Below, one piece after another: positions 1 to 36,036 of a DNA stretch of 36,036 nucleotides. A program made the position numbers and the translations under genes. The first letter of the stretch is position 1. Every line of letters begins with the position of its first letter. The stretch spans positions 1 through 36,036 of the forward strand of contig JAJEIH010000020.1 in assembly GCA_022827685.1 (NCBI GenBank), written 5' to 3'. Origin of the DNA: Alphaproteobacteria bacterium. Its GTDB lineage: Bacteria; Pseudomonadota; Alphaproteobacteria; Bin95. The notes below the pieces were generated by a model. That model made no database searches and was not told the DNA's origin. It worked only from the letters and a program-made list of their open reading frames with translations.

Positions 1-88
1 CGCCGCCACCGCCGCCGCCCCAGGGACCGCCACCGCCGCCGCCGCCCCACGGGCCGCCGCCGCCTCCGCCTTGATTCTGCCAGGGCAT
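1..88 (-). CDS. hflK: HflK N-terminus (partial, runs off the window)
   Basis: Only the first 29 codons are present. The reading from the ATG at 88 begins MPWQNQ and continues as glycine runs broken by two PW pairs, the hallmark N-terminal leader of alphaproteobacterial HflK. HflK pairs with HflC as membrane prohibitin-like modulators of the FtsH protease. An AGAGG-type ribosome site lies just upstream. It diverges from mrp, and the mrp-hflK pairing is common in alphaproteobacteria. The transmembrane and SPFH domains lie outside the window. The call rests on composition and context, because the leader is low complexity. Confidence 0.8.
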   Translation of the reverse strand, partial: MPWQNQGGGGGGPWGGGGGGGPWGGGGGG

Positions 89-216
89 GGGCCTACCTCT
101 CGTTGCCGTTCTGCGCGCGACCGCCGATTTCCCGCATGGCGCCTTATAGAACAGGGCGTCCGGCGTTGGAATGGGGCCGCGCATTCCGAAACCCCGTGCG
201 GAGGCACTGAGCGCCG

Positions 217-1308
217 ATGGCCGGACCGACCGAAGCCGAGATCCGCGCCGCCGCGGACGCCGTGGCGCGCATCGGACGCGTGGGCGGCGTCGCAGCGAAG
301 GACGGCGCGGTGCAGGTCTCGCTGGAGGTGGACCCCGGCCGGGCCGGGGACGCCGGCAACGAACGTCGCGCCGTCGAGGCCGCGCTCGCGCGCCTGCCGG
401 GCGTCACCAGCGCCACCGTCGTGCTGACCGCGGAGCGCGCCGCGCCCGCCCCGCCGGCGGTACGCCCGCCCTCCGGCGCCGGCGGCGGGCGCGGCCAGGG
501 GCGGATCGAACTGCCGGGCGTCAGGGCCGTCGTGGCCGTCGCCTCCGGCAAGGGCGGGGTCGGCAAATCCACGGTCGCCGTCAATCTCGCCGTGGCGCTC
601 GCCCGGCAGGGCCTCGCCGTCGGCCTCATGGACAGCGACATTTACGGACCCTCCCTGCCGCGCATGATGGGCATTTCCGGCAAGCCCGCGCTCGCGGGCG
701 GGAAGACGCTCCTGCCGATGCGGCGGTGGGGCGTGGCCTGCATGTCGATCGGCTTCCTGATCTCGGAAGAGACGGCGATGATCTGGCGCGGGCCGATGGT
801 GATGAGCGCGGTGCAGCAGCTTGTCGGCGACGTCGCCTGGGGCGCGCTCGACATCCTGCTGATCGACATGCCGCCCGGCACGGGGGATGCGCAATTGACG
901 CTCTCCCAGCGCGTGCCGCTGACGGGCGCGGTGATCGTCTCCACGCCGCAGGACATCGCGCTGCTGGACGCCAGGCGCGGCATCGCCATGTTCGAAAAGG
1001 TCGAGGTGCCGGTGCTGGGGCTGGTCGAGAACATGTCGGTGTTCGTCTGCCCGCATTGCGGCGAAGGCACGCACATTTTCGGCGCGGGCGGCGCGCGCGC
1101 GGAGGCGGAGACGCTCGGCGCCCCCTTCCTCGGCGAGGTGCCGCTTGTGCTGGAGCTTCGCGAACGCTGCGACGCCGGCGAGCCCGCGGCCGACGACGAC
1201 GCCTCCCCCTCGGGCCGCGCCTTCCGCGACATCGCCGCCCGCCTCTGGCAGCAGGTCGAAAACCGCCGCGCCACCGGCCCGGCCCCGCCGCGCATCGTGA
1301 TGGAGTAG
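217..1308 (+). CDS. mrp: Mrp/ApbC iron-sulfur cluster carrier ATPase
   Basis: A cytosolic P-loop NTPase that carries and transfers Fe-S clusters to apoproteins. Residues 1-75 form a short DUF59/MIP18-like domain, followed by a Pro/Gly-rich linker (about 76-98). The deviant Walker A SGKGGVGKST is at 110-119, and the switch region IDMPPGTGD lies near 216-224. The cluster-binding C-x-x-C is Cys278 and Cys281. The 363-aa length fits the family. The start is the ATG with GGAGG 12 bases upstream. It is divergent from hflK. Nothing is odd, and confidence is high. Confidence 0.96.
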   Translation: MAGPTEAEIRAAADAVARIGRVGGVAAKDGAVQVSLEVDPGRAGDAGNERRAVEAALARLPGVTSATVVLTAERAAPAPPAVRPPSGAGGGRGQGRIELPGVRAVVAVASGKGGVGKSTVAVNLAVALARQGLAVGLMDSDIYGPSLPRMMGISGKPALAGGKTLLPMRRWGVACMSIGFLISEETAMIWRGPMVMSAVQQLVGDVAWGALDILLIDMPPGTGDAQLTLSQRVPLTGAVIVSTPQDIALLDARRGIAMFEKVEVPVLGLVENMSVFVCPHCGEGTHIFGAGGARAEAETLGAPFLGEVPLVLELRERCDAGEPAADDDASPSGRAFRDIAARLWQQVENRRATGPAPPRIVME

Positions 1309-1400
1309 GGGCAAACCGGCCCGGCTTCTGCGGCGGGCCCTGCATCTGTATGCTCCCCGCCGGGCACCCAATCCGCAGGATGCGACGGAGGAACGAGACT

Positions 1401-2573
1401 GTGATCAAGCGCTTCGGAAGCCTGTTTGCCGGGCATATCGACCTGGACGACATGGGCCAGGACGCCACGCCGGCGAACGACCGGCGCTACGACAACGACC
1501 GGCTGGCCTCGGTATTCGAAAAGACCGAGAAGATGGCCGTCGCCATGGACGAACTCGGCTACGACGCCTTCTGGCTGGCCGAGCACCATTTCCAGCATGA
1601 GGGCTATGAGTGCATCCCGAACCTGCCGCTGTTCTTCGTGCATCTGGCGCACCTGACCAAGCGGCTCCGCTTCGGCTGCGGCTTCAATGTCACCACCATG
1701 TGGCATCCGCTCCGCCTCGCGGAGGACTTCGCCACCGCCGACATCCTGACCGGGGGCCGGGTGATCTTCGGCGTCGGGCGCGGCTACCACACCCGCGAGG
1801 TCGAGACGCTGGGCGGCGTGCTGATGGACGGCGACGCCAACCGCGACATGTTCGAGGAGCAGACGGAGATCGTGCTGCGCTCCTTCCGCGAGGAGTCGTT
1901 CCGGCACGAGGGCAAGTATTACACCCTGCCGCCGCGCGTGCCCTATCGCGGCTACGAGCTCGACGAGATCACGCTGGTGCCGCGCCCGGTCAACCAGCCG
2001 GTGGAGTGCTGGCAGCCGATCGTGAGCGCGCAGCCGCGCGGGCTCGACTTCATGGCGAAGCACGGCATCAAGGGCATAGTCGGCGGCGGCTCGGCGCTGA
2101 TGGCGGAGCGCCCGATCGTCGCCTTCAAGGAAGCCTGGGAGCGGGCCGGGCACGACGTGCAGATCGGCGAGAACCTCTGCATCGGGCTCAACTTCCACAT
2201 CGCCGAGACGAAGGAGAAGGCGATCCGCGAGGCAACGCCCTTCTTCGAGGAGCATGTCAAGATGTTCGCCCCGCTCGGCATGGTGCCGATGAAGCCCGAG
2301 CAGCTTGAGCGGGTGAGCGAACGCGGCGACTGGGCCGAGATGAACATCCCGACCCTGGAGCGCGCCGTAGAGGCCGGCTCCTGGTATTGCGGGCCGCCGG
2401 AGGGCTTCATCGACTATCTGGAGTCGCTGCAGGCCAAGTATCCGGGGCTGGAGGACGTCAATGTCCAGTCCAGCATGGGCACGCCGCTCTCGGTGATGCT
2501 CGAGCAGCTCGAGCATTTCGGCAAGGAGGTGATGGCGCCCTTCCGCGAGCGGCAGACCGCCAGGGCCGCCTAA
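1401..2573 (+). CDS. LLM-class flavin-dependent monooxygenase
   Basis: A luciferase-like TIM-barrel oxidoreductase (390 aa) that would use reduced FMN or F420-type flavin and oxygen; the substrate is unknown. The N-terminal strand MIKRFGSLFAGHID, the block YDAFWLAEHHF near 53-63, and ILTGGRVIFGVGRGYH near 115-130 are typical of the family. The start is a GTG at 1401 preceded by GGAGGAAC. The open frame extends far upstream, but that part is antisense-like and Arg-rich, so it was rejected. The gene ends seven bases before the convergent CoA-transferase gene, which suggests a degradative neighbourhood. Confidence 0.9.
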   Translation: MIKRFGSLFAGHIDLDDMGQDATPANDRRYDNDRLASVFEKTEKMAVAMDELGYDAFWLAEHHFQHEGYECIPNLPLFFVHLAHLTKRLRFGCGFNVTTMWHPLRLAEDFATADILTGGRVIFGVGRGYHTREVETLGGVLMDGDANRDMFEEQTEIVLRSFREESFRHEGKYYTLPPRVPYRGYELDEITLVPRPVNQPVECWQPIVSAQPRGLDFMAKHGIKGIVGGGSALMAERPIVAFKEAWERAGHDVQIGENLCIGLNFHIAETKEKAIREATPFFEEHVKMFAPLGMVPMKPEQLERVSERGDWAEMNIPTLERAVEAGSWYCGPPEGFIDYLESLQAKYPGLEDVNVQSSMGTPLSVMLEQLEHFGKEVMAPFRERQTARAA

Positions 2574-2579
2574 GCCGGG

Positions 2580-4871
2580 TCAGCCGCGCTCCGCAAGCAC
2601 TGCGCCCGAGGCGAAGAGCGCCTCGATCTCGCCCTCGTCTAGTCCGGCTTCGGCCAGCACGTCGGCGCTGTGTTCGCCCAGCAGCGGCGTCGGGCGGGCG
2701 GCGGAGGACGCGGTGTTCCGGAAGCCGATATAGTTCCAGGCGATCCGCATCCTGCCTGCCGTCGGGTGGCGGGTTTCTGTGACCAGCCCGTTCGCGTGCG
2801 CGGTTTCGTCGTCGAGGAAGACTTCGCTCGCGCCGCTCCGCGCCTCTGCGGCCGGCACGCCGGCCTCCTCCAGCGCTGCCAGCGCGTCTTCCACGCGGCG
2901 GTCGGCAAAGGCCGCTTCGATGGCGCGGGCGAGCGGCGATTCGGCCGGGTGGCCGCCGCCGGCGGGGTCGAGCGCGCCGGGCCCGAACGCGGCCGACAGC
3001 GCCGCCCGCGCGTCGTCTGTGTCCGCAGCGACATAGATCCAGCCGTCGCTCAGCCGGTAGAGCCGGTGGAAGGCATTGATGCCGTGCTGGCCGGAATCGG
3101 CAAGCGGCCGCTCCTCCTTGCCCCGCCACTTCCCGAACCAGGGCGAACTCAGCACCACGGCGGCATTGAGCAGGTTGCTGTCCACCCGCCGCGAGGCCCT
3201 GCCCCGCCGCCGAGCATAGAGCGCCAGGATCGAGCCGAGCGTCGCCATGGCCCCGGCGGTGAAGTCGGTCGGCGCAAGCTGGGCGGCGAAGGACGGCGGG
3301 TTGCCGCTGCCGCCCTGCGCGCGGGAAAGGCCCATCAGCGCCTGCGCCAGCGGGTCGATCCCGGGCCGCTTCGAATAGGGGCCGGTCAGGCCATAGCCCG
3401 TGACATGCGTCTCGATGAGCTCCGGATCCACATCCGCGCCGATGCCCATGCGGTGCGTCGCGCCGGGGCGGAGGTTGGCGAGCATCATGTCGCAGCTGGC
3501 CGCCACGCGCTGGATCGCTTCCCTGCCGCCCGGCTTGCGCGCGTCCACGCAAAAGGAGCGCTTGTTGAAGTTCAGGTTGTAGAAGTAGTTGCGCCCGATG
3601 GGCCGCGAGATGTCGCCGCCGGGCGGCTCCAGCTTGATGACGTCGGCGCCGAGGTCAGCCAGCAGGCGCCCGCCGGTCGGACCCGCGATCAGGTTCGTGA
3701 TCTCCAGCACGCGCACGCCCGCCAGCGGCGGCGGGTCCTCGGCACCGTCGGCCGCCGCTGGAGCATCCGCCGCCAGCGGCGGGAGGTCGGGGAGCGGGCC
3801 GGCGCCGGCGGCGCGCGGCTTCGGGTCCGCCGGCGTCTCGGCGAAGCGGATCGGCGCCCCCATCTGCACGGTCTCGCCGAGCGCCGGGTCTTCGAGCCCG
3901 AGCACCATGGCGTTGTGCCGGATCTGCGGATCGTCGAGGACGATCTCACCCTGCCGGACCGGCGCGAACGGCACGTCGGCGGCTTCGAAATCGGCGGCCC
4001 AGTCTGCGGCGTTGCGCGTCTTCATCGCGCCGGCGATCGCAGCGCGGAGTTCCTCCTCCTCCGTCATCCCGTCACCCCGGCGCACATTGTCGAACCGGGG
4101 CTCCGAGACGAGTTCGCCGATGCCCATCAGTTCTGCGGCGCGGTCGATGAAGCGCGCATGCACGCAGCCGATCTGGATGTATTCGCCGTCCGCACATTCA
4201 TAGAGGCTGTAGAAGGGCGCGCTGCCGGAGGGATGGGTCTGGAACACGAGCGGCGGGATGCCCTCGGCGACTACTTTCGGGTGGAAGAGCAGCGCACCCG
4301 CCAGCAGCGAGGTCTCGACGATGCGGCCGCGGCCGGTGGTCTCGCGCGCGAGCAGGCTTGCGGCCGCGCCGATGCACGCAAAGAGCGCCGCCCCGGTGCT
4401 CGGCAGCGGATGCGGCACATGCACGGGCGCGGGCCTGAAGCCCGGCATGCCTGCGAGGACGCCCGCACGCGCCATCACGAGATCGTCCACCGGCGGGTCG
4501 TCCCGCCACCTGCCCTGCATGCCGTATGCCGTGATCGAGCAGGCGACGAGACGCGGATTCGATGCCAGAAGCTTCGCCGGCGCAAACATCGCCTGCTGCG
4601 GCGCGGCCGGCGCGAAGTCCTGCAGCAGCACGTCCGCGCCCGGCAGCAGGCGCCCGAGTTCATCCTCCGCGCCGGCCGCTTCCGGGTCCCAATCGAAGGC
4701 CTCCTTGCCCCGGTCCCAGACAGTAAAGCCGCCATTGCGATGCAGGGGCGCCGCCGCATGGACGGCGCGAAGCACCCGCGCGCCCGAGTCGCCCAGCAGC
4801 ATCCCGGCGAAGGCGCCGGCAGCGCCGGAGGTGAGGTCGAGAACGGTAATGCCGTCTAGCGGAAGCGTCAT
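2580..4871 (-). CDS. Fused double family III (CaiB/BaiF) CoA-transferase
   Basis: A 763-aa protein made of two full CoA-transferase family III units: residues 1-350, then a Pro/Ala linker (about 350-382), then 383-763. Each half starts with the family opening (GITVLDLTSGAAGAFAG and GVRVLEITNLIAGPTGG). Single-domain members are about 400 aa and dimerise as interlocked rings, so the fusion may be an obligate heterodimer in one chain. The nucleophile position is Glu186 in the first half (VETSLL) and Asp564 in the second (VDSNLL), so the second half probably supplies the classical chemistry. It would move CoA between an acyl-CoA donor and an organic acid; the substrate is unknown. Confidence 0.93.
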   Translation of the reverse strand: MTLPLDGITVLDLTSGAAGAFAGMLLGDSGARVLRAVHAAAPLHRNGGFTVWDRGKEAFDWDPEAAGAEDELGRLLPGADVLLQDFAPAAPQQAMFAPAKLLASNPRLVACSITAYGMQGRWRDDPPVDDLVMARAGVLAGMPGFRPAPVHVPHPLPSTGAALFACIGAAASLLARETTGRGRIVETSLLAGALLFHPKVVAEGIPPLVFQTHPSGSAPFYSLYECADGEYIQIGCVHARFIDRAAELMGIGELVSEPRFDNVRRGDGMTEEEELRAAIAGAMKTRNAADWAADFEAADVPFAPVRQGEIVLDDPQIRHNAMVLGLEDPALGETVQMGAPIRFAETPADPKPRAAGAGPLPDLPPLAADAPAAADGAEDPPPLAGVRVLEITNLIAGPTGGRLLADLGADVIKLEPPGGDISRPIGRNYFYNLNFNKRSFCVDARKPGGREAIQRVAASCDMMLANLRPGATHRMGIGADVDPELIETHVTGYGLTGPYSKRPGIDPLAQALMGLSRAQGGSGNPPSFAAQLAPTDFTAGAMATLGSILALYARRRGRASRRVDSNLLNAAVVLSSPWFGKWRGKEERPLADSGQHGINAFHRLYRLSDGWIYVAADTDDARAALSAAFGPGALDPAGGGHPAESPLARAIEAAFADRRVEDALAALEEAGVPAAEARSGASEVFLDDETAHANGLVTETRHPTAGRMRIAWNYIGFRNTASSAARPTPLLGEHSADVLAEAGLDEGEIEALFASGAVLAERG

Positions 4872-4950
4872 CGCGGAGCGCGCCTTTCTCTTTCTTCACT
4901 GCGCGGGAAGCGGCACAATTCCAGCGTTTCGCCGGGCCCTGCAAGACGGC

Positions 4951-5928
4951 TCACCCATCGGGGACCAGCACTGCCTTTCCGATGACCTTGCGATCGAGCA
5001 CCAATTGCAGCGCCTCGGCGGCGCGGGAGAAGGGAATGCGGTGGCTGATATGCGGCCTCAGCCCGTCCTCTGAAACCCAGCGGGTCAGATAGCGCCAGGT
5101 CTCTTCGGGCAGGTTCGGGTCGCGGCGGCCCGCTTCGCCCGCGCGCACGCCGATCACTTCGATGCCCTTGATGAGGATGTGGTTGACCTTAGCGACCGGC
5201 CGGCGGCCGCTCGTGAATCCGATGGCGAGGATGCGCCCGCCCCAAGCGGTCGAGCGCATCGCCTCATCGAAGGCATCGCCGCCGACGGGGTCGTAAACGA
5301 CATCAACGCCGCGCCCGCCCGTAGCGGCCAGCACCGCCGGGCGGAAACCCTCGCGATAGTCGATCACGACATCGGCCCCCTGCCTGCGAAGGGCGGCCAG
5401 CTTCTCCTCTCCGGCCGCCGCGGCGATCACCTGCGCGCCCAGCCGCTTGGCGCAATGCACCGCCGCCATGCCGACGCCACCGGCCGCGCCCAGCACCAGC
5501 ACGCTCTCACCGGGCGCGAGCCGTCCCCGCTGCAGCAGTGCATGGAGCGCCGTGTGGTAGGCGGAGCGGAACACGGCGGCTTCCGCCATGTCCAGTTCGG
5601 GAGGCGCCGGACGCACGCGGTCGAAGGGCGCCGCCGCCAGTTCCGCAAACGCGCCCGGCCGGTGGCTCACGACCACCCGGTCGCCTACCTCGAAGACATT
5701 GATGCCGAAACCGGTCGCGACGACCGTGCCGGCGGCTTCCAGTCCCGGCACGAAGGGCAGGTCGGGCTTGAGCTGGTAGCCGCCCGCCACCATCAGCGCA
5801 TCGACATAGTTGACGCCCCAGGCCTCCTGCCGGACGAGCACCTCGCCCATGCCCGGCTCCGGGTCGGGCCGCTCCTCCACGGTCAGCACATCGGGTGAGC
5901 CGAGCTCGCGGCAAAGGATCACGCGCAT
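4951..5928 (-). CDS. NADPH:quinone oxidoreductase family protein (zinc-independent MDR)
   Basis: A 325-aa medium-chain dehydrogenase/reductase of the quinone oxidoreductase type. The N-terminal GroES-like part includes GVNYVDALMVAGGY (38-51) and the PFVPGLEAAGTV block (58-69). The NADPH Rossmann motif GAAGGVG is at 147-153. No structural-zinc cysteine cluster is visible. The ATG at 5928 was chosen because translation MRVILC begins the conserved first strand; the longer open frame adds only an Arg-rich tail. It lies 79 bases upstream of the fused CoA-transferase in the same direction, so they may be co-transcribed. Confidence 0.93.
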   Translation of the reverse strand: MRVILCRELGSPDVLTVEERPDPEPGMGEVLVRQEAWGVNYVDALMVAGGYQLKPDLPFVPGLEAAGTVVATGFGINVFEVGDRVVVSHRPGAFAELAAAPFDRVRPAPPELDMAEAAVFRSAYHTALHALLQRGRLAPGESVLVLGAAGGVGMAAVHCAKRLGAQVIAAAAGEEKLAALRRQGADVVIDYREGFRPAVLAATGGRGVDVVYDPVGGDAFDEAMRSTAWGGRILAIGFTSGRRPVAKVNHILIKGIEVIGVRAGEAGRRDPNLPEETWRYLTRWVSEDGLRPHISHRIPFSRAAEALQLVLDRKVIGKAVLVPDG

Positions 5929-6030
5929 GGGCTGTCGAAGAACGAGGCGGACATAGGAAGGGAAGCGTCTTCCGGAACGGACAGCGCAGCATCGCCCCGG
6001 CGTCACGCCATGACAAGAGCGGGCAGTGTC

Positions 6031-6219
6031 TCAGTTTGATTTTTCGCGCTCTCGGTCCGGCGCTTCGGCGCTTTCTTCCATGATTACGGCCAGGCTGGAA
6101 AGCACGAATACAGCGGCGGCGCATCCCTGCTCGATCAAAGGGTCGTCCGCTTCGACGGCTGTCGCATGAAGGCGGTCCATCAAGCAGTCGATCTCGCCCG
6201 GCGTTATCGGCTCAGGCAT
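6031..6219 (-). CDS. Small hypothetical protein, 62 aa
   Basis: I do not recognise a family. The protein is acidic with a hydrophobic centre (AAAVFVLSSLAVIM, about 35-48) that could be a short buried helix, and a charged tail ending DREREKSN. Its composition looks protein-like and the stretch is less GC-rich than its neighbours. No clear ribosome site precedes the ATG. It sits beside the glycosyltransferase islet, so it may belong to the same acquired segment. It could also be spurious. Confidence 0.5.
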   Translation of the reverse strand: MPEPITPGEIDCLMDRLHATAVEADDPLIEQGCAAAVFVLSSLAVIMEESAEAPDREREKSN

Positions 6220-6270
6220 AAGGGATTACGCTATATGGAATGTGCTGATTGCTGACCTTTCCTCTAATTC

Positions 6271-6990
6271 TCAGCGCAGCCACTCGCAACAGATAACGCC
6301 ATTTGCCGAGACGCCGGACTGACAACATTTCGAGACGCCGACGCGGTCTCTCCGCTCTCCACTTTTCCCCCATCCCGCCTGATCGCTAGGGAAAACATTG
6401 GGGTGTCGCGCCATCGCCGGAACGATCTGAACTGTCCCGAATTTCCTTGCCGCTTCAGAACGGACCTGGTTGAACAGCATCGTGTCGGTGCCGGCATGCG
6501 GGTTGGAAAATGCTGAAAGGGCGATACGCGCTCCGCGCCGATCAATCAGAAAAGCGCAGGCCCCGACGCTCTGTTGCTCCAGACGCTGCAACATGCGCCC
6601 GGTCGGCGTTCGTCCGGAGGGTCCCCAAAGCAGTCGGGACTGGTCCTGGCTGCAGTACAGCCGGACGATGTGTGCGCCAGCGGGCCACCAGTCCACCCCT
6701 TCCAGCAGCGTCGGCGTGTCGGCGGCCAGTTCAACATCATCTTCCAGCATGAGTGCGGCCGGGGCACCTGAACCAAGAAGTTCAATCAACGCCTTAGTCA
6801 AACTAAGGATTCCAGCCTGTCCGCCGAGACTGTAGTGCCAGATTTTCCCCCATTGCTCCGATGCGTGCAGCGATCGAGCATCTACTGCCGGGATGCGTGT
6901 TGCCTCTATGCCAAGCCGGTCGAATTGTTCGGACATGAACGCCCAGCGGTCCGGACGACGATCAAGATTGATGACATAGACAGGCAGCAT
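6271..6990 (-). CDS. Glycosyltransferase family 25 (LPS/LOS type)
   Basis: A 239-aa cytoplasmic glycosyltransferase of the LgtB/Lex2B-like family 25, which adds sugars to lipooligosaccharide or other surface glycans. The opening MLPVYVINLDRRPDRW (1-16) is diagnostic, and the acidic metal site MLEDDVEL at 81-88 follows the usual hydrophobic strand. The ATG at 6990 is chosen over an in-frame TTG at 7005, because the conserved structured leader ends exactly at this ATG. Base composition is lower in GC than the flanking genes and no sugar-gene cluster surrounds it, so it looks like a transferred islet. Expression is probably controlled by the leader RNA at 6991-7159. Confidence 0.9.
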   Translation of the reverse strand: MLPVYVINLDRRPDRWAFMSEQFDRLGIEATRIPAVDARSLHASEQWGKIWHYSLGGQAGILSLTKALIELLGSGAPAALMLEDDVELAADTPTLLEGVDWWPAGAHIVRLYCSQDQSRLLWGPSGRTPTGRMLQRLEQQSVGACAFLIDRRGARIALSAFSNPHAGTDTMLFNQVRSEAARKFGTVQIVPAMARHPNVFPSDQAGWGKSGERRDRVGVSKCCQSGVSANGVICCEWLR

Positions 6991-7159
6991 GACGGACCCC
7001 TGCAAGGCCCGTCGCTGGTGCCGGGCCGTTGCAAACCGACATGGGTGTCCATGAGGCCCCGCCTATTCACCATGGCTCGGGGAGCTACCCCTTGCCCGGA
7101 ACAGGTTGTTCTATTCAGCGGGCGACCCGGCGTATGCCGAGAACCCATGTCGGTTTGCA
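6991..7159 (-). ncRNA. Structured leader RNA, copy 1 (candidate riboswitch-like element)
   Basis: A 169-nt leader ending at the glycosyltransferase start codon. The 17-nt arms at 7143-7159 and 7030-7046 are perfect reverse complements and enclose exactly 96 nt. The enclosed core shares near-identical blocks with copy 2: CGCCCGCTGAATAGAACA, GGGGTAGCTCC and GAATAGGCGGGG. These can fold as a CGCC/GGCG stem, an internal loop with GAATA on both sides, a short stem, and a GGGG-UAGC-UCCC apical hairpin. Downstream, hairpin A (7006-7027) and hairpin B (6994-7010) share the GGGCC strand and so exclude each other. Hairpin B covers the AGGGG ribosome site. The ligand or trigger is unknown. Confidence 0.85.
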
Positions 7160-7165
7160 GGAGTC

Positions 7166-7194
7166 AGTCTGCTTTGCGAAAAGTCTGGATGCAA
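7166..7194 (-). promoter_or_regulatory. Candidate promoter shared with leader copy 2
   Basis: TTGCAT (7189-7194) and CAGACT (7166-7171) are separated by 17 bases, followed six bases later by the first base of the leader helix. The same boxes, spacing and following GACTCC occur before copy 2. The -10 box is poor for a housekeeping sigma factor, so an alternative sigma or an activator is possible. The position is inferred from conservation and not mapped. Confidence 0.5.
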
Positions 7195-7279
7195 GCAAGG
7201 TATGGTCGGGTTGACGCCGATCAGCATGACCGTCACGCAGATCATGCGGTTTATCGCAAGAGCGCGGCAGCCGCGCCGG

Positions 7280-8521
7280 TTACATCACCCGCCACCAGGG
7301 CGCGGCAAGAACATCCGGCGCGAGCCATTCGAGTTGCGGGCCCGTATGCAGCAGCAAACCCGGCCGGACGCCTGCGCCGTATTCGGCGCGGAAGCTGCGG
7401 AGATGGCGGGCGTCTCTCAGTCGGGGCCGGTTCGACGCCTTTACCTCTATCGGAAGCAGGCGCCCTTCGGCCTCGACAACGAAATCCACCTCCTCGCCGG
7501 CCGCAGTTCGCCAGTGGAGAATTTCGGCCTGGCCAAGGCGGGCGTCCCGCCATGCCATCAGGTCCGCCACCACGAGATTCTCAAGATGCGCGCCCCCCGG
7601 TTCCGCGCCGCCCGCGAGGTAAAGCGCGAGCCCGGTGTCGCCCCAGTAGAGTTTCGGCGCCTTGATGAGCCGCTTGGTGCGGTTCACGGCATAAGCGGGG
7701 ATTTGCGCCAGCAGATAGGAAGTCTCCAGCAGGTTGAGATAGCGCCGCACCGTAGGCTGCGGCAGCGCGATGTCTCGGCCGAGTTCGGTCTGGTTGACGG
7801 TCTGGCCGGTCTTGAGCGCGGCCGCGCGCATCAGGCGGCGGAATTCGACGAGGGCCGAAATCGCGGACAGGTCCTGGAGGTCGCGCTCCAGATAGGTGCG
7901 CACATAGCCGTCGAACCAGACGGTCCGCGCATCGTCCTGCGCCAGATGGACGGCCGGCGTCGGAAACCCGCCGCTCCTTGCCAGTCCGCGCCAGTCCGCC
8001 GGCTCGTCCGGTTGGGCGGCAAGCAGGTCGAGCCAACGGTCCTCCGGCGTCCCGATCAACTCTTCCCAGAGGCCGCCCGCGCCCATTCCCGACCGTTCCC
8101 GCCGGGTCATGGGACGAAGCGTCAGATAGCTGGCGCGCCCCGCAAGCGATTCCGAGACACGGTGCATGAGAAGCAGATTCGCCGAGCCGGTCAGCAGGAA
8201 GCGCCCCGGCCGCCGGTCCCGGTCGATGGCCAGCTTCACCGCATGGAGCAGGTCCGGCGCCCGCTGCACTTCGTCCAGCGCCATCGGACCGGGCCCGTCC
8301 AGAAGCGATTCCGGGTCGCGGCGGGCAGCATCCAGAATATCCGTGTCGTCGAGGGAGCGGTAGCGCCGCCCTTCCGGCTCGAGTCCTTGCGCGAGGACGG
8401 TCTTGCCGGTCTGGCGCGCGCCTGTGAGCACGACGGCCGGCATGACGGCAAGACGGTCCTCGAGCGTTTTCGCCACGAGACGCGGAAGCGGGGCTTCGAC
8501 CATATGGTGAATGATATCCAT
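7280..8521 (-). CDS. AAA ATPase with DUF4143 C-terminal domain
   Basis: A 413-aa stand-alone ATPase. Walker A GARQTGKT is at 34-41, Walker B-like MALDEVQRAP near 79-88, and the sensor-like LLTGSANLLLM near 113-123. The C-terminal DUF4143 region carries a nuclease-like E...D...ExK pattern (ENLVVADL, EVDFVV, PIEVKAS). Members are widespread, often on genomic islands, and their role is not established; DNA-related or toxin-antitoxin-like functions have been suggested. No good ribosome site precedes the ATG at 8521, and an ATG six codons later is an alternative. It lies next to the glycosyltransferase islet and may share its origin. Confidence 0.9.
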   Translation of the reverse strand: MDIIHHMVEAPLPRLVAKTLEDRLAVMPAVVLTGARQTGKTVLAQGLEPEGRRYRSLDDTDILDAARRDPESLLDGPGPMALDEVQRAPDLLHAVKLAIDRDRRPGRFLLTGSANLLLMHRVSESLAGRASYLTLRPMTRRERSGMGAGGLWEELIGTPEDRWLDLLAAQPDEPADWRGLARSGGFPTPAVHLAQDDARTVWFDGYVRTYLERDLQDLSAISALVEFRRLMRAAALKTGQTVNQTELGRDIALPQPTVRRYLNLLETSYLLAQIPAYAVNRTKRLIKAPKLYWGDTGLALYLAGGAEPGGAHLENLVVADLMAWRDARLGQAEILHWRTAAGEEVDFVVEAEGRLLPIEVKASNRPRLRDARHLRSFRAEYGAGVRPGLLLHTGPQLEWLAPDVLAAPWWRVM

Positions 8522-8565
8522 TCATGACTTGACTGACAATCATTCACAATGCGAATGAATTTCAA
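8505..8565. promoter_or_regulatory. GAATG/CATTC repeats at the start of the ATPase gene
   Basis: Several copies of CATTC and its complement GAATG cluster across the start codon and just upstream, including GAATG-atatc-CATTC and CATTC-acaatgc-GAATG. This arrangement resembles a pair of operators for autoregulation. It is AT-richer than its surroundings. No regulator was identified. Confidence 0.35.
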
Positions 8566-8677
8566 TCGTTGACGCTGCTTCCTGCCTGTCCTCGGCGGAC
8601 AAACGGTCCCGTCGCGGCCGGCGCGCGAATGGCCCATAGTCTGCGCACCGATTCCCGAGACACAGGTTTCGCGACCG

Positions 8678-9868
8678 ATGACTGAGAATGCCCCGCTCCC
8701 GCTTGCCGGCATCCGGGTGCTGGAGTTCTGCCAGACGATCATGGGGCCGAGCTGCGGCCTGGTGCTGGCCGATCTCGGCGCAGACGTCATCAAGGTCGAG
8801 CCCGCGCCCGACGGTGACAAGACGAGGCGCCTGCCGGGATTCGCCGCCGGTTTCTTCGGCGGCTTCAACCGCAACAAGCGCTCGCTGGCCGTCGATCTCA
8901 AGTCGGACCGCGGCCGGGAGGTCGTCCACCGGCTCGCCGCCTCCGTCGATGTCGTGATCGAGAACTATGCGCCCGGTACCATGGAACGGCTCGGCTGCGG
9001 CTGGGAGACGCTGAGCGGGATCAATCCGCGCCTTGTCTTCGCCTCGCTCAAGGGCTTCCTCTCTGGACCCTATGAGAACCGGCCAGCGCTCGACGAGGTG
9101 GTGCAGTTCATGGCGGGGCTCGCCTACATGACCGGCCCGCCCGGACAGCCGCTGCGGGCCGGAACCTCGATCATCGACATCATGGGCGGCAGCTATGCCG
9201 TCATCGGCATACTCTGCGCACTGAAGGAGCGCGAGGCGACCGGCAGGGGGCAGTTCGTGAAGTCGGCGCTGTTCGAATCGACCGCCTTCCTCATGTCGCA
9301 GCACATGGCCGGCATCAGCGCGACGGGGCGCGAGCCGCAGCCCATGCCGGCGCGCGCCCGGGCCTGGGCGATTTACGAGACCTTCGAGACCGGCGACGGC
9401 GAGCAGGTGTTCATCGGCATCACCAGCGACAACCACTGGCGCGCATGGTGCGAGCATTTCGGCTGGGCGGACGAGCTCGCCGACCCGCGCAACGCCACCA
9501 ATGAGAGCCGCGTGGTCGAGGGGGACCGGATCGCCGCCCGCATCGCGGAGACCGTCAGGGCGCACACGCTCTCCGGGATGACCGCCATACTGGAGAAGAT
9601 CGCCGTGCCCTTCTCGCCCGTCGCGAAGCCGGTGGACCTGTTCGACGACCCGCAACTCAACCATGAGGGGCGCCTGCTGGAGGTGCAGCTTCCGGGCGGG
9701 CCCGGCACGCGCCTGCCGCGCCTGCCCGTGGAGATCGGCGCGCATGATTTCGGCCTCCGCCGCCAGCCCCCGGCCGTCGGCGAGCATACCGGCGAAATCC
9801 TGGCCGAGGCCGGCTTCGGGGCCGAGGAAATCGATGCCCTGGCGGCCGACGGAGCGATTACGCAGTAA
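8678..9868 (+). CDS. CaiB/BaiF CoA-transferase family protein, nucleophile replaced
   Basis: A 396-aa family III CoA-transferase by fold: opening GIRVLEFCQTIMGPSCGLVLADLG-like region (11-35, CoA-binding), NRNKRSLAVDLK (64-75), and a C-terminal GEILAEAGF end. The segment that normally carries the catalytic aspartate reads GQFVKSALFE (191-200), placing Lys195 where Asp is expected. A subfamily with a similar KSALFE block exists as far as I recall, so this is likely a divergent clade and not decay. It ends overlapping the convergent creatininase gene by 11 bases. Confidence 0.93.
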   Translation: MTENAPLPLAGIRVLEFCQTIMGPSCGLVLADLGADVIKVEPAPDGDKTRRLPGFAAGFFGGFNRNKRSLAVDLKSDRGREVVHRLAASVDVVIENYAPGTMERLGCGWETLSGINPRLVFASLKGFLSGPYENRPALDEVVQFMAGLAYMTGPPGQPLRAGTSIIDIMGGSYAVIGILCALKEREATGRGQFVKSALFESTAFLMSQHMAGISATGREPQPMPARARAWAIYETFETGDGEQVFIGITSDNHWRAWCEHFGWADELADPRNATNESRVVEGDRIAARIAETVRAHTLSGMTAILEKIAVPFSPVAKPVDLFDDPQLNHEGRLLEVQLPGGPGTRLPRLPVEIGAHDFGLRRQPPAVGEHTGEILAEAGFGAEEIDALAADGAITQ

Positions 9869-10565
9869 AGGCGCGGTAGTCCTCGATCACATCCTCCACC
9901 GCTGCCTGCAGCAGCCGGGCGCCGTCCTCGGCGCGGGCGAGCGCGGCCTCGGAGCCGATGCGCCCGTCCGGGAACCGCGCCCGGTAGGCCTCCGGCTCCT
10001 TCTCGAATCCCCCGGGGGCGCGCTTCGGCGTCATGGCCACGTCCTCGCGCCGGGTTTCGGGCGCGACATGCCAGGCGAGCGCAATCTCGGACGGCGTGGC
10101 GTGCAGGCCCTCGGCCTTGCCGTAAAGCCCCTTTGCGAGCGCGCGCACACGCGGGCCGGCGAACCAGCTGTGCAGCCTGCAGCGCGGAGATTCCAAATCC
10201 TTCAGCACGCCCCGGATGAAGGGAATGTTGCCGCCATGCCCGTTCAGCACATAGACATGGCCGAAGCCGTGCCGGGCAAGCGAGGCGATGGTTTCCTTCA
10301 GGACCGCCTGGAAGGTCTCCGGCGTGAGCGTGATCGTCCCCGGAAAGGCCATGTGGTAGGGCGCAACGCCGAGCGCCAGGGTGGGCGCGGTGAGAATGCC
10401 GAGCCGCTCCGCCGCCTCCCGCCCCACCCCCTCGGGGCAGAGCGCGTCCGTGCCGAGCGGCCCGTTGGGCCCGTGCTGTTCCGTGGAGCCGACCGGCAGC
10501 AGGATGCCACCCGCCCGGCCGAGATAGGCCTCCACTTCGGGCCATGTGAGATGGTCGAGCCTCAT
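9858..10565 (-). CDS. Creatininase family amidohydrolase
   Basis: A 235-aa metal-dependent amidohydrolase of the creatininase/MftE/ArfB superfamily. The metal-binding pattern is visible: Glu29, His31 and Asp40 in STEQHGPNGPLGTD, and NGHGGN at 108-113 with His110. A later HATPSEIAL block supplies the usual distal Glu. The ATG at 10565 is preferred because MRLDHLTWPEVEAYL is the typical family start; ATGs at 10577 and further upstream are in frame without a better ribosome site. The substrate could be creatinine-like, formamide-type or a cofactor intermediate. Confidence 0.88.
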   Translation of the reverse strand: MRLDHLTWPEVEAYLGRAGGILLPVGSTEQHGPNGPLGTDALCPEGVGREAAERLGILTAPTLALGVAPYHMAFPGTITLTPETFQAVLKETIASLARHGFGHVYVLNGHGGNIPFIRGVLKDLESPRCRLHSWFAGPRVRALAKGLYGKAEGLHATPSEIALAWHVAPETRREDVAMTPKRAPGGFEKEPEAYRARFPDGRIGSEAALARAEDGARLLQAAVEDVIEDYRAFTA

Positions 10566-10719
10566 GAGGAGCAGCATATAGAGGTAAACGCGGAAATTGG
10601 GGGCGGGACGAGAAAACGCATCCCGTCCCGTGCAGAGTGCGCGCGCCAAGTCTGGAGGCGGGCTGCGGAGAGCGTTATTGTGCGGCCCTCTTATCCCTCA
10701 TCCAGGAGCTTCCAGCCCG

Positions 10720-11334
10720 ATGAAACTTCTCGGTTCCACCCGCTCGCCCTATGTCCGCCGCGTCGCGGTCTCGCTCAACCTGATGGGCCTCGACTGGGAA
10801 CTCGACCAGGTCGCGGTGTTCGACGACCCCGAGTCCGTCCGGCGCTACAACCCGCTGCTGCGCATCCCGACCTTGCTGCTCGACGATGGCGAGGCGCTGG
10901 TCGAGAGCTACGCCATTCTCGACGCGCTCGACGAAATGGCGGGCGGCAAACGCCTCATCCCCGTCTCGGGCAAGGCGCGCCGCGATGTGATGCACGCGAC
11001 CGCCATGGCCACCGGCGCCATGGACCGGACCATCTGGGCCGTCTATGAGCCGCGCTTCCGCCCGAAGGAGAAGGTCGAGGAAAGCTGGATCGCCCACAAT
11101 CGCGAGCGCGCGCTGGGCGGCCTGCAATATCTGGACGGGCTCGCCGCCGAAGCCGGCGACGGCTGGCTGGTCGGCGATTCGCTGAGCCAGGCCGACATCT
11201 CCGCCGTCTGCGGCTTCACCTTTGCGCGCTTCGCGCACCCGCCGATGAAGGTCGCCGAGGCGTGCCCGGCCCTGGCGGCGCTCGCCGAACGCTGCGAGGC
11301 GACGGACGCATTCAGTTCAACGTTCCCGTTCTAG
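10720..11334 (+). CDS. Glutathione S-transferase family protein
   Basis: A 204-aa protein with an N-terminal thioredoxin-like domain (MKLLGSTRSPYVRRVAVSL, 1-19; RIPTLLLDDGEALVES, about 49-64, giving the cis-Pro and ES glutathione contacts) and an all-helical C-terminal domain ending in a typical AD-I-S segment (SQADISAVCGF). AGGAG lies 11 bases before the ATG. It is the first gene of a four-gene run with 9-10-base gaps. The substrate is unknown; detoxification of an electrophile is the usual role. Confidence 0.92.
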   Translation: MKLLGSTRSPYVRRVAVSLNLMGLDWELDQVAVFDDPESVRRYNPLLRIPTLLLDDGEALVESYAILDALDEMAGGKRLIPVSGKARRDVMHATAMATGAMDRTIWAVYEPRFRPKEKVEESWIAHNRERALGGLQYLDGLAAEAGDGWLVGDSLSQADISAVCGFTFARFAHPPMKVAEACPALAALAERCEATDAFSSTFPF

Positions 11335-11344
11335 GCGCGCGCGC

Positions 11345-12463
11345 ATGACGGACATGGCGGACGCCGAGGCGCTCGGCCTCGACCCGCGGCCGCTCGAGCG
11401 GCTGGTCGAGACGGTGGAGGCCCATATCGCCGAGGGGCGCTATCCCGGCGCCGAGATCGCCGTCGCCCGGCATGGACGGCTGGCGCTCAACCGGCGCTTC
11501 GGGCAGGCGCGGCTCGACCCGCCGCAAGATGCGGAGGAAGGCACGCTCTGGCTGCTCTTCTCCAACACCAAGGTGATTACGGCGGCTGCGGTCTGGAAGC
11601 TCGCTGCGGACGGCCGGCTGCGCTTCACCGACCCGGTCGCCATGCATCTGCCGGGCTTCGAGGCGCATGGCAAGGGCCGGCAGAGCGTGCTCGAACTGCT
11701 GACGCACCAGGGCGGCTTTCCCAACTCCGACATGCCGCCGGAGGCCTGGGAGGACCGCGAGGCCAGGCGGCGCGCCGTCATCGGCTTCGAGGCCGAATGG
11801 ACGCCCGGAAGCCGCGTCCATTACCACGCCGGGGCCGCGCACTGGGCGGCGGCGGCGCTGATCGAGGCCGTCTCCGGGCAGGACTTCCGCGCCTTCATCC
11901 GCGACGAGATCGCGGCGCCGCTCGGGCTGGAGAACGAGGTGTTCGTCGGCCTGCCGGATTCCGAGCACGGCCGCGCGGTCGACATGCACGCGCCGGCTGA
12001 GGGCGGCGGGTTCGAGCCGCTGGCGGAGCGCAACACGCCCGAAATCCGCCGCGCCGGCATACCCGGCGGCGGCGGTTACGCGACCGCGAAGGGCATGGCG
12101 GCCTTCTACCAGATGCTCGTGCAGGGCGGGCGGCTGGAGGATGTACGGCTCTTCCCGCCGCGCCTCGTCGCCTATTGCACCCGCAACTGGACGGCCGACC
12201 GCGTGGACGAGCGCTTCGAGATGCCGATGCACCGCGGCATCGGCCCGCATGTGCGCGGCCGCACGCAGACGATCCGGGGCCTCGGCTCGCTCGGGCATGA
12301 GCGCGTGTTCGGGCATGGCGGCGTCGGGTCGTCCTATTGCTGGGCGGACCCGGCCTCGGGCGTCTCCTTCGCCTATCTCACCAACTGCCTCTACCCGGAG
12401 CCCTGGCACAGTGAACGCCTGGATGTGGTCTCGAACTTCGTCCACATGGCGATACTGGAGTAA
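11345..12463 (+). CDS. Serine hydrolase, class C beta-lactamase/DD-peptidase fold
   Basis: A 372-aa penicillin-binding-protein-like esterase or peptidase. The catalytic S-x-x-K is Ser73-Asn-Thr-Lys76. The second motif is Tyr158-His-Ala rather than the usual Tyr-x-Asn, and the third is HGG in FGHGGVGSS near residue 320. No signal peptide is evident, so it is probably a cytoplasmic esterase and not a resistance enzyme. It starts 10 bases after the GST stop and ends 10 bases before the transporter, so translation is likely coupled. Confidence 0.92.
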   Translation: MTDMADAEALGLDPRPLERLVETVEAHIAEGRYPGAEIAVARHGRLALNRRFGQARLDPPQDAEEGTLWLLFSNTKVITAAAVWKLAADGRLRFTDPVAMHLPGFEAHGKGRQSVLELLTHQGGFPNSDMPPEAWEDREARRRAVIGFEAEWTPGSRVHYHAGAAHWAAAALIEAVSGQDFRAFIRDEIAAPLGLENEVFVGLPDSEHGRAVDMHAPAEGGGFEPLAERNTPEIRRAGIPGGGGYATAKGMAAFYQMLVQGGRLEDVRLFPPRLVAYCTRNWTADRVDERFEMPMHRGIGPHVRGRTQTIRGLGSLGHERVFGHGGVGSSYCWADPASGVSFAYLTNCLYPEPWHSERLDVVSNFVHMAILE

Positions 12464-12473
12464 CCTCGGACCC

Positions 12474-13652
12474 ATGACCCGCTTCTCGACGCAGTTCCTG
12501 TTCCTGAATATCGGGCACCTGCTCGACCATCTCGCCATGCTGATCTTCGCCACCGTGGCGGCGCTCTTCCTGGCCGAGGCCTGGAACCTGACCTATGACG
12601 ACCTGATCCCCTACGGGACGGCCGGCCTCGTCGCGTTCGGGGCCTTCGCGCTCCTGGCCGGGTGGCTCGGCGACAAGTGGAGCCGCGAGGGGATGATGAG
12701 CGTCTTCTTCCTCGGCATCGGGGCCAGCACCTTCGCCACCGGATTCGCCGACACGCCGCTCCAGATCGGCGCGGGACTGCTGGCCATCGGCGTGTTCGCC
12801 GCGATCTACCACCCCGTCGGCCTCGCCATGGTGGTCGAGGGGCGCGGGCGCACCGGAATCCCCATCGCGGTCAACGGCATATACGGAAATATGGGCGTGG
12901 CTCTGGCCGCGCTGGTGACCGGCATCCTGATCGACCTTGTCGGCTGGCGGGCCGCCTTCTTCGTCCCCGGCGCCGTCTCCATCGCCGTCGGCCTCGCCTG
13001 GATGCTGTTCCTGCGCGGCGGCCCCGTCGAGACGCCCGCCTCCGTCGCGGAGGCGAAGCCGGCGGTCCAGGGCGAAGGCGACCCGACCCGCGCCGTGCTG
13101 ATCCATGTCTTCGCGATCATCTTCTTCACCACGGCGCTCGGCGGCCTGGTCTTCCAGAGCACGACCTTCGCGCTCCCCGAGGTGTTCGACGAACGCCTGT
13201 CCGATTTCGCCGGGTCGGCGACGGAGGTGGGCGGCTACGCCTTCGTCACCTTCACCGCCGCCGCCTTCGCGCAGCTTCTCGTCGGCTGGCTCGTGGACAA
13301 CTACTCGATCCGCTGGGTGTTCGTCGGCGTCGCGGCATGCCAGGCGCTGCTGTTCACCGCCATGATCCATGCCGACGGGCTCCTCGCCTTCTTCATCGCC
13401 GTCGGCTTCATGCTGGCGGTGTTCGGCCAGATCCCGATCAACGATGTGCTGATCGGGCGCATGACGAAGAGCGAGTGGCGCGCGCGCGCCTTCGCCGCCC
13501 GCTACATCGTCACCTTCGCGGTCGCGGCGACGGCGCTCAACCTGATCGCCTGGCTGCACGAGGCCTGGGGCTTCGAAGCGCTGTTCGTGGTGCTGGCGGT
13601 CGCGGCGGCGGCGATCCTCTGCGGCGCCTTCATGCTGCCGAAGCGGGTCTGA
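12474..13652 (+). CDS. MFS transporter
   Basis: A 392-aa inner-membrane protein with about 12 hydrophobic helices. The N-terminal half includes the helix after MTRFSTQFLFLNIGHLLDHL and a cytoplasmic loop GWLGDKWSREG (about 62-72) matching the MFS loop 2-3 signature. Helix 7 begins near residue 200 after an acidic linker. The substrate is unknown; the operon suggests export or uptake of an ester- or glycan-type compound. The longer upstream open frame overlaps the hydrolase and was rejected. Confidence 0.92.
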   Translation: MTRFSTQFLFLNIGHLLDHLAMLIFATVAALFLAEAWNLTYDDLIPYGTAGLVAFGAFALLAGWLGDKWSREGMMSVFFLGIGASTFATGFADTPLQIGAGLLAIGVFAAIYHPVGLAMVVEGRGRTGIPIAVNGIYGNMGVALAALVTGILIDLVGWRAAFFVPGAVSIAVGLAWMLFLRGGPVETPASVAEAKPAVQGEGDPTRAVLIHVFAIIFFTTALGGLVFQSTTFALPEVFDERLSDFAGSATEVGGYAFVTFTAAAFAQLLVGWLVDNYSIRWVFVGVAACQALLFTAMIHADGLLAFFIAVGFMLAVFGQIPINDVLIGRMTKSEWRARAFAARYIVTFAVAATALNLIAWLHEAWGFEALFVVLAVAAAAILCGAFMLPKRV

Positions 13653-13661
13653 CGCCGCCTC

Positions 13662-14630
13662 GTGGACAAGCTGCATGTCGTCATCACCATGGATGTCGAG
13701 CCGCCGACGCCCGGCACCCATCCGACGGCGACCGGGCCCGAAAGCTGGGCGGACAGCGAGAAATTCATTCGCGGCTATGCCGATCGGGCCCGGGAGTTCG
13801 GCTTCCCCGTCTCCTTCTTCATCCATCCCGAGGTCGCCGTCGAGCAGGCCGGCCTGTTCGAGGAGCTGAAGGGCCGGGGCTGCTGCGTCGAGGGCCTGCA
13901 CCTTCATCCCTGGAAGTTCCGCGACGGCAAGTACAAGGCCCATTTCGGCGGGCTTTCGGAGCCGGACATGCGCGCCGCGCTCTCCGAGGCGGTCTCCATG
14001 TGGCAGTCCGGCATGGGACGCCGCCCGCTCTATTTCCGTCCCGGCACCTTCTCGGCGAACGACAGCATGTACCGGGTGCTCGCCGAGCTCGGCTTTCGCG
14101 GCGGGTCGTGCTCCATGCCGGGGCGGATCTGGCCGCGCATGAACGCCATCTGGACCGGGGCGGCGCCCGACCCGCACCGGGCCCATCCGGTCTTCCGCCA
14201 GCTTGTCGGCGACCTGCCCTTCGCCAACATGCCGGTCTCGGTGGATTTCTCCGGCACGCTCGTCACGGCCGGCACCAAATGGCAGGCCGTCGATCCGGAC
14301 GCGGACCCGCTGGACGCCAACACGCTGACCGGCCACTGGGACATGCGCCCCGACTGGCCAGAGGCGGACTACGGGCGGATCGCCGCCAATATCGTCAGCC
14401 AGGTCCGCCGGCGCGGCGCGACGATCCCGGTCATCAACGCCATCACGCACAACGACAACGACTACACCGACCCGGACGACCGGGTCTGCCGCAATTTCCT
14501 GCGCGCCATGCAGGCGATGACCGACGCCGCGAAGGCGGCCGGCATGGAGCCGGTCGGCAGCACCGTCGAGACCATCGTCGATCTCGTGCTCGCCGAGCCC
14601 GACCGCTCGCTGGCGTTCGTCTATACCTGA
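13662..14630 (+). CDS. Polysaccharide deacetylase-like (NodB fold) protein
   Basis: A 322-aa carbohydrate esterase family 4-like protein. It shows the first-strand MDVEPP with the metal-binding Asp (about 10), then SFFIHPEVAVEQ, GLHLHPWKF (two histidines, near 85) and FRPGTFSAND (near 125), which follow the NodB order. It starts with GTG nine bases after the transporter stop. There is no signal peptide, so it acts in the cytoplasm or is misjudged. Together with the hydrolase and MFS it suggests processing of a modified sugar, which is inference. Confidence 0.85.
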   Translation: MDKLHVVITMDVEPPTPGTHPTATGPESWADSEKFIRGYADRAREFGFPVSFFIHPEVAVEQAGLFEELKGRGCCVEGLHLHPWKFRDGKYKAHFGGLSEPDMRAALSEAVSMWQSGMGRRPLYFRPGTFSANDSMYRVLAELGFRGGSCSMPGRIWPRMNAIWTGAAPDPHRAHPVFRQLVGDLPFANMPVSVDFSGTLVTAGTKWQAVDPDADPLDANTLTGHWDMRPDWPEADYGRIAANIVSQVRRRGATIPVINAITHNDNDYTDPDDRVCRNFLRAMQAMTDAAKAAGMEPVGSTVETIVDLVLAEPDRSLAFVYT

Positions 14631-15289
14631 CGGCCTGCGCCGCCGAGAAACGCCTCGATATCCGCCGGCAACGGCGCTTCCACGGCTACCGGCTCCCGGC
14701 CCTCATGGAGCGGCAGGGATATGGCGCGGGCGTGCAGCAAGGTGCGCGGCGCCGGCGGCCCGCCATAGCGCGTATCGCCCACCACCGGGCAGCCGAGATG
14801 AGCCAGATGCGCCCGGATCTGATGCGTGCGGCCCGTCAGCGGCCGGCATTCGAGCCAGGCGGCGCCGTCCTCCCGGCGTTCGAGCACGCGGTAGCGTGTG
14901 GCTGCGGATTTGCCCTCCCCGTCCACCTGCATGGACCAGCCGCCCGCGCGGGTGCTGCGCTTGAGCAGCGGCGCCTCGATGAGTCCCGCCTCTTCCGGCG
15001 GCGCGCCCGCCGTCCAGGTCCAGTAGGTCTTTCCCACCCGGCCCGAGGCGAACAGCCTGCCGAGGCGCCTCAGCGCCTTCGGATGCCGGCCCAGCACCAG
15101 GCAGCCGCTGGTCTCCCGGTCGAGCCGGTGGGCGAGCGCCGGCGGGCGCTTCCAGCCGAAGCGCAGGCTGTCGAAGCCCTGCTCCAGATTGGGGCCGCCG
15201 CCGGGGCCGGCATGGACCGGAACCCCGGCGGGCTTGTCGATGACCAGGACGAGGCCGTCGCGGTGAAGCACGCGGCCGGCAAGGTCCAT
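14621..15289 (-). CDS. RluA-family pseudouridine synthase
   Basis: A 222-aa RNA-modifying enzyme converting uridine to pseudouridine in rRNA or tRNA. The motif HRLDRETSG starts at His54, with Asp57 as the catalytic residue. The later PLTGRTHQIRAHLAHLG block (about 150-166) is also diagnostic. It lacks an S4 domain, so it is a short RluA/RluE-like member. The gene overlaps the deacetylase tail by 10 bases on the opposite strand. The target site cannot be told from sequence. Confidence 0.93.
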   Translation of the reverse strand: MDLAGRVLHRDGLVLVIDKPAGVPVHAGPGGGPNLEQGFDSLRFGWKRPPALAHRLDRETSGCLVLGRHPKALRRLGRLFASGRVGKTYWTWTAGAPPEEAGLIEAPLLKRSTRAGGWSMQVDGEGKSAATRYRVLERREDGAAWLECRPLTGRTHQIRAHLAHLGCPVVGDTRYGGPPAPRTLLHARAISLPLHEGREPVAVEAPLPADIEAFLGGAGRQV

Positions 15290-15311
15290 GACAGGCGCGC
15301 CCCTCCGGCGG

Positions 15312-16472
15312 TCAGGCCGGCCGGCTGGACATCACCACCGTGCCCGAGGCCGCAAACATGCCGCCGACGCCGTGGCAGACGGAGAGTTCCGCGCCCTCGA
15401 CCTGGGCGGGCGAGGTGCCGCGCATCTGGCGCACGCTCTCCTGCAGCGCATACATGCCGTACATGCCGGAATGCATGTAGGAGAGGCCGCCGCCGTTCGT
15501 GTTGAGCGGCAGCGCGTTCGAGCCGGTGGCGCCGGGCGCGGTGTTGCCGTCCCACATGAAGTCGCCGGCCTCGCCGCGCCCGCAGAAGCCCAGGTCCTCC
15601 AGGCCGTAGATCGGCAGATGCGCGAAGGCGTCGTAGATCATCAGGTGGTCCACGTCCTTGTGCGTGATGCCCGCATTCTCGAAGGCGGTCCGCCCGGCGA
15701 CCCGGAAGGCGCGCGAGGAGGTGAAGTCCTCCATCTGGCTGATGAGGCTGGTCTCGACGCTCTCGCCGATGCCCTGGATATAGACGGGCTTCGTCGGGAA
15801 GCTCGACGCCCGGTCGGCCTTGGTCAGGATGAGCGCCCCGCCGCCGTCGGTGACGAGGCAGCACATCAGCAGCCGGAACGGCCAGGCGATCATGCGCGAG
15901 TTCAGCACATCGTCGATGGTGATCGGGTCGCGGAAGCTCGCGCGCGGGTGGAAGCCCGCCCATTTGCGCTGCACCACGCCCACATTGGCGACCTTCTCGA
16001 TGCCGACGCCATAGGTCTTGAGGTAGCGCAGCACCGGGATGGTGAACATGGTCGGCGGCCCGAGCGGCCCGTAGGGCATCTGGAACTGGCCTTCCTGCGT
16101 GGAGGGGCCGACGCCCTGCACGGGCCGGCCGATCTGCGAGCGGCCGCTTTCGCCGTGGGTGATGAGCACCGTGTTGCACAGCCCCGCCTCGATGGCGGCG
16201 CAGGCATGGCGCACATGGATCATGAACGAGCAGCCGCCGACGGACGTGCCGTCCACCCATTTCGGCACGATGCCGAGATAGTGGGCGAGTTCGGTCGGCA
16301 CCTCGCGCGCGGTCGCGATGCCGTCGATGTCAGCGGGGCGCAGGCCGCAATCCGCCATCGCATTGAGCGCGGCGTCGGCATGCAGCTGGAGTTGCGAGAT
16401 GTCGGGCAGCTTGCCGAGTTCGGTGGTCTCGGCGGCGCCCACTATGGCGACGGAGCCGGGCTTGTAGGTCAT
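15312..16472 (-). CDS. Thiolase family protein (SCP2-thiolase-like)
   Basis: A 386-aa non-decarboxylating thiolase-type enzyme acting on acyl-CoA. The nucleophile is Cys81 in SVGGCSF, the central GGGALILTK block is near 212, NTNGGGLSY is near 325, and the terminal catalytic CHGVGG is near 366-371. It is 13 bases downstream of the DUF35 gene, and this thiolase-DUF35 pair is a standard module in which DUF35 partners with lipid-transfer-type thiolases in side-chain or branched-chain beta-oxidation. The substrate is unknown. Confidence 0.93.
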   Translation of the reverse strand: MTYKPGSVAIVGAAETTELGKLPDISQLQLHADAALNAMADCGLRPADIDGIATAREVPTELAHYLGIVPKWVDGTSVGGCSFMIHVRHACAAIEAGLCNTVLITHGESGRSQIGRPVQGVGPSTQEGQFQMPYGPLGPPTMFTIPVLRYLKTYGVGIEKVANVGVVQRKWAGFHPRASFRDPITIDDVLNSRMIAWPFRLLMCCLVTDGGGALILTKADRASSFPTKPVYIQGIGESVETSLISQMEDFTSSRAFRVAGRTAFENAGITHKDVDHLMIYDAFAHLPIYGLEDLGFCGRGEAGDFMWDGNTAPGATGSNALPLNTNGGGLSYMHSGMYGMYALQESVRQMRGTSPAQVEGAELSVCHGVGGMFAASGTVVMSSRPA

Positions 16473-16485
16473 GTCCCGCCTCCCC

Positions 16486-16896
16486 TCAGCCGCCCGCCGG
16501 CCGCCAGAGCGGCAGCGAGATGTCGTCGTCGATCTTCTCGAAGCAGACCTCGAGCGGCATGTCGAGCTCGAGCGCCTCCGGCGTCTGCTCGCACTCCACG
16601 ATGTTGGTCATCATCCGCACGCCCTCGGGAAGCTGGACGATGGCGATGGCGTAGGGCGCCTCGAAGCCCTTGGCCGGCCGGTGGTTGATGACATAGCTGT
16701 AGAGCGTGCCCCGCCCGGACGCCTCGAATACCGAGACGTTGCGGCTGCCCGTGTACGGGCTGAACGGGCGCGGTGGGAAGTAGGCCCTGCCGGTGTCGCC
16801 GCAGCGCTGCAGCAGGAGCCTGCCTTCGCGGCAGCCGTCCCAGAAGTGCCGGGTCTCCGGCGTCGGGACGGGTATCCATTTCTGGTAGTCCGACAA
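16486..16896 (-). CDS. DUF35 OB-fold protein with degenerate zinc ribbon
   Basis: A 136-aa partner of the downstream thiolase. The N-terminal helix leads to a rubredoxin-like ribbon and then an OB fold (about 55-136) thought to bind acyl-CoA. The ribbon normally has four cysteines, but here the positions read RCGDTG and PFSPYTG, leaving only Cys32, so zinc binding is probably lost. The start is a TTG at 16896 preceded by a G-rich ribosome site (GAGGGGGGC); the next in-frame Met is far inside the fold. Confidence 0.9.
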   Translation of the reverse strand: MSDYQKWIPVPTPETRHFWDGCREGRLLLQRCGDTGRAYFPPRPFSPYTGSRNVSVFEASGRGTLYSYVINHRPAKGFEAPYAIAIVQLPEGVRMMTNIVECEQTPEALELDMPLEVCFEKIDDDISLPLWRPAGG

Positions 16897-17037
16897 GAAG
16901 AGCCCCCCTCGGGTTTCGGGATCGTTCGGGTTTCAGGGTTCGGCGGCGGATGATAGCGCCTTTGCCCGTTCGCGAAAGACGGCGGACCGGCGCCGCCGCG
17001 ACAGGCGCACCGGGCCCATGGAGCCCACTCCACCGAC

Positions 17038-17107
17038 ATGTCATGGGATGTCATGTTTTGTCATGAGGAGCGGCGGGACGCCGTGCGATATGTCATGAAA
17101 TGTCATG
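17038..17107. repeat. Helically phased ATGTCATG direct repeats
   Basis: Four exact copies of ATGTCATG start at 17038, 17048, 17090 and 17100, and one TTGTCATG starts at 17058. Spacings are 10, 10, 32 and 10 bases, close to one or three DNA turns, so all copies face one side of the helix. GCATG copies follow at 17112, 17118 and 17125. This suggests cooperative binding of a regulator upstream of the DUF35-thiolase operon. Confidence 0.65.
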
Positions 17108-17344
17108 TTCTGCATGTGCATGGCGCATGCCCCCTTGCCGGTTCGTGCATGAAGCGGTCGTTTCGGCCAGGGGCTCCCGGTATTCCATCCTGTTTCCCGG
17201 GTTCTGCATCTTCGGCATGGGTCCTTCCTTTCGATCCGTCTTCGTTCCGTTCTTCCCGCCTCCGGCTCTTCGGCGGCGGGACCCTGATTCGCGCGTATCC
17301 CGCGCGCGCCTGTGCCGGCGCGGGCGCGCGTATCGCGGCGGCGC

Positions 17345-17388
17345 GGTTCGCGCGCCTGATTGCGCCTGCGCGCCCGTGCGCGCGAACC
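17345..17388 (-). repeat. 11-bp perfect inverted repeat, possible RNA hairpin
   Basis: GGTTCGCGCGC at 17345-17355 pairs with GCGCGCGAACC at 17378-17388 around a 22-base loop that is itself rich in GCGC. It lies about 100 bases downstream of the leftward promoter at 17487-17515, so it would be transcribed. It could be the body of a small RNA or part of a leader. Confidence 0.4.
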
Positions 17389-17486
17389 AAACGCAGGGCG
17401 CACCTCTCCCGTCAGCTTCTCGGGTGTTTTTTCGCGCCGGCGCGAATCGAAGCGGCCTCCGGATGCCGCTCCTTTCCTCCTGCCCC

Positions 17487-17515
17487 TATATGGCCAATCG
17501 ACCTCAAAAGGTCAA
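17487..17515 (-). promoter_or_regulatory. Candidate strong promoter with operator palindrome
   Basis: On the minus strand TTGACC and CATATA are separated by 17 bases. The -35 box is embedded in a palindrome, GACCT-4-AGGTC (17500-17513). AT-rich sequence with the palindrome GAAATATTTC lies immediately upstream and could act as an UP element. It points toward the DUF35-thiolase operon, about 600 bases away. Confidence 0.5.
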
Positions 17516-17613
17516 CTTCATTTGTGAAATATTTCTCCAAATATGAACAAACTTCAAAATCCGGCTATCGGGCAAGCCCTCACCGGGGGCGGAGCAGGAC
17601 CCGCGCCTTCCTT

Positions 17614-18291
17614 TCACACGAGGTCCAGCACGCCGCGAAGGTCCGGTCCCTCGGCGTCGGCGGCGAATTCCGGCAGCAGCACCCGGTCGCCTGTCCGGTT
17701 GTTCCAGTAGCAGGCGACGCCCGCCGATTTCGCGCCGATGACATCGTTGGCGCCGCCGGCGACATGCAGCCAGGCCTCGCGGGCGATGCCGAGCGCACGC
17801 ACCGGCAGGTCATAGACCTCCGGATCGGGCTTGTAGCAGCCCGAGTCCTCCGTCGAGAAGATGTGGTCCAGGCGGACGGGCAGTTCGCCGGCAATGCCTT
17901 CGAGCATGGCGCGGTCGCCGTTCGACAGCAACGCCAGCTCGCAGCCCCGCGACCTGAGCTCGCGCAGCACCCCGGGGGCCTCGGGCCACGGCCGCAACGG
18001 GTACCAGGCCGCGACCAGCTCCTCCCGCCTGCCGGCCGGGACGGCGACGCGATGCCCGGCCGCCGCATGTTCGAGGGCCAGCGCCGTGCAGTCGTGGAAG
18101 CTCATGCGGCCCCGCCCGAGCGCGTTCGACAGGGCGGCGGCGCGAAGCTGGCCGGCCCGCCAGGAGGTCAGAAAGGCATGTGCGGCGCCGTCGGACAGGC
18201 CCAGGAGCCGCGCGACGACGGGGATCAGCGTCGCGCGGAAATCCGCCAGACCGGTGTAGGCGTCGAAGGTGACGAGCCGGTATTTCGCCAC
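17614..18291 (-). CDS. HAD-superfamily hydrolase (haloacid dehalogenase type II-like)
   Basis: A 225-aa cytoplasmic hydrolase. Motif I is FDAYTG with nucleophile Asp10, motif II LLSNGD near 121-126, motif III YKPDPEVYDL near 153-162 with the conserved Lys, and motif IV GGANDVIGAKSAG near 179-191. The FDAY start and KPDPEVY block favour the L-2-haloacid dehalogenase branch, but a phosphatase is possible. The start is GTG at 18291 with GGGGAG upstream. It stands alone, and the bases upstream to 18475 hold nothing I can identify. Confidence 0.87.
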   Translation of the reverse strand: MAKYRLVTFDAYTGLADFRATLIPVVARLLGLSDGAAHAFLTSWRAGQLRAAALSNALGRGRMSFHDCTALALEHAAAGHRVAVPAGRREELVAAWYPLRPWPEAPGVLRELRSRGCELALLSNGDRAMLEGIAGELPVRLDHIFSTEDSGCYKPDPEVYDLPVRALGIAREAWLHVAGGANDVIGAKSAGVACYWNNRTGDRVLLPEFAADAEGPDLRGVLDLV

Positions 18292-18475
18292 GCGGCGGCA
18301 CTCCCCTCGTTCGGTCGTTCCGGGCCCGGCCCGGGACGCGGGAGGCCCGACACAGTCTAGCCAGCGGGCGCGGCGCTTCTATCCCCCTGGCACATCTGGC
18401 CGGACAGGGCGCAGTCAGATGGCGACAGCGCGCTTGCCGCCACGAAGGGTCATGCAGACCGGTCCCGATCTTCAG

Positions 18476-19933
18476 CTATGAGGCCGATCCCTCGCAAAGC
18501 GGAAAGGTGGTCGGCGGGACGTGCTCATAGGGCAGGAGGGTGAGGTCGGCGGGGCCCCAGTCGGGCGTGTCCAGGATCACGATGGCCGTGCAGAGCGGCT
18601 CATAGACCTCGCGGAAATGGGTCTTGGAGCGCAGCAGGATGTAACGGAAATCCTCCGGCGAGAGGCCGAATTGCGTGAAGCAGTCCAGGTCGATGGCGGA
18701 GTAGTTGGCCGAAACGAGCGACACCGTCACCGCGCCGGTGCGGATGAGCGCGGAGGGCCCGAGCGATATTTCGGTCCCCGTCTTGAGCGGGCCGGTGATG
18801 CGGAAGCGCTTCTCGCCGGCCTCCAGCACCTCCACATCGGCCTCCAGGGGGCCGCCCGCCTTCTCCGACGACCCGCCGCCGAAGGCCAGCCTGAGGCGCG
18901 CGCCCGCCCCGGCGGCCATGCAGGCCGCCGCCGCCTCCGGGTCGCAGACGAAAGGCGCATAGGCGGGGCCCATGCCGCGCGCCAGCATCTCGCGGAGCGT
19001 CCAGGTGCTGTCGTTCATCCGGTCGGCATGTTCCAGCAGGCAGACCGGGCCGCCCTCCATTGTCGCGGCCTTGTCCAGCCCGTCGCCGACGCCGTGGACA
19101 AGCTCGCGCTTGAGCAGCCGGAAGCGGTTGAGGCTGCATTGCCCGGAGAGATCGTCCGCCGCGCGCCGGGCAAGCGCCTCGTCGCCGTCCGCCACGGTGA
19201 CGACGCTCATGCCGGTGTCGGGCGTATCCGCATAGGCGAAGCCGCAGAAGACCGACACGTCGAGCAGCGCCTTCTCGCGCGCCTGCCAGGCCGCCGCCTG
19301 CCGCTTGATGTCGGCGAGCGGGCGCAGCGCCGTCGCCGTGAAGATACTCGGCAGCATGATACCGGGCTTCGCGAGCGCCATGACCGGGCGGACGCGGCCC
19401 CGCATCGCGGCCAGCAGGATGCGCGCCGCGCGCCGGCCGGTCTCGGCCATATCGACATGCGGGCTGGAACGGTAGCCGGTCACGACATCGGCCGCCTCGA
19501 CGACCCCGGGCCCGAGATTGCCGTGCAGGTCCATGGCGCAGGCGACGGGAAAATCCGGCCCGGCGGCGGCGCGGATGGCCGCCAGCACATGCGCGTCCGC
19601 CTTGCGGTTGGCCGGCGTGGCGAGTGCGCCGTGAAGGTGGAGCAACAGCCCGTCGAGCCCGTCAAGGCCCGCCGTGATCTCCTCCGTGTAGCGCGCCAGC
19701 GCCTCCTCGCTGGCCGACGCCGCCGCGCCCGCGCCGACCGCCACGATGCCCTGGATGGACGCGCCCTCCGCCTCGCAGATGTCGATGAACCCGCCGAGAG
19801 CGGTGTTCGCGCCCCGGTTCCCGGCGATGACGTCCGGCCCGCGCAGCGCCCCCCGCTCGAAGACATCGACGCCCGTGGTCTCCGGCAGGAAGGTGACGGA
19901 TTCGAGGCTGAACTCGGCAATCCCGAGGCGCAT
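18476..19933 (-). CDS. M81 family metallopeptidase (MlrC-like)
   Basis: A 485-aa protein of the family that includes MlrC, which cleaves linearised microcystin peptides; most members have unknown substrates. The N-terminal DUF1485 half carries the metal-site motifs LLLHLHGAL (96-104), DLHGN (135-139) and YRSSPHVDMAETG (154-166). The C-terminal half has the conserved GGGSSEKAGGPL region. No signal peptide is seen. Its promoter region abuts leader RNA copy 2 but is transcribed in the opposite direction. Confidence 0.92.
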   Translation of the reverse strand: MRLGIAEFSLESVTFLPETTGVDVFERGALRGPDVIAGNRGANTALGGFIDICEAEGASIQGIVAVGAGAAASASEEALARYTEEITAGLDGLDGLLLHLHGALATPANRKADAHVLAAIRAAAGPDFPVACAMDLHGNLGPGVVEAADVVTGYRSSPHVDMAETGRRAARILLAAMRGRVRPVMALAKPGIMLPSIFTATALRPLADIKRQAAAWQAREKALLDVSVFCGFAYADTPDTGMSVVTVADGDEALARRAADDLSGQCSLNRFRLLKRELVHGVGDGLDKAATMEGGPVCLLEHADRMNDSTWTLREMLARGMGPAYAPFVCDPEAAAACMAAGAGARLRLAFGGGSSEKAGGPLEADVEVLEAGEKRFRITGPLKTGTEISLGPSALIRTGAVTVSLVSANYSAIDLDCFTQFGLSPEDFRYILLRSKTHFREVYEPLCTAIVILDTPDWGPADLTLLPYEHVPPTTFPLCEGSAS

Positions 19934-20007
19934 GGCAACACCTGCTGCAAAAAGTGATCGACGACGATCCTATCGATCATCGCGGCGTTAACAGCATCAT
20001 GCCGCGC

Positions 20008-20036
20008 TTGCATCAATGGTTTTCAGAACGCAGACT
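20008..20036 (+). promoter_or_regulatory. Candidate promoter shared with leader copy 1
   Basis: TTGCAT (20008-20013) and CAGACT (20031-20036) are 17 bases apart, and the first base of the leader helix (20043) lies six bases after the second box. Copy 1 has identical boxes, spacing and offset, so both transcripts would begin with a base-paired 5' end. This is inferred from conservation only. Confidence 0.5.
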
Positions 20037-20042
20037 GACTCC

Positions 20043-20213
20043 GCCATCAACAACGAGGCATCCCGCTCCGTCGGGCCGCCCGCTGAATAGAACAGCCTGA
20101 ACCCGGCACGGGGTAGCTCCCTGCGCCCGGCGAATAGGCGGGGTCTCTCACGATAGCCTCGTGTGTTGATGGCAACGGCCCGACACCAGTGTCGGGCCTT
20201 GCGGAGGCCCGTC
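20043..20213 (+). ncRNA. Structured leader RNA, copy 2 (candidate riboswitch-like element)
   Basis: A 171-nt leader ending at the ATG of the next gene. The closing arms GCCATCAACAACGAGGC (20043-20059) and GCCTCGTGTGTTGATGGC (20156-20173) pair over 17 bp with one bulged base and enclose 96 nt, the same as copy 1, although the arm sequences are unrelated between copies. The core shares the CGCC/GGCG stem, two GAATA motifs facing each other, and the GGGG-UAGC-UCCC hairpin. Hairpin A (20177-20198, 9 bp) and hairpin B (20194-20210, GGGCCT with AGGCCC) compete for one strand. Hairpin B contains the GGAGG ribosome site (20203-20207). Confidence 0.87.
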
Positions 20214-20546
20214 ATGGCTAACGATCCTGACACCCGGTACCAGCAGAACGAGCTAGCACTTGCGGTTCTGGTCGCGAAAATCCTGATTCTGGAGAAGGCC
20301 GTCGCGCTTCTATTCGGCGCAGGCTTCTATCAGCACCGCGACCCCGTAAGCGGCCTTGCCGCTTACGAGGAGCTTCTTGGTTTGCGGGTATCGGAGGTGT
20401 GCGAATCCCTTCCATCGAGCGTGCGCCCGGACGCTGAGGAGGCTGCCCGGGCAACCTTGAAGACGTTGTTCGACGAAGGTCAGCTCTTTGTTGACCAGAT
20501 GCTGAGGGAGCGTGCGAAACAGCACTCTTCAACACGTCCGGAATAG
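20214..20546 (+). CDS. Hypothetical protein, 110 aa, behind leader copy 2
   Basis: No family recognised. The protein is mostly helical by appearance, with a hydrophobic stretch (LALAVLVAKILILEKAVALLFGAG-like region, about 14-37) that could be a membrane or coiled-coil helix, and an acidic C-terminal half. The ATG at 20214 follows GGAGG by six bases. A longer frame starting at 20163 would translate the structured leader and was rejected. It is 14 bases upstream of the ATP-grasp gene, so the two are probably co-expressed under the leader. Confidence 0.75.
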   Translation: MANDPDTRYQQNELALAVLVAKILILEKAVALLFGAGFYQHRDPVSGLAAYEELLGLRVSEVCESLPSSVRPDAEEAARATLKTLFDEGQLFVDQMLRERAKQHSSTRPE

Positions 20547-20560
20547 GGCGAACCACCGGC

Positions 20561-21478
20561 ATGTGGTGGAGAAGGAGGGTTCACAAGGGGATTTCCCGGT
20601 TGAAGCGATGGGCGCCTACGGGACCGAGGATCGACCGGTGCCTGAACTATCTCCATGCATGGAACCGGCTGCCATACCGCCCCAACCTTCTATCTCCGCG
20701 CACCTTCAACGAACTGATCCTGGCGAGCAAACGCGACTACAGGGGCGACATGGCCCTCGCGCGCCGTGTGACCGACAAGATCGAGTTCAAGGAGTGGCTG
20801 CGGGAAAGGCCGGAGTGGCGCCCGCTCATCGTGCCTACCCTGGATGTCTTCGACTTTCCGCATGAGTTCGAGGATCGGATCTTCGAGCGCGATACGGTCC
20901 TGAAGCCGACACACACGAGCGGGGCGTATCTGCTTATCGAAGAGAGGCGGCGGCTGTCCAAACGGGAAATGCAGGCGTTCAGACGCTGGCACAGGCAGGA
21001 TCACTACCGGCGCATGAGAGAGCCGAACTACAAGGGGGCGAAGAAGAGATTTCTCCTTGAACCGCTGTTGCGAGACGAAGACGGGCACCCGGCGAAAGAC
21101 TACAAGTTCTTCATGATCGGCGACCGACCGGTCATGATCCTGTTTGGCCGGGGCCGTCACACCAACCACACCGAACAGTTCTATTCTCCAGACTGGGAAC
21201 TGCTCGATTTCAGGCGCGGCGTCACGCGATACCCGGACCCATATCCCCGGCCGGCCTCGCTGGACGCGGCGCTCAAGACGGCGTCGGATCTGGCGAGGCC
21301 CTTCCCGCTCTGCCGGATCGACCTGTATCTCCTGCCTGACGGAGTGATCAAGGCCGGCGAGGTAACATTCTTTCCAGGCGAGGGCATTGTGCCGTTCACG
21401 CCGCCAGAAGCCGATTTCGAGATGGGCCGGATCGCGCGGGCGCTGATTGCCCGCCAAGGCATCTCAAAGTCGAACTGA
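20561..21478 (+). CDS. TupA-like ATP-grasp protein (surface polysaccharide type)
   Basis: A 305-aa ATP-grasp ligase-like protein resembling TupA of teichuronopeptide synthesis and related capsule or O-antigen genes. The opening SPRTFNELI (45-53), TDKIEFKEWL (71-80), the nucleotide-binding VLKPTHTSG (113-121), a DYKFFMIGDRPV block near 180-191, and the terminal RIDLYLLPDGVIKAGEVTFFPGEG-like region supply the expected lysines and acidic metal ligands. Such proteins probably attach amino acids or similar groups to glycans. GC content is lower than in neighbours and no glycan cluster surrounds it, suggesting transfer. Confidence 0.85.
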   Translation: MWWRRRVHKGISRLKRWAPTGPRIDRCLNYLHAWNRLPYRPNLLSPRTFNELILASKRDYRGDMALARRVTDKIEFKEWLRERPEWRPLIVPTLDVFDFPHEFEDRIFERDTVLKPTHTSGAYLLIEERRRLSKREMQAFRRWHRQDHYRRMREPNYKGAKKRFLLEPLLRDEDGHPAKDYKFFMIGDRPVMILFGRGRHTNHTEQFYSPDWELLDFRRGVTRYPDPYPRPASLDAALKTASDLARPFPLCRIDLYLLPDGVIKAGEVTFFPGEGIVPFTPPEADFEMGRIARALIARQGISKSN

Positions 21479-21557
21479 GACACTACCCGGCATTCCTTCC
21501 GGTGGCGTCGAGGCCGGAATCTGCTAATGCTCGGCCATCGACGCAAGGGAGGGGGCG

Positions 21558-22781
21558 ATGCAGGCGCACGCACCGGACACGCGGAGCTTCGCGACGCATC
21601 TGGAATGCGGCTACACCGGCGAGCGGCTGGAGGCCGACCGGCTGCACAACCTGTCGGCGGCCGGCAAGCCGCTGCTGGTGCGCTACGACCTGGAGGGCGC
21701 CGCGGAGTCCCTGACGCGCGAGGCGCTGGCGGAACGCGCGCCGACCATGTGGCGCTACCGCGAGCTGCTGCCCGTGCGCCGGCTGGAGAACATCGTGAGC
21801 CTCGGCGAGGAGATGACGCCGCTGGTGCCCGTGCCGCGCGCCGGCGAGGGCCTCTATGTGAAGGACGAGGGGCGCCTGCCGACGGGCTCCTTCAAGGCGC
21901 GCGGGCTGGTGATGGCGGTTTCGATGGCGAAGGAGCTCGGCGTCAGGCGGATCGCCATGCCGACCAACGGCAATGCCGGGGCGGCGCTCGCGGCCTATTG
22001 CCGGCGGGCCGGCATGGAGGCTTTCGTCTTCTGCCCCGCGGACACGCCCGAGGTGAATGTGCGCGAGATCGCGCTGCAGGGCGCGGAGGTCTGGCGGGTC
22101 AACGGCTATATCGACGATTGCGGCAAGCTGGTCGGCGAGGGCCGCGAGGCGATGGACTGGTTCGACTGCTCGACCCTGAAGGAGCCTTACCGGATCGAGG
22201 GCAAGAAGACGATGGGGCTGGAGCTGGCGGAGCAGTTCGGCTGGACGCTGCCGGACGCGATCTTCTACCCCACCGGCGGCGGCACCGGCCTGATCGGCAT
22301 GTGGAAGGTCTTTGCCGAGATGGAGGCCGTCGGCCTGATCGGCCCGGAGCGCCCGCGGATGATCGCGGTGCAGGCGGAAGGCTGCCAGCCCATCGTGCGC
22401 GCCTTCGAGCGCGGCGAGCGCCATGCCGAGCGCTGGGAGAATGCCGAGACCGTCGCCATGGGCATCCGCGTGCCGGCCGCGCTCGGCGATTTCCTGATCC
22501 TCGACGCGGTGCGCGAGAGCGGCGGCTACGCGGTGGCGGTGCCCGACAGCGAGATCGAGCAGGCGCAGGCGGACATGGCGCGCGAAGAGGGCCTGCTGCT
22601 CTGCCCCGAGGGCGCGGCCACCTATGCCGCCTGGAAGCGCGCCATGGCGGAGGGGCGGCTCGCCCCCGGCGCGCGTTCGGTCCTCTTCAACTGCGCCACC
22701 GGCCTCAAATACCCGATGCCCGCCATGGAGCGCCGCCTGGACCGGACGAAGCCGATAGACTGGAGCAGCCTCCAGGCCTGA
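21558..22781 (+). CDS. thrC: Threonine synthase (PLP-dependent)
   Basis: A 407-aa fold-type II PLP enzyme converting O-phosphohomoserine to threonine. The N-terminal LECGYTGERLEADRLHNLS resembles the degenerate ribbon of the plant-type threonine synthases. The PLP lysine is Lys113 in GSFKARG, with the substrate-binding TNGNAGAALAAY near 136-147 and the phosphate-binding TGGGTG near 237-242. The ATG follows GGGAGGGGGCG closely. A related threonine synthase-like paralogue with another substrate cannot be excluded. Confidence 0.88.
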   Translation: MQAHAPDTRSFATHLECGYTGERLEADRLHNLSAAGKPLLVRYDLEGAAESLTREALAERAPTMWRYRELLPVRRLENIVSLGEEMTPLVPVPRAGEGLYVKDEGRLPTGSFKARGLVMAVSMAKELGVRRIAMPTNGNAGAALAAYCRRAGMEAFVFCPADTPEVNVREIALQGAEVWRVNGYIDDCGKLVGEGREAMDWFDCSTLKEPYRIEGKKTMGLELAEQFGWTLPDAIFYPTGGGTGLIGMWKVFAEMEAVGLIGPERPRMIAVQAEGCQPIVRAFERGERHAERWENAETVAMGIRVPAALGDFLILDAVRESGGYAVAVPDSEIEQAQADMAREEGLLLCPEGAATYAAWKRAMAEGRLAPGARSVLFNCATGLKYPMPAMERRLDRTKPIDWSSLQA

Positions 22782-22872
22782 CGCAGCGGAAGCATTGACG
22801 GGCGGGCGCCGGAGGCGCAGCATGGTCCATCCTGTCGCAGCCCGACGGGAGGCACGGAGGAGGAACACACCG

Positions 22873-23676
22873 ATGCGTCGCATATTGCCCGGTCTCGCCG
22901 CCGCTTTCGCCCTTGCCGCCGGAGGAGCCGCCGCCGCGCCGCAGGCCCTGATGGTGGCCGCGGGAAGCGGCGAGGTGCATCTTGCCTGCGCCGGCGCGGA
23001 CTGCCGGGCGGAGATCACCACCTTCTGCCTGCAGCCCGACCGCCCGAACCCGGAATTCGGCCACCGCTACAACATTCTGGCGATGGCGGACCAGCAGGGC
23101 GCGATCCGGCTGGTCGGCCGCCGCGAGGACGGCAGCCAGGTCGTGCTGCCGCTGGAGAGCAGCGCCATCCTGACCGCGGAGCGCGACCATTCCGCCGTCA
23201 TGCTGACCGTGCCGGCGCCGGTCATGCGCGAATACGGCGTGACGCGCCTCTCGGTCCAGGTCAGCGAGCCGGTCATGCTCGTGCCGCAGGCGGTCGCCGG
23301 CGACCCCCGGGCGCAGGACGAAGAGGACCTCGCTTTCCTCGCCACGACCGCGCGCCAGGCCGCGCTCTATGCGATCGAGGAGCATCCGGACCAGGTCGGC
23401 GCCACCCGGATCGTCCGCGACGTGCTGAACGCCGTGCCCGCCGACCGTCCGGTCACGCGCGGCGAACGGCGCAAGGCCTGGACAGAAGCCGAGCCGGAAC
23501 GCGAGACGCCCCGCGCGCAGTCCATGGCGCAGAGCGCCTATAACGACTGCAAGTATGTGAACGCGGCGGGCAATGTCAGGCTCTACGGCTTCCGCTCCTG
23601 CATGGGCGTCATGCACGACGAGATCATCGGCGAGGTGAACGACGCCTACGCGGAGCTGATCGGCGCGGGGAGCTGA
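22873..23676 (+). CDS. Exported protein of unknown function
   Basis: A 267-aa protein with a clear Sec signal peptide (MRRILPGLAAAFALAAGGAA, cleavage likely after AAAA near 23), so it is periplasmic or secreted. Cysteines are paired in spacing (CAGADC and TFC in the N-terminal part; DCKYV and SCMGV near the C-terminus), which suggests disulfides. I do not recognise a domain. GGAGGAGGAAC lies upstream of the ATG. Ten non-family bases follow before the convergent cyclase gene region. Confidence 0.8.
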   Translation: MRRILPGLAAAFALAAGGAAAAPQALMVAAGSGEVHLACAGADCRAEITTFCLQPDRPNPEFGHRYNILAMADQQGAIRLVGRREDGSQVVLPLESSAILTAERDHSAVMLTVPAPVMREYGVTRLSVQVSEPVMLVPQAVAGDPRAQDEEDLAFLATTARQAALYAIEEHPDQVGATRIVRDVLNAVPADRPVTRGERRKAWTEAEPERETPRAQSMAQSAYNDCKYVNAAGNVRLYGFRSCMGVMHDEIIGEVNDAYAELIGAGS

Positions 23677-23707
23677 GGGCAGGCAACCGCCCGAGACTGC
23701 CGTCCGG

Positions 23708-24856
23708 TCAAACCGGGACGAAGACCTGCATCGCTTCGGCGACGCCGCGCAGCCGGACTTGTTGCAGGGGTGAGAACGTCTCCGGCAGCGCGGCCGCGAA
23801 GGCGTGCGAGGCGAGCAGCGGGCGGGCGGCCTGCTTGCAGGCGTCGGCGAGGCGCGCGGTCTCGTTGACCGCCGGGCCGATGGCGGTGAAGTCGAGCCGG
23901 TCGGCCGTGCCGATATTGCCGAAGCTGACCGCGCCCAGATGCAGCGCCAGCGCCGCGCGCAGTTCCGGCCATTCCGGGTCGCGGTATTCGTTCAGCCCGT
24001 CGAGCCGCGCGAGCGCGCCGCGGGCCGCCGCCAGCGCCCGCATGCAGGCATCCGCCCTGCCCTCCTCGACCGGGAAGATCGCGAGCACGGCGTCGCCGAT
24101 GAATTTGAGCACCTCCCCGCCCCGCTCCGCCACCGAGCCCGCCGTCGCGTCGAAGAAGGTGTTGAGCGCATCGAGATAGAACCCGCGCGGCAGCCGTTCG
24201 GCCATGGCGGTGGAGCCGCGCAGGTCGGCGAACCAGACCGCCGCCTCGATCTCCTCCCCGTCGCCGCGCCGGATCGAGCCTTCCAGCACCCGCCGCCCCG
24301 AGCGCCGGCCGAGATAGGTGTCGAGCAGGGTGCCGGCCGTCGCCCGGAGGATATGGACCTCGAACAGCCGGCCGAGCAGCCCGACCGAACCGGCGATCCG
24401 GCCGAGCGCCCCGGTGGTGAAGCCCCCGGCGTCCCGCGTCGCGAAGGTCACGGCGTTCAGCTGGCCGTCGGAAAAGAACATCGGCAGCGCCGCATAGTCC
24501 GTCGCGCCCGCCGCCGCCAGATCGTGCAGGACCGGGTAGTCGAGCGCCGCGTGCTCGCCGGCGAGGCGGCAACGGATCGCGCCCGCGCCCTCGTAGAGCG
24601 GCGCCAGCGGGCTGCGCAGGAAGGCGTCCGAACTCACCGTCTCGCGGGTGGCGTAGGCGACCTCGACGCCGTCCGCGTCCGCGCGCCAGGTGTGGTTCTC
24701 CGCCACCAGCTGCGGATGGAGCGTGCGCAGGCCGACCTGCACCCGCCAGACCGGAATGCCCGCCGCGTTCAGCGCCTGCCCGTAAGCCGCCGTCAACGCC
24801 CCCGGCGACCCACACTCCCACGCCGCCCCCACCAGCCAGTCATGCAGGGATGTCAT
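23708..24856 (-). CDS. Class III adenylate/guanylate cyclase
   Basis: A 382-aa cyclase producing a cyclic nucleotide from NTP. Residues 1-180 look like a GAF-type sensor module with a final helical linker, and the catalytic domain spans about 195-375. The two metal-binding aspartates are Asp211 (FADLRGST) and Asp255 (KFIGD). The adenine-type Lys251 sits in the same motif, favouring cAMP, and the Asn/Arg pair is in AVNETARL. There is no membrane segment, so it is cytosolic. The ATG at 24856 is chosen because the upstream frame is Arg-rich shadow. Confidence 0.92.
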   Translation of the reverse strand: MTSLHDWLVGAAWECGSPGALTAAYGQALNAAGIPVWRVQVGLRTLHPQLVAENHTWRADADGVEVAYATRETVSSDAFLRSPLAPLYEGAGAIRCRLAGEHAALDYPVLHDLAAAGATDYAALPMFFSDGQLNAVTFATRDAGGFTTGALGRIAGSVGLLGRLFEVHILRATAGTLLDTYLGRRSGRRVLEGSIRRGDGEEIEAAVWFADLRGSTAMAERLPRGFYLDALNTFFDATAGSVAERGGEVLKFIGDAVLAIFPVEEGRADACMRALAAARGALARLDGLNEYRDPEWPELRAALALHLGAVSFGNIGTADRLDFTAIGPAVNETARLADACKQAARPLLASHAFAAALPETFSPLQQVRLRGVAEAMQVFVPV

Positions 24857-24891
24857 GCCGGTCGCCCTGCCTTCACGCGCGGACGCCCCGG

Positions 24892-25605
24892 TCAGGCGGC
24901 GGCGAGCGCCGCGTCCACGGCTTCGATCTGCTCGTCCACGGAGATTTCCGCTACCGAGGTCACTTCCAGCTCGTGGTCTTCGTAAACATCGCCGTCGGGG
25001 CGGAAGCGGGCGTGCAGGTCGATGCGCGTGTCGCGCTCTTTCAGCAGGGTCTCGATCTGCGGGCGGAAGAGCGCCACCATCGCCGTCACCCAGCGGTTCG
25101 CCGGCCATGAGGGCTGGGCGTGGTCGATATTGAACAGGGCGAGCATGCGGATGACGTCGCGCGCGCCGTACCAGACTTCGCCCGTGACCCAGCGGTTGGT
25201 GGTGAACAGGCGCAGCGGCCGGCCGTCTTCATCCACGGAAATGGCGACCAGGTGGCTGAGCGCATCGTCCGGGTCTTCCGGCATGGCGAAGCCGTCCACC
25301 GGCGCGGGCTTCACGCCCACGGGCATGCCCTTCGGCCTGAGGAAGGTGTGGAAATGGCCGTGCTCGGGGAAACGGCTCTCGGAGGGCGGATGGGCGTGGA
25401 AATAATACTGGCTGTGGGTCTTCCAGTCATACACGTCGCCCTTGGGGTAATGGTCCCAGACCTCGAACGGGTCCTGGTGGCGCAGCACTTCGGAGACCGG
25501 ATTGTCGCCCGTGTTCGCCAGCGCGCGAACCGTCTCGCGCACCTCGCGCCCGGCGGCCGCCATGCGCTCCAGCCGCTTCCGGCCCAGCCCCGAAAAATCC
25601 TCCAT
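24892..25605 (-). CDS. Conserved hypothetical, His-rich (DUF6969-like?)
   Basis: A 237-aa protein I cannot place firmly; it recalls DUF6969. A histidine-rich block, YYFHAHPPSESRFPEHGHFH (about 74-93), suggests metal binding, followed by LRPKGMP, a WVTGEVWY block and an acidic C-terminus. The ATG at 25605 has GGAGG seven bases upstream, so the longer frame to 25758 is rejected. It lies 50 bases upstream of the next minus-strand gene's end and 35 bases from the cyclase start, so the three may form one operon. Confidence 0.75.
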   Translation of the reverse strand: MEDFSGLGRKRLERMAAAGREVRETVRALANTGDNPVSEVLRHQDPFEVWDHYPKGDVYDWKTHSQYYFHAHPPSESRFPEHGHFHTFLRPKGMPVGVKPAPVDGFAMPEDPDDALSHLVAISVDEDGRPLRLFTTNRWVTGEVWYGARDVIRMLALFNIDHAQPSWPANRWVTAMVALFRPQIETLLKERDTRIDLHARFRPDGDVYEDHELEVTSVAEISVDEQIEAVDAALAAA

Positions 25606-25655
25606 GCCGCCTCCTGCCGCCGCCCCGGCGATATGGGCAGGGGGAGCGCGCCCGG

Positions 25656-27638
25656 TCAAGCACCCCCGGCCCGCTTCCGGACCCAGTCCTCCACGACTTC
25701 CCGGGCCGAGAGACCGGCGAAACGCCTGGGCAGGAGCGGCAGGTAGAGCTCGCGCCAACGCTCCTCGGCAGCCGCGGGGTCTTCGTTGTAGCTGCGGCGT
25801 TCGTTCAGCACCCGGCGCGCCTCCGCCCGGCGAAGCGCCTCTTCAGGCGGAAGAATGTAGGGGCAACTGTCGTTGAGGGCCCTTGCCACCCGCTCCGCCA
25901 CGGCGAGGCAGGCCGGGTCCGGCTCCCCGTTCCGGACGCCCCGGAACTCGGAGACCCGGTATCCGTCCACCCGGATGCGGCCGTCGTCGAGGCTCTCGAG
26001 GGATGCGAGGCTGAGCGTCGCCCGCGACCCCTCCTTCGGCGCGCGGATCGAAAACAGCATGAGGCGCCCCAGCGCGGAGCCGTGGATATAGGCCTCGGCG
26101 TAGCGCAGGCAGTTCTGCATCCGGCTGCCTTCGGCGCGCACCGCGCCCGGAGTCGCCAGGAACCGCGCCCCGGCAATCCGGGGCTGCGCCTTCCAGCCGG
26201 GCGGCGCGGGCCATTCGGAGCCGATGTCGGCGCGTTCGAGAATGCGGATGCGATGGACGCAGCGCGCCGCGGCCCCTTCGGCGAAGGCGACCAGCTGCCT
26301 CCCTGTCAGTTCCGGTCGTCCCGCCCCGTCCAGCAGGCCGGTCAGCGCGGCGATGCCCCGGTCGACCGGGTCCGGCCCCCCGGGTTGATCCGGATCGTCC
26401 GTCTCCTCCGGCGGATGGCAGGCCGCAAAGCCGGCCAGGCAGTCGGCGGAGGCAGCGGCCAGTCCTTCGACCAGAACCGCCGGGTCGGCGGCGTCCGGCT
26501 CGTGGCGGCTCCAGGCGAAACTGCGGAACGCCAGCATCCCGCACCCGTAGCGCGTGCTCAGGCCGCTTCCCATCGCGCCCGTTCGGAGCACGGCCTGGGC
26601 GGCGAAGCCAAGGCGCCTGCGCGTTGCCGCACCGTCGCGAAGGAGGTGCGCCAGCAATTCGCCTTCGTCGCGCGCGTTCGCCTCCAGCAGGATGGCGCGG
26701 AACTGGGTGTCGCGCTCCGACGAATACCGCCCGAGAACATGCAGCAGCGCCGGATCGGCGCGGTATTTCGGCATCCGCCTTGCAACGAGGCGCGCGCTTT
26801 CGCATTCCTCGAGCCTCTGGCAGCAGAGCAGCCGCTCCGCCACGGCGCGCGCATTGGCCCGGTTCTCGTCGATGCGGCGCAGCAGCCGCTCCGCTTCTCC
26901 GCTGTCGAGAGCAGCCCCGAAAGCCCAGGGGTAATGTTCCTGGAACCACATCCGGTCCCGGCCGCCGTCGCGTCCCTGGCCGAGGAGCGCCAGCCCCTCC
27001 ATGGTCAGGCCGGCCCTGACAGCCTGCCGCCCCATCCTGTTGCAGCATTCGTCGATAAACCCGTTCCATACCGTCAGCGCTTCGCGCTCCGCCTCCGCCG
27101 GACATTCGGCCATCCGCCTGAGCGCGCCGGCGCTTTCCGGCACCCCGCCGAGAACCTGCCGCAGGCATTCGAGGAGGAGTTGCGCCTCCTCCGCCAGCCT
27201 CCGCCGCCGGCGTTTGGACGGCCGGCGGCGGCGCAACGCGAAATTGCGCAACCGCTTCGGCGGGAGCGGTTTCGTGGTCAGCGCGTCGGCGATGTGGAAA
27301 CCGGCCGCGAATGCGCCCGAAACAACGCAGATGTTCCGTTCCCGGCGACCGCGCCTGTACTCCCGCAGCCAGGCCGGAATGACCCGGACGAGGTCGCCGC
27401 CGACCGAGTGGCACGATGCCGAATGACGGCGGACGGTCCGGTCCGCCACCGCCTCGGCGATTTGCTGCAGGTCGGAGGTCGGCTCCGCGCCGTCCAGCGC
27501 TTCGAGCCCGCTGTCCACGCCGACCAGCAGTTCCAGGGTCCAGCTTTCCCTTTCGGAGATCGGCGCGCCGGCCGCTTCCCGGGCCTGCCGATAGACCGCC
27601 TCCAGGGACCGGTCGATTACAGGCTCGGAGTTGCGCAT
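25656..27638 (-). CDS. PcfJ-like domain protein
   Basis: A 660-aa protein. The C-terminal third contains SRMQNCLRYAEAYI near residues 505-520 followed by LMLFSIRAPKEG and RATLSLASL, which match the PcfJ-like pattern known from conjugative plasmids and many chromosomal proteins of unknown function. The N-terminal half is helical with a very basic patch (residues about 135-145, runs of Arg/Lys) that could bind nucleic acid. The ATG at 27638 has GAGGCGG upstream; upstream Mets are in Arg/Pro-rich sequence. No conjugation genes are nearby. Confidence 0.7.
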   Translation of the reverse strand: MRNSEPVIDRSLEAVYRQAREAAGAPISERESWTLELLVGVDSGLEALDGAEPTSDLQQIAEAVADRTVRRHSASCHSVGGDLVRVIPAWLREYRRGRRERNICVVSGAFAAGFHIADALTTKPLPPKRLRNFALRRRRPSKRRRRRLAEEAQLLLECLRQVLGGVPESAGALRRMAECPAEAEREALTVWNGFIDECCNRMGRQAVRAGLTMEGLALLGQGRDGGRDRMWFQEHYPWAFGAALDSGEAERLLRRIDENRANARAVAERLLCCQRLEECESARLVARRMPKYRADPALLHVLGRYSSERDTQFRAILLEANARDEGELLAHLLRDGAATRRRLGFAAQAVLRTGAMGSGLSTRYGCGMLAFRSFAWSRHEPDAADPAVLVEGLAAASADCLAGFAACHPPEETDDPDQPGGPDPVDRGIAALTGLLDGAGRPELTGRQLVAFAEGAAARCVHRIRILERADIGSEWPAPPGWKAQPRIAGARFLATPGAVRAEGSRMQNCLRYAEAYIHGSALGRLMLFSIRAPKEGSRATLSLASLESLDDGRIRVDGYRVSEFRGVRNGEPDPACLAVAERVARALNDSCPYILPPEEALRRAEARRVLNERRSYNEDPAAAEERWRELYLPLLPRRFAGLSAREVVEDWVRKRAGGA

Positions 27639-27736
27639 GATCCGCCTCGCACCCTTGCCGCCCGCCGGAGGACCCGGCTGCTCCGGCGAGTCTCCTCCGG
27701 CCATTATGGCAGCAACGGGGCGGTTCGCCTGCGGTT

Positions 27737-27764
27737 TTGTTGCGCCGGGCGCCGCCGCTATAGT
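27737..27764 (+). promoter_or_regulatory. Candidate promoter for the SDR-EthD operon
   Basis: TTGTTG (27737-27742) and TATAGT (27759-27764) are 16 bases apart and lie 40 bases before the first gene, which has AAGGAG upstream of its ATG. The -10 box is good and the spacer is GC-rich. Confidence 0.5.
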
Positions 27765-27803
27765 GCGCCGGCCTGAGAAATTCACCGCCCGAAGGAGCCG
27801 TTC

Positions 27804-28595
27804 ATGCGCCTGGAAAACAAGGTCGCCATCGTCACCGGAGCCGGACAGGGAATCGGCAAGGCCATTGCCGCCCGTTTCGTGCGCGAGGGCGCGAAGGTGG
27901 TGCTCTCCGACATCGACGGAGCCAAGGCGGAGTCAGCCGCGCGCACCATCTCGAACGATGCGGCGGTGGCCTCGGCGACCGCCTGCGACGTGACCCGCTC
28001 CGGCGAACTCAAGGACCTGGTGGCGCTGGCCGTCGAGCGCTACGGGCGGCTCGACATCGCGGTCGCCAATGCCGGCATCGGCATCGAGGCGGATTTCCTC
28101 GATCTGGAGGAAGCCGACTTCGACCGGGTGATGCGCGTCAATGTCAACGGCGTCATGCTGACGGTCCAGGCGGCCGCACGCCAGATGGCGGCGCAGGGCA
28201 GCGGCGGGTCCATCGTCACCATCGGCTCCATTGCCGGCAAGCGCGTCATCCCGACCCACATTCCCTATTGCACCAGCAAGGCGGCGGTGAACCTGATGAC
28301 GGCCGGCATGGCGCTTGCGCTCATCGACAAGGGCATCCGCGTCAACGCCGTCGGCCCCGGCTCCACCAACACCGAGCTCATGCGCGAGATGGTGTTCTCC
28401 TCGCCGGAGGCGCGCCGCACCGTCATGTCGCGCACGCCCATCGGACGCCCGGCCGAACCGGACGAGATCGCCTCCGTCGCGCTCTTCCTCGCAAGCGAGG
28501 AGTCCTCCTATGTCACCGGGCAGGTGATCTTCGCCGAGGGCGGGCGCCTGCCGCTGATGTACACGGTCCCGGTGGACGAGGAGGTGGTGCGATGA
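27804..28595 (+). CDS. SDR family oxidoreductase (first of pair)
   Basis: A 263-aa classical short-chain dehydrogenase. The cofactor motif TGAGQGIG is at 11-18, NAG at 89-91, and the catalytic Ser142, Tyr155 and Lys159 are in place. Asp36 after strand 2 favours NAD. The C-terminus has an unusual tail after the GG motif (RLPLMYTVPVDEEVVR). AAGGAG precedes the start. Its stop overlaps the next SDR start by four bases (ATGA), so translation is coupled. The substrate is an alcohol or ketone of unknown identity. Confidence 0.93.
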   Translation: MRLENKVAIVTGAGQGIGKAIAARFVREGAKVVLSDIDGAKAESAARTISNDAAVASATACDVTRSGELKDLVALAVERYGRLDIAVANAGIGIEADFLDLEEADFDRVMRVNVNGVMLTVQAAARQMAAQGSGGSIVTIGSIAGKRVIPTHIPYCTSKAAVNLMTAGMALALIDKGIRVNAVGPGSTNTELMREMVFSSPEARRTVMSRTPIGRPAEPDEIASVALFLASEESSYVTGQVIFAEGGRLPLMYTVPVDEEVVR

Positions 28596-29350
28596 TCGTC
28601 CCGAAGGGCCTGCTGGACGGCCATATCGCCGTCATCACCGGCGGCGGCTCCGGCATCGGGCGGGGCACGGCGCATGTGCTGGCCGAGGCGGGCGCGCGGG
28701 TCGCGGTCGTGGATGTGGACGGCGCGAAGGCCGAGGCGGTCGCCAGCGAAATCGGCCCGGCGGCCCGAGCCTACCCGGTGGACGTCACCGATGCGGACGC
28801 CTGCCAGGCGCTCGCCGGCAGGGTGCATATCGAGATCGGCCCCGCCTCGATCCTGTTCAACAATGCCGGCATCGTGCGCCGGGCAGGGCTTTCCTCGAAC
28901 ACGGCGCGGCAGGACTGGGAAGACACCATCGCGGTCAATGTGAACGCGCTGTTCTACATGACCCACGCCTTCCTGGAGCAGCTGAAGGCAACGAAGGGCC
29001 GGATCGTCAACACCGGCTCGATCCAGTCCCATGTCCACACGCCCAACTCGGTCGTCTATACGACCTCCAAGGGCGCGGTGAAGAATTTCACCGTGGGGCT
29101 GGCGGCCGAACTCGGGCCGTTCGGCATCCGCGTCAATGCGGTCGCGCCCGGGCTCATCTTCACGCCGATCAACGAGGAAGGCATCCAGAAGAAACCGGAA
29201 GCGCTGGAGCGCATGATGCGCCACATTCCGATGGGCCGCCACGGCACGCCGGAGGACATTGCCGGCCCCGTGCTCTTCCTGGTCTCTGACCTGGCCCAAT
29301 ATGTCACCGGCGTCACCCTGGCCGCCGACGGCGGCTACCTCACTATCTGA
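28592..29350 (+). CDS. SDR family oxidoreductase (second of pair)
   Basis: A 252-aa classical short-chain dehydrogenase. TGGGSGIG is at 16-23, NNAG at 90-93, and the catalytic residues Ser143, Tyr156 and Lys160 are present; Asp41 favours NAD. It is translationally coupled to the preceding SDR and followed 25 bases later by the EthD gene. Two dehydrogenases plus an EthD protein suggest sequential oxidation of one compound, which is inference. Confidence 0.93.
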   Translation: MIVPKGLLDGHIAVITGGGSGIGRGTAHVLAEAGARVAVVDVDGAKAEAVASEIGPAARAYPVDVTDADACQALAGRVHIEIGPASILFNNAGIVRRAGLSSNTARQDWEDTIAVNVNALFYMTHAFLEQLKATKGRIVNTGSIQSHVHTPNSVVYTTSKGAVKNFTVGLAAELGPFGIRVNAVAPGLIFTPINEEGIQKKPEALERMMRHIPMGRHGTPEDIAGPVLFLVSDLAQYVTGVTLAADGGYLTI

Positions 29351-29375
29351 GCGCAAAACCGGGAAAGGACCGGCC

Positions 29376-30050
29376 ATGACCGTCAAGGCCGCCATCGTCT
29401 TCAAGCGCAAGCCCGGCATGGACCTGGAGGCGTTCCGCTCCTACTGGCTGAACGAGCACCCGAAGGCCGTGCTGAAAATGCCGGGGCTTGTGCGCTACTG
29501 CCAGAACCACCCGCTGCCCGGCGGCTACGCCAAGGGCGAGCTCGCCTGCGACGGCGTGGCCGAGACCTGGTGGGAGGACATGGAGACGCTCCGGCGCAAC
29601 GCCGCGCTGCCGGCGTTCCAAGCGCTCTGCGAGGACGAGGCGTGCTTCATCGACCGCGACAGCATGGCGACGCTGCTGGTCGAGGAGCATGTGATCGTGG
29701 ATGGCGAGCGGCCCGCGGACGGCGTGAAGAATATCGAGCTCATCCGGCGCAGGCCCGGCATGGAAGTCGGCGCCTTCCAGGACTACTGGCGCGGCACGCA
29801 CGGCCCCATCGCCGCCGGGATCACGCAGATACGCCGCTATGTGCAGAACCATGTCCGCCCCGGCGCCTACCGGGACGGACGACAGCCGGCGCTGGACGGC
29901 CTCGCCATCATCTGGTTCGACGACACCGACGCCATGCGCGCCTCGGCCGCTTCGGACGCATACACCACTACCCGCGCCGACGAGGCCGCCTTCATCGACG
30001 AAGCCCGCCTTGCCTTCGTCGTGACGAAGGAGCATGTCATCAAGGGGTAA
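29376..30050 (+). CDS. Tandem EthD-domain protein
   Basis: A 224-aa protein with two ferredoxin-like EthD units: residues 1-108 and 115-224. Each starts with the family pattern (IVFKRKPGMDLEAFRSYWLNEH; ELIRRRPGMEVGAFQDYWRGTH) and ends with a VEEHVI or TKEHVI strand. Usual EthD proteins are about 100 aa and dimerise, so this is a covalent dimer. EthD is needed for ether degradation by an unknown mechanism; other members are decarboxylases or cyclases. Co-transcription with SDRs fits a catabolic role. Confidence 0.88.
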   Translation: MTVKAAIVFKRKPGMDLEAFRSYWLNEHPKAVLKMPGLVRYCQNHPLPGGYAKGELACDGVAETWWEDMETLRRNAALPAFQALCEDEACFIDRDSMATLLVEEHVIVDGERPADGVKNIELIRRRPGMEVGAFQDYWRGTHGPIAAGITQIRRYVQNHVRPGAYRDGRQPALDGLAIIWFDDTDAMRASAASDAYTTTRADEAAFIDEARLAFVVTKEHVIKG

Positions 30051-30114
30051 GGGTTCGCGACCGCTGGAGCATGGCCCTTTCGTGTTGAGCCGAAGTCCGC
30101 GGCAATCCCCAATT

Positions 30115-30215
30115 GTCACCCCGGACGGAGCGAAGCGGAGATCCGGGGTCCAGGATTCCCTGGACATCGAGATTCATGGATCGTTCCGGGCCCCGGCTCG
30201 GGGGCCGGGGCGACA
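30115..30215. repeat. Intergenic palindromic repeat of alphaproteobacterial type
   Basis: ACCCCGGA at 30118-30125 and TCCGGGGT at 30142-30149 form a hairpin around GCGAAGCGGAGA-type sequence, and a second GC hairpin lies at about 30187-30210. The outer ends TGTCACCCCGG and CCGGGGCGACA are near-perfect inverted copies. This composition matches the many-copy intergenic palindromes known in alphaproteobacteria. It follows the EthD operon and may act as a terminator. Confidence 0.65.
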
Positions 30216-30283
30216 GTGTTGGCTCCGCGTTCGCTCCGGTCCCGTCAGACCGGATGCTGCACGAAGGTAGAGCGAATCTCCTC

Positions 30284-30766
30284 CTACCGGGCGGAAAGCG
30301 ACGAGCCGCGCCAGTCGGGGTCGGGCTCGGCGGGCTCCGGGGCGAGGCCGGCGCTCCTGATCGCCTCGACGGCGCAATATTCGTCCTTCTCCGAGGTGTC
30401 GCCGCTGACGCCCACGGCCCCGATGGTGACGCCCTCGCCGGTCTGGACCAGCACACCGCCCGGCACCGGCACGAAGCGCCCGTCCGACGCTGCCGCCAGC
30501 GCCGCCTGGAAAGTCGGGCGCGCCGCCAGCCGGTCCCTGATGAGGCGGCTGGAGATGCCCATGCCGAGCGCACCCCAGGCCTTGCCGAAGGCGATATCGA
30601 AGCGCAGCAGGCCGGAGCCGTCTTCCGACTGCAGGGCGACCGGCTTGCCGCCCGCATCGAGCGCAACGACCGTGAGCGGCAGCATTCCTTCCGCCCGCCC
30701 GAGCCTGAGCGCCTCCGTCACGATGGCATTGGCCTCGGCCAGCGAAAGACTCGTTTGCAGGCGCAT
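30284..30766 (-). CDS. GlcG/HbpS family (PduO C-terminal-like) protein
   Basis: A 160-aa single-domain protein of the GlcG/HbpS heme-binding family. The order ANAIVTEALRLGRAEGM, VVALDAGGKPVALQ, KAWGALGMG, and the GGVLVQ and VGVSGDTSEKDEYCA blocks is typical. Family members bind heme or corrinoid, or have no known function. The ATG at 30766 has GGGAG nearby; the longer frame upstream is rejected. It is unrelated in direction to neighbours. Confidence 0.88.
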   Translation of the reverse strand: MRLQTSLSLAEANAIVTEALRLGRAEGMLPLTVVALDAGGKPVALQSEDGSGLLRFDIAFGKAWGALGMGISSRLIRDRLAARPTFQAALAAASDGRFVPVPGGVLVQTGEGVTIGAVGVSGDTSEKDEYCAVEAIRSAGLAPEPAEPDPDWRGSSLSAR

Positions 30767-30897
30767 GGGGGGCTCCCTTCCTTGTTCGCCGGGCCCGGCT
30801 GCTACCCCGCCTCGCCGCCGGCCGCAATGCCCGTTGCGCCTCCCGCCCGCTATCCCGTAGCATCCACGCTGAGATTGCGGCACTGAGGGAGGCTCTC

Positions 30898-31545
30898 ATG
30901 CCGGATACACCGAGCTGGCACATCGTGGGCGACTGGTTCGACAATTGCAGCTGCGCCGTCGCCTGCCCCTGCACCTTCGCGCAGGCGCCGGACAACAACT
31001 TTTGCGAGTCGGTCCTCTTCTGGCACGTCAAGCGCGGGCATTACGGGGACACGGTCCTCGACGACCTCGCCTTCGTGCGGGTCGGCCGCTGGGAAGGCGA
31101 CCTGTGGGCGGGCAAGGCCGAGGGCGAAGCCGGGCTCTTCATCGACGACCGCGCGGACGACGCCCAGGCCGAGGCCCTGACGGCCATCATCGGCGGGCGG
31201 GCCGGCGGCTTCCCCGGCAAGGTGGCCGCCCTCTTCACCGAGGGCCGCAAGCTGCGCGGGGTAGAACGGGCGGCAATTTCCTTCGAGATCACGCCCGACC
31301 AGTCGCGCTGGGGCGTCGATATCGCCGGCAAGGTCACGGCCTGGGCGGACGCGCTCACCGGCCCGACCAGCAATCCCGGCGAATATCCGCGGCTCGCCAA
31401 TGCGCCGGGCTCGGAAACCGGGCCGGGGCCGCAGCTCGTCACCTGGGGGAAGGCGACCGTGTGCAAGGTCAACGCCTTCGGCTTCGAATTCTCCTGGGAC
31501 GTCAACTCGGCCAAGCACATCCCGTTCGACTGGACCGGGCCGTAA
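30898..31545 (+). CDS. DUF1326 domain-containing protein
   Basis: A 215-aa protein of unknown function. The diagnostic cysteine-rich block DNCSCAVACPC lies at residues 15-25 with another Cys at 36, suggesting metal binding. A later ISFEIT and VCKVNAFGFEFSWD complete the family pattern. GGGAGG precedes the ATG. The DUF2182 membrane protein is convergent, 16 bases away; these two families often adjoin, implying a shared, still unknown role, perhaps in metal handling. Confidence 0.92.
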   Translation: MPDTPSWHIVGDWFDNCSCAVACPCTFAQAPDNNFCESVLFWHVKRGHYGDTVLDDLAFVRVGRWEGDLWAGKAEGEAGLFIDDRADDAQAEALTAIIGGRAGGFPGKVAALFTEGRKLRGVERAAISFEITPDQSRWGVDIAGKVTAWADALTGPTSNPGEYPRLANAPGSETGPGPQLVTWGKATVCKVNAFGFEFSWDVNSAKHIPFDWTGP

Positions 31546-31561
31546 GCCCCGCGCACGCCGG

Positions 31562-32320
31562 CTACAGCAGGAGCGCCGCGCCGGCGAACAGCAGGGCCGC
31601 GCCGTAAGCCCAGGTGAGCCATGCCGGCAGGCGCGGCCATTTTTCGAGCGCGACCGCGACTGTCAGGAACACGATCCAGACGGGGTTCATGACGCCCGCC
31701 GCGAACAGCAGCAGCATGAGCGCCCAGCAGCATCCCGCGCACCAGAGGCCGTGCCTGAGGCCCATCGCGAGCGCGCCGCGCGTCCCCTCGCGCCATTCCG
31801 CCATGAGAAACCCGAGCGGCGTCCGGCAATGCCTCAGGCAAGCCTGCTTCAACGGCGTAAGCTGGTAGAGGCCCGCGAGGATGAGCAACCCCGCCGTCAG
31901 CTCTTCCGAGTTGCTGACGATCATCGGCGTCAGCAGGCCGCCCGCCTGCAACAGCCATTGCGCGCCCGCCGCCAGCGCGGAGAAGCCGATCCACACGAGC
32001 AGATAGGCTGCGGCGAAGGCCAGGGGCCGCGACCCCGTCCCGCCGGCCCCGTCATTGCCGCGCTCCACCGTGTCGAAGGCAAGGATCATCGGGGCGGCCG
32101 AGGGCAGCATCATGGCGACCATCATGCCCGCCCACATGACAAATACCGCGGCCGCCGTTTCCCAAGGCCAGGCGGTGTCGAAAGGCATCGTCAGGCGGAC
32201 GAGCGGATGCGCCATGTCGAGCGTCATCCAGGCGACGAACGCCCAGCCTGCAACGAGGACCAGCCCGATTGCCGTCCAGAGTTGGGCCTGGCGGAGAAAG
32301 CGGCGGGCGACCGCCTGCAT
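31562..32320 (-). CDS. DUF2182 integral membrane protein
   Basis: A 252-aa protein with about six hydrophobic helices. The motif MWAGMMVAMMLPSAAPM (about 62-78) is the family signature, rich in methionine as expected of a copper-type site, and WCAGCCWALM lies near 195-205. It is predicted to bind metal. The ATG at 32320 has GGGAG upstream; the longer frame was rejected. It is convergent with DUF1326. The start region faces the truncated oxygenase gene. Confidence 0.92.
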   Translation of the reverse strand: MQAVARRFLRQAQLWTAIGLVLVAGWAFVAWMTLDMAHPLVRLTMPFDTAWPWETAAAVFVMWAGMMVAMMLPSAAPMILAFDTVERGNDGAGGTGSRPLAFAAAYLLVWIGFSALAAGAQWLLQAGGLLTPMIVSNSEELTAGLLILAGLYQLTPLKQACLRHCRTPLGFLMAEWREGTRGALAMGLRHGLWCAGCCWALMLLLFAAGVMNPVWIVFLTVAVALEKWPRLPAWLTWAYGAALLFAGAALLL

Positions 32321-32423
32321 CCCATCGCTCCCGAATGCGTGGCTCCGGGCGACTCTACCCCGGAACCTGCCCGAGCCGGAGCCGCGGGGAGACAAGCCCG
32401 GCGCTGCGTGGCAAGATGGCGCA

Positions 32424-33188
32424 ATGACGACCCAGGCGATCCCCCTTTTCGACCTCGGGCGCTTCGAGAGCCCGGACCCCGCGGAAGCCGCTGCCGCCGC
32501 GCGGGAGCTCGACGGGATCTGCCGCGAGATCGGCTTCGTCGTGATCCGGAACCACGGCGTGCCGGAAGCGGTCCAGACCGCGCTCTACGATGCCGCGCAG
32601 GCCTTCTTCGACCTGCCGCTCGAAGCGAAGATGACGGTGCGCCGGCCGCAGCACGACCAGAACCGCGGCTACATCCCCTATGGCGAGGAGACGCTGGCCC
32701 GGATGCATGGCGGCGACACGCCGCCCGACTTCAAGGAGGTATTCGCGATCGGCCCGTTCGGGCGCCCGGACGACCGCTACCACTCGCATGAGCGCTCCTA
32801 TCCGAACTTCGCGCCCAATCTCTGGCCCGCCCGGCCGCCGGCGCTGGAACCCGCCATGAAGGCCTATTTCCTGGCGCTGGAAGACCTCTCCTCCAGGCTC
32901 GCCCGCTATTTCGCGCTGGCGCTCGGCCTTCCCGCCGACTGGTTCCGGGACAAGCTCGACCGCCATGCGAGCCAGCTTCGCCTGCTGCACTACCCGGCCC
33001 CGGACAGCGAGCTCGAACCCGGGCAGTTGCGCTGCGGCGTCCACACCGACCTCGGCATGATGACGATCCTGCGGAACGAAGCAGCGGCCGGCGGCCTGCA
33101 GGTGCGCCCGCGCGCCAGCGACTGGATCGACGCGCCGGCCATCGACAACACCGTCATCGCACCGGTGGGTGCTAACTATTTGATATAG
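32424..33188 (+). pseudogene. 2-oxoglutarate/Fe(II) oxygenase (IPNS family), 3'-truncated by insertion
   Basis: The first 245 codons are a normal isopenicillin N synthase-like dioxygenase: an N-terminal DIOX_N region (IPLFDLGRFESPD; GFVVIRNHGVP at 37-47) and the start of the double-stranded beta helix with the iron ligands His207 and Asp209 (HTD). After NTVI the usual strand with VGD and the distal His and Arg are missing, and the frame runs nine codons into AT-rich foreign sequence to a TAG. Without the third iron ligand the product should be inactive. Full members are about 320-350 aa. Confidence 0.85.
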
Positions 33189-33276
33189 CGTTGTTTTTCT
33201 CTCGAAAGCTGTGGAAGTCGGGACGATTCAGCAAGTGCTGGGCGCCCCGGTTGCCACAGGAAACGGGAGAATGCGC
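33159..33276. mobile_element. Left junction of an integrative element
   Basis: Host oxygenase coding sequence stops after about 33158. The next 60 bases are AT-richer and non-coding up to the ribosome site of the first recombinase. This is the likely left attachment site region. The right junction is not in the window, and no repeat of the sequence around 33159-33190 was recognised at the right end. Confidence 0.6.
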
Positions 33277-34401
33277 ATGCCCAGAATCGTCTTTACCGAG
33301 GCCCGTATCAAGACGCTCAAACCCCGCAGGAACGCACGGGACATCCGCGATGCCAGGCTCAGGGGATTCGGCGTCCGGGTCCTGCCCTCGGGCCGCAAAT
33401 GCTACTTCATCCAACGCCAGCATCTCGGGGAACGCGTCTGGAAGATCATCGGCGACGCGGAGACCGTGAGCGTCGGCGAGGCGCGGGCGCTGGCCGCCGA
33501 AATGCTTGCCGCCATCCGGCGCGGAGACGATAGCCTCCATCGGCCTGACGAGACGCTCTTCGAAGCCGTCGCCGGGACCGTCTTCGAGCGCTATGCCCGC
33601 GTCTGGAAGGCCGGGACGCTCTATGTGAACCACAGCTACCTGAGAAAGCGGATCATGCCGCATTTCGAAGGCCGCCCGGTCGCCGACATCGACCGGCAGG
33701 AGGTGAGGAGTTGGTTCGCCTCTCTCCACGCGACGCCGGTGGCGGCCGACCGATCCCTGCCGGTGCTCTCCGTCATCATGCAGGAGGCGGAGAAGATGGG
33801 CCTGCGTCCCGAGGACTCCAATCCCTGCCGCGGCATCCGGCGCAATCGCCGCAAGGGCCGGGAACGGTTCCTCTCCGACGAGGAAATCGGCCGCCTGTCC
33901 GCAAGGCTCGCGGCACATGAGACCCGCTGGCCGCAGCAGGTCGCCATCATCCGCCTGCTGCTGCTCACGGGCTGCCGCAAGGGCGAGATCCTCACCCTGC
34001 AATGGCCGGACTACCGGGAAGACCGCCTGTTCCTGCGCGATAGCAAAACGGGGCCTCGGACGGTGTGGCTCTCGGAACCGGCCCGGACCGTCCTCGACGG
34101 CCTTGAGCGCAAGAACCGATGGATATTCCCTGCATCGGGGACCGACAGGCCGCGGAGCGTGACCTGGCTGGATTACTTCTGGCACAGGGTTCGCGCCGAA
34201 GCGGACCTCGAAGACATCCGTCTTCACGACCTGCGTCACACGCATGCGAGCCTGGCGCTCCGGCAGGGCGAGACGGTGCTCGCCATCGGCAGGCTGCTCG
34301 GCCATCGCAAGCCGGAAACGACGCTGAAATACACGCATGCCGCCGACCCCATGATCCGCGACGCCGCCGAGACCGTCGGCACGCTGCTCGGAGGAAACTG
34401 A
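33277..34401 (+). CDS. Tyrosine recombinase/integrase 1
   Basis: A 374-aa phage-type integrase. The N-terminal DUF4102-like arm-binding part (GFGVRVLPSGRK) precedes a SAM-like core-binding domain (about 95-180). Catalytic residues in the C-terminal domain are Arg234 (TGCRKGEI), Lys257 (DSKTGPR), His317 and Arg320 (LHDLRH), His343 (LLGHRK) and nucleophile Tyr352 (LKYTH), all present. ATG 33277 is preferred over 33271 because GGGAG is eight bases upstream. Three bases separate it from integrase 2. Confidence 0.93.
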   Translation: MPRIVFTEARIKTLKPRRNARDIRDARLRGFGVRVLPSGRKCYFIQRQHLGERVWKIIGDAETVSVGEARALAAEMLAAIRRGDDSLHRPDETLFEAVAGTVFERYARVWKAGTLYVNHSYLRKRIMPHFEGRPVADIDRQEVRSWFASLHATPVAADRSLPVLSVIMQEAEKMGLRPEDSNPCRGIRRNRRKGRERFLSDEEIGRLSARLAAHETRWPQQVAIIRLLLLTGCRKGEILTLQWPDYREDRLFLRDSKTGPRTVWLSEPARTVLDGLERKNRWIFPASGTDRPRSVTWLDYFWHRVRAEADLEDIRLHDLRHTHASLALRQGETVLAIGRLLGHRKPETTLKYTHAADPMIRDAAETVGTLLGGN

Positions 34402-34404
34402 CCC

Positions 34405-35559
34405 ATGGCCGCCAGGGAACGCATGAAGTTCACCGATGCCGCCGTCGCCCGCCTCCGTCCCCGCGAACGGGAATATACCGTCTGGGACAGCCGCGTTCCC
34501 GGCCTCGGGGTCCGGGTCCGGCCCTCCGGCGGGCAAAGCTGGATCCTGCTGCTCGACGCCGGCGGGCGTTCGAAACGCATTTCGCTCGGCCCGGTCTCCA
34601 CGAAAACCGTCGACGAAGCCCGCCGGGAATGTCATGCGCGCCGGGCGAGGCCCGAGCCGGAGGAGTCCGCTGGGCCGGCGTCCGCAGTTCCTCTTTTCCG
34701 GGATTTCGTCGCGGGCCCGTGGAAAGAAGCCCACTTCGACCGCTACAAGCCCTCGGGACAACGAACCGCGTCCAAATACCTGAAGCAGCAGCTTCTTCCC
34801 GCCTTCGGGTCGAAGCCGCTCGACCGCGTCGCCCCCGCGCAGGTCAGGCGCTGGTTCGACCAGTACAGCCGAACCGCGCCGGGCGGCGCCAACCGGGCTC
34901 TCGACATTTTCCGCCAGATCATGAATTTCGCCATCGCCCGCGGTCATGTGAAGAGCAATCCCACCAGGGGTTTGGAACGGAACCGCCGTCCGGCGCTCAC
35001 CCGGTTCCTGTCGCGGGAGGAAATCGCCCGGCTGCACGAGGTTCTCGACAAGCAGACCCGAAAGAGCGACAGGCAGCAGGCTGACATAATCCGGCTTCTG
35101 CTGCTCACCGGTTGCCGCAGGAGCGAAATCGTCAATCTCCACTGGTCCGAGGTCGAGAATGACATGCTGGCCTTGGCGGACAGCAAGACGGGTCCGAGAA
35201 AGGTTCCCCTCAACAGCAAGGCCCGGTGCATTCTCGAACGCCAACCCCGCGGCGATAGCCCCTTCGTGTTTCCCTCGCCGTCCGATCCCGCCAGGCCGCG
35301 CAGCGCCAACCTCGGACTCTGGTATCGGGTACGCAAGATAGCCAGCATCGAAGACGTGCGCCTTCATGACCTCCGTCACACGATGGCGAGCCATGCGGTG
35401 ATGAATGGCGTGCCGGTGCCGGTCGTCTCCCGCCTGCTGGGTCACTCCAATGTGCGCATGACGCTGCGCTACGCCCATCTCGCCGACCGCGATATCGAGG
35501 CGGCGGCGGAACGGATCGGGGATGCGATGGCGAAGGTCATGTCCGGCGCCGACACATGA
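34405..35559 (+). CDS. Tyrosine recombinase/integrase 2
   Basis: A 384-aa paralogue of integrase 1 with the same layout. Arm-binding PGLGVRVRPSGGQSW is at 32-46, and the catalytic set is Arg238, Lys261, His321, Arg324, His347 and Tyr356. It starts three bases after the first stop, so the two are co-translated and may act as a hetero-complex. The pair resembles two-thirds of a RIT (recombinase in trio) element, but no third recombinase follows. Both look intact. Confidence 0.93.
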   Translation: MAARERMKFTDAAVARLRPREREYTVWDSRVPGLGVRVRPSGGQSWILLLDAGGRSKRISLGPVSTKTVDEARRECHARRARPEPEESAGPASAVPLFRDFVAGPWKEAHFDRYKPSGQRTASKYLKQQLLPAFGSKPLDRVAPAQVRRWFDQYSRTAPGGANRALDIFRQIMNFAIARGHVKSNPTRGLERNRRPALTRFLSREEIARLHEVLDKQTRKSDRQQADIIRLLLLTGCRRSEIVNLHWSEVENDMLALADSKTGPRKVPLNSKARCILERQPRGDSPFVFPSPSDPARPRSANLGLWYRVRKIASIEDVRLHDLRHTMASHAVMNGVPVPVVSRLLGHSNVRMTLRYAHLADRDIEAAAERIGDAMAKVMSGADT

Positions 35560-36036
35560 CAACAGGCATTCGGCAAGGTCGAGGATGCGCGCCTCAACCG
35601 CCTTGCGGCAGCATCCGGAACAGTCGGGACGGATGGGCGCGGCGCGCCGCTCTTCCAGTAGTTCCTCGCGCCCGGCTCGCCCGTCGACCGGTAAGCACGG
35701 ATACTCGCCGGCCGCGCGCGGCTCGTCGGTCGCGGCGGCGTTTCGGTGTCGGTGAAAAGCTTCGCGCCGGTGACCTTGACCGCGTATCGAGTTTCCCCAT
35801 GGTCCGGTCCCGGGCCCCGGTTGCGCTCTGGTAGCGCAACCCTTCGCGGCACCTGCGGTCGGTTTCGCTCCCGACCACTTGCTGGAAACCGGCGAAGCCG
35901 CTAACCCAAGTTTAACAGACTTTATTAAAGTTCGTTTATTATCAGCGTGTTAAGAAGCAATATTTTTGCGTGGGGCACTACATTTCAGTTTTTGGGCGTT
36001 GGAGGGGGGTCAGACGATCATTTTCCGGACGCCTCC
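35560..36036. other. Non-coding tail of the element, with palindromes
   Basis: No supported gene. It holds hairpin GGTTGCGCT-5-AGCGCAACC (35819-35841) and hairpin GGTCGG-8-CCGACC (35857-35876). Further right the sequence becomes AT-rich with the perfect palindrome ACTTTATTAAAGT near 35919-35931. The final bases pair GGAGG (36001 on) with CCTCC. These may be recombinase binding sites or an excisionase promoter. Confidence 0.5.

Follow-up and report, generated by a model that had tools for sequence, protein, structure and literature searches.

The small RNA family sRNA-Xcc1 (RF02221) is reportedly labeled trans-acting in the title of Chen 2011. In Xanthomonas it is a discrete 88-nt RNA, as seen by Northern blotting and end mapping (PMC2996969). 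It has been located in integron cassettes upstream of symE (PMC12444791), and Xylella carries seven copies (PMC12189769). The EDL933 member was represented by 40,293 reads with almost no ribosome coverage in RNA-seq and RIBO-seq data (PMC5331693). The open-licence literature on sRNA-Xcc1 bases its readings on trans targets predicted for plant pathogens. C4 (RF01695) is an RNA in the antirepressor leader that is internally complementary to a downstream stretch. In Gifsy-1, one promoter gives rise to the terminated short RNA IsrK (RF01394) and to a read-through mRNA for the antirepressor AnrP (PMC4825925).

The window analyzed here is the whole stretch of 36,036 nucleotides. A preliminary description had reported that a promoter-plus-leader RNA module occurs in it twice, with the same promoter boxes at the same spacing and a common 3' part that ends at the ATG. 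All of this was confirmed. The boxes and their 17-nt spacer are identical in both copies, and the shared sequence runs up to the start codons at 6990-6988 (-) and 20214-20216 (+). A blastn search found 8 copies in the bacterium's own genome (4.3 Mb, 167 contigs), and the similarity is far beyond chance since the second window copy was matched with an E-value of 7e-28. The parts of the two copies and the genes that follow them are listed below.

Copy 2, 20008-20213 (+)
20008-20036 (+): promoter, TTGCAT (-35) at 20008-20013, 17-nt spacer, CAGACT (-10) at 20031-20036; predicted start about 20043
20043-20059 (+): P1a, 5' strand of the outer helix, with locus-specific sequence; P1 duplex -29.9 kcal/mol
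20070-20078 (+): PKa, GTCGGGCCG, partner of PKb
20079-20142 (+): core with P2, internal loop, P3 and P4; contains the loop GAAUAGAACA, which faces GAAUA
20079-20084/20137-20142 (+): P2
20095-20097/20129-20131 (+): P3
20105-20127 (+): P4 hairpin
20156-20173 (+): P1b, 3' strand of the outer helix
20176-20184 (+): PKb, CGGCCCGAC; the conserved RNA ends here
20177-20198 (+): 3' hairpin B, GGCCCGACA-ccag-UGUCGGGCC; -16.9 kcal/mol, overlaps PKb
20203-20207 (+): Shine-Dalgarno sequence GGAGG
20214-20546 (+): first gene, 110-aa orphan protein with a homologue behind another copy (L005)
20561-21478 (+): second gene, TupA-like ATP-grasp protein (PF14305, E 1.3e-23)
Copy 1, 7194-6991 (-)
7166-7194 (-): promoter, TTGCAT at 7194-7189, 17-nt spacer, CAGACT at 7171-7166; predicted start about 7159
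7141-7158 (-): P1a; P1 duplex -31.4 kcal/mol
7123-7131 (-): PKa, GCCGGGTCG
7058-7122 (-): core with P2, GAAUA loops, P3 and P4
7031-7050 (-): P1b
7020-7028 (-): PKb, CGGCCCGGC
7006-7027 (-): 3' hairpin B; -12.2 kcal/mol, overlaps PKb
7001-6997 (-): Shine-Dalgarno-like AGGGG
6271-6990 (-): family 25 glycosyltransferase (GT25; PF01755, E 3.7e-8)

The two copies stand before unrelated genes, which supports the earlier view that the leader was not carried along by a gene duplication. Each copy had also been said to drive a surface-type gene. This holds for copy 1, as GT25 is clearly an enzyme of surface glycans; copy 2 is followed first by the gene for the 110-aa orphan, which a Pfam search assigned to no family, and then by that for the TupA-like protein. 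By Pfam, none of these window genes (GT25, the orphan, TupA) is an antirepressor. Homology between the copies begins about 45 bp 5' of the -35 box and not at the box itself. This common upstream sequence lies within 19950-20010 and 7200-7260, and in copy 2 it holds an imperfect palindrome, GCGGC...GCCGC, that could be an operator. The neighbors on the upstream side are a DUF4143 AAA ATPase on the same strand as copy 1 (7280-8521, -) and a divergent M81/MlrC-type metallopeptidase at copy 2 (18476-19933, -).

The module holds up as a genuine structured RNA, located at the 5' ends of two mRNAs. Its outer helix, P1, has 15-20 bp (17-20 bp in the window copies) and was perfect or near perfect in all 33 of the 33 copies first collected. 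The P1 sequences of these copies are unrelated to one another and contain 40 G-U pairs on the gene strand. The two P1 strands pair at -29.5 kcal/mol with their own partners and at -16.1 kcal/mol when swapped between genomes, a mean cost of about 13. A pseudoknot of 9 bp is formed by PKa (GUCGGGYCG), within P1, and PKb (CGRCCCGRC), just 3' of P1; RNAalifold recovered this pairing unprompted. The core inside P1 runs from P2 through an internal loop, in which GAAUAnAACA faces GAAUA, to P3 and P4. P2 covaries clearly, with the variants CCCGC/GCGGG, CCCAC/GUGGG, CUCGC/GCGAG, and CCUGC/GCAGG. Among 58 distinct copies, 97.9% of cells were paired and 71 two-sided changes were counted, compared to 10.3 in shuffled and at most 9 in slid alignments, with the alignment fitted to the model and so biased in its favor. 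An unfitted alignment of 22 copies gave 96.0% paired cells and 5 two-sided changes versus 0.5. The fold of copy 2 lies 4.9 SD below that of its shuffles.

The core had at first not been recognized as any described riboswitch or ribozyme, and an Rfam match to a known class had been named as counting against the idea. An Rfam scan of the window copies gave no family match. However, a low-threshold Rfam scan of diverse copies placed RF02221 at 7 of 19 linked intermediate loci, at exactly the same site. The best of these reached 43.5 bits (E 8e-5), under the RF02221 gathering cut-off of 53 bits. The outer helix of the Rfam model corresponds to PKa/PKb in the matched intermediates. In the reverse test, a model built from window-type copies only (R1) found 13 of 20 RF02221-type loci in the right positions at E-values of 0.002 or less (best 2e-7), although E-values of this custom model are rough. 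Because intermediates connect the two groups and detection is reciprocal, window-type copies and RF02221 form one superfamily. The kind of Rfam match named as counting against the preliminary description was thus obtained in part, by way of the intermediates. As judged from these sequence comparisons, the window RNA is a long-P1 variant and distant relative of sRNA-Xcc1 and not an unknown class. Both have PKa/PKb as an outer helix, P2, the AAUAnAA/GAAUA loop, and P3 in the same register. The window copies differ by having P1a right beside PKa and an additional P4 hairpin, and window-type copies differ by the exported-protein genes downstream. P1 is absent from the Rfam model, where the family is filed as an sRNA.

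Alphaproteobacterial genomes were scanned, a check proposed in the preliminary description, and window-type hits were found in 25 of the 385 sampled, representing 16 genera. The window's genus carries 3-12 copies in 8/8 species, and the family's six other genomes gave no hits with the window-type model. When named genomes were searched by pattern, copies were found in Nitrospirillum, Niveispirillum, Caulobacter, Brevundimonas, Phenylobacterium, Plastoroseomonas, and Acetobacteraceae, as well as in four MAGs, at least three of them labeled Gammaproteobacteria. Niveispirillum lacus and Brevundimonas sp. SH203 are culturable bacteria among these carriers. Copies are scattered and patchy across genomes. 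Viral contigs contained no exact window-type patterns, and blastn of window-type copies against plasmids gave no matches. One locus of the bacterium's own genome (L007 1501-1863; C125:5089-5451, -) has two RNA copies in tandem upstream of a CGGGGGG lipoprotein, with about 85 nt between them; a simple leader does not account for this layout.

Window-type copies stand in front of genes. A Shine-Dalgarno sequence and a start codon were found on the same strand 19-58 nt past PKb in 85 of the 109 copies with enough flank, compared to 12% at random positions and 17/109 in the antisense direction. In the window copies this distance is 29 nt, within a limit of about 90 nt. The downstream gene preference that had been proposed is real. 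Downstream genes were chosen by codon-usage scoring, and an export signal was defined as a lipobox, a CGGG lipoprotein start, or a hydrophobic signal-like N-terminus. Such signals occurred in 42 of 69 first genes within 75 nt and in 99 of 840 further long ORFs from these regions, an enrichment of about five-fold with gene starts and signals called by simple scripts and some false ORFs in the background. The Pfam families of the downstream proteins include GT25 (8), outer-membrane barrels (4), CsgG, TupA, RTX, staphylococcal-nuclease-like, rhodanese, and others. No antirepressor families were found by Pfam among 63 window-type downstream proteins. The bacterium appears to use the RNA mainly before genes for cell-surface or exported proteins. 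At twelve loci (L107, L109, L117, L130, L135, L142, L156, L176, L178, L179, L098, L104), the downstream lipoprotein has a glycine run right after the lipid cysteine (CGGGGGG), and most proteins of this type have no Pfam family. Two other downstream genes (L119, L157) encode weak TbpB-like barrels.

The RF02221-type copies also stand in front of genes. RF02221 matches with E-values of 0.01 or less were present in 43 of 289 alphaproteobacterial genomes. A Shine-Dalgarno sequence and start codon lie directly downstream in 49 of 57 copies (56 from alphaproteobacterial genomes and one from the EDL933 prophage), compared to 10% at random positions and 3/57 in antisense. The antirepressor Ant follows 41 nt after the end of the RNA in the E. 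coli EDL933 prophage. The canonical RF02221 pattern was found in at least 120 IMG/VR stretches, and 66 of the 79 usable viral copies precede a gene (random 11.5%, antisense 2/79). Genes downstream of the viral copies are overwhelmingly of antirepressor types. The 65 viral downstream proteins carry P22_AR_C (24), AntA (16), KilA-N (15), Bro-N (10), Rha (8), ORF6N (7), and P22_AR_N (5), some of them combined, with related phages counted separately so that the events are not independent. Vibrio phage VHML has the corresponding stretch immediately in front of a Rha-like antirepressor. A blastn search of phages with one alphaproteobacterial RF02221 copy gave no matches.

These findings suggest that each copy is probably a 5' leader RNA or attenuator, with competition between the pseudoknot and a 3' hairpin, and that it was co-opted from phage antirepressor control. 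Transcription would start at P1, and the RNA would fold with a P1 unique to its locus, the core of P2, loop, P3, and P4 within it, and the PKa-PKb pseudoknot across it. PKb doubles as the 5' arm of a 3' hairpin that adjoins the ribosome-binding site. The pseudoknot and hairpin B are mutually exclusive because both need PKb. Taken alone, the pseudoknot helix has -18.6 and -18.0 kcal/mol in the window copies, against the hairpin B values listed above. One fold would yield a short RNA, elsewhere the "sRNA", and the alternative fold would permit gene expression; we infer both that the folds switch and which of them is "on". In phages the device would serve antirepressor genes, and in the window's lineage it would have been taken over for mainly exported proteins. 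The phage origin is presumed; breadth of occurrence, and not a tree, is the basis for saying which way the device passed between phage and host. IsrK resembles this layout in its two transcripts from one promoter, but it belongs to another family, and its mechanism involves an upstream ORF, with the short RNA binding in trans.

The 3' hairpins differ between the two groups. RF02221-type copies have a terminator-like 3' hairpin with a T-rich tail in 22 of 57 cases, compared to 2% of shuffles, and the 5' arm overlaps PKb in 29 of 34 hairpins, usually starting inside PKb. A terminated leader is consistent with the 88-nt Xanthomonas RNA (PMC2996969). In window-type copies, a T-rich tail follows 14 of 110 3' hairpins versus 4% in shuffled sequence, a frequency that does not establish termination there, and 3' hairpins as such are also common in shuffled GC-rich sequence (46% versus 78% observed). 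Hairpin B of the window copies has no U tract, and its competition with the pseudoknot is clear in the sequence. Since the T tract is missing in the window's lineage, control may act at translation or via another factor, and the output of the window's GC-rich copies would be translational or weakly transcriptional. A hairpin just 5' of PKa, which would compete with the pseudoknot, was suggestive in RF02221-type copies (-5.8 with own strands versus -3.7 with swapped strands). Own and swapped strands were indistinguishable in window-type copies, and we do not claim this hairpin as a conserved element.

The main rival explanation is a C4-like antisense RNA, in which termination or processing ahead of PKa sets P1a free as a small RNA, which then pairs with P1b on that mRNA to control the gene downstream. 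Of the 79 phage copies, 66 have an intrinsic terminator separating P1a from PKa (1.8% in shuffles), which counts against a cis reading there. Because of this second terminator, phage P1a could be a separate C4-like antisense RNA; it is complementary to P1b at -26.5 with its own partner versus -19.5 when swapped. As in the C4 system, antirepressor genes lie downstream, and C4 and isrK RNAs are present in some of the same phage loci. C4 differs in structure and sequence, however, and its Rfam model matched neither the window nor the RF02221 copies. In window-type copies there is no such terminator and a gap of only about 10 nt between P1a and PKa, so that cis pairing is the natural fold. We consider C4-like release unlikely.

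The module could also yield an independent sRNA that acts in trans, which is the published view of sRNA-Xcc1, and the adjacent gene would then be coincidental or secondary. The discrete Xanthomonas RNA and the scarcely translated EDL933 RNA speak for it. It does not fit the Shine-Dalgarno sequence and start codon that follow 78-86% of copies, across three sets, at a short and fixed spacing. Nor would one shared trans target be a likely fit, because P1 is strictly locus-specific. This reading is improbable. The same can be said, slightly more firmly, of a metabolite riboswitch serving a surface regulon, for instance one that senses the second messenger c-di-GMP. A genome can carry numerous c-di-GMP riboswitches (GEMM) in front of surface genes of diverse kinds, and the multi-copy leaders before diverse exported proteins resemble such regulons; the conserved GAAUA loops, being unpaired, might bind a ligand. 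In contrast to GEMM, the window RNA has no Rfam match, and phage antirepressors would be an odd metabolite target. c-di-GMP itself is unlikely because 18 of 26 RNA-bearing genomes lack a GGDEF domain, namely 4/4 tested in the window's genus (G000, G001, G004, G005) and 14 other carriers. A mobile DNA repeat (attC-like or an IS end) that lies before genes incidentally would suit the patchy distribution and the integron cassettes of sRNA-Xcc1 (PMC12444791), but it was rejected as highly improbable given the nearly fixed orientation to the gene (66 versus 2 in phages), a P1 with G-U wobbles on the gene strand that never recurs as a fixed end, and compensatory changes throughout.

The leader reading gives an orphan sRNA family a testable job. 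By position, sRNA-Xcc1 is first of all a leader; in phages the gene that it precedes is nearly always an antirepressor, and genes of this class decide on induction and superinfection. The structural model of P1, pseudoknot, and competing terminator is missing from Rfam. A phage-type control device appears to have been re-used by bacteria for surface proteins. More broadly, and as a tentative proposal, RF02221 might be a widespread switchable mRNA leader that evolved for phage antirepressors and was domesticated by several alphaproteobacterial lineages, with a private P1 per locus, into a regulon of surface lipoproteins, outer-membrane proteins, and glycan enzymes.

Three further observations concern individual loci. 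At L190, L194, L200, and L205 (genomes G188 and G283, one genus), the downstream translation repeats "VYQKLYDT" with no clear gene, possibly as part of another repeat family. RF02221-type copies number 13 in a small genome of 1.4 Mb (G106; L209, L240-L250), and several of them precede genes for related short proteins, about 90-120 aa in length. In two phage antirepressor regions (L295 2422-3753; L315 843-1672), isrK, C4, and sRNA-Xcc1 stand in series, which looks as though every antirepressor module came with a leader RNA of its own.
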